From Acidobacteriota bacterium (GTDB lineage: Bacteria > Acidobacteriota > Terriglobia > Acidiferrales > UBA7541): a stretch of 37,175 nt of DNA. The position numbers and the translations under genes are program-made. Position 1 is the first letter of the stretch; each line of letters opens with the position of its first letter. This document shows positions 1 to 37,175 of this stretch, in pieces. Location: assembly GCA_003224175.1 (NCBI GenBank), contig QHYQ01000300.1, forward strand, positions 1 through 37,175, read 5' to 3'. The notes under the pieces are model-generated. The model was not told the DNA's origin, made no database searches, and saw nothing but the letters and a program-made list of their open reading frames with translations.

Positions 1-1324
1 GATCACTTTCCGTCGCGAAGCGTGCATCGAGAACGGCGGAAGCGATCTGAATGAGCTTGCCAGGAGGGTTGAAGAAGAACTCGGTTTTTGCGGGAACGTC
101 CTGTCCGGCCTTGATAAACGCTAGCTGCTCGTCTACCGCCGCCAAACGATTCCCCAGCGCAAGAAATGCCAGGGCCCGCGCATAATGCCACAGCGCCGTG
201 CTCGTCCGCATACGCGGATCGGGCGCCGGATAATGTAAGACATCATCCCAGCGCTGAAGACGCAGTCGCACCAAGAAGGGGTTGGAAGAGAAAATGTCCA
301 CCATCCCGGGCATGTCGGCGTAGGCGGGAGCCACGTGTTCCGCGATGAGATCGGCGGCGGCCCGGGCTGGTTCAGAATGGCCCAATTCTGCATTTGCCCG
401 CGCCACGAAGTGGAGGTCGTGCGTGTAGTAGGACTGCGTGTAGACGCTGTCGACACCCGTGAGCCTCATGTAGTCGCGGTCGGATTGCGCAGCGAGCTCG
501 TTCACACGGGCAGCCATTTCGTAGTCGCCGACAGTCCAGAAGATGTGGCCTCCCATGTGCGCGAGGTGTCCCACTCCAGGGGCGACATAACTCAACCGGT
601 TTGCGCTGGCAAGCGCGCGCTCAGGGTGAGGGGAGCTATCGAGCACGTGTACGTAAAAATGGTTGGCGCCTGGATGGTCAGGCTCGCGCCGCATCACGGA
701 CTCAAGCAAAGTCAGAATGTCCTCTACGCCCGGCTTGGGGCGCCCCGCGGCGTCGAACCACTCATAGTGATACACGTCCATCCAACTCTCGGCGTAGAGC
801 GTGGCCGCATCCGTGTCGTCAGGATAACGCGCCGCCAGATCGGCCATCGCATTCTTGTAATCAGTCTCCAGCTTCGACCGGTCGGCGTGTGGGTTGCTGG
901 AGCAGCGATAGGCCAGGGCGGCGACATAGTCGCGCTCGTTCTGAGGAGCGTGAGACGTTCGAGCAAGGGCTTTCTGTATCGCTGCGAAAGCAGCGTTAGC
1001 CTGCACATCCATGTCTAAGTCCATATTGAGGTGGAAGCCGCTTGCCAGTGCCATGCCCCAGTACGGCATCGGCGAATTCGGATCAAGTTCGGCGGCACGT
1101 TGGAAAGAGCGGACCGCTTCTTCGCGATTGAACCCATAGACCATAATCAGACCCTGATCAAAAAATTTCTGCGCATCTGGACTAGTCGTAGAAATGCGAT
1201 GGTGGTGATTACCCATCCCGGGCAGGAGTACTGCCGATGGGGTTGCGGCCGCCTGATGAGAATCTTGCGCGAGAACTGGAACAAGCGCGACCGAGAGGAC
1301 CAGGAAACCGAAGAGCGGCTTCAT
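1..1324 (-). CDS. Secreted tetratricopeptide-repeat protein, 3' end off the left edge
   Basis: The reverse strand is open from an ATG at 1324 to the window edge, about 441 codons with no stop. An AGGGAG ribosome site lies about 9 bases upstream. The protein starts with a signal peptide (MKPLFGFLVLSVALVPVLA, then QDS). A segment GMGNHHHRIST..AQKFFDQGL follows, then TPR-like helices such as EEAVRSFQRAAELDPNSPMP and later GHLAHMGGHIF. This pattern (HH followed by AQKFFDQGL and a TPR beginning AVRSFQRAAELDP) is familiar from a large family of secreted TPR proteins of unknown role in Acidobacteriota and other soil bacteria. Such proteins probably act as periplasmic interaction scaffolds, but no partner is evident. 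The HHH in the leader segment could bind metal; that is inference. The C-terminus is missing only because the window ends. Confidence 0.85.
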   Translation of the reverse strand, partial: MKPLFGFLVLSVALVPVLAQDSHQAAATPSAVLLPGMGNHHHRISTTSPDAQKFFDQGLIMVYGFNREEAVRSFQRAAELDPNSPMPYWGMALASGFHLNMDLDMDVQANAAFAAIQKALARTSHAPQNERDYVAALAYRCSSNPHADRSKLETDYKNAMADLAARYPDDTDAATLYAESWMDVYHYEWFDAAGRPKPGVEDILTLLESVMRREPDHPGANHFYVHVLDSSPHPERALASANRLSYVAPGVGHLAHMGGHIFWTVGDYEMAARVNELAAQSDRDYMRLTGVDSVYTQSYYTHDLHFVARANAELGHSEPARAAADLIAEHVAPAYADMPGMVDIFSSNPFLVRLRLQRWDDVLHYPAPDPRMRTSTALWHYARALAFLALGNRLAAVDEQLAFIKAGQDVPAKTEFFFNPPGKLIQIASAVLDARFATESD

Positions 1325-1564
1325 ATGAGATGCTCCCTTCCGATGCCGACGGAGCCTCACAAAGATGGGGTGCGCTTTCATAAGCCTCGCTCGCTAGCAG
1401 AGCAATGCGAAGGCTTTGGTTCACCCTGCAGCCAATCCCTGATTTCTTGCTCGCCGCGATTTACGGAATGGATCCTAATAAACGAAGTACCTCGACAGAT
1501 AGCCGATAAATACATCCGTGTGGCTGTGGGAGTAGCATGGCGGAGATCTAATCGGGCAACTCCT

Positions 1565-1783
1565 ATGAGCGTCACCCAGAACGAAAAGGCATCTCGCTTC
1601 CGCGCGCTCCACGACGGCCCTGGCGCCTTTGTAATTCCGAATCCATGGGATGTCGGCTCCGCCCGCATTCTCGCTGGCCTGGGCTTCCAGGCATTAGCTA
1701 CATCGAGCGCTGCCTCCGCCACTGCCCTTGGTCGAAAAGAGGATGACTCGCGCCCTATTGCTATTTCAAGACGTGCAGGTTAA
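1565..1783 (+). pseudogene. N-terminal stub of a PEP mutase / isocitrate lyase family protein
   Basis: The 72 codons from ATG 1565 read like the first beta-alpha unit of the PEP mutase/isocitrate lyase superfamily: KASRFRALHDGPGAFVIPNP, then WDVGSARILAGLGFQALATS. Family members are about 250-290 residues and continue into a TIM barrel with Mg2+ and substrate ligands. Here the similarity stops after TALGRKEDD and a stop follows at 1781. No ribosome site is evident upstream. The 3' end overlaps the tail of the convergent carboxypeptidase-regulatory-like gene, so the missing 200 or so residues were probably removed by a deletion or rearrangement that brought that gene here. It cannot form an active enzyme. 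Confidence 0.6.
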
Positions 1784-3524
1784 CGACTTGCGTTGAGAGA
1801 GGGTTGATGGTAACGCTCTCGCCTTTGCCGGAGTTGCGATCCGCGAAGTCCGGCGCATAGTAAGCGCGGTTGTCATTTTGGGGGGTTGCGAAAAGAAAAT
1901 AATTTCCGGGAAGCGCACCTGTGATCTTGTAGTGCCCGGCTGTGTCAGTGATAGCCGCCAACGTGTAGCGCGGTATGCGGCGCAGCTCGCGAGATTCTGG
2001 GATTAGAACGACGATGAGTCCCGCCAGAGGCTTGTCGCGTTCGGTCACTTCGCCGACGACGACTCCCGTATCGTCCGCTACAGTAACATCGCAATCAAGC
2101 GATGAATCTACGGTGATCTCGAGGGGACGAGTAGCGTAATCTCGCCCAGAACAAATGGCCTCTTTGATATATGCCGACGACGCTTCGGATTCCGTATGCT
2201 CCAGAGACATAGTGAATGTGTATTCGCCAGGAGGAAGATCGCGAATAGTGAATCGACCGCTGGAATCGATGTCCGCGGGATAAATGGCAAGGGCCAAGAA
2301 ACTCGACAAAGATTGGTGAGCCAGATGTATTCCAGTGCTCTCTAGAGTGATTTGCCATCTGGCAGACGGGAATCCAGCCGCGTCTCCCATGCCCCGGATT
2401 TTCCCGTGTACTTCGCCGGCGCGACCGATCTGAATATCGGCTCGGACATTCGAGTCCACGATCTGCACAGACGCAAACCCTTCATTGACCTCATTGACCT
2501 GCTCGCCGGAGATCTTGGTTGCCACGGCTGAGAGCGTGTACTGGCCCGGAGAGAGCAGCAAAAAAGTGAATGAGCCGTTACGATCGATCCTTCCGACTCC
2601 AAACGTCGGCTGGGAGCCATCCTGGGAGCCATCCCGTTTTTCGACGTAGAGTTGGTAAGGCTTCAACGTTGGTTCGCTGTTCATGCCCACAACCGTGCCT
2701 GTGACGGTATAGTTTCTCTCCGTCGCAACGGGTATCCGGATGTTTTCAGTTTCCTCTCCTGGTCGTACGTCGACAGCCACGGCTTCATCGAGACTCGCGG
2801 TTCCCGGATAGTACGTCTCGCGGTATTGCAGACCGCCGGCCGGCCCCTGCTTTAACGGCGTCTCACCCATAGGACGCTGTGTGAACCCACCTGTCCAGAC
2901 GTAATATGAGCCCGGCGGCAATGCGGGGGCGCGGTAATTGCCCTGGTCATCGGCATAGATTGTAGATGTCACGTAGATTCGCCTACGCCCACCCCGCGCG
3001 AATTCGATGCTCAGAATGTGAACCGCTATTCCAGCCAACGGTTCATGATCCTCATCGAACACGGTCCCGGTAATGACGCCGGCTGGGACCAAGTGCAGGA
3101 TCAAATTGTCCAGTTTCTGCCCGGGAGCCAGAGAAAGGCGGGTTGCACTAGACTGCCATGGTGCTCTTCCATTCGCAAAGCCGTTTCGCCACGCACTAAT
3201 TGCGTAGGCACCGGGAGGTAGGTCGGAAAAAACGAAGGCACCGTCCGGACCCGTGCGAACGATGCGGGAACCTCCTGCACCTCGCTGTGTCTTTTCATCC
3301 TGGGGATCGAGTGACACTTGCACTTTGGAGATCGGCTCCCCTGTGTCCGAGCGATACACATGCCCAGAGATTTGCGACTGCATCGAACTAGCTTGTAGCT
3401 GCGTGTCCTTGATTTGGCCCGCGGCTTTTTCGGCGAAGATTCCTAGACGACTAGCGCAGAGACACAATGTCAGGGTAATGGGAAGCGCATGAGGCGAAGA
3501 GTGCGCTCGGGGCAGTGGTCCCAC
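1761..3524 (-). CDS. Secreted protein with repeated carboxypeptidase-regulatory-like domains
   Basis: The product is 587 residues. I chose the GTG at 3524 because AAGGAG sits 7-8 bases upstream; no ATG is available before the hydrophobic segment (LPITLTLCLCASRLGIFA), which looks like a signal peptide. The mature part is a string of Ig-like/CarboxypepD_reg-type beta domains. At about 52-130 it reads ISGHVYRSDTGEPISKVQV and FVFSDLPPGAYAISA; at about 152-215 ITGTVFDEDHEPLAGIAV and APALPPGSYYVW; near 480-570 VVVGEVTERDKPLAGLIVVL and KITGALPGNYFLFA. Other 'DLPPGEYTFT'-type turns lie between. Such domains are usually structural or binding modules on secreted proteins in Acidobacteriota. No peptidase or TonB barrel domain follows, so it is not an enzyme as far as I can see. 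The ligand is unknown. Confidence 0.8.
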   Translation of the reverse strand: MGPLPRAHSSPHALPITLTLCLCASRLGIFAEKAAGQIKDTQLQASSMQSQISGHVYRSDTGEPISKVQVSLDPQDEKTQRGAGGSRIVRTGPDGAFVFSDLPPGAYAISAWRNGFANGRAPWQSSATRLSLAPGQKLDNLILHLVPAGVITGTVFDEDHEPLAGIAVHILSIEFARGGRRRIYVTSTIYADDQGNYRAPALPPGSYYVWTGGFTQRPMGETPLKQGPAGGLQYRETYYPGTASLDEAVAVDVRPGEETENIRIPVATERNYTVTGTVVGMNSEPTLKPYQLYVEKRDGSQDGSQPTFGVGRIDRNGSFTFLLLSPGQYTLSAVATKISGEQVNEVNEGFASVQIVDSNVRADIQIGRAGEVHGKIRGMGDAAGFPSARWQITLESTGIHLAHQSLSSFLALAIYPADIDSSGRFTIRDLPPGEYTFTMSLEHTESEASSAYIKEAICSGRDYATRPLEITVDSSLDCDVTVADDTGVVVGEVTERDKPLAGLIVVLIPESRELRRIPRYTLAAITDTAGHYKITGALPGNYFLFATPQNDNRAYYAPDFADRNSGKGESVTINPLSTQVVNLHVLK

Positions 3525-3936
3525 TCCTTAACTCCTTGGCAGAAATGATACTTCTTCTGCTGGCTTGCTGCATTGTTCTAATGCCTGTCCAGAGTCACCC
3601 ACTGAACCGCGACCCTTATACCTCCTGCCAGGTTCCGAGCGGTCGGCTTAACCGGCCAATCTCTGCCCGCTCTCGCGCTTCCTAGTGACGATTGACGTCT
3701 TGTGAGTGACCGGCACATAGGTGCACTAGGACAGATCTCCAATGAGCTACAATTTCCTTTTTCCGCCAACTCGGAAGTTATTCGCTGAGCCGACCCGTCA
3801 TCGCGGTCCGGATAGGCCCTGATAAGTCTCCTTACCGGAAACTGGGCCACTACCGTGCGCTGGGTGAAACTTGACTTCATCGAGGCTGCGGACGTATGGT
3901 TTGGCCAATTCCGCATCCCTTAGGAAGAGGCCCGAA
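3525..3936. other. 412-base divergent intergenic region
   Basis: No gene was recognised here. A 112-codon reverse-strand frame (3578-3916) has no family resemblance and no ribosome site. The right end carries a plausible promoter for the gene at 3937; the left end must contain the promoter for the GTG-started gene at 3524, which I cannot pick out. Confidence 0.5.
3871..3900 (+). promoter_or_regulatory. Candidate sigma-70 type promoter for the gene pair at 3937
   Basis: TTGACT (3871-3876) is separated by 18 bases from TATGGT (3895-3900), about 37 bases before the ATG at 3937. The -35 box matches 5 of 6 and the -10 box 4 of 6 consensus positions. It is suggestive only. Confidence 0.35.
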
Positions 3937-4848
3937 ATGCTCCATCGCTTCACCATCTTGATTATCGTACTGGTGGCAGCCCCGGTCTTTTCATCCTTGG
4001 CGTTTGCTCAGAACGAGCGGCCGCGACAGCCAGCGGCGGCGCAGGGCCAGAAAGCTGCGGCGCCCAAAGAACAGAAGTCAGTCGCTGCTCCGCGCCATGA
4101 TATTTCCGGAACTTGGGCGCCGGCCAATGGCCCTTCGGACGGAATCCAGGCCAATGGCGTGAAGGCCATGCCGAATGACGGCAAGCCAGAACATCAGTTG
4201 CCTTACACTCCTTACGGACAACAAGTGTACAAGTCCCATCACGCGCTGGAAGGAGCTGACGCTGTGCTGCCCGGTTTCTTCAACGATCCCCGGGACAAGT
4301 GCGAGCCGCTGGGGTTCCCGCGAATGAATTTTTATAACCTCAGGGAGACACAGATCCTGCAGAACGAATACAAGATCGTGATGCTTTACGAGTATGCAAC
4401 GACGTGGCGGGTTATCTGGACAGACGGCCGGCCGCTTCCGAAGTTCGTCGACGGAGGCGTACAGATTGGCAGTGAAGTTAAGGAGCCGCGATATTACGGA
4501 TACTCAGTGGGAACATGGGTGGACGATACGACCCTCGTAGTGCAGACGACGGGAATGATGGGAGAAGAGAGGGTCTGGCTGGATACCGCGGGGCGGGCGA
4601 TCAGCGACCAATTGCGCGTGGAGGAACGATTCCATCGCGTGGACCACGACCGTTTGGAGTGGACCGTGACGATCGACGACCCCAAGATATATACGAAACC
4701 CTGGGTGGCCATGAACAAATTTCCTTTCCAATTGGAGGATCCTCACCGGGATGTCATGGAGCAGTACTGCTCACCCTCAGAGATGGAACGGTATAATAAG
4801 CTATTTGGTAATCCCTCCAGCGAGGAAGGGCACGGGCCGCAGCGATAG
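3937..4848 (+). CDS. Secreted 'HDLSG.W' family protein of unknown function, copy 1
   Basis: The ATG at 3937 follows GGAAGAGG and starts a clear signal peptide (MLHRFTILIIVLVAAPVFSS LAFA), giving 303 residues; the longer in-frame start at 3871 lacks both. The mature protein has HDISGTWAPA near residue 65, CEPLGFPRM in the middle, RVIWTDGRPLP, then YYGYSVGTWVDDTTLVVQT, ERFHRVDHDRLEW, TIDDPKIYTKPW and a late Cys (EQYCSPSEM). The same landmarks recur in the genes at 31187, 32928 and 34600, so this is one paralogous family. I know it as a common 'hypothetical protein' of Acidobacteriota but know of no demonstrated function. The two conserved Cys (CxxxGxP and near the C-terminus) could form a disulfide in the periplasm. 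It is followed after 20 bases by a DUF6152 gene, probably co-transcribed. Confidence 0.85.
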   Translation: MLHRFTILIIVLVAAPVFSSLAFAQNERPRQPAAAQGQKAAAPKEQKSVAAPRHDISGTWAPANGPSDGIQANGVKAMPNDGKPEHQLPYTPYGQQVYKSHHALEGADAVLPGFFNDPRDKCEPLGFPRMNFYNLRETQILQNEYKIVMLYEYATTWRVIWTDGRPLPKFVDGGVQIGSEVKEPRYYGYSVGTWVDDTTLVVQTTGMMGEERVWLDTAGRAISDQLRVEERFHRVDHDRLEWTVTIDDPKIYTKPWVAMNKFPFQLEDPHRDVMEQYCSPSEMERYNKLFGNPSSEEGHGPQR

Positions 4849-4868
4849 CTGAACCGGAGGCAATAACG

Positions 4869-5267
4869 ATGCGAAGCAAAGTCATCCCGGCAATGGTTCT
4901 GGCGCTTGGCATGGTGAATTTTTCGGGCGCTCTGTTTGCGCACCACGGGACCGCGGCGTTCGATACCGACAAAAAGGTTACTCTGAAAGGAACCGTCACG
5001 GAATGGTTCTGGTCGAATCCCCATTGCCTCCTGCAGTTCGACGTCAAAGGTGAAGACGGGAAAGTGGTCCATTGGATTGGAGAGACTCAAAATCCGGTGA
5101 CCATGACCGACGGTGGCTGGAGCAAGAGCTCATTCAAGGTTGGCGATGAAGTCACGGTGGCTTTGTTCCCGGTGAAGAATGGCTTGCCGCTCGGGCGCAT
5201 CATTACAGTCCTGCTCCCGAATGGGAAGACGTTAGACGCCATGGGGGGAACCCGCACTTATAAATGA
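4869..5267 (+). CDS. DUF6152 family secreted protein, copy 1
   Basis: The product is 132 residues from ATG 4869, with GGAGG 8-12 bases upstream. The signal peptide ends GALFA, so cleavage after Ala24 would leave His25-His26 as the first mature residues (HHGTAAFD). A small beta-rich domain follows: VTLKGTVTEWFWSNPHC, then HWIGETQNP, GWSKSSFKVGDEVTVAL and GKTLD near the end. The layout (A-HH, a G-T-V strand, NPH, KxGDxVTV, DGK/NGK) is that of the DUF6152 family, whose function is not established to my knowledge. The exposed His-His and the His/Cys of NPHC are reminiscent of periplasmic metal sites; that is inference. It is the second gene of a pair with the protein at 3937. Confidence 0.85.
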   Translation: MRSKVIPAMVLALGMVNFSGALFAHHGTAAFDTDKKVTLKGTVTEWFWSNPHCLLQFDVKGEDGKVVHWIGETQNPVTMTDGGWSKSSFKVGDEVTVALFPVKNGLPLGRIITVLLPNGKTLDAMGGTRTYK

Positions 5268-5671
5268 TCCGCGACCATCGACGCGATGCGAGTCTGAAGT
5301 CCAGGGTCACGATAGAGCGTTAAATTAGACTGGAGCCAACGGGAACCTGTCAGGCTCTTTGCGCAACCGCAGTTCATTACCCTCTCATTGTGAGTCAGAA
5401 TCGCTTCCAGCAATCGCCTTTTCGAGCGCGGTTCATCAGGCAGGGATGCAATCTCACGGATGTCGCCTGATGGTGAATTTGGCCATGAGCGTGTTTATTT
5501 TGCCCACACTATATGTTTGGTCCGCTCGGGAGGACGATAAGCTCCCAGAACGGGAGGAATCTTTCGAAACCTAAGCCGGGCAGCCATCCGGTTCGGTGAC
5601 CTGGTCGAAAGCCGCCGAAATCGAAGATTAGCTCAAGCGATTTAGTTGCGCAGGTTGGTATTTCGATTCCG
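5268..5671. other. 404-base convergent intergenic region
   Basis: This lies between the end of the DUF6152 gene and the end of the reverse-strand ABC permease. A 71-codon forward frame at 5359-5574 has no ribosome site or recognisable similarity. I see no convincing terminator hairpin, repeat or RNA gene. Confidence 0.5.
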
Positions 5672-6880
5672 TCAAATGCGGAAGAGTACGTCTTCGCGCT
5701 GAAACAGCCGGATCGCCACCCAAAGCGCGCCCGCGGCGTACACGCAGGACGAAACGAAGATCAGGGCGATGTAGCCCCAGTGATACGTTCCACTCACAAT
5801 CTCCTTGCAGACGAGGCTCGTGTTCAAGATCGGGACGAGCGACAGGCCGGCATTCAACTCGACTCCGGGAAGGATGGATACGATGGCGGGAGCTATGACC
5901 ACGATCGTCAGAGGAGACAGATAACTCTGCGCTTCCTTGAAGCTCTTGGCAAAGAGCGAGATGGCCAATAGGGCGGCGGAAAACAGGACCGCGAGCGGGA
6001 CGATCATGACAAAGACCCAAATCACGGCCTGGGGAGTTATCTGGAACTGCAGGCCCATACTGCTGATTTGCGAGAGACCGCCAACCATCTTGCCGGCAGC
6101 CGCGAGCGTCAATCCCATGGAGGCTATGGCCAGAGCGGCGGTCGAAAGCGACGCGGTGAGCACCATCAAGAACTTCCCCAGCACGAGACTCATGCGCGAG
6201 ATGGGACTGCACAGGATCGTCTCAATCGTGCCGCGTTCCTTTTCGCCGACGGTCAGGTCCATCGCCGGGTACATGGTTCCGGTCAGGGCCAGAATAATGA
6301 CGAAATACGGCACTAATCCGCCCAGCACCACACCTCCGACCTTTTCCGGCGGCGCGACGTTCGTTTCTTCCACCAGGAGCGGCTCGGCGAGATTTTCGGG
6401 GAGATGGCGCGCATCGAGGCGCTGGCGAATGGTGCGTTCGCGGAAATCGCGGAAGAACTTCTGCAACTTATCGGCGCTGAATCCGGAATTGATTTCGCCC
6501 TGATACATATCAATGCGGACTCGGGCGGTGTCGCCATTGGCGATAATGGCGTCGAAATCGGGAGGAAGCTCCACGGCGGCGCGGATTTTTTTGTCGATGA
6601 TCTGCTGGCCGTAATCGGGAGTCGCGGGGACGACCTGAACGTCCTGAAGTGCACGCAGCGCGGCCAAAATTTGCGGCGAGTCTTCTCCTCCGATGATCAT
6701 GACCGCAGGCACTTGCAGCATGGCCCTGCCGATCAGGCGCGCCGACAGCGCTCCCACGAAAATGGTCAGCATGGGCATCAGGAAGATCGGCACGACGATC
6801 ATGGAAATAACCGTGCGACGGTCGCGGAGCGAATCCTTGAGCTCCTTGCGATAGACAACGGCAATATTGCGGCCGTTCAC
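5672..6880 (-). CDS. ABC-2 type (NatB-like) transporter permease
   Basis: I start this at the GTG at 6880, giving VNGRNIAVVYRKELKDSLRD and 402 residues. The open frame extends further upstream but only as overlap with the ATPase gene. The start overlaps the ATPase stop as GTGA (6877-6880), which implies translational coupling. After a cytoplasmic N-terminus with an RDRRT motif there is one membrane segment (TVISMIVVPIFLMPMLTIFV), a roughly 150-residue outside domain, then about five more membrane segments. The signature GEKERGTIETILCSPISR between them is typical of NatB/ABC-2 Na+-efflux-type permeases. Substrate cannot be told from sequence; NatAB proteins export sodium, but many acidobacterial homologues are uncharacterised. 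Confidence 0.85.
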   Translation of the reverse strand: MNGRNIAVVYRKELKDSLRDRRTVISMIVVPIFLMPMLTIFVGALSARLIGRAMLQVPAVMIIGGEDSPQILAALRALQDVQVVPATPDYGQQIIDKKIRAAVELPPDFDAIIANGDTARVRIDMYQGEINSGFSADKLQKFFRDFRERTIRQRLDARHLPENLAEPLLVEETNVAPPEKVGGVVLGGLVPYFVIILALTGTMYPAMDLTVGEKERGTIETILCSPISRMSLVLGKFLMVLTASLSTAALAIASMGLTLAAAGKMVGGLSQISSMGLQFQITPQAVIWVFVMIVPLAVLFSAALLAISLFAKSFKEAQSYLSPLTIVVIAPAIVSILPGVELNAGLSLVPILNTSLVCKEIVSGTYHWGYIALIFVSSCVYAAGALWVAIRLFQREDVLFRI

Positions 6881-7608
6881 GCGCCAACCACCCGCATAAA
6901 AATCTCCTCGAGGCCGGCGTGGCCATAACGGGCACGAAGCTCCTGGAGAGACCCTTCGGCCAGCAGGCGTCCGTCGTGGATGATGCCGATCGTATCGCAA
7001 AGCTTCTCGGCCTCGCTCATGACATGCGTCGAGAAAACAACCGTCTTGCCGCCATCCCTGCACTCACGAATAAAGTCCACGATGGTCCTGGCGCTGATAA
7101 CATCGAGGCCGGAGGTCGGCTCGTCAAAGATCATCACGGGAGGGTCGTGGACCAGCGTGCGGGCAATGGAAACACGCTGTTTGATGCCGGTGGAAAGATC
7201 TTCGCAGCGCCGATCGCGAAAAGCGTCAATGGACAGCCGCTCGAAAAGCGCAAGGGTGCGACGGCGGGCGGCCGCTTGATCCAAACCATGGAGACGGCCG
7301 AAGTATTCCACCATTTCGAGCGCCGTCAGCCGGCCATAGAGCGCCGTAGCGGTGGAAAGAAAGCCCAAGTTCTGGCGAGCTTTTTCCGGCTCCCGGCGAA
7401 TATCATAGCCCGCGACGCGCGCTGTGCCCGACGTGGGCGCGAGGATCGTCGCAAGGATACGCAGGGCGGTCGTCTTGCCAGCGCCGTTTGCGCCGAGCAG
7501 GCCATAAACCTGACCTGGTTGGCAGGAGAAGCTGAGATTCCCGACGGCGCGAATTACGCCCCGATCTTTATCCCGAAATTCCTTGCCAAGGTTTTCTGCG
7601 ACGATCAT
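6877..7608 (-). CDS. ABC transporter ATP-binding protein (NatA-like)
   Basis: The best start is ATG 7608 (MIVAENLGKEFRD), preceded by AGAGG; a longer frame to 7752 adds 48 residues unlike any ABC ATPase and runs into the yjbQ gene. The 243-residue product has Walker A GLLGANGAGKTT near 46-57, the signature LSTGIKQRVS, Walker B VMIFDEPTSGLD and the switch His in STHVMSEAEKLCD. The single nucleotide-binding domain pairs with the permease encoded immediately downstream, whose GTG start overlaps this gene's stop. Together they form a two-gene exporter that should work as an A2B2 complex at the inner membrane. Confidence 0.9.
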   Translation of the reverse strand: MIVAENLGKEFRDKDRGVIRAVGNLSFSCQPGQVYGLLGANGAGKTTALRILATILAPTSGTARVAGYDIRREPEKARQNLGFLSTATALYGRLTALEMVEYFGRLHGLDQAAARRRTLALFERLSIDAFRDRRCEDLSTGIKQRVSIARTLVHDPPVMIFDEPTSGLDVISARTIVDFIRECRDGGKTVVFSTHVMSEAEKLCDTIGIIHDGRLLAEGSLQELRARYGHAGLEEIFMRVVGA

Positions 7609-7693
7609 TCCAAGCCTCTGGCCCAATCTCCGACCGGCCTGGGTTTTCAGCGAGCGGCCCGAAGCCGGCGGCGCCGGTACCTGCACCGCGCTA

Positions 7694-8107
7694 TTATTCG
7701 CCCAGGATCTTGATGAGAATGCGTTTTGGCCGCTGGCCGTCCAGTTCGGCATACATCACGTTCTGCCATGGGCCTAATTCGAGCTTCCCATCCGTGAGCG
7801 AGACGAAGGCCTGATGATTGAGCAGAAGGCTCTGCAGGTGCGCGCCGGCGTTGCTTTCACTGCGCGCGCTGTGATGGTAGTCGGGCCCGAAGGGCGCGAT
7901 GCGGTCCGCCCATTCCATGATGTCCTGCAAGAGACCGGGCTCCTCGTCGTTGACGAAGAGAGCCGAATTCGAGTGCAGCGAGGAGATCAGGATGATACCG
8001 TCGCGAATGCCGCTTTTTTCCACGGCGGCCTTTATGTTCGGTGTGATATTCAGGAGCTCGCGCTTCTCCTTGGTTTGAACGGTCATGTAATCGCTATGAA
8101 TCCGCAT
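7694..8107 (-). CDS. yjbQ: YjbQ family protein (UPF0047)
   Basis: The 137-residue product spans the full family length. It starts MRIHSDYMTVQTKEKRELLN, matching the usual YjbQ opening, so ATG 8107 is chosen; GGAG lies about 10 bases upstream. Landmarks are HSNSALFVNDEEPGLLQD, DYHHSARSESNAGAHLQSL and LTDGKLELGPWQNVMYAELD, which carry the His and Asn residues conserved in the family. YjbQ proteins are trimeric and have been annotated as secondary thiamine-phosphate synthases from complementation work in E. coli; the physiological role is not settled. It lies 85 bases upstream of the ABC ATPase gene on the same strand and may share its transcript. Confidence 0.9.
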   Translation of the reverse strand: MRIHSDYMTVQTKEKRELLNITPNIKAAVEKSGIRDGIILISSLHSNSALFVNDEEPGLLQDIMEWADRIAPFGPDYHHSARSESNAGAHLQSLLLNHQAFVSLTDGKLELGPWQNVMYAELDGQRPKRILIKILGE

Positions 8108-8173
8108 GCGCGTCTCCGAGGGGCGGCGGAGATTCTAGCCGAAGTAGGAGCGGAAAGAAATTCGCGGGGGCGA

Positions 8174-8335
8174 TCAACCTTTATGGCAGTTGGGGCACTG
8201 CTTGGCGTCGAAGCGGTCCGGCGTCACGCGGAACATGTTATTGCACTGAATGCAGACGCGATGAATCACGCGGGTGCCGCGCGGCAATGCCGCATTTTCC
8301 GCGGCATGCGGCGATGTGGTAGGACGCTCACTCAC
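8174..8335 (-). CDS. 53-residue zinc-ribbon protein
   Basis: Reading the reverse strand from GTG 8335 to TGA 8174 gives a 53-residue basic protein. It has two CxxC knuckles, VCIQCNNMF and QCPNCHKG, 15 residues apart, the spacing of a rubredoxin-like or zinc-ribbon fold that should bind one Zn2+. The first 22 residues are probably disordered. There is no membrane segment or signal peptide. It lies between yjbQ and a receiver-like gene on the same strand. The intact CxxC pairs make a chance frame unlikely, but a strong ribosome site is not visible before the GTG. Function is unknown; such mini-ribbons often bind nucleic acid or accompany larger enzymes. Confidence 0.6.
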   Translation of the reverse strand: MSERPTTSPHAAENAALPRGTRVIHRVCIQCNNMFRVTPDRFDAKQCPNCHKG

Positions 8336-8367
8336 GACCCCAGTTTAACACAGGACTCGGGCAGCGC

Positions 8368-8718
8368 TCAGGAGGCCGGCGAGGAGAGCATGGCCAATAT
8401 GCGCGCCACAATGTCTTTCACTTGAACAGGCCTGAGAATCGTCTGGGCGCCAGGCAGTGGAGGGGCCGGACTCAGCCGGGAATCGATCACGAGAAGCGGC
8501 AATCGAGAACTCAGATTTTGCAGAGCCTGGCGCGTTTCGCTCTTGTGCAATTGCGCGCCATCCAAGACCAGCAGCGACGGAGCGATGCCCCCGGAAATCG
8601 TCCGGGCCATATCTTCGACCGTCTCCAGGCCCAAGGCTTCTATGCCCGTCTCCCGCAACTCGGCTCGCACGGCGCCGCGCAAGTCCCATTCGCCGGAAAC
8701 GATGAAGACGACCGGCAT
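8368..8718 (-). CDS. Degenerate receiver-domain protein
   Basis: The frame is open to 9030, but the part that resembles a protein begins at MPVVFIVSGEWDLRGAVRAE (ATG 8718, GGACGCGGG just upstream; ATG 8739 is an alternative). About 116 residues follow the alternating pattern of a CheY-like receiver: strand 1 VVFIVSG, strand 3 SLLVLDGAQLHK with a possible phospho-Asp, and QTILRPVQVKDIVARILAML at the end. The double acidic pocket after strand 1 is changed (SGEWD) and the conserved Lys of strand 5 is replaced (LRPVQ). It is therefore probably a pseudo-receiver that binds partners without normal phosphorylation. It is divergently transcribed from the efflux adaptor gene at 8858. Confidence 0.55.
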   Translation of the reverse strand: MPVVFIVSGEWDLRGAVRAELRETGIEALGLETVEDMARTISGGIAPSLLVLDGAQLHKSETRQALQNLSSRLPLLVIDSRLSPAPPLPGAQTILRPVQVKDIVARILAMLSSPAS

Positions 8719-8857
8719 CCCGCGTCCAGAATATAGCATCTCGCATAAGGGCGATAGCCGCGGGATTCCACATTCGCGCTTCCGGCTATTGAGTTTTGCT
8801 ACAATTTGCGCGTAACTTCGCCCCGGTGACGAAGGAAAACAGCAGAGTGAGGTTGGC

Positions 8858-10102
8858 ATGCGGACACTGAGCAGACGGGTGTGGTTGCTGCTTGGGTTCG
8901 CAATGGTTCTGGTCGTCTTTTTGTTGTATCTGAATAGCCGGCGCCCATCGGCTCGGGTGGCGGTGGTACAGGCTTCGCGCCAGACTTTTCGCTCGTCCAT
9001 TACCAGCAATGGCAAAGTGGAGCCGATCACGCCCTATTCGTTGCGCGCCAAGTTCGATAGCTTCGTCGACCGCATCATTGCAGCAGAAGGGAAGAACGTG
9101 AAGAAAGGCGACGTTCTGGTGACGCTGAACGACCGCGATATCCGGGCGCAGCTGGATCAAGCGCGCGCACAACTGGCTTCGCAGGAAGATGATCTCCGCG
9201 CCGCACGAGCCGGGGGGCGTGCCGACCAGTCCGCGAAGCTCGGCGCCGACTTGAGGTCCGCGGAGGCGGAACGGAATCTGTTAGAACGACAGCAGGAAAC
9301 GCTTACGAAGCTGGCCGCGCAAAATGCCGCGACGGCCCAAGAACTGGAGAGGAATCGCACTGCGCTCGAGCGCGCCGAGGCCGCGCTCGATCAGGCGCGC
9401 AAGGCCAAGCAAGAGTTCGAGCATCAAGTTGGCTTCGATCAAGGCCGGCTCGATCTGCTGGTGAAGCACTCCAAAGCGCTGGTGAATGATCTGGAAGATA
9501 AGGCGGATTCGACGCGCGTAGTGGCGCCGGCAAGCGGAACTCTCTATTCCTTCCCGGTGCATGCGGGAGATTTCGTACACACCGGTGACTTGCTGGCTGT
9601 AGTTGCGGATCTGCACGAGCTTAGAGTACGGGCCTATATCGATGAGCCGGAACTTGGGCAGTTAAAACCGGGTCAAACGGTCGTAGTCACCTGGGATGCC
9701 TTGCCCGGGCGCACATGGACTGGGAAGACGGAGATCCTGCCGCGGCAGGTGGTCGCACTCGGCACGCGCAACGTCGGCGAACTACTCTGTACGATTGCCA
9801 ACCAGGGGATGGAGTTGATTCCCAACACAACCGTCGACGTGCGCATCGAAATTAACGAACTAGCCGGCGCCCTGGTTGTGCCGCGGGGAGCAGTTCAAAT
9901 CGACGGCGCGCATCGCTACGTTTACCGCCTCGATGGCGGAAGGTTGCATCGCACGGAGATCCGCGTGGGCCTCTCGAACGCCACGCAATTCGAGGTGCTC
10001 TCGGGCATCAATGAGGGGGATACACTGGCGCTCCCCGGCGATACAACCTTGCGCAACAATATGGCGGTGCGCGTGGCGATTCCCGAATCCGAGTCGGAAT
10101 GA
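8858..10102 (+). CDS. HlyD/MacA-type efflux periplasmic adaptor (membrane fusion protein)
   Basis: The product is 414 residues with an N-terminal membrane anchor (VWLLLGFAMVLVVFLLYL). Then comes the usual adaptor layout: a lipoyl half (NGKVEPITPYSLRAKFDSFV and GKNVKKGDVLVTLND), a long alpha-helical coiled coil at about 95-215 rich in Ala, Gln and Arg, the returning lipoyl half (TRVVAPASGTLYSFPVHAGD), a beta barrel (LRVRAYIDEPELGQLKPGQ) and a membrane-proximal domain to the end. Such proteins bridge an inner-membrane pump and a TolC duct. It leads a set with a TPR gene (4-base overlap), a MacB-type permease and a TolC gene. A TACAAT box at 8800-8805 may be its -10 element, without a clear -35. 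Confidence 0.9.
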   Translation: MRTLSRRVWLLLGFAMVLVVFLLYLNSRRPSARVAVVQASRQTFRSSITSNGKVEPITPYSLRAKFDSFVDRIIAAEGKNVKKGDVLVTLNDRDIRAQLDQARAQLASQEDDLRAARAGGRADQSAKLGADLRSAEAERNLLERQQETLTKLAAQNAATAQELERNRTALERAEAALDQARKAKQEFEHQVGFDQGRLDLLVKHSKALVNDLEDKADSTRVVAPASGTLYSFPVHAGDFVHTGDLLAVVADLHELRVRAYIDEPELGQLKPGQTVVVTWDALPGRTWTGKTEILPRQVVALGTRNVGELLCTIANQGMELIPNTTVDVRIEINELAGALVVPRGAVQIDGAHRYVYRLDGGRLHRTEIRVGLSNATQFEVLSGINEGDTLALPGDTTLRNNMAVRVAIPESESE

Positions 10103-11118
10103 AGCAGACGACCCTTTCTCTCGCTTATCTCTTCCTTGGTGCGCTTTCAGCCGGATTGCTGATGACCGCCCCGCTGGGTGCGGGCGCGGCGGTGCGTGAA
10201 CTGCCAGCCGACATCGAGCGGCTGTACAACGGAGGCCTCTATCGCCAGGCAGCGGAATCGCTGAATGCCGCTATTCAGCGCGAGCCGCAAGAATCTTCGC
10301 TGCATTATTGGCTGGGCCGTTGTTTCTATGAGCTGCGCGATTATAACCGCGCAATCTCCAGCCTGGAACGGGCCATCGCTCTTGAACCCGATCGCTCCGA
10401 TTATCACGACTGGCTCGGAAAGTCCTATGGCCGCAAGGCCGAGGAAACAAACCGATTCAGCGCCTTTTCCTCAATATCCCTGGCCCACAAGACGCATCGC
10501 GAATTCGAGGCCGCCGTGCGGTTGGACGCGAACAACCTGGAAGCGCAACGAGACCTGATCCGCTATCTGCTGAACGCGCCAGGTATCGTCGGTGGGAGCG
10601 AAGGAGGAGCGCAACAGCGCGTACGCGCCCTCGGCGCGCTGGATCCCATAGAAGGAGCGCTGGCGCAGGCCGAGCTCTTCGCTTCCCGCAAGAAATTCGA
10701 TGCGGCCAGCCAGGAGTACCGGAAAGTTTTGGAAATGATGCCGGATCGCATCGGCGTGTATTTCGAAATTGCCGAGTATTATCGAGATCACGGCGATGCT
10801 GCGCGAATGTCGGAGGCCGTGGAGACCGGGGCGCCACTGGCGCCATCCGATCATCGTCTGGATTATTATCGTGGCATCGCGTTGATATTAGGGAATCAGG
10901 ATCCCACCGAAGCGGAGAGAGAGCTTCGCCACTATCTCGACAGCGTGCCCGACAATGCTAATGTCCCCTCCCATTCGACCGCCCACGAATGGCTGGGCAC
11001 CCTTTACGAAAGAGAAGGACAATTGGACAAGGCGGTGCAGGAATTTCAGGCCGCTCTGATACTTGATCCTCGCAATAAAGAGGCCGGAGAGTCATTGAAA
11101 GCACTGAAGAGGAGATAG
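10099..11118 (+). CDS. Secreted TPR protein in the efflux operon
   Basis: The start ATG overlaps the adaptor stop as ATGA (10099-10102), so the two are translationally coupled. The 339-residue product has a signal peptide (LAYLFLGALSAGLLMTAPLGAGA) and about seven TPR-like helical pairs, for example SSLHYWLGRCFYELRDYNRA, LDYYRGIALILG and AHEWLGTLYEREGQLDKAVQ. It should be periplasmic. Its position between the adaptor and the permease, where an ABC ATPase is often found in MacAB-like operons, suggests a role in assembling the exporter or binding its cargo. That role is inference; TPR proteins of this kind have no fixed function. Confidence 0.85.
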   Translation: MKQTTLSLAYLFLGALSAGLLMTAPLGAGAAVRELPADIERLYNGGLYRQAAESLNAAIQREPQESSLHYWLGRCFYELRDYNRAISSLERAIALEPDRSDYHDWLGKSYGRKAEETNRFSAFSSISLAHKTHREFEAAVRLDANNLEAQRDLIRYLLNAPGIVGGSEGGAQQRVRALGALDPIEGALAQAELFASRKKFDAASQEYRKVLEMMPDRIGVYFEIAEYYRDHGDAARMSEAVETGAPLAPSDHRLDYYRGIALILGNQDPTEAERELRHYLDSVPDNANVPSHSTAHEWLGTLYEREGQLDKAVQEFQAALILDPRNKEAGESLKALKRR

Positions 11119-11228
11119 TAGCGGCCCGGCGCTCGATTCCCGGTGGCGTTACGACAGAGTAGCAGACCCGTCGCAAGGCCCTGCATTTCTGCTAGAGTCA
11201 TTATTGATTTGCTGCCGAAGGTGGTCGG

Positions 11229-12177
11229 ATGCTGCCCCGGGAGACTTGGCGCGTTGCGGTTGACGCGCTGTGGTCGAATAAACTGCGCGCGATTTTGACC
11301 ACGCTGGGCGTGGTCATAGGGAGTGCCTGCATTGTGCTGGTGGTGACGGTAGCGGTTACGGGGAGGCGCTACGATCCTCAAGGGCCGGTTTCTGGATGCC
11401 ATCGACGAGCAGTCTCGCAGTAAGGTCTGCTTGATCACCGATCAACTGGCAAGCCTTGTTTTTCCAAACGAAGACCCGATTGGAAAAAGCCTGCGCGTCG
11501 GTCAGATTAGCTTTACGGTTGTGGGTGTTTTCCGGGAGCGCGTGGGAACGTTTGGCCTTTCCGAAATACAGCGCTACACGGTCCTGGTGCCCTTCTCTCT
11601 CATGCTGTACTACACCGGGGATGACGCTGTGGAAATTCTGTACGCCCAAGCGGACGGCCCCGAAGATGTGGTCCTGGTCACCAGCCAGGTGGGAGAACTG
11701 CTTCGTAGCCGCCATTCGCGGACGGCTACGTACGTGGTGCAGAATTTGAGCGCGATTCTGGATGCAGCGCGGCGCATTGGCACGGCGCTGACGGTGGTGT
11801 TGCTGGTGATCGGGTTCATCGCGCTGATGGTGAGCGGCATCGGCATCATGAACATCATGCTGGTGACCGTGACGGAGCGCACGCGGGAGATCGGAATTCG
11901 CAAGGCCATCGGCGCGCGCCGCCAAGAGATTCTTTTTCAATTTTTGATCGAGGCGCTCCTGATGAGCGGCATTGGGTCCCTCATGGGAGTTCTGATCGCG
12001 CTGGCTATCCCGGTGATGGTGCGCCCGCTGTTGCCGGGCAATCTGCGTGTTCCCGTGCCGTGGTTGTCCGTGGTGGTGGCTTTCGTGGTGGCTTGCTCGA
12101 CGGGCCTGTTCTTCGGCTATCTGCCCGCCGATAAAGCGGCTCGGTTACAACCTACAGAGTCGCTTCGCTATGAGTAA
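11229..12177 (+). pseudogene. MacB-type ABC permease with internal deletion and frameshift
   Basis: The first 48 codons from ATG 11229 give a good MacB permease N-terminus: WRVAVDALWSNKLRAILTTL and GVVIGSACIVLVVTVAVTG, up to GRRY near 11372. The same frame then turns into unrelated residues and stops at 11423. A different frame resumes at once with TILKGRFLDAIDEQSRSKVC and continues through the intact second half to 12177. That half has the periplasmic end, three membrane segments, GIGIMNIMLVTVTERTREIG and IRKAIGARR, typical of MacB/FtsX permeases. Full-length relatives have roughly 90-100 residues of periplasmic domain between these points, from memory. A segment is therefore missing and the frame is changed at about 11370-11376. 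The exporter would be non-functional if the sequence is right. Confidence 0.75.
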
Positions 12178-12201
12178 TCGATATCAGGAGGCGTAGGCGC
12201 G

Positions 12202-13575
12202 ATGCAGCGAGAAAACAACTGTTTCCACCAAGAGCACCACAGCCGGAAAAGGAAGGTGGGGCTCTCCGCCCGAACCAAGACAGCGTTTATTGTGCTGCTC
12301 GTTTGTGCCGCCGGCGCCTGCCCGGGAATGGCGCAAACGGCGGGAGAGCTTGCGCCGCTGCGCTTCACGTTAAAGGAGGCGGTGACGACGTCTCTGCAAA
12401 AAAGCCGCGAGATCTCGCTCGCCCGGCTGCAATATGAGACTTCGCGCCAGGAGGCGGGTCTGACGCGTTCCCAGTTTCTTCCCAACCTGTACACCGGTTC
12501 GGGAGTGGCCTACACCAGCGGTTTCCCACTACTGGCCGGCGGCGGCGCTCCCGCTCTCTTCAACCTCACCTACAATCAGGAACTGTTCAACCTCCCCGCA
12601 CGAGGGGACGTGCGCGCTGAAGAGCAAAAGGCGGAGCAGCGGCGATTGACAATGGATGGTGTTCGCGACAGCGTGATTCAACGAACGGTCTCCGCATATT
12701 TGCAACTGGCCAAGGTTCGGCGCCAGCTCGAGCTTTTGCGGAGCGAGCGCCAGAGCGCGCAAAAGATCCTGGACTACACGCGCCAGCGAATGCAGGCGGG
12801 TTATGAATTGCCCATCGAAGTGACCCGCGCCCAATTGACGGCCGCCCAGGTGGAACAGCGACTGGCACAACTGGAAGATCAGCAGGAGACCGCGGCCGAC
12901 CAGCTTCGACTCCTGCTCGCTCTGGAACCGGACCAGCCCATCGAAGTGACCGCCGAGAATATCCCGCCGGCTGCCGATCAAACGATCAGCAATTTGGTGG
13001 CAGAGGCGCTGCGCAATAACCCCGAAGTTAAAGAGGCGGAATCGGAGCGCACGGCCAGCGAGGAGCGTTTGAAGGGCGAGCGTGGAGGATACTGGCCCAC
13101 CATCGGACTGATCGGGCAATATAATCTCCTGGGGAAGTTCAACAACTACGACCAATTCTTCAACAAGTTTCAACGCAATAACTTCATCGCCGGAATCGAC
13201 GTCAAGATTCCCATTTTCGCCTCGCATACGGGCGCGGCGATATCTTTCGCGCGAGCCAATTTGACGGCTTCGCAAATGCAGGTGGAGAACAAGCGAGCGC
13301 AGGTCTCGCTGGAAGTGCGTCACAAGGCACGCCAAGCGCGGGAAATGGATATGAATCGAGAGGTAGCGCGCCTGGAACTGGAATTGGCGCAACAGAATCT
13401 GCAAGTACTGCAATCACAGTTTCAACAGGGGCGCGCCAGTATTCGCGATCTGGAAGGCGGGCAGCTCGACGAAAACGAGAAGTGGCTTGCCTTTCTCGAT
13501 GCAGAGTACGCGCACCAGCAAGCTGAGCTTGAGCTGCTGCGCACCACGGGGCAATTGGCGCAAGCCTTCCAGTAA
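12202..13575 (+). CDS. TolC family outer-membrane efflux protein
   Basis: The product is 457 residues, the usual TolC-family size. The ATG at 12202 follows AGGAGG. A long N-terminus precedes a hydrophobic signal (AFIVLLVCAAGACPGMAQT). The body shows the two-repeat TolC plan: FTLKEAVTTSLQKSREISLA opens repeat 1 and ISNLVAEALRNNPEVKEAES opens repeat 2, each followed by long helices rich in Gln, Arg, Ala and Glu. Between them lie hydrophobic strands (YTGSGVAYTSGFPLLAGGG; YWPTIGLIGQYNLLGKFNNY). It would form the trimeric outer-membrane duct for the adaptor at 8858. It follows the broken permease after 24 bases and probably ends the operon at a hairpin downstream. Confidence 0.9.
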   Translation: MQRENNCFHQEHHSRKRKVGLSARTKTAFIVLLVCAAGACPGMAQTAGELAPLRFTLKEAVTTSLQKSREISLARLQYETSRQEAGLTRSQFLPNLYTGSGVAYTSGFPLLAGGGAPALFNLTYNQELFNLPARGDVRAEEQKAEQRRLTMDGVRDSVIQRTVSAYLQLAKVRRQLELLRSERQSAQKILDYTRQRMQAGYELPIEVTRAQLTAAQVEQRLAQLEDQQETAADQLRLLLALEPDQPIEVTAENIPPAADQTISNLVAEALRNNPEVKEAESERTASEERLKGERGGYWPTIGLIGQYNLLGKFNNYDQFFNKFQRNNFIAGIDVKIPIFASHTGAAISFARANLTASQMQVENKRAQVSLEVRHKARQAREMDMNREVARLELELAQQNLQVLQSQFQQGRASIRDLEGGQLDENEKWLAFLDAEYAHQQAELELLRTTGQLAQAFQ

Positions 13576-13598
13576 GAAATCGCCTACCGATGGCCCTA

Positions 13599-13626
13599 TC
13601 GACGTACGGCCAGAGTCGGATACAAT
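13599..13626 (+). promoter_or_regulatory. Candidate promoter for hpnJ and downstream genes
   Basis: TCGACG (13599-13604) and TACAAT (13621-13626) are 16 bases apart, about 107 bases before the hpnJ GTG. The -10 matches 5 of 6 consensus bases, the -35 only 4. It directly precedes the stem-loop at 13638. Confidence 0.3.
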
Positions 13627-13637
13627 GGGCTGTTTCC

Positions 13638-13684
13638 GGAGCACGGCGATTCCGGGTTAGCCTGGACTTTGTGCTCCTGTTTTT
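13638..13684 (+). terminator. Stem-loop with T-run between tolC and hpnJ
   Basis: GGAGCAC (13638-13644) is perfectly complementary to GTGCTCC (13671-13677), and a smaller hairpin (CCGGG-TTAG-CCTGG, one G-U pair) sits in the loop. A run of five T follows at 13680-13684. It can be read as the terminator of the tolC operon, 60 bases after its stop. Because a possible promoter lies just upstream, it could instead be a leader attenuator for hpnJ. Confidence 0.4.
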
Positions 13685-13732
13685 GTTAGAGACCGGATAT
13701 TTAGAAAGAGCATCTGGAAAGGACGTCGGCGA

Positions 13733-15193
13733 GTGAAGCATACCCTTTTTCTCAACCCTCCCAGCTATGAGGGATTTGATGGAGGCGCCGGGTCACGCTA
13801 TCAGGCACGGCGGGAGATCCGTTCGTTCTGGTATCCCACGTGGCTCGCGCAGCCGGCGGCTATGGTTCCCGGCAGCCGGCTTATTGATGCTCCTCCCGAC
13901 GGGCTGACCGTCGAACAGGTGGCCCCGCTGGCCCGAGATTATGAGCTGGCCGTGCTGCACACCAGCACGCCCTCGTTCGGAAATGACGCGCGTTTCGCCG
14001 AGCGGCTGAAGGAGGAAAATCCGCGAATCGAAGTCGGCATGGTCGGGGCGCACGTGGGCGTTCTGCCGCTGCAATCGCTCAACGGCGCGCCGGCCGTGGA
14101 TTGGGTGGCGCTAGGTGAATTCGACTATACCTGCGCGGAGATCGCCGCCGGAAAACCGCTCCATGAGGTGCAGGGCATAGCCTATCGTGACCGCGGGGAG
14201 ATTCGTATCACTCCTGCAAGGCCCACCATCGAGAACATGGATGCTTTGCCGAATGTGGTCGAGGTATACAAGCGAGATCTAACGATCGAGAACTACTTCA
14301 TTGGCTACCTGCAGCACCCCTATGTCTCGTTGTATACGGGCCGGGGTTGCCGTTCGAAGTGCACGTTCTGCCTCTGGCCACAAACGCTGGGCGGGCACCG
14401 CTATCGCGTGCGCAGCGCCGATAGCGTGGAAGCGGAAATGGCCGCGGCGAAGAAATATTTCCCGCAGGTGCGGGAATTTTTCTTCGACGATGATACGTTC
14501 ACCGATGATTTGCCGCGCGCCGAGGAGATTGCGCGCCGTTTGGGTCGGCTGGGCATAACCTGGTCGTGTAATGCCAAAGCCAATGTCCCGCGGAGAACGC
14601 TGGAAATTCTGCGCGCCAACGGGCTGCGGCTGCTTCTGGTGGGCTACGAATCCGGCAATCAGCAAATTCTGAACAACATCAAGAAGGGCACTCGCATCGA
14701 TATCGCGCGCGAATTCACGCGGAATTGCAGAGAATTGGGGATCACCATTCACGGCACGTTTATCCTGGGCTTGCCCGGTGAAACGCCGGAGACTATTCGT
14801 GAGACGATCCGCTTTGCGTGCGAGATCGAGCCGGAAACCATTCAGGTTTCGCTGGCCGCCCCTTATCCCGGCACGGAGCTTTATCGCCAAGCGCAGGAAC
14901 AAGGCTGGCTGCAGATTCAGACCGGCGAACTGGTAGATACGCACGGCGTGCAAGTCGCCGCGTTGAGCTTCCCCACGCTGTCTTCCACGCTAATCTTCGA
15001 TTCGGTGGAGGAGTTTTATCGGAAGTTCTATTTCCGCCCGCGCAAGATTTTCTCGCTGGTGGGCGGAATGGTCCGCAGTCCCGAAGTGATGCGGCGGCGC
15101 TTGCGTGAGGGAGTGGAGTTCTTCCGTTTTCTGCATGAACGCAAGAAGACGGCGCAACCTTCTCCCGCCGCAATCAGCACCGCGGCAAGCTAA
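13733..15193 (+). CDS. hpnJ: Hopanoid biosynthesis B12-binding radical SAM protein HpnJ
   Basis: The 486-residue product starts at GTG 13733 with GGAAAGGA about 10 bases upstream. It opens MKHTLFLNPPSYEGFDGGAG, typical of HpnJ. Residues 1-160 form the Rossmann-like cobalamin-binding domain (LAVLHTSTPSFGNDARFAE; VGMVGAHVGVLP). The radical SAM core follows with the [4Fe-4S] ligands Cys206, Cys210 and Cys213 in GCRSKCTFCLWPQ, then FFFDDDTFTDD, LLLVGYESGNQQILNNIKKG and HGTFILGLPGETPETI. HpnJ acts on the sugar of glucosaminyl bacteriohopanetetrol to make the cyclitol ether (established in Burkholderia genetics). The hpnI glycosyltransferase lies two genes downstream on the same strand, which fits. 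HpnK, the expected deacetylase between the two steps, is not in the window. Confidence 0.9.
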   Translation: MKHTLFLNPPSYEGFDGGAGSRYQARREIRSFWYPTWLAQPAAMVPGSRLIDAPPDGLTVEQVAPLARDYELAVLHTSTPSFGNDARFAERLKEENPRIEVGMVGAHVGVLPLQSLNGAPAVDWVALGEFDYTCAEIAAGKPLHEVQGIAYRDRGEIRITPARPTIENMDALPNVVEVYKRDLTIENYFIGYLQHPYVSLYTGRGCRSKCTFCLWPQTLGGHRYRVRSADSVEAEMAAAKKYFPQVREFFFDDDTFTDDLPRAEEIARRLGRLGITWSCNAKANVPRRTLEILRANGLRLLLVGYESGNQQILNNIKKGTRIDIAREFTRNCRELGITIHGTFILGLPGETPETIRETIRFACEIEPETIQVSLAAPYPGTELYRQAQEQGWLQIQTGELVDTHGVQVAALSFPTLSSTLIFDSVEEFYRKFYFRPRKIFSLVGGMVRSPEVMRRRLREGVEFFRFLHERKKTAQPSPAAISTAAS

Positions 15194-15225
15194 GGGGCGC
15201 TTCTCGTCATTCATTTCCCGCCAAT

Positions 15226-15672
15226 ATGGAACAGACCATTTCTTCGACCAGAACGTTGAAGGCGAAGACATACATTCTCCTGTTTTTGATGATCGCGCTG
15301 GGTTCGGTCGGGAACACGATCCTGGACAAGGGCATGAAAAGCCTGGGGCCGATCGATTTTTCGACTCGCTCCGCAGTTTGGCAAGGAGTCTTTCATACGT
15401 TCACAAACGGCACGATCTGGCTGGGCATTTGCTGCATGTTGCTTTTTATGGTGTGCCATATGCTGGTGCTCTCCTGGGCGGACTACAGCTTTGTCATGCT
15501 ATTTTCGGCGATCACTTACGCGCTGGTTCCGCTGCTCGGATATATCTGGCTCGGAGAGTACGTGCCGGTCGCGCGCAGAATTGGTATTGTCCTGATCGTG
15601 TTCGGAGTCTTTTTGGTCAGCCGCACGCCGCCGCGAACCACTCCACCCATTTCGGACCGCTCCGTAAGCTGA
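15226..15672 (+). CDS. DMT/EamA-like half-transporter between hpnJ and hpnI
   Basis: The product has 148 residues and about four membrane helices: YILLFLMIALGSVGNTILDK, IWLGICCMLLFMVCHMLVL, YSFVMLFSAITYALVPLLG and IGIVLIVFGVFLVS. The turn YIWLGEYVPVARRIG between helices 3 and 4 is the usual (L)xE...(R)xxG feature of drug/metabolite transporter half units. It resembles in plan the N-terminal part of the next protein, where YPVSFVVPATSLAYV and FLLRERLSAIRWAGVA align. Two such halves commonly work as a heterodimer, as ArnE and ArnF do when they flip aminoarabinose-undecaprenyl phosphate. By position I infer a partner for the fused half at 15683. The substrate is unproven. The ribosome site before ATG 15226 is weak. 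Confidence 0.75.
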   Translation: MEQTISSTRTLKAKTYILLFLMIALGSVGNTILDKGMKSLGPIDFSTRSAVWQGVFHTFTNGTIWLGICCMLLFMVCHMLVLSWADYSFVMLFSAITYALVPLLGYIWLGEYVPVARRIGIVLIVFGVFLVSRTPPRTTPPISDRSVS

Positions 15673-15682
15673 TCGGAATTCA

Positions 15683-17248
15683 ATGCGCACAGCTTTGATC
15701 CTCAGCTTCGTGGTATTGACGGGGACCTGCGGCGAGATCAGCCTCACGCACGCCATGAAACAGATCGGTGAGGTGCAGCATTTTTCGCCGGCGGCGATTT
15801 CGAGGGTGCTGCTCCATTCGTTGCGGCAAGTGTGGTTGTGGATCGCCGTAGGATTAATGGCCGTATCCTTTTACGCTTTCCTGACCATGCTTTCGTGGTA
15901 TCCGGTCAGCTTTGTGGTGCCAGCAACCTCGCTGGCTTATGTGACAGGCGCGCTGGGCGCAAAGTTCCTGCTGCGGGAACGTCTCAGCGCCATACGCTGG
16001 GCCGGCGTGGCTTGCATTTCCCTAGGCGTGGCGCTGGCTTGGGCAGATCCGATGCCTTCACTGCCGCACTTGAGGAATTTATACATTTTATTGCGGGAAG
16101 TTGTCTTCGTGGCTGCGCTGGCGCCCTTGGCCTTTTATCTTTTCAGCGGGTGGGCGGCATGGCGCTTTTTTCGACACGCCCGCGCCCAGGCGCTTGGGCA
16201 TTCCACTGATTTCATGCCGCCAGTTAGCATTCTCAAGCCTTTGCACGGTCTGGACCGCGGCGCTTACGAAAATTTCGCGAGTTTTTGCCGTCAAAAATAT
16301 CCGACGTATGAAATTCTTTTCGCCGTCCGCAACGAGAACGATCCTGCCGTTCCGGTTGTGCGCCTTTTGATTCGCGATTTTCCCCGGATCCCCATCCGCC
16401 TGCTGGTGGACCAGGACAGGAAAGGCACAAACGACAAAGTGGGCAAGCTTTGCCTGATGGCGCAAGAGGCCAGCTACCCCTTGCTGGTCATCACGGATAG
16501 CGATGTGCGGGTCGCGCCCGATTATTTGCGCAGCGTTGCTGACATTTTTCGCGATCCGCGCGTTGGTGCGGTGACGGCGCTCTATCGCGCAATGGAGGCG
16601 CCCTCCTTCGGTGCGGAGATGGACACGATGGGTTCACTCTCATTTTCCGGCTCGGCGTTAATGGCCCGGGAGCTCGAGGGCCTCAAATTCACCATGGGCT
16701 CGACAGCGGCGATAACGCGCGAACGACTTGCGGAGATCGGAGGATTCGCTCCGCTGCTGGATATGCATTCGGATGATTACGAATTGGGCCGGCGAATCGC
16801 ACAAAAGGGATATCGCGTAGAGCTTGTCCCAGAGCCGGTAGACATCGAGTTTCCCTCGGAAAGCCTGCACGATTATCTTCGGCACGAACTGCGCTGGCTC
16901 ATTGGCTTGCGGCACATCCGGCCCGGCGGCCACTTCGGTTTGTTGATGACTCAAGGGCTCGCGTGGACGGCCGCAGCGGCCGGCTTGGCGTCTTCGTGGA
17001 CAGCGAGTGCCGCATGGGTATTGGCATACCTGATCATTCGATTGCTCAGCGGTTATGTGATTGGGGTGTGGGGTCTACGCGATCCGGTCGTGCGGCGCAA
17101 ACTATGGCTGCTTCCGCTACATGATCTCTTTTGGTTTTTCCTGTGGCTGGTGAGTTTCTCCGTCAATCGCATCGAATGGCGAGGGCTGGTTTTTACTCTC
17201 GAAAAAGGCCGCATGATTCCCGTGGAATCGCGGCCACAGGGCGCATGA
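15683..17248 (+). CDS. hpnI: Fusion of a DMT half-transporter to hopanoid glycosyltransferase HpnI
   Basis: This 521-residue frame has two parts. Residues 1-122 are a four-helix DMT/EamA-like unit (RTALILSFVVLTGTCGEISL, then YPVSFVVPATSLAYVTGALG). From about 130 it is a complete HpnI/ceramide-glucosyltransferase-like GT: a membrane helix, PPVSILKPLHGLDRGAYENF, the metal-binding DSD at 272-274 in VITDSDVRVAPDY, MHSDDYELGRRI at 361-371 and HELRW at 401-405, then C-terminal membrane helices. HpnI adds N-acetylglucosamine to bacteriohopanetetrol. An internal ATG at 16052 lies at the domain border, but no good ribosome site precedes it, so I favour a true fusion. It begins 10 bases after the separate half-transporter gene. 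Confidence 0.85.
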   Translation: MRTALILSFVVLTGTCGEISLTHAMKQIGEVQHFSPAAISRVLLHSLRQVWLWIAVGLMAVSFYAFLTMLSWYPVSFVVPATSLAYVTGALGAKFLLRERLSAIRWAGVACISLGVALAWADPMPSLPHLRNLYILLREVVFVAALAPLAFYLFSGWAAWRFFRHARAQALGHSTDFMPPVSILKPLHGLDRGAYENFASFCRQKYPTYEILFAVRNENDPAVPVVRLLIRDFPRIPIRLLVDQDRKGTNDKVGKLCLMAQEASYPLLVITDSDVRVAPDYLRSVADIFRDPRVGAVTALYRAMEAPSFGAEMDTMGSLSFSGSALMARELEGLKFTMGSTAAITRERLAEIGGFAPLLDMHSDDYELGRRIAQKGYRVELVPEPVDIEFPSESLHDYLRHELRWLIGLRHIRPGGHFGLLMTQGLAWTAAAAGLASSWTASAAWVLAYLIIRLLSGYVIGVWGLRDPVVRRKLWLLPLHDLFWFFLWLVSFSVNRIEWRGLVFTLEKGRMIPVESRPQGA

Positions 17249-17490
17249 ATCGAGTGTTCAGCTCAGGCGCGGCTGGTGGTTGGACGCGTCCATGAGTCTT
17301 TGAACGCGGCGCGAATGTCTGCGGCCGTGAGCCCAGTCTGGAACCTGCGGCCACGCGCACCGGCGCCGCGATCAAAACGACAAACCCCAAGAGCCACAAC
17401 CCCAAGAACATCCACCAGGCCCACACCCACGCGGCGGTAGGAGTAGCCCACCGGGTTCATCGGCAGGCCTGCCATTTGCGGACACCGTTT

Positions 17491-17898
17491 TCACACCCCC
17501 TTTTCCTGTGCGAGCGCCGTTTCAGCTTTGCTGACTAGCTCGTGGGCCTTGCTAACCAAGGCAGAGGGGTCTTCTTTCGAAACAACGGCGGCAATGCCTG
17601 CGGCCAGAGCCTCTATTTCCAGAGCACGGCTGCGAAGTGCGGTGAACAAGATAAGCGGGGCATGGGGCATGATCTGCTTCAGCGCCAGGGCAGCGTGAAT
17701 GCCATCCATCACGGGCATGGAGAAGTCCAACACAATCATGTCGGGTCGCATTTGCTTTGCCTTTTCGATAGCCTGTGCGCCATCCTCGGCTTCTCCACAA
17801 ACGGAAAATCCACCGGATATAAGCAGACTGCTCAGGGCCTTCCGCACTGAAGGACTGTCATCGACGATGAGGACGCGTCTGGGCATTGGATTGGTCAT
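17491..17898 (-). CDS. Single-domain CheY-like response regulator
   Basis: The product is 135 residues from ATG 17898. All receiver landmarks are present: the acidic pair Asp13-Asp14 in RRVLIVDDSPSVRKAL, phospho-acceptor Asp58 in MIVLDFSMPVMDG, Thr86 in LILFTALRS and Lys108 in AAVVSKEDPS. There is no output domain, so it should act by protein contact. The start overlaps the stop of the upstream small CxxC gene as ATGA (17895-17898), and no separate ribosome site is visible, so translation is probably coupled. No histidine kinase is nearby. A start at the second Met (17886) is possible. Confidence 0.9.
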   Translation of the reverse strand: MTNPMPRRVLIVDDSPSVRKALSSLLISGGFSVCGEAEDGAQAIEKAKQMRPDMIVLDFSMPVMDGIHAALALKQIMPHAPLILFTALRSRALEIEALAAGIAAVVSKEDPSALVSKAHELVSKAETALAQEKGV

Positions 17899-18089
17899 GG
17901 AGGGGAGATCGGTGAGCCTGTAGAGGTTTTGGGGTATGGGGAATTTCGTTGCATCCACATTTCCCAGCAAGAGTGGGCGCGACCGTTGGCGTCGTTGTCG
18001 GCGTGGAAGGTCATGTACTGGTCAGAGCCGAACTTCTTGAATCGGGCAAAAGAGCCGGTAATCTCCTCTCCACATAACTGGCACGTCAT
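17895..18089 (-). CDS. 64-residue CxxC protein coupled to the response regulator
   Basis: The ATG at 18089 has GGAGG nine bases upstream, and the stop overlaps the response-regulator start (ATGA). The 64-residue protein reads MTCQLCGEEITGSFARFKKF, then DQYMTFHADNDANGRAHSCW. The CxxC pair together with later His and Cys residues could make a small zinc site. The frame is open upstream into a transposase remnant, so an automatic caller may merge the two; the ribosome site argues for a separate gene. I know no named family. By its coupling I infer a function linked to the regulator, perhaps as sensor or partner. Confidence 0.6.
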   Translation of the reverse strand: MTCQLCGEEITGSFARFKKFGSDQYMTFHADNDANGRAHSCWEMWMQRNSPYPKTSTGSPISPP

Positions 18090-18189
18090 GGCAGCCTCCG
18101 GGTGGGTCGATGGTTGGACTTGGGGAAGCCGGATCGGGAGAAATGAAATGACGGTTTTAACGTGGTCATGTTGCTGCAGGCCCTTCGAC

Positions 18190-18593
18190 CTTGGCGCGAT
18201 GGAACTCCTGGACGAAGACGATGGTTCGGCCTTCTTAGCGGGCTTTTTTCTAATCTCGGGCCAGCGCTTCTGTTTCCGGCCCCGAATGGCGCCTTCGTCC
18301 CGCTCCGGTGCCCGGCCCGCAGGCCTCTCGCGGCTCCATACCAGTTGCCGTACAAGGCGCCACGCGTGTGCGGGATGGTACCGTACCCCGCATTCGCGCT
18401 CGATCAGGAGCGCCACCCGCGCCGATGTCCACGGGCCGCTCTCGTACCCCAGCGCTTCCGGCCCGCGCCTCAACATGCGCTCGATCCGCCGCAGCTCGGC
18501 CGTACCCAATTGCGGCTTGCGCCCGGCACGCCCCGCTCTATTCAGCGCCTGCAGTCCGCGAAAGCGACGGCCGGACTTGCGTTTGTCTGTCAT
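18190..18593 (-). mobile_element. IS630-type transposase remnant (N-terminal half)
   Basis: From ATG 18593 the reverse strand encodes about 130 residues of an IS630/Tc1-type transposase: basic start MTDKRKSGRRFRGL, helix-turn-helix GTAELRRIERMLRRGPEALG, then RVALLIERECGVRYHPAHAW and ERDEGAIRGRKQKRWPEIRK. Just after an A6G slippery run the sequence changes frame. In the other frame GRTIVFVQEF is visible where the family has a first catalytic Asp followed by Glu (normally IVFIDES). The Asp is lost and the DDE domain ends within about 20 codons. No terminal inverted repeats were found. It is a dead fragment. Confidence 0.7.
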
Positions 18594-18906
18594 GGACGAT
18601 CTTTACTTATTTCATGCCAACTCGCACTAGCCGAAGGCGAGCTTGGCCAGGGGACTGAACGCCCACGTTACCCGCTCGCGTTTGGAAGGGGATGGTATGG
18701 AAAGCGCAAGAAGAGTTCCTTGTCCAAGAGCAAAGATGGAAGGTTCGAGGGTTGGCGGGGGAATTGTTACCGCGTGTCCAGCGAGGCCGATCGATGGTTA
18801 AGCCAGGATTCTGCCGCTCTCTTCCGAACTCGTCTCCATGCTTAAGCCGGGCGATAACTGGTGGTACGCTTTTCCAGCAACCAACCTCCGCTAGCTATGG
18901 CCCAAG
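18594..18906. other. Degenerate stretch between IS630 remnant and integrase stub
   Basis: No intact gene is seen. Short forward frames here lack family features. GDNWWYAFPATNLR can be read just before the integrase stub and is followed by a stop; it may be debris of the integrase or of another insertion. I treat the interval as mobile-element scar. Confidence 0.4.
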
Positions 18907-19116
18907 GTGACAAAAGCGGCGGGATGCGAAGGACTGCTCTTCCATGACTTGCGCCGATCTTCCGTCCGAAATATGATGAAGGCTGGCGTGCAGCAAGCCG
19001 TGGCGATGCGTGTGTCTGGGCACACAACTGACCACATATTCCAGAGATATAACATCGTCGCAGCAGACCAGCTTCATGAGGCGATGGAAAAAGTTGAAGC
19101 TGAAATCAAACCCTAA
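18907..19116 (+). pseudogene. C-terminal stub of a tyrosine recombinase (phage-type integrase)
   Basis: The final 69 codons of an integrase are preserved: LLFHDLRRSSVRNMMKAGVQ carries the catalytic His-x-x-Arg box, VSGHTTDHIFQRYNI carries the second His and the nucleophilic Tyr. The N-terminal DNA-binding domain and the first catalytic Arg are absent; stop codons interrupt the frame upstream. The stop codon lies one base before a tRNA-Gln gene, the usual place for an integrase next to its attachment site. It cannot be active alone and marks an old integrated element. Confidence 0.75.
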
Positions 19117-19117
19117 T

Positions 19118-19192
19118 TCCGGGGTGGTGCAATTGGTAGCACATGGGTCTCTGGAACCTAGAATCCTGGTTCGAGTCCAGGCCCCGGAGCCA
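19118..19192 (+). tRNA. tRNA-Gln (anticodon CUG)
   Basis: The 75 bases fold as a complete tRNA with encoded CCA. The acceptor stem is TCCGGGG (19118-19124) with CCCCGGA (19182-19188), followed by G and CCA. The D arm is GTGC..GCAC. The anticodon arm TGGGT-CTCTGGA-ACCTA has anticodon CTG at 19151-19153 and one G-U pair. The T arm is CCTGG-TTCGAGT-CCAGG. It is intact although it borders the integrase stub, as expected for an integration site that restores the tRNA. Confidence 0.9.
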
Positions 19193-19273
19193 TATTTTTC
19201 AATCTTAAAACGAGTCGAGTCGTCTCTCTGGTTTTTGCAGTTGTGTAAGATAACAAGAGAGATAAGCCGCAGG

Positions 19274-19325
19274 GCACCCGACTCTGGATGTGATTATCCT
19301 GGTTCGAGTCCAGGCCTCCCAGCCA
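19274..19325 (+). pseudogene. Partial second tRNA-Gln copy lacking its 5' half
   Basis: From CTCTGGA (19282-19288) to the terminal CCA the layout repeats that of the tRNA 133 bases upstream, including an identical 20-base block over the T arm (19163-19182 and 19296-19315) at the same distance from the anticodon loop. The acceptor end CCTCCCAGCCA differs from the first tRNA, and no matching TGGGAGG 5' strand exists upstream. The anticodon stem does not pair. It is therefore a truncated tRNA, consistent with a displaced tRNA end or attachment-site half left by an integrated element. Confidence 0.6.
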
Positions 19326-19459
19326 ATCTTTTCAATTAGTTAGCTCCCTCCGAGTTCGCGGATTTGGGAACAGTTGGGAACAACAGCTCTCCTCGAGTTT
19401 GCTAAAGGCATCGCGCTGAAACTTTTCTGCGAGAGGTTAGGTCAAAAGCTATATCTCGT

Positions 19460-20065
19460 TTGCCTGGTTATGCTTCCGAAGGTAACTGGCCTTTGTTGCG
19501 CTCGTTTTCCTGGGCACTGCTTCAGGCTAAATTCCCACGCCCAAGACAGCCGATAACAACTCGCCGCCAATGGGCTGCGGCACTGTCTGGTTCATCCTGG
19601 GTGTCTTTTGGACAAACCGGTCGTACGTCGACCCCCGGATTCTTCGTTGTGCCGAATGGCACCGTTGTCTCATTCTTCGACGTGTTCAACATCACCGGAA
19701 TTCCGGCGGGCGGAGAAATCACCGTGATGGCCGACGATTCCGCGACGGTCATTTTGAACGGCGTAGCTCTGATGCCGGAAGCTTCGATGAGCGGCAACAA
19801 ATATGCGATTTGCTCGGACTTTGGCATCGGATGCCTGGCAGCTAGCGTTATCGATCTACCAGCTTCGGTATTGCACGAAGGCACGAATACTTTGGATTTC
19901 GAGGTAGCACAGCGGAATGCAGTTTCCTTTGGCCTGGACTATGCCGGTTATGTGAACGATCTGGTGCCCACTCCAGAGTCGAGCTCTGCCATGTTGCTGG
20001 GGTTGGGCCTTTTGCTTATGGCCGCCTTGGGAGCTCGCCGTAAGTCCGCGAACGGCGCTGCGTGA
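19460..20065 (+). CDS. PEP-CTERM sorting-domain protein, probably 5'-truncated
   Basis: The C-terminus is a typical exosortase sorting signal: TPESSSAMLLGLGLLLMAAL followed by GARRKS, i.e. a PE-containing motif, a membrane helix and a basic tail. Before it lies a single beta-rich domain (FGQTGRTSTPGFFVVPNGTV; GEITVMADDSATVILNGVAL; LHEGTNTLDFEVAQRNAVSF) like other acidobacterial PEP-CTERM proteins. These are exported, cleaved by an exosortase and attached to the envelope or exopolysaccharide. The first 50 or so residues do not look like a signal peptide, and there is no ribosome site at 19460. The real 5' end seems lost at the tRNA/integrase scar just upstream. No exosortase gene is in the window. 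Confidence 0.6.
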   Translation: MPGYASEGNWPLLRSFSWALLQAKFPRPRQPITTRRQWAAALSGSSWVSFGQTGRTSTPGFFVVPNGTVVSFFDVFNITGIPAGGEITVMADDSATVILNGVALMPEASMSGNKYAICSDFGIGCLAASVIDLPASVLHEGTNTLDFEVAQRNAVSFGLDYAGYVNDLVPTPESSSAMLLGLGLLLMAALGARRKSANGAA

Positions 20066-20166
20066 GCGGTAACCGTCGGCGGAAATACACGATATCCGGG
20101 CCGAGCTTACTTGGGACGAGTCATACGCGCGAGGAGCCTCCCTCAGAGTGGAACGAGTACCGAGTA

Positions 20167-22167
20167 TCAGTTCGCGGACCGGCTCGCAAGCGTCGACATC
20201 GTCCAATCCCAGTGCCTTCCGGCCTCATCCACCACAGAATTAACGTCCTCCTGCAATAGGTAGCGGTCCTTCGCCAGCGCATTGGCGGCTGCTCGGACCC
20301 GACGCAGGTAATCGTCCCGGCCGCTGTAGCGCTCCTCGATGGATGAGCGCGGATCGTGATTCTTCGCCCGTTCCGCGCGTGTCCTGGCGAACGGTACGTA
20401 GGATCCCGCCATGGAGACGAGCGTGTCCGGCTGGCCTTGGGCTTGGCTTCGGAAAGCCCAGCCGCCGTAGGTTCCGAGCGGCACCGATTGCTCCGGCAGG
20501 CGAATCCCGCTGGTGACGTTGCCATCCTTATCAACCTGCGGCACAAGGAACGGCAGAACCGAAACCGGTCCGGCGGGCAAATCGTTGCGGTAACCTCCAG
20601 GGACGTGATATGGCCACTGCACGCCCGGCACGTCGGGAAACTTGATCTCGCTTTGCTCGATAGCCGTGTGGTCCGAGAGCATCGGATGACGGCTCGGTGC
20701 CGGCTCAACGCCTTGCCTTACCCATTTATCGAGGCTTGGCAGCAGAGCCCGCTGAGCCCAGCGATAATCGAGCGGATCGATTCGGAGCTGCTGCGCTTCA
20801 CTTTCGGCCGGAGGCCAAGTTCCGGAACCGTGTCTGGCGCCCGCGAGGAGAAAGATTTTCATGTTCGGCGGGTCGGGCAAATCCTGGCGGCCGTCTAGGG
20901 AGATGGCTCGCAGAGACGAGACGCGGCCCCGATCGTAATATTCCGACTCCGTGTCCACGAGAAATATCTTAGGCTCCAGGCCAGCGGGGATACGCGCGCC
21001 CAGGCCATCGTGCCTGCCGGTTACCGGATCCGTGGTGGTCTCATAACGAATCGGGAATTTCGTTTGCGTGTAGGACCCGAGTTCGTCAGCCTGAGCCCAA
21101 CGTTCGTTGAAGCTGCCCAGCGATGTGGCGCCGGTCTGAATAAATAGCGCATCCACGGCTTTGCGGCCCCGTTCGTCGATGGTGAATCCTTCGTAGATCA
21201 TTTGACGCTGCCAGCGGCCAACCTGAGAGGCGCCGAAGGTGTAAACATATTTGCCGCGCACGATCGCGTCTGAATTGTATTTCACGGCGGATGCGAAATC
21301 GCGAACGGCGGCGAATCCTACGCCCGCGACCGGCGGATCTTTGGATTCGTAGGTGACTTGATACACCATTCCTGGTTTGAAGCCGCCCTTCATCGTGACC
21401 CAATTAGGATCGGAAACGCTCCGGCCATTCTCCATCCGGCCGAACTGCCAATCTCCGCGAGAGATGAGCCTCGGCGTAGACACCAGGGCGGGACGTTCCG
21501 TGAGCCGGTAGGTCGGATCATTGAGGTCGAGCGGCGGGTACATCGGTGTGAAGTACTCGCCGGCGTAGTTGTAGGAGTCCACCATTTTGTCCGGGATGAA
21601 CCACGGGCCAGGCGTGATCCAGCCAGTAATGGGCTTGCCATTGTTGGTGGCCACCGGCGCGTCGAGGAGGACCAGGCCTTTCTTTTTGGGAACATCAAAC
21701 TCCCAGCCGACCGACACCAGGGTGTAGCCTTCGCGCATGAGCAGACCATCGCCGAATTCTTCGTCGGCTGTGGGATCCTGCGATCCTTTGGCATGGTTGA
21801 ACGTGCCCAGCGACGCCTTACCGCCGCGATTTGGAATATCCAAAAAGATTACGCCGTTTCCTTTGGATGGATCCTTGGGCCGCAGGATGAAGAGATCAGC
21901 CGCAAATTCCACGCGGCCTTGCGCATCCGTGGGCGCTTTGTCGAGGTCAGCGATGATCTTGTTGTGCGGGTTCTTCGGGTCGATGGCGAAGTAAACCTTG
22001 CCGGAAAGCTTTTCGTACGGCCCGACGGTTCCGAAGCTTTTTCCTCCGAGCACATCCTGCCGGCTGGAGATTTCGACCCGAGTGACTTCGGCCCGAACCG
22101 TGCACGACACGAACACGAAGGCGAAGGTCACGAGCAGCCCCAAAATCCTACGAATGTCGAGTTTCAT
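20167..22167 (-). CDS. Large secreted alpha/beta-hydrolase-domain protein
   Basis: The 666-residue product starts at ATG 22167 with AAGGAG upstream and a signal peptide (ILGLLVTFAFVFVSCTVRAE). The mature start VTRVEISSRQDVLGGKSFGT VGPYEKLSG and NPRNP-like segment DPKNPHNKIIADLDKAP are characteristic of the 'alpha/beta hydrolase domain' family of 600-700 residues. The nucleophile elbow is GASQVGRWQRQMI, the likely acid/base region includes FLLAGARHGSGTWPP, and RWAQRALLPSLDKWVRQGVE lies in between. Family members are periplasmic with no firmly known substrate that I can cite; an ester or similar carbonyl bond is expected. The flanking intergenic space suggests a monocistronic gene. Confidence 0.85.
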   Translation of the reverse strand: MKLDIRRILGLLVTFAFVFVSCTVRAEVTRVEISSRQDVLGGKSFGTVGPYEKLSGKVYFAIDPKNPHNKIIADLDKAPTDAQGRVEFAADLFILRPKDPSKGNGVIFLDIPNRGGKASLGTFNHAKGSQDPTADEEFGDGLLMREGYTLVSVGWEFDVPKKKGLVLLDAPVATNNGKPITGWITPGPWFIPDKMVDSYNYAGEYFTPMYPPLDLNDPTYRLTERPALVSTPRLISRGDWQFGRMENGRSVSDPNWVTMKGGFKPGMVYQVTYESKDPPVAGVGFAAVRDFASAVKYNSDAIVRGKYVYTFGASQVGRWQRQMIYEGFTIDERGRKAVDALFIQTGATSLGSFNERWAQADELGSYTQTKFPIRYETTTDPVTGRHDGLGARIPAGLEPKIFLVDTESEYYDRGRVSSLRAISLDGRQDLPDPPNMKIFLLAGARHGSGTWPPAESEAQQLRIDPLDYRWAQRALLPSLDKWVRQGVEPAPSRHPMLSDHTAIEQSEIKFPDVPGVQWPYHVPGGYRNDLPAGPVSVLPFLVPQVDKDGNVTSGIRLPEQSVPLGTYGGWAFRSQAQGQPDTLVSMAGSYVPFARTRAERAKNHDPRSSIEERYSGRDDYLRRVRAAANALAKDRYLLQEDVNSVVDEAGRHWDWTMSTLASRSAN

Positions 22168-22663
22168 CGGTACTCCTTTTCCAACCTTCTTTGGCCGCGT
22201 TGACGCGATTTTTCAACGAGCGCGCCCAGAACTGATCGGGTTCCTTGTACTCCCTGGTGGTTCGTTTTGCAATATTCGGATGATCAGAGCAGCGGGGACC
22301 AGAGACCGAAGGAGCGCTTATGGACAGGACGCAAGAAAGGCGGGATCTTAAGGTTCTCTTAATGTGAGACGCATAGAGTCAGGGCGGTTTACAGTCTTTA
22401 TTAGAATAGTCGGACTAATGGAAGGTCTTTTTCTCTGAAAGACGCCCAGGGGAAGGTGTCTTATGAGTTGCTGGCCGATTATTCGTACCGGAGCTTGGTC
22501 TGCTCGGAAGCGTAGTCCTTCAGCCCCTACGTCCAGCCCCTACTTCCTTTCCTTTCCGTGGAGCATTCATACGGGTTTGTCCTTCTCTTTGGGTTTTCTT
22601 AGGGGTTCGGGGTCTCGCTTTATCACTCGGAAACGGAAATAGAAAGAAATAGGAGGTGTGTCT
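22168..22663. other. 496-base divergent intergenic region
   Basis: It separates the hydrolase gene from the Oar-like receptor gene and must hold both promoters, none of which I can identify with confidence. A 10-base unit CAGCCCCTAC is repeated at 22521 and 22534. AGGAGGTG at 22651-22658 is the receptor's ribosome site. No coding sequence was recognised. Confidence 0.5.
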
Positions 22664-25600
22664 ATGAAGGGGAAACTGAGTCAGCTCCTAGCCGTCGGGT
22701 GTGTTCTTTTTCTTGGTGCGCTGATTTCGCTCCCGCTGAGAGCACAGGTAGCCGGTGCGACGCTTTCCGGCACCATCACGGATGCGCAGGGCGGAGCCAT
22801 TCCTAACGCCAAAGTCTCCGCTCGGAACACCGCAACCGGTATAACGACTGACACCACAACGAATGCCACCGGGTCATATAGCATCGTGAACCTGATTCCT
22901 GGGGACTACGAGGTGAACGTGTCGGCCCCGGGCTTCAGCACGATAGCTACCAAGGTGACGCTGACTGTCGGGGCGAAACAGGAGCTGAGCACTTCGCTGC
23001 AGATCGGCCAGGTCACTCAGGAAGTTCAGGTCACGGGTGTGGCGCCCATTGTTGAGACGACCAATGCCACGCTCAGCGGAGAAGTCCAGGGTACGCAGAT
23101 TGTGCAGTTACCCTTGAATGGTCGCGATTGGGCTCAGTTAGCTACCCTTCAACCTGGCGTGGCGCAAGTGCGACCTCACGAGGCAGTCGACGCCCCCGGA
23201 GGTTCCACGCGCGGATTGGGAATGCAAATGACCGTTGACGGAAATCGGCCCCAACAGAACGTCTACAGGCTCAATGGCGTGATCGTCAACGACTATTCCA
23301 ATGCGGGTCCGGGCAATGTACTCGGCGCAAACGTGGGTGTGGACGCGATTCAGGAATTCTCGGTCTTGACCAGCAACTATTCGGCGGAATACGGCTTTAC
23401 CTCGGGTGGGGTCATCAACGCGATCACGCGTTCAGGCACCAACACCCTTCACGGAAGCGTTTACGAGTTCGTGCGCAATGACGCCTTCGACGCGGCGGAT
23501 TTCTTTGACAGCGCCAATAATCGGCCGAAGGGGGAATTCCGCCGCAACCAGTTCGGAGCATCGGCAGGATGGAAGGTCCTGAAGGACAGGGCTTTCCTCT
23601 TTGGGGATTACGAGGGGCTGCGACAGGTGAAGGCAGTGTCCCAGACGGCAAAGACTCTAGCGCCCAACCTGAGGCTCGGCATCCTCAACGACCCTAAGAC
23701 CGGCCAGCCTCTGCCCGCAATCCCAACGACCGGAGGCACGTTTGGCAACGGATGCCCGTACGCCAACATGACAAATTTTGCACCCGGGCGGGCGTCTACC
23801 TGCATTGATAATACGATTGCGAAGATCATAGGCTCCACGGGCGGCTACGGTCTCGACCCCCTGCCAAACGACCCAGCCGGACTGATCGGACCTGGCAACA
23901 ACATCGGCAACTTCAATTCCAACGGCCTGCAAAGGGTGACCGACAACTATGGCACGGTCCGGGGCGACCTCAAGGTCTCGGACAAGGACAGCCTCTCGGG
24001 TAGTTGGTATCGGGATGCCTCGACGTGGACCAAGCCCGACGCCCTCAACCAGGGAATTGGCGGGTTCCAAGTTCCGCACAAGGCCTATTCCCTGGAGGAA
24101 AACCACATCTTCAGCTCGGCCATGGTTAATACCGCCCGATTGGCATACAGCAGATCAGACCTGGCGAGCCCAGCGATTTCGGACTCTAACCCGCTGGCGC
24201 TGGACACTAGCCTCGGTATGCTGCCTGGGTGTACAGCGCCAGGGGTCAGCGTTGGTTCCAACGGTCTATCAGTAAACAGCGCAACCGTTAACACGTTCGG
24301 GGGTTTTACCACCAATCCAGGTTTCTATGCCCAGACGGGAAGGCTTGAAGTTTTCGACGATGTCTCTCGGACGGCCGGCAAACACAGTTTGAAATTCGGT
24401 TTTATGTACCTCGACAACCACGATAACTGGGGACTGGGAGCCGGGTGCGGCGGTAGCGCATCCTTTAAGTCCGTAACTGATTTTCTTCAGAATATACCGT
24501 CCAAGGTCCGCATGCCCAGGCTTCCGCCTTTCGTTCCTCCGCCCACGACACACCATTACCGCTCCTCAGCTTTCGGCGGATATGTCCAGGACGACTGGAA
24601 GATGCGCTCCAATCTTACGGTAAATCTTGGCTTGCGCTACGAGATGCAAACCATTCCGAGCGAGACCCAGGGCAAGATCAACCAGTTGGAGACTCTGTGG
24701 CAAAATCCCGGAACTACTTGTGTGGCCGATTTTAGCGGCCTTGCTGCATGTTCTGGCTTTTATCATCAGGTCTTCCAGCACAACCCCACGCTAAAGAACT
24801 TTGAGCCGCGAATCGGTTTTGCTTGGGATCCGTTTCGCACGGGCAAGACCTCCGTGCGCGGGGGGATCGGCGTATTTGACGTCCTGCCCATGTCGTACAT
24901 GTTTGCGCTCAATTCTTTGCAGACCGCTCCTAACGGGGCCGAGATTGATCTTGTCGGTTGTGCAGTGGGCAAGCCGTGCGGCCAAGGCACTTACCCCTAT
25001 GGATTCCCCCCGCTGGCTCTCTCCGGACAGGGGTCTTCGAATAGCGGAAGCCTAAGATGGGGGTTTAACGAGCAATTCCCGAAACGCAATTACGTCTTTC
25101 AATGGAATCTTAACATCCAGAGGCAAGTGACGCAGAGCACATCGGTAACGCTCGCCTATTCAGGTTCGCGGGGGATCCACAATCCCTGGCAGACGGACGA
25201 TCTCAATATGGTGTTTCCCTATAGGACTTCGGCCGGCTGGCTATTTCCTAACCCTATCGGCAGCGGATGTATGGACCTGGCAGGCAACACTTTCGCAGCA
25301 CCAGATTGCCGCGGGACCGACGTGGCTCTTGGCCTTTCACCTACCTTCAACGACAACCCGACGGGCATCGTACCCGGGTTACTGATCAACCCACACGGTG
25401 GCGCTCAAATTCAGTCCACCATTTTCCAAGCCCAGTCCTGGTACAACGCTCTGCAGGTGAGGGTTGACAAGCGCATGAGCCACGGTTTCCAGATGGGTGG
25501 TTCGTTTACTTGGGGTAAGTCGATTGATACCACTTCCAGCAGCTTCGCCGGCGACAACTATTCCAACAATATATCCCCTGTCGTCCCTTGGTGGGACCTG

Positions 25601-26136
25601 ACCATAGTCAAAGGCCTGTCGGACTTCAATGTCTCCCGCAACCTAGTCATTAACGGCCTGTGGCAGGTTCCGACACCGGCGTCGTTCGCCGGGCCCATGG
25701 GATGGATAGCTCGAGGCTGGGGACTAGGAGGAGTCTTCGAAGCAAGCGACGGTACTCCTATGTGGCCGCTGGATGGCGTCGATGGAGACCCGATGGGGCA
25801 AATCAACGGTGCACCCATTGCTATACCAGATCTTGTTCCTGGGTGCGCCACAACTGATCCATCGTCAGGGCGCCATGGCCTTCTCCAATACATCAACCCC
25901 AATTGCTTTACCAATGCCGTTGCGCCGAGTGCGGCCTTTTTTAATGCCGCTCCTCCCTTCGGTTGCGAGCGGAGATGTTCAATCTCCTGAATCGTGCTAA
26001 CTTTGCAGCGGTTCCTACTAACAACCTCGAGCCGCTTGACTCGACCGGATCGGCGGTTGGAAAGTTCGGCAGGCTCGATGCCCCCTTGCAGGTGCCGAAT
26101 AGGGAGATCCAGTTTGCGCTGAAACTCATTTGGTAA
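22664..26136 (+). pseudogene. Oar-like TonB-dependent receptor with frameshifted C-terminus
   Basis: ATG 22664 follows AGGAGGTG and a signal peptide ends SLPLRAQ. Residues 30-110 form a carboxypeptidase-regulatory domain (ATLSGTITDAQGGAIPNAKV), then a plug (IVQLPLNGRDWAQLATLQPG; SNYSAEYGFTSGGVINAITR) and a large outer-membrane barrel, the usual plan of Oar-like receptors of about 1,100-1,200 residues. The first frame ends at 25990 after AFFNAAPPFG plus unrelated residues. A second frame then reads RLRAEMFNLLNRANFAAVP and ends NREIQFALKLIW, stop 26134-26136, the normal family terminus with its final aromatic residue. By memory of relatives, some 40-50 residues between these points are missing. 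Without the terminal strands in frame the barrel would not assemble. Confidence 0.75.
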
Positions 26137-26159
26137 GTTGTTAGATGCCAAGTCGCTCA

Positions 26160-26197
26160 GCGGGAAGGAATCAGGCAGAGCCCTGGTTCCTTCCTGT
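26160..26197 (+). terminator. Strong hairpin behind the receptor gene
   Basis: Bases 26160-26175 pair with 26182-26197 over 16 consecutive positions (core GGAAGGAA / TTCCTTCC and CAGG / CCTG, a few G-U pairs) with a six-base loop. It starts 24 bases after the receptor stop. No long T-run follows, so it may act as a terminator with Rho or as a 3' stabiliser. Confidence 0.55.
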
Positions 26198-26523
26198 CTT
26201 GAAGCAGTTCGGGTGGATTCACGAGATAAGCTGCAACATCGAAAATGAGCTCATCGTTGGCGAGTTGCCGAACTGGCGTATGCAGAAGTAAGGGTGCAAA
26301 GTGGCTCGACTAACGTGTCTTCACGTTAAAGACGTTGAGGACCACGGAAATGTTGGAGCGCATATCTGAACGCCACACACGAAATGCCTTTGCGGAGGTC
26401 CCTTAGAGCGGTCGCGGCCGCCCGAGCCTTGCCTCGGTCCCTTACTGCAGGCAAAATTCCTCGTGTTAGCGAACGCCCCGAATCCGTGACGACTCTGTGC
26501 TCGTAGCTCGCGAGGCTCTCCAA
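26198..26523. other. Convergent intergenic region, no gene recognised
   Basis: About 325 bases between the hairpin and the end of the GYD gene. The reverse-strand frame 26326-26523 has no ribosome site and no familiar motif. Nothing else was identified. Confidence 0.45.
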
Positions 26524-26844
26524 TTACCGACCCGGTGCGCTGTAGCTGACGCTCTTTTTCGACGCTTTATCGACTTCCTCCGGCGTCAAGAGAATGGTAG
26601 TTTTCACGGCAACGGCCCCGCTTGCGTTGACCGCCAGCGCGACAGCAGCCACGCTCACATGATCTGGGACGTCGACGATAACGTACGCATCATACTTGCC
26701 GAAAGCAAAATAGAACGCCTCCAACTTTCCACCGACAGCCTTTACGGCTTCCTCCGCTGCCTTGCGTCTTTTCGACCCGCCGTCTTTCATGAGCCCTTTT
26801 GTACCTTCCGCCGAATAGGAAGCTTCCCAGAGGTATTTGGGCAT
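26524..26844 (-). CDS. GYD domain protein
   Basis: The product is 106 residues from ATG 26844 with GGAGG nine bases upstream. It begins MPKYLWEASYSAEGTKGLMK and continues RRKAAEEAVKAVGGKLEAFY, FAFGKYDAYVIVDVPDHVSV and TTILLTPEEVDKA. The FGxYDxxxxVDxPD stretch corresponds to the GYD motif; here the Gly-Tyr-Asp order is GKYD. GYD proteins are small, soluble ferredoxin-like dimers of unknown function, common in soil and plant-associated bacteria. It stands alone between a receptor gene and a secreted hypothetical. Confidence 0.85.
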   Translation of the reverse strand: MPKYLWEASYSAEGTKGLMKDGGSKRRKAAEEAVKAVGGKLEAFYFAFGKYDAYVIVDVPDHVSVAAVALAVNASGAVAVKTTILLTPEEVDKASKKSVSYSAPGR

Positions 26845-27035
26845 AGTGCCTCCATGTCAAGAGAGTTCCGCATATTGTAATTGCTTTTGGCTCCCGGGCG
26901 TATTCATGCATAACGGGCGGACTGGACGGCAAGGTCCGCGGGCAACTGAAGAGCGGTACTGATTCGATCGTTGTTTGAATCGTGGTTTGACGGTGATGCG
27001 AGAACAGAATCGTTAATTCCGAAGCGAACAACCGT

Positions 27036-28055
27036 TCATGGAGTTCCCGGAACGCTTGTGGCCGGCGGCATGGGAGTGTTCGCGACGGGCATCAAAGTCT
27101 TGAAAAGGTCAGGCAGGTTCGTGGGATGGTAATCGGCAGGCACTGCGAAGATCGAATCGTCGAGCGAGGCATCAGAAATCTCCACGGCCTCGGTGTTCGT
27201 TTCGGCAAAGGGAGCGTCGGCGTCGAAGCCGGCCGGGGGCTGCTGCCCCTGTGCCCGCAGCAACTGTGCGAGTCTTGCCATGATGGGCATGTAAATCTCG
27301 CTATGAGTTTTCAACATCGGCGAATTGTTTTTCGAAAAATAATCGAGCATCGGCGCGGAGCTCGCGCCAAAGCCAGGCAGGTTGCCGAGGATCTGTTGCA
27401 TCATGGCCGCCGGATTCATCAAACGGGTGGGAGAGATGTGGGCCGCCCACTCGCGCAATGCCGGCACCCGGAGAACCTCGGGTGAAGCGGCGGTCCAGAC
27501 TTGCATCACCATTTTCATTACGGTCACGATTTCACCGGGCTTGAACATCCCTGGCGGTAAGGGCAGATCGGCCGGCACAGGCAGTTCGACTGTGAGGGTC
27601 AATTCGCTTTCCTCAACTTGCACGCCCAGAATCATGTCCGTGCGTCCGGTTTTTCGGACCGAGAAGTTCGACTTTACCGATTCCAGGATCTTTTGGGCGG
27701 CGGGCGGCATTGGAGGCATCTGTGGCAGGGCAGCGCCGATTTCGCCCGGAAAGTCTTTCATGTACACCGTAGCGAAAACCTTACGCGCGGCGTCAATCAG
27801 CGTGATCTGCTGTGTGGTGAAGTCCAGCACCGACGTGACCAGGCCGACGTTGGAGTATCCTTTGTCTCCCTTGATTTGAATGATGAACATGGGAGGGAAG
27901 GGCGCTTTCTGGTTGCCGGAGATCTGCTGCGCGATGCCTGGAGGCAAGGCCGAACCCATCTTGAAGTCGGTCTTATAGCGAACGGTCACGTCGGCGTTCA
28001 GGACCGGTGCCGCAGACAATAAAAGCAGCAAGATCAAACCGCGGATTGATCGCAT
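27036..28055 (-). CDS. Secreted hypothetical protein
   Basis: The 339-residue product has a signal peptide (MRSIRGLILLLLLSAAPVLN, then AD) and no other membrane segment. The first 130 mature residues look like a beta sheet domain (VTVRYKTDFKMGSALPPG; FIIQIKGDKGYSNVGLVTSV; TQQITLIDAARKVFATVYMK), somewhat like the DUF4412 or LolA-like idea of a periplasmic shell, but I would not assign it. Pro/Met-rich linkers (PQMPPMPPAAQ; PPGMF; NTPMPPATSVPG) divide the protein. Met-rich segments can bind copper in periplasmic proteins; there is no stronger reason to claim this here. It is the last gene before the convergently placed GYD gene on the same strand. Confidence 0.7.
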   Translation of the reverse strand: MRSIRGLILLLLLSAAPVLNADVTVRYKTDFKMGSALPPGIAQQISGNQKAPFPPMFIIQIKGDKGYSNVGLVTSVLDFTTQQITLIDAARKVFATVYMKDFPGEIGAALPQMPPMPPAAQKILESVKSNFSVRKTGRTDMILGVQVEESELTLTVELPVPADLPLPPGMFKPGEIVTVMKMVMQVWTAASPEVLRVPALREWAAHISPTRLMNPAAMMQQILGNLPGFGASSAPMLDYFSKNNSPMLKTHSEIYMPIMARLAQLLRAQGQQPPAGFDADAPFAETNTEAVEISDASLDDSIFAVPADYHPTNLPDLFKTLMPVANTPMPPATSVPGTP

Positions 28056-28205
28056 GGGGTGGCCGCCTGATCGCCGCCAGGTTTAGTACCTGCACACACC
28101 GGGCGGCGGAGTCGCTCTTTGCATAATATGCTGTTTCCGGAGAGCGGCTCGGTCAAACGAGTATCGCTCGCGGCGTTAGAGTAACGCCGTGAGGAAAGAC
28201 GAACC

Positions 28206-28953
28206 TCAGCCGAGGAAACTACCCAGCTCGGACAGAAGCATGTCCGGTATTTCTTCGGCGATGAAATGGCTGCTCGGAAGCGGTTTGCCGGAGACGTTGG
28301 AAGCCCGCTCTCGCCACGCCTCGAGGACGTTGAACTGTCGATGCATGGCGCCTTTTTCAGCCCACAGCGCCAAGACCGGACAACCGATTTTGCGTTGCAG
28401 GTCCGCATCGTCGTGAGTGAGGTCGATCGAAGCGCCCGCGCGGTAATCCTCGCAGGTCGCGTGAATCATCGCAGGAGTGCGGAATGAGCGCAGATATTCG
28501 GCAAAGGCGTCTTTGTTGATTGCGTCAGGAGGAACCGCATTGAACCGCGATTTGAGCCAGAACTCGGCGCTATTGCCGATCATTGTCTCTGGCAGCGGTT
28601 CCGGTTGCCGCCGGTTTTCCGCTATCCCCGTAGCCGCGAAGATCGGCCGCCACGACCGTGAATTTTCCCGCCAATTGAGGGGCGACCTTGCGCCACATGA
28701 TGTGCGTTTCCGGATAACCGTGGAGAAGCAAAAGCGGCGGGCCACTCCCGGCGGTCACAAAGTTGATGGTGGCGCCTGAGGTCTTCTTTGTGAGTTGCTT
28801 GAACCCGGGAAAAAATTCAGATGCAGCACCGTTTCGATCGGTTTGTTCCGAGAAGCGATCCGCACGAGCGCGCACATCCCCAGCTGAAAGAATGCTGCCG
28901 AGGCCGAGCGCTGCTGCCTTCTTGAGGAGATCTCGACGGGTATCGTCACCCAT
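28206..28953 (-). pseudogene. Tat-exported alpha/beta hydrolase (haloacetate-dehalogenase-like), broken
   Basis: From ATG 28953 (GGAGG upstream) a twin-arginine leader [16 protein letters not shown] is followed by the hydrolase start [20 protein letters not shown] and [16 protein letters not shown]. The frame then derails and stops near 28570. Another frame carries the family's second half: [58 protein letters not shown] and the catalytic His in PLPSSHFIAEEIPDML, ending at 28206. The region with the nucleophile elbow (GHDRG/GHNRG in relatives) is absent, about 85-90 residues by memory of the family. The junction is near 28605-28615. The product cannot be active. Confidence 0.75.
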
Positions 28954-29011
28954 AAACGACCCTCCTGAGTCTCCCTAGGTACACCTTCACCCGCCCGGAT
29001 GCAAGGCGGGA

Positions 29012-30874
29012 TTATAGGAGACGCTTGGTTAGCGTGTTTTTCTGTGCTGCCGGCGGCACGATTGCGGGCATGGAATCCTCCCAGCGGCTATAGGTGAGCG
29101 CGTGCTGGTCGGAGCCATCCGCCTTCATGATGAAGATCTGCGCGAAGGGCTGGAAGGAATTGTCGTATAGCGGCGCTTCATCCTTGAAGCCATAGCGGCC
29201 GCTGGACCAGAGAATATACTTCCCGTCTGGGGACCACGAAGAGTGGCTGTCGTTCCCCGGCGTTGTGGTTAGTCGTTTGACGTTGGTGCCGTCCGGGCGC
29301 ATGGTGAAGATGTCGTAGTCCAATGTCTTTGCGTCGCGTCGCGTGAAGGTGATCAGGTCGCCGCTGGGCGAATAGGCAGGAAAATTATCCAATTCCGTGG
29401 TCAGTGTTTTGGTCGAGCCATCGCTAAGATTCAACACTCGCAGGCCGTACTCGCCGGCTCCCCAAACACGGTAGATGATCTGCTTTCCATCCGGCGACCA
29501 AGTGGGAAATCCGCTATTGGGCAGGCCTTTGGTGAGATCCTTGGATTGCTGCGAGCCATCCGCACGCACCATCATCAATTTGGCCGGGGTGGTCTCCCGC
29601 GCACCGAAAAAGCCGCCGAATCCGAAGGCGATCCACTGCCCGTCGGGAGACCAAGTGGGCACGAAGGCCGCTCCATTCTTGTCCGAGAAAACCACTTTCT
29701 TGCCGGAACCGTCTGCGTTCATGACCGAGATCGAAGCCGCCGCCGTCGTGGCCAGGGTCCTGATGTCACTGATGGCCAACTTCCCGTCGCGGGAAAACCT
29801 GGGGAAGACGTCGGTATACTGAACCTCCATATCCGGATCCCAGCTATAGAGGGCCTGATTCTGCGGTCGCGCCGTAAAATCCACCTTCTGATACACAACC
29901 TGCTTGCCATCGGGCGACCAGGCCGGATTGCGTACTGCTCCCTTTACTCCCGCTCCGCCTGAGGTAAAGGCTAGTCCGGCATTCGGCCCCGCCTTGATGA
30001 GATAGGCAATTCGATCCGCGCTCAAGTACTGCGGTCCTACTTTCAGGCCGGGACCCGCCGTGTGCTCTACTCTGGCGCCGGTGGCCACGTCCACGGAGAC
30101 GATCTGCGACGTCACCATGCCCTGCGCGTAAATGCGGGCCGCGAAGGTATGCGCGGTGGGCAGTTCGTAAAACGCCACTCGCTTGCTATCGGGCGACCAC
30201 TTGGGTGATCCGGTGGAAACGCCGTCCTGCATCGTCAATCTGCGCAACCCCTGCCTGTCCGGATGAATGATGTATATGCTCAACTCTTGCGGATGCTCCC
30301 AACCCGGCTGGGGAAATTCGTGCGGCTTGAAATCGAAATTTCGGTCCGAGGAGAACGCGATCCATTGGCCGTCGGGCGACCATGAAGGCCGGAAAAAGCC
30401 GTCCAACTTGCCCGCCGGGGCCTGCAATGCCGGCGCGCCAGTTAAATTGCGCAGCTTGCGCGTCGTCAGATCCATTATCCAGATGTTGGCCGTATGGGCG
30501 CCGCGCGTCGAGACGAACGCAATTTGATTTCCGTCCGGAGAAAATGCCGCCTGATCGTCAAGAGCCGGGTCGTCGGTGAGGCGCTCGAGTCCCGAGCCAT
30601 CCAAGCGCACGCGATAGAGATCGGCCTCGCCGGAGCCGTTGCGCTCGGAAGTAAACACGATCCATTTGCCGTCTGGCGAGAATGATGCGTTGTAGTCGAA
30701 TCCGGAGGAGGAAAACAACGGATGTTCGCTGGAGCCGTCAGCGTTGGCGATGTAGAGCGTCATTTGCGAAGGCCCCAAACGATTCATGAGCATCGTCTGC
30801 TTGGGCCCAGCAGACAGCGATAAGGCGGCTGCGAATGCGAAGGCAAAAGAGAGGACCACGACCTTCGTTTTCAT
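29012..30874 (-). CDS. Secreted TolB/PD40 beta-propeller protein
   Basis: ATG 30874 has GGAGG upstream and a signal peptide (VVVLSFAFAFAAALSLSAG); the frame extends further upstream without such features. The 620-residue product contains about ten PD40/WD40-like repeats of the form FSPDGKWIVFTSERNGSGEA, SPDGNQIAFVSTRG, PSWSPDGQWIAFSSDRNFDF and SSWSPDGKYILWSSGRYGFK, as in TolB and the propeller of prolyl oligopeptidases. No peptidase domain follows the propeller. It should be periplasmic and bind a protein or peptide; the partner is unknown. It is divergent from the secreted protein gene at 31187. Confidence 0.85.
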   Translation of the reverse strand: MKTKVVVLSFAFAFAAALSLSAGPKQTMLMNRLGPSQMTLYIANADGSSEHPLFSSSGFDYNASFSPDGKWIVFTSERNGSGEADLYRVRLDGSGLERLTDDPALDDQAAFSPDGNQIAFVSTRGAHTANIWIMDLTTRKLRNLTGAPALQAPAGKLDGFFRPSWSPDGQWIAFSSDRNFDFKPHEFPQPGWEHPQELSIYIIHPDRQGLRRLTMQDGVSTGSPKWSPDSKRVAFYELPTAHTFAARIYAQGMVTSQIVSVDVATGARVEHTAGPGLKVGPQYLSADRIAYLIKAGPNAGLAFTSGGAGVKGAVRNPAWSPDGKQVVYQKVDFTARPQNQALYSWDPDMEVQYTDVFPRFSRDGKLAISDIRTLATTAAASISVMNADGSGKKVVFSDKNGAAFVPTWSPDGQWIAFGFGGFFGARETTPAKLMMVRADGSQQSKDLTKGLPNSGFPTWSPDGKQIIYRVWGAGEYGLRVLNLSDGSTKTLTTELDNFPAYSPSGDLITFTRRDAKTLDYDIFTMRPDGTNVKRLTTTPGNDSHSSWSPDGKYILWSSGRYGFKDEAPLYDNSFQPFAQIFIMKADGSDQHALTYSRWEDSMPAIVPPAAQKNTLTKRLL

Positions 30875-31186
30875 CCTAGACCTCCAAGAGACAGGGACAG
30901 TTTTGGACCCGAGACGGAGTATGGGCATTGTACCGCACTCCGGGCGCGCGGCGAGGGCATGTGGCGAACGCAGGCGCCGCCAGGCAAATGACCCGCGACC
31001 GCGGGAGGCTGCCGATTGACACTCGATGGATACGATCCTAGACTTCTCCCTAGTTGCCTGCCGTGGAGCATCGCTTGATGCCAAGTGGGCTTGGAGACGT
31101 GCTATGGGTTTGCTAGCCGCTGATGGAGCCGACTCCCATTGTCGGATATGATGACCGATCGGGAAGCCAGTCGAGGAGGAAGCCAC
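30875..31186. other. 312-base divergent intergenic region
   Basis: It holds the upstream regions of the PD40 gene (left) and of the HDLSG.W-type gene at 31187 (right). One good forward promoter candidate is listed separately. No gene or RNA was recognised. Confidence 0.5.
31016..31044 (+). promoter_or_regulatory. Candidate sigma-70 type promoter upstream of the 31187 gene
   Basis: A perfect TTGACA (31016-31021) is 17 bases from TAGACT (31039-31044), which matches 4 of 6 consensus bases. The 5' leader to the ATG at 31187 would be about 135 bases. Confidence 0.4.
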
Positions 31187-32293
31187 ATGTACAATCGTTC
31201 TAGTCTTCCACTGACCGGTGTAGGGATCGCCTTGGCGATCGTTTTGTTCATGCCAACATTCGTTGGGGCGCAGTCGTCAGGTGCGGTCAGGAACGCCGAC
31301 GCGAAAGCGGCCAAAAAGAGCCCGCCGACGGCGGCAAGCACAAAGCCCTGGACGCTTCCTCGTACACCGGACGGCCAGCCGGACCTGCAGGGATATTGGA
31401 CGAGCCTCAGCTTTACGCCTATGGAGCGTCCGGCGAAATACGGCGGGAGAGAGTTTTTGACAGATGAAGAACAGGCTCAAATTTACAAAGAGGGCATACA
31501 ACACAGTTACGAGTTCACCTTTGACGATCTTGCAGAGACTCCGGTTTATGACTCCACCGTGTACGCGCTCAGCGCTTGGCAACACGGAGTCGCACCAAAC
31601 CGCCGATCGTCACTCGTAGTGGATCCGCCCGATGGCAAAATTCCTCCCGTCACAGCGGAGGCGGCGAAGGCAAGGGCGGCTGCGCGGAAAGCCGGCCCCA
31701 ACCAGGACTACGCGAATCCCAACGCACCGGTGAAAGCCGATGTCGCCGAGGACTTGAATTTGGGCGAGCGCTGCCTCTTCTTTGGCAACCCGCCAATTCT
31801 TCCCGGCGGGTACGACAGCGATTTTCACATCGTCCAGAGTCCGGGATATGTGCTGATTGAATACGATCGCGACAGCGAGACACGCATCATTCCCCTGGAC
31901 GGGAGCCCGCACCTATCGTCAAATATCCGCCAATGGCACGGCGATTCGCGCGGCCATTGGAAGGGCAATACCCTGGTCGTGGAGACCACCAATTTCCGGC
32001 CTGGCGCCACGTTTCAAAACGCCAACGCCAAGACCCTGAAAATTACCGAGTACTTTACGCGCACGGATCAAAACACCATCGAGTACAAGTTCACGATCGA
32101 CGACCCGGCCACGTGGACGAGATCCTGGTCGGCCATAGTTCCCTTGGGCGCCATGAAGGGGCCGATGTTCGAGTACGCGTGCACCGAAGGGAATGAAGAT
32201 ATCGTTAACATCCTGGCGGGAGCTCGCGCGACCGAAAAGGCCGCGGCCGAAAAGGCCAAGGGCACGCCGGGAGTCCCGATCTCGCAGAAATAG
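31187..32293 (+). CDS. Secreted 'HDLSG.W' family protein, longer variant (copy 2)
   Basis: ATG 31187 is preceded by GAGGAGGA and starts a signal peptide (LTGVGIALAIVLFMPTFVGA). The 368-residue product begins RTPDGQPDLQGYWTS, the counterpart of HDLSG.W in the shorter paralogues. It shares the middle Cys motif CLFFGNPPI (CxxxGxP), RQWHGDSRGHWKGNTLVVET for the G.S.G.W....L.V.T core, ITEYFTRTDQNTIEYKFTID followed by DPATWTRSW, and a late Cys in EYACTEGNEDI. This subtype is very common in Acidobacteriota genomes; no function is known to me. It is followed after 73 bases by a DUF6152 gene, repeating the order seen at 3937-5267. Confidence 0.85.
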   Translation: MYNRSSLPLTGVGIALAIVLFMPTFVGAQSSGAVRNADAKAAKKSPPTAASTKPWTLPRTPDGQPDLQGYWTSLSFTPMERPAKYGGREFLTDEEQAQIYKEGIQHSYEFTFDDLAETPVYDSTVYALSAWQHGVAPNRRSSLVVDPPDGKIPPVTAEAAKARAAARKAGPNQDYANPNAPVKADVAEDLNLGERCLFFGNPPILPGGYDSDFHIVQSPGYVLIEYDRDSETRIIPLDGSPHLSSNIRQWHGDSRGHWKGNTLVVETTNFRPGATFQNANAKTLKITEYFTRTDQNTIEYKFTIDDPATWTRSWSAIVPLGAMKGPMFEYACTEGNEDIVNILAGARATEKAAAEKAKGTPGVPISQK

Positions 32294-32366
32294 GCGAGTC
32301 TCACAAGCAATTCGGCCTTGGGTAAGAGATTCGGTAAGACGTTTTTTTCATATGGAGGCTATCGCA

Positions 32367-32810
32367 ATGCGCAATCGGCATATTCTGGTGCTGGTTCTCG
32401 CCGTGGGCCTTCTGATCGCCGTGGCTCCTCTATTCGCGCATCACGCGAACGCGGTGTTCGATACCGAGAGAAGAGTTACGGTTAAGGGGACCGTCGTGGC
32501 ATGGTTATGGGCCAATCCCCATTGCCTTCTGAGATTCGACGTCACGGATGACAAGGGCGAAGTGGCCCATTGGGTTGGCGAGACTCAAGCTCCGATCAAC
32601 ATGATCGGAAATGGATGGAGGAGCGACTCGTTTAAGTCTGGGGATGAAGTCACCGTCACCCTCGAACCGCTGAGGAACGGCAAACCTGGCGGAAGCATGC
32701 TTTCTGTCGTCTTCGCTGATGGTAAGGTCTTAAATACACGATCGTCAGGCATCTACAAGCCTGACGCCTCCAAACCCGACGAGCGCAAACCCGAAGAAGA
32801 TCCCAAATAG
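32367..32810 (+). CDS. DUF6152 family secreted protein, copy 2
   Basis: I choose ATG 32367 because GGAGG lies 9 bases upstream; ATG 32352 would place that site inside the gene. The 147-residue product has a signal peptide ending APLFA, so mature His25-His26 (HHANAVFD). It keeps VTVKGTVVAWLWANPHC, then AHWVGETQAP, WRSDSFKSGDEVTVTL and a DGK near the end. The C-terminus carries an extra charged tail (KPDASKPDERKPEEDPK) not present in copy 1, otherwise they are close relatives. It is the second gene of the pair begun at 31187. Confidence 0.85.
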   Translation: MRNRHILVLVLAVGLLIAVAPLFAHHANAVFDTERRVTVKGTVVAWLWANPHCLLRFDVTDDKGEVAHWVGETQAPINMIGNGWRSDSFKSGDEVTVTLEPLRNGKPGGSMLSVVFADGKVLNTRSSGIYKPDASKPDERKPEEDPK

Positions 32811-32927
32811 TAAGCGCGCCTCGGGGTAAAAACCAGGAGCAGTCTCATAATCACGTGCCAGCCGAATTTGAGGGTGTGCAGCGAGCGAGAAAACTGAAGC
32901 GGGTTTCAATCTGAGAGGCATCTCCCG

Positions 32928-33860
32928 ATGTCAAGGCGTTCAGGAATCTTCACCATTTCACGGCTCACGGCATTCATAATCGCAGCATTGACGCTCTCGC
33001 CTCTCGCGCACGGGCAAACCGTGGTAATACCTTTTAATAGGGAACCAGGAGCGGTGTACGACCCTGACGTTCCGAATGAGAAGCCGGGCCCTGCTCCACG
33101 ACACGACTTGTCTGGTATTTGGGAGCCTGCCCGTTCATTAGGGGACGACGTCGGAGCAGACGGCGCGAAAGCAGTGCCGGCAGACGGCAAGCCGGGGCAT
33201 GAGCCGCCTTTTACGCCTGAGGGGCAGAAAGCATATTTGGCCAATAAGCCGACCTTTGGCTACAGACAAGTTCCCCCGGTGCAAACCAATGATCCAATGC
33301 CGGGATGCGATCCGCAGGGGTTTCCGCGCATCGCTCTTCATAATTTTAGAACCAGTTGGATCATGCATAATCCGGACAATGTGGTGATCTTGTATGAATT
33401 TAACAAGAAATGGCGGGTGATCTGGACGGACGGGCGAGCGCTGCCCAAGAATTCCGAAGAGCCCAGTTGGAGTTATTTGCCTGATCTTCCCGAATCAAGG
33501 TGGTGGGGATACTCGGTGGGCAAATGGATCGATGATTACACGCTCGAAGCCGAGTCGAATGGGTTCAACGACAAAACTTGGCTCGATAACGCGGGTCGTC
33601 CGCACAGCAACGCCCTGCACGTAATCGAACGCTATCACCGCGTGGACGCCAAGCACCTGGAAATGACCATCATCATTGATGATCCGAAGTATTACACGAA
33701 GCCCTGGGTGGCCCTCGACCGATTGTCCTTGAGGTTGCAGTCACCTGGCTTCGATTTTTTTGAGCAGGAGTGTTCGCCCTCGCAGACGAAGGAATATAAC
33801 GAATTTTATGGCGAGCCCGCGTCCGAGGGCCTCGACAAGAGCCCCGACAAGGCCAAGTAG
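32928..33860 (+). CDS. Secreted 'HDLSG.W' family protein (copy 3, no DUF6152 partner behind it)
   Basis: ATG 32928 follows a GAGAGG site and a signal peptide (LTAFIIAALTLSPLAHG). The 310-residue product is the closest relative in the window of the protein at 3937: APRHDLSGIWEPA, DGAKAVPADGKPGHEPPFTP, CDPQGFPRIALHNFR, KWRVIWTDGRALP, WWGYSVGKWIDDYTLEAES, ERYHRVDAKHLEMTIIIDDP KYYTKPW and FEQECSPSQTKEYNEFYG. It carries the two conserved Cys. Unlike copies 1, 2 and 4, it is not followed by a DUF6152 gene; a reverse-strand VOC gene comes next. It may use the DUF6152 product encoded just upstream at 32367, which shares its strand. Confidence 0.85.
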   Translation: MSRRSGIFTISRLTAFIIAALTLSPLAHGQTVVIPFNREPGAVYDPDVPNEKPGPAPRHDLSGIWEPARSLGDDVGADGAKAVPADGKPGHEPPFTPEGQKAYLANKPTFGYRQVPPVQTNDPMPGCDPQGFPRIALHNFRTSWIMHNPDNVVILYEFNKKWRVIWTDGRALPKNSEEPSWSYLPDLPESRWWGYSVGKWIDDYTLEAESNGFNDKTWLDNAGRPHSNALHVIERYHRVDAKHLEMTIIIDDPKYYTKPWVALDRLSLRLQSPGFDFFEQECSPSQTKEYNEFYGEPASEGLDKSPDKAK

Positions 33861-33922
33861 CCCTAAAGTTGGTCCCGCCTGGATTTTTCTCAGAAGATCG
33901 GCGCCGCCGAGCGGCGACCCGA

Positions 33923-34402
33923 TTACTGCTTCAGCCCGCCGAGCTGCACCTCAAAACCGTCCGGATCCTCGATGTGGAAACTCGTCTTGGTGTCTCCGCG
34001 TAAGATCTTCACCCCGCGCCGCTTCAGCTCTGCTTCGACTTGTTCTTTGTTCGTGTCCCAGTTGGCCACCGTGTAGGCAATATGATCGACCTTCGGCGTG
34101 CCCGAAGGCCGCGTCCGCGCGATGAGGATGTTGTTGCCAAACGTCAGCCGGCACTGTTTCCCGTCGTCTTCGGTAACTTTCATCCCGAAAAGGTTCGCGT
34201 AGAAATCGCGCGTCTTCGCATAATCGGCCACCTGATAGGACACGTGATTAAAGTACGTCGCCTTGAGCAGCTGGCTATCGGCCGCGGCTGCTGCCGCAGC
34301 CGAAGCCGCCGTCGCCGCGAGCGCCAGGCTCTGAATCAGTTGCCGCCGCGACATTTTCCCTTGGTCGAAGTCCCGAAGTAACTTTGCGATGATGTGTTCC
34401 AT
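33923..34402 (-). CDS. Tat-exported VOC (glyoxalase-fold) protein
   Basis: The product is 159 residues from ATG 34402. An N-terminal helix (MEHIIAKLLRDFDQGK) precedes a twin-arginine leader, MSRRQLIQSLALAATAASAA. The mature part is one VOC module pair: TYFNHVSYQVADYAKTRDFY, NLFGMKVTEDDG, KVDHIAYTVANWD and HIEDPDGFEVQLGGLKQ. His in FNHVSY, His in VDHIAY and Glu in FEVQL occupy the usual metal-ligand positions of the fold. VOC proteins include glyoxalases, dioxygenases and resistance proteins; Tat export suggests a metallated enzyme folded before export. Reaction unknown. It is convergent with the gene at 32928 and divergent from that at 34600. Confidence 0.85.
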   Translation of the reverse strand: MEHIIAKLLRDFDQGKMSRRQLIQSLALAATAASAAAAAAADSQLLKATYFNHVSYQVADYAKTRDFYANLFGMKVTEDDGKQCRLTFGNNILIARTRPSGTPKVDHIAYTVANWDTNKEQVEAELKRRGVKILRGDTKTSFHIEDPDGFEVQLGGLKQ

Positions 34403-34486
34403 GGCGTCTCCTCCTCGAAGTCTGCCGGGAACCTACCCGGGGCGAGACAGTATATGCCTGTTCGCCCCTGGCAGCGCAACGCCGCA

Positions 34487-34505
34487 TACTTTGCATCGCA
34501 AAGTA
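34487..34505. promoter_or_regulatory. Perfect palindrome in the divergent VOC / HDLSG.W promoter region
   Basis: TACTTTGC-ATC-GCAAAGTA has 8-base arms with no mismatch and a 3-base centre, the size of a dimeric regulator's operator. It lies 85 bases before the VOC start and 95 before the ATG at 34600, so it could control both. No regulator gene is nearby. Confidence 0.4.
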
Positions 34506-34599
34506 CAGGCACGCACGGGTCTCTGCAGATCAGCTTCTCTTGACCTAGAGGGTGGGTCGCAGTAGCATCCAGCGAGGATTGGCAAACGAGGTTCAGCCA

Positions 34600-35424
34600 A
34601 TGGCACGCAAGCACGCGGAGGGGCTCCGTTCTTCTTGTGAGCGGGTGATCGGACCGATCGCCATCATAGCGATGGTGCTCGTCTTTCCCGTGTCCATGCG
34701 TCCTCAGAAGGCTGCCTCGCCCAAGGCCGCAAATTCAGGAACAGCAAAGTCAGAACCTGCATTGCGCCCGCATGATCTTTCCGGCCTCTGGTTCGGCGGG
34801 GTGGGAGGAGGCCTGCGCGTCCAGGGGAAAGTGGCTCCCATGCTGCCGGAGGCGCAGGCAAGGTTCGATGCCAATACCGCGGAGCTCAAGAGCGATCGGA
34901 CCATCAGCGCCGATCCCACTTTTCGGTGCGAGCCGCCCGGCGTGCCGCATGTCTACGGAGTCGGAGGTTATTCGGTCGAATTTATCCAGACGCCGCAGCG
35001 GATTATCCTCTTCTACGAGTCGATACACACCTTTCGCACCATCTGGATGGACGGCCGGAAGCCGCCGCAAGATGCCGATCCGCTGTGGATGGGGTTTTCG
35101 GTGGGACACTGGGAGGAGAATGATCTGGTTGTAGATACCACGGGATTTAACGATAAGACCTGGCTGAATGGCGCGGGCTATCCTCACAGTGAGGCGCTTC
35201 ACCTGATCGAGCGTTTCCATCGCGCCGACCTGAATCACATGCGCCTCGACATCACCATCGACGATCCCAAATCCTATGCCCAGACCTGGAAGATGGGCAT
35301 CAATTTCACGCTTCAGCCGACCTGGGAGTTTGGGGAATCCTTCTGTATTCCCACAAACCAGGAGAGTTTCAAGTCGCAAATCATTGAGGAAAACGACAAG
35401 GACAAGCCAGCACCTAAAAATTAA
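34600..35424 (+). CDS. Secreted 'HDLSG.W' family protein, short variant (copy 4)
   Basis: The product is 274 residues from ATG 34600 (MARKHAEGLRSSCERVIGPI), with a GAGG site about nine bases upstream; a single hydrophobic segment IAIIAMVLVFPVSM serves as signal peptide or anchor. It keeps RPHDLSGLWFGG, CEPPGVPHV, FRTIWMDGRKPP, WMGFSVGHWEENDLVVDTTG, ERFHRADLNHMRLDITIDDP and the late Cys in GESFCIPTNQ. The region between HDLSGLW and the first Cys is shorter than in copies 1 and 3 and lacks the PYTP/PFTP segment, with APMLPEAQARFD in its place. A DUF6152 gene follows after 27 bases, giving the third ordered pair in the window. Confidence 0.85.
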   Translation: MARKHAEGLRSSCERVIGPIAIIAMVLVFPVSMRPQKAASPKAANSGTAKSEPALRPHDLSGLWFGGVGGGLRVQGKVAPMLPEAQARFDANTAELKSDRTISADPTFRCEPPGVPHVYGVGGYSVEFIQTPQRIILFYESIHTFRTIWMDGRKPPQDADPLWMGFSVGHWEENDLVVDTTGFNDKTWLNGAGYPHSEALHLIERFHRADLNHMRLDITIDDPKSYAQTWKMGINFTLQPTWEFGESFCIPTNQESFKSQIIEENDKDKPAPKN

Positions 35425-35451
35425 TTGCCGCGCGCGAGGAGGGTTCCGCGA

Positions 35452-35892
35452 ATGAACATAACAATGAGGACTGCTATGAAGACTACGGTTCTAGCATGTT
35501 GCACCCTAGCGGCGCTGCTTGCGATCGCCCCCAGGGTGACGTTCGCCCATCACGGAGCGGCTGCATACGATATGTCCAAATCGATCACCCTCGAAGGTAC
35601 GGTAACCAGCCTGGACTGGAACAATCCGCATTGCCTGCTGCATTTCGACGCCAAGAATGACAAAGGCGAAATGCTTCACTGGACGATCGAATTGTACAAT
35701 CCCCTGTGGATGACGCGTGCCGGGTGGACGCGAACTAGCCTGAAGTCCGGCGACCCGATCACCATCACCTTCCATGGGACCAAGAGCGGCGCGCCGAACG
35801 GCTATATTCGTGACGGCGATGGGAAACTCACCTTCAACAGCAAGGAGCTCGGTTTCCATCAGGCCGGCGACGAGCGGACTAACGAACGCTAA
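35452..35892 (+). CDS. DUF6152 family secreted protein, copy 3
   Basis: ATG 35452 has GAGGAGGG about nine bases upstream; the earlier in-frame TTG at 35425 has none. The 146-residue product has a signal peptide ending RVTFA, leaving His33-His34 first (HHGAAAYD). It keeps ITLEGTVTSLDWNNPHC, LHWTIELYNPLWMTRAGWTR, SLKSGDPITITFHGTKSG and DGDGKLTF. Here the GETQ of copies 1 and 2 is IELYN, so copies 3 and 4 form a subgroup. It is probably co-transcribed with the gene at 34600. Confidence 0.85.
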   Translation: MNITMRTAMKTTVLACCTLAALLAIAPRVTFAHHGAAAYDMSKSITLEGTVTSLDWNNPHCLLHFDAKNDKGEMLHWTIELYNPLWMTRAGWTRTSLKSGDPITITFHGTKSGAPNGYIRDGDGKLTFNSKELGFHQAGDERTNER

Positions 35893-36121
35893 CGTCGTGT
35901 CCGCCACCGCCAAGGACCTTTAAGCTGCTGATCCGCAGTTCAGAGCGCATTGCTATGCACGCGCCTCCGTCAAGGCCAGTGGACGAATCGTCGCCTACCG
36001 GGAAGTTATCGGAATCCGCAAAACTTCAGCCGCACGCAATTTGACCCTGGCGATAAAATATGAAGTCTAGATGTAACGGTCAGGGCGGACCGCATGCGCC
36101 GGCTCGGCTCAAGCCTGCGAG

Positions 36122-36553
36122 ATGAGCGTCACCATGAAGATCACAAGAATGACAGTTCTAGCCGGTTGCGCCGTAGCGGCGCTGCTTACCAGCGCCCCCC
36201 GGCCGCTATTCGCCCATCATGGCGCGGCAGCTTACGAGTTGCAGAAATCCATCACGCTTCAGGGCACGGTAACGAGTCTGGATTGGAGCAATCCGCATTG
36301 CCTCCTGCACTTCGATGCCAAGAGCGACGCGGGCGAAGTGCGGCACTGGACGATCGAACTGTACAATCCGCTGTGGCTGATGCGCGTCGGTTGGAAGCGC
36401 ACCAGCCTGAAGCCTGGCGACCCGATCACCATCACTTTCCATGCCAGCAAGAATGGCGCGACCAACGGGTACATTCGCGACGGCGATGGAAAACTCACCT
36501 CCAACGGCAAGGAGTTCAGCTTCCATCTGCCCGGTGATGAGCGCATCAAATGA
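36122..36553 (+). CDS. DUF6152 family secreted protein, copy 4 (tandem duplicate of copy 3)
   Basis: The product is 143 residues from ATG 36122; ATG 36134 (MKITRMTVLAGCAVAALLTS) is an equally good start. The signal peptide ends RPLFA, then His-His (HHGAAAYE). It keeps SITLQGTVTSLDWSNPHCLL, HWTIELYNPLWLMRVGWKR, KPGDPITITFHASKNGA and DGDGKLTS. By eye it differs from copy 3 at about 25 of 110 mature positions. It has no HDLSG.W gene in front; 230 bases without recognisable coding sequence separate it from copy 3, so the duplication copied only the second gene of the pair. Confidence 0.8.
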   Translation: MSVTMKITRMTVLAGCAVAALLTSAPRPLFAHHGAAAYELQKSITLQGTVTSLDWSNPHCLLHFDAKSDAGEVRHWTIELYNPLWLMRVGWKRTSLKPGDPITITFHASKNGATNGYIRDGDGKLTSNGKEFSFHLPGDERIK

Positions 36554-36561
36554 TGTTTGCG

Positions 36562-36616
36562 TTAGGGTTGCAGATTCATGCGGCGCAGCAGGTCCCGAAA
36601 GCGCGGGTCGCACCGG
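36562..36616 (-). pseudogene. Remnant C-terminal tail of a second TPR paralogue
   Basis: Just after the stop of the TPR gene at 36618, a different reverse frame reads CDPRFRDLLRRMNLQP and ends TAA at 36562. This is the same tail as that of the intact gene (DARFQDLIRRIGFPQ), but with different codons and residues. It therefore looks like the leftover end of a diverged neighbouring paralogue, most of which has been deleted. The stretch is only 18 codons. Confidence 0.45.
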
Positions 36617-36617
36617 A

Positions 36618-37175
36618 TCATTGGGGAAAACCAATGCGACGGATAAGATCCTGAAAACGGGCATCGGCGTGAACTGAGTCGAGCCGAGGATCGAACTTCA
36701 TGAGGGGTACGCAAACGGACCGTTCCTCGTAGGCCTTCTCGTACCAGCGGAAAGCCTCATTTTTCTCGCCCAGCGTCAGGTAGATCGTTCCGATTTCATA
36801 CGGACAGACGTAGCGCTGCGCACGCTTGGCGGCTAACTCTTCAGCGATTTTCCGTGCCTCTGCCTTTTTCCCCGCGGCTGCGTAGGCGTATCCCAGGAAC
36901 GCGTGTATCAGGGGGCTGTCAGTAAGCTGAGCTCCCTTTTCTGCTTCGGCTACTGCCTCGGGCCGACGGCCCATCTGCGCATAGATCACGCCCAGCCAGG
37001 TATGAGCAAAGAAATAGTCCGGCTGCACTTCAATAGCCTTCTGCGCCTGCTCGACGGCGCGATCGTTTTGGTGCCCGAGCAAGTAACCAACTTCGCCTGT
37101 TCTGTAGGTAAGGGGCGAGAGCGGATCAAGCTCCTCGGCCCGTTGAATCTCTAACGCGAATTCCTTCGTACGGCC
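36618..37175 (-). CDS. TPR-repeat protein, C-terminal part (5' end off the right edge)
   Basis: The frame is open from the right edge to a stop at 36618, about 185 codons. It contains TPR units: EIQRAEELDPLSPLTYRTGE, GHQNDRAVEQAQKAIEVQPD YFFAHTWLGVIYAQMG, AFLGYAYAAAGKKAEARKIA and GTIYLTLGEKNEAFRWYEKA. The tail PLMKFDPRLDSVHADARFQD LIRRIGFPQ is the common end of large acidobacterial proteins that join a winged-helix, Ser/Thr kinase or cyclase domain to C-terminal TPRs. The N-terminal domain is outside the window, so its type cannot be said. Confidence 0.8.
   Translation of the reverse strand, partial: GRTKEFALEIQRAEELDPLSPLTYRTGEVGYLLGHQNDRAVEQAQKAIEVQPDYFFAHTWLGVIYAQMGRRPEAVAEAEKGAQLTDSPLIHAFLGYAYAAAGKKAEARKIAEELAAKRAQRYVCPYEIGTIYLTLGEKNEAFRWYEKAYEERSVCVPLMKFDPRLDSVHADARFQDLIRRIGFPQ

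Follow-up and report, generated by a model that had tools for sequence, protein, structure and literature searches.

The window, which is the whole stretch of DNA analysed (37,175 nucleotides), is one contig of a soil acidobacterial genome estimated to be 85% complete, and its closest relatives with names are 'Acidobacteria bacterium gp2' MAGs. On the plus strand, hpnJ is followed after 32 bases by an open reading frame (ORF) of 148 amino acids (h1), and after 10 further bases by an ORF of 521 amino acids, in which a second unit (h2) precedes the glycosyltransferase HpnI, predicted to glycosylate hopanoids, the sterol-like lipids of bacteria. The features are given below with their coordinates in the window, and the basis of each assignment is shown in parentheses.

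13733..15193, plus strand: hpnJ, radical SAM protein of the BHT cyclitol ether pathway and first gene of the conserved trio (TIGR03471)
15226..15672, plus strand: h1, separate four-TM half-transporter, ArnF-like, 148 amino acids, predicted to be N-in/C-in (ArnF match, AF2 model, charge bias of +2)
15313..15315, plus strand: Asn30 of h1, at the SMR central Glu position, E14 of EmrE (alignment column 17)
15683..17248, plus strand: h2-HpnI fusion protein, 521 amino acids (domain matches, unbroken frame, dN/dS, AF2 model)
15683..16045, plus strand: h2, N-terminal four-TM half-transporter, ArnE-like, residues 1-121, predicted to be N-out/C-out (ArnE match, charge bias of -3, four AF2 helices)
15734..15736, plus strand: Glu18 of h2, equivalent to E14 of EmrE (alignment of 74 pairs)
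16046..16099, plus strand: linker and beginning of HpnI helix 1, residues 122-139 (low pLDDT, dN/dS of 0.21)
16100..17212, plus strand: HpnI glycosyltransferase domain of the GT21 type with DSD, SDD, and HxxRW motifs (TIGR03472, Glyco_transf_21)

The HpnJ protein encoded upstream of h1 matched TIGR03471 strongly (781 bits; cut-off, 577.6) and had a CxxxCxxC motif (CRSKCTFC) at residue 206. The HpnI assignment (residues 140-510 of the 521-residue ORF) passed TIGR03472 only marginally, by 7 bits (317 bits; cut-off, 310); the domain also matched Glyco_transf_21 (133 bits), and the GT21-type catalytic motifs were found at residues 272 (DSD), 363 (SDD), and 401 (HELRW). The solved sequence nearest to the 521-residue protein was a ceramide glucosyltransferase. 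No hpnK was found within the hpn cluster of the window, and the best HpnK-like protein of the genome, on contig C490, scored 213 bits, under the cut-off of 232.6. This YdjC protein (C490, positions 4671-5540; L163) has an unrelated GT2 gene as its neighbour and no hpn genes around it. Since the sole HpnK-like protein lies off the contig and scores below the cut-off, the final hopanoid of this genome remains uncertain. Note that hpnK was not found in the genomes of cultured SD1 and SD3 acidobacteria, and that the pathway there was called incomplete (PMC5462960).

The fusion of h2 to HpnI is real, and chance or an assembly slip is excluded. When 61 relatives were compared, the fused frame was open in ten genomes of the window's family (identity of 52-89% for the copies outside the window), and it was also open in the distant loci L134 and L165. 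Stops interrupted the same block in other relatives, in which h2 and HpnI are separate genes; the gene maps of the relatives read hpnJ-h1-h2-hpnI, with h2 and hpnI either fused or, in close relatives, about 6 to 60 bases apart. Purifying selection was detected in h2 (dN/dS of 0.08-0.12; 0.08-0.10 against two copies of the same genus), in the linker (0.21 in these two closest comparisons), and in HpnI (0.13-0.19; 0.15-0.19 against the same two copies). When the entire ORF was modelled with AlphaFold2 (mean pLDDT, 93.2; pTM, 0.79), residues 1-120 formed four helices and were joined by a flexible linker (121-127) to a long helix of HpnI (128-170), after which came the catalytic domain and helices at the C-terminus; pLDDT fell to about 63 at residues 121-130 of the linker region. 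The PDB fold matches of this model were membrane GT2 enzymes. An artefact or a frameshift as the source of the fusion was ruled out by the unbroken frames, the purifying selection, and the AlphaFold2 model.

The two units h1 and h2 are homologous half-transporters of the DMT/SMR type, as judged from sequence and models, although their transport activity is itself inferred. The sequence of h1 was aligned with residues 1-122 of the fusion protein over 122 residues without gaps (24% identity; E = 1e-10). Matches to EamA (PF00892) were below the threshold (24.5 bits for h1 and 22.7 bits for h2; cut-off, 28.2) and restricted to the TM3-TM4 region. The top NCBIfam matches, both below the cut-off, were ArnF for h1 (E = 4e-6) and ArnE for h2 (E = 1e-6); the ArnE and ArnF equivalog models (NF011625 and NF002816) gave 27.2 and 28.6 bits and did not reach their cut-offs of 99 and 92. 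Conversely, the ArnE of E. coli was matched by the family profiles of both h1 and h2 (36-38 bits). The AF2 model of h1, for which three plasmid-derived rows were left out whole from the input, had four helices (pLDDT, 78), and its 12 best PDB fold matches were all SMR proteins (EmrE/Gdx-Clo) with TM scores of up to 0.71 on the target; these matches were statistically weak (Foldseek E = 0.04-1.3). A single-sequence search of solved structures with h1 gave no match, and the h1 and h2 profiles gave only weak DMT matches in the PDB (NIPA2, the CMP-sialic acid transporter and SLC35B1, of the SLC35 type, and EmrE). Both units are closer to the SMR/ArnEF half-transporters, which have four helices and form dimers, than to an EamA protein with its ten helices.

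With 74 aligned pairs, h1 and h2 were found to be two distinct subfamilies, and the h2 sequences formed one clade (75 of 75; support, 99). The SMR central position was acidic in every h2 (Glu in 60 and Asp in 14) and was mostly Asn (37) or Asp (35) in h1, and a Glu in the TM3-TM4 region was invariant in both. Asn is common at the central Glu position in the lipid-type SMRs, in which the proton-binding Glu is often missing (PMC9574504). The column of the TM3 tyrosine switch (column 76) had Tyr or Phe in h1 and Phe or Leu in h2, with an uncertain register relative to EmrE. The original prediction, made before these analyses, had described an HpnI protein with an extra N-terminal four-helix unit of the DMT/EamA type and a separate unit of the same type lying 10 bases upstream. 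The ORFs and spacing held when the coordinates were re-examined, the extra unit held by the frames, the selection, and the AlphaFold2 model, and the nature of the units held with a refinement towards the SMR/ArnEF type. Of the two observations that it had named as able to refute it, a lack of DMT homology of the half units did not occur, and separate synthesis of HpnI from ATG 16052 gained no support from the sequence (ribosome site and conservation were checked).

The charge bias was calculated for the 74 aligned pairs with the Arg/Lys formula of a review on SMR proteins (PMC9574504), in which opposite biases are the recognition sign for heterodimers. The bias of h2 was negative in 74 of 74 pairs (mean, -5.4), and that of h1 was mildly positive (mean, +1.2; above that of h2 in 74 of 74, and above zero in 48); the values for the window pair were +2 (h1) and -3 (h2). 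Because the two units are biased in opposite senses in all 74 pairs, an antiparallel pair is proposed: the pattern is likely to be the mark of a fixed heterodimer, with h2 N-out/C-out and h1 closer to N-in/C-in, where both dimer formation and topology are inferred. Helix 1 of HpnI is followed by a basic stretch, WRFFRHAR (residue 160), so this helix should run from outside to inside and place the catalytic domain in the cytosol. By the same charge rules, only a C-out unit could be joined to helix 1 of HpnI without an extra helix; h2 would be the fused half because its outside C-terminus leads into that helix. This reasoning predicted the right half in every fusion found.

On the tree of the HpnI domain, fused proteins appeared in three places: in the window clade together with L075; in L077; and in L134 (Blastocatellia) together with L165. 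A single origin of the fusion was rejected (p = 9e-5; three changes on the tree), and an origin of L077 shared with the window clade was borderline rejected (p = 0.048). Thus, two origins are firm and three are likely. Since the same half was repeatedly fused to the same enzyme, we regard this as strong evidence for functional coupling of h2 and HpnI, the coupling itself being inferred.

Among the relatives, the pair was mostly encoded by two separate genes, and a half unit was found within 8 kb of 69 of 97 HpnI-type genes (loci from named contigs). Outside the window's class, the complete cyclitol-ether operon hpnJ-hpnK-h1-h2-hpnI was found in families f12, f34, and f79 (L212, L213, L214, L217, and L218; the L217 operon has an additional small gene, for an M15 peptidase, that separates h2 from hpnI). 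HpnK exceeded its cut-off of 232.6 in all five (288-306 bits), HpnI exceeded 310 (361-392 bits), and HpnJ exceeded 577.6 in L212 and L213 (749-760 bits), the only two scanned. We consider these operons the best evidence for the function of the pair. In Acidobacteriaceae (L200-L203), hpnJ, h1, and h2 were together and hpnI was elsewhere. Co-occurrence was counted in 396 acidobacterial genomes with thresholds chosen after seeing the data (E < 1e-50 for HpnI and E < 1e-20 for the h2 profile): both were present in 66 genomes, HpnI only in 30, the half unit only in 4, and neither in 296. Outside the window's class, the corresponding numbers were 20, 30, 4, and 296 (Fisher p = 2e-15), and the association was retained at the family level (p = 4e-5); note that these tests ignore kinship. 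HpnI does not strictly require the pair, which was missing in 30 of the 96 HpnI-bearing acidobacterial genomes and was not found at any of the hpnI loci examined in Proteobacteria and Cyanobacteria.

Several other arrangements were observed. In the four genomes with the pair and without a strong HpnI (L204, L205, L206, and L207), no glycosyltransferase was present among the neighbours checked. L210 has one half unit on its own, beside a gene for a DegT/DnrJ-type aminotransferase (the type to which ArnB belongs), with no HpnI nearby. Tandem HpnI-type genes occur in L084, L102, L103, L123, and L146, and the tree places the two copies of the acidobacterial loci on separate branches. Many relatives (L083, L084, L087, L094, L099, L101-L103, L105, L107, and L123) carry a pyridoxal-dependent decarboxylase-like gene that separates hpnJ from the TolC-like gene and is not present in the window.

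Separate from the HpnI of the window, the tree also contained a fully supported clade of HpnI-like enzymes (38 rows) from Terriglobales and Bryobacterales. The genes of this clade were accompanied by those for an SqdB-like enzyme (UDP-sulfoquinovose synthase; 486 bits, cut-off 575) and an ArnT-like GT-C protein, and in many cases also by the h1/h2 pair. All of these genes were seen with an HpnI-like GT21 gene in L113, L115, L121, L126, L131, L140, and L215. Such clusters may point to a pathway of the Arn type, not yet described, that makes a different glycolipid. Confinement of the pair to the hopanoid pathway was rejected on these clusters. The pair may be best regarded as the putative flippase partner of HpnI-type glycosyltransferases in general, with a glycosylated hopanoid as the inferred substrate in the hpnJ/hpnK contexts; whether all members handle a hopanoid is uncertain, given that this sister clade has the pair and that the cluster of the window has no hpnK.

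The genes immediately before hpnJ in the window (8858-13575, also plus strand) encode an HlyD-like adaptor, a TPR protein, a MacB-like permease, and a TolC-like protein, and homologs occupied the corresponding position in about 10-20 related loci, the number varying with the gene. The permease of the window (11118-12177) lacked 253 bases, out of frame, compared with L069 of the same genus; either the gene is broken or the assembly is faulty here. HpnN (TIGR03480) was not found over the cut-off in 61 genomes (the window genome and 60 relatives). The HlyD/MacB-like/TolC set might take over the lipid from the proposed flippase, but this is only a lead, since the permease of the window has lost these bases.

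The reading that we prefer, at somewhat better than even odds, is that the pair is a flippase which resembles ArnE/ArnF, is coupled to HpnI, and brings glycosylated hopanoid to the outer leaflet; the direction, the coupling, and the substrate are inferred. In this model, h1 and h2 would pair antiparallel as an SMR-type heterodimer like ArnF/ArnE, with h2 covalently joined to HpnI. On the cytosolic side of the inner membrane, HpnI would add a sugar to the hopanoid (judging by homology, GlcNAc to bacteriohopanetetrol), and the dimer, held at the entry helix of HpnI, would pass the product to the periplasmic leaflet, from which it could reach the outer membrane in a lineage without detected HpnN. 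The fusion, the homology of h1 and h2, the SMR-like fold of h1, the opposite charge bias, the linkage to hpnJ, hpnK, and hpnI, and the repeated fusion rest on sequence and models and are shown. Dimer formation, topology, transport and its direction, the coupling to glycosylation, and the exact lipid are inferred. The analogy to ArnE/ArnF, which the original prediction had drawn, held in the family matches, the EmrE/Gdx-Clo fold, the charge bias (74 of 74), and the operon context. Its proposed search for the fusion in other hpn clusters was positive (h2 and HpnI were fused at least twice, and the unfused pair lies between hpnK and hpnI elsewhere). Its suggestion that hopanoid is moved in step with glycosylation by HpnI was supported, with transport, direction, and coupling still inferred, and its remark that it was not aware of a described hopanoid flippase of this type agreed with the literature searched.

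Four other explanations were considered. First, the pair may flip another lipid-linked sugar (e.g., a polyprenyl-phosphate sugar) made, in place of a hopanoid glycoside, by the HpnI-like GT21 enzyme of this clade, with the proximity of hpnJ reflecting shared regulation of membrane lipids. This remains possible: the SqdB-like and ArnT-like genes accompany the pair in Terriglobales and Bryobacterales loci in an Arn-type logic, a single half unit lies by the DegT aminotransferase in L210, and the HpnI score of the window is marginal. However, the SqdB/ArnT-like clade is separate from the HpnI of the window, only one small gene lies between the fusion gene and a strong hpnJ, the unfused relatives keep the order hpnJ-h1-h2-hpnI, five operons combine the pair with HpnI and HpnK over the cut-off and an adjacent HpnJ (over the cut-off in the two scanned), and no ArnT-like gene lies beside the cluster of the window. 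Second, h1 and h2 may have lost transport and now serve HpnI as a scaffold or chaperone in the membrane, for its positioning or regulation. Lipid-type SMRs often lack the proton-binding Glu (PMC9574504), h1 has Asn or Asp there, and being fused to an enzyme would also suit a unit that is structural only. We nevertheless consider this unlikely, given that the central residue of h2 is acidic in 74 of 74, the TM3-TM4 Glu is invariant in both units, h2 is under strong purifying selection, and two complementary halves, needless for a scaffold, have been retained in all lineages where the pair occurs. Third, the pair may be an unrelated exporter of drugs or small molecules that stands beside the hpn genes by chance; SMR/DMT proteins often export drugs or metabolites, and an efflux-like HlyD/permease/TolC set lies upstream, but the repeated fusion to HpnI, the linkage to hpnI, hpnJ, and hpnK across several families, and the phylum-wide co-occurrence make this very improbable. 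Fourth, an error of annotation or assembly as the source of the fusion, with HpnI made separately from ATG 16052, near which the stand-alone HpnI genes of many relatives start, is all but excluded by the frame open in ten family genomes and in L134 and L165, by purifying selection across the junction, and by the absence of a Shine-Dalgarno-like stretch before 16052, where there is also no break in conservation.

A bolder form of the preferred flippase reading is a dedicated synthesis-and-flip machine for glycosylated hopanoids, in which one half of an ArnE/ArnF-like SMR heterodimer is built into the glycosyltransferase, in lineages without HpnN, with a possible handover to the HlyD/MacB-like/TolC set; we are slightly more inclined to doubt this form than to accept it. 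If true, it would be a first on two counts: an SMR subunit fused in nature to a glycosyltransferase, and a flippase for glycosylated hopanoids. In the literature searched, the crossing of the inner membrane by sugar-headed hopanoids was unexplained (HpnN is described for traffic from the inner to the outer membrane), and no hopanoid flippase or EamA-type hopanoid transporter was described; an EamA-like domain in a Leptospirillum hopanoid cluster was left without comment (PMC12654047). If the flippase reading is right, h1 and h2 are a concrete two-gene candidate for this step, testable by deletion. The fusion would also be a natural case in which geometry fixes the topology of one SMR subunit, and the locus provides a lead on glycosylated hopanoids in Acidobacteria, where the pathway was called incomplete. 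Glycosylated hopanoids serve as biomarkers, and knowledge of their exporters helps to read that record.

Among the known systems, HpnN, the RND transporter of hopanoids to the outer membrane, would share the proposed purpose of hopanoid transport but is an unrelated protein that acts between the inner and outer membranes, and the pair would act earlier. GtrA-type flippases and GtrA/DPMS fusions of three-component glycosylation (for GtcA, PMC7389260) resemble the present system in that a small four-helix flippase is partnered with or fused to a membrane glycosyltransferase, and differ in the flippase family, the polyprenyl-phosphate carrier, and the absence of a hopanoid link. The HpnI system (BHT N-acetylglucosaminyltransferase with HpnJ and HpnK) shares the GT21-type domain, the neighbouring hpnJ, and, in the relatives, hpnK, whereas the fusion protein of the window has an extra N-terminal half-transporter and its cluster has no hpnK. 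EmrE/Gdx-Clo and the paired SMRs (EbrAB and MdtIJ) are similar in the predicted fold of h1, the core of about 100-120 residues, the adjacent genes with opposite charge biases, and the central acidic residue of h2, and are different in the weak sequence similarity, the lipid-biosynthesis context, and the asymmetric central residues (Asn/Asp in h1 and Glu/Asp in h2). According to the SMR review, no internally fused (inverted-repeat) SMR protein has been found, and a fusion of an SMR protein with an enzyme is not mentioned in its relevant sections (PMC9574504). The fusion of h2 to a glycosyltransferase in several lineages, not described for SMR proteins in those sections, is also one difference from ArnE/ArnF, the undecaprenyl-phosphate-aminoarabinose flippase of the SMR lipid subtype. 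ArnE/ArnF is likewise made of two four-helix subunits whose genes are neighbours in a lipid-sugar operon, and with the same charge count the ArnE of E. coli is strongly negative, as is h2, and ArnF is positive, as is h1. Unlike ArnE/ArnF, h1 and h2 are linked to HpnI, HpnJ, and HpnK and not to ArnB/C/A/D/T (there is no arn operon), and h2 keeps an acidic central residue.
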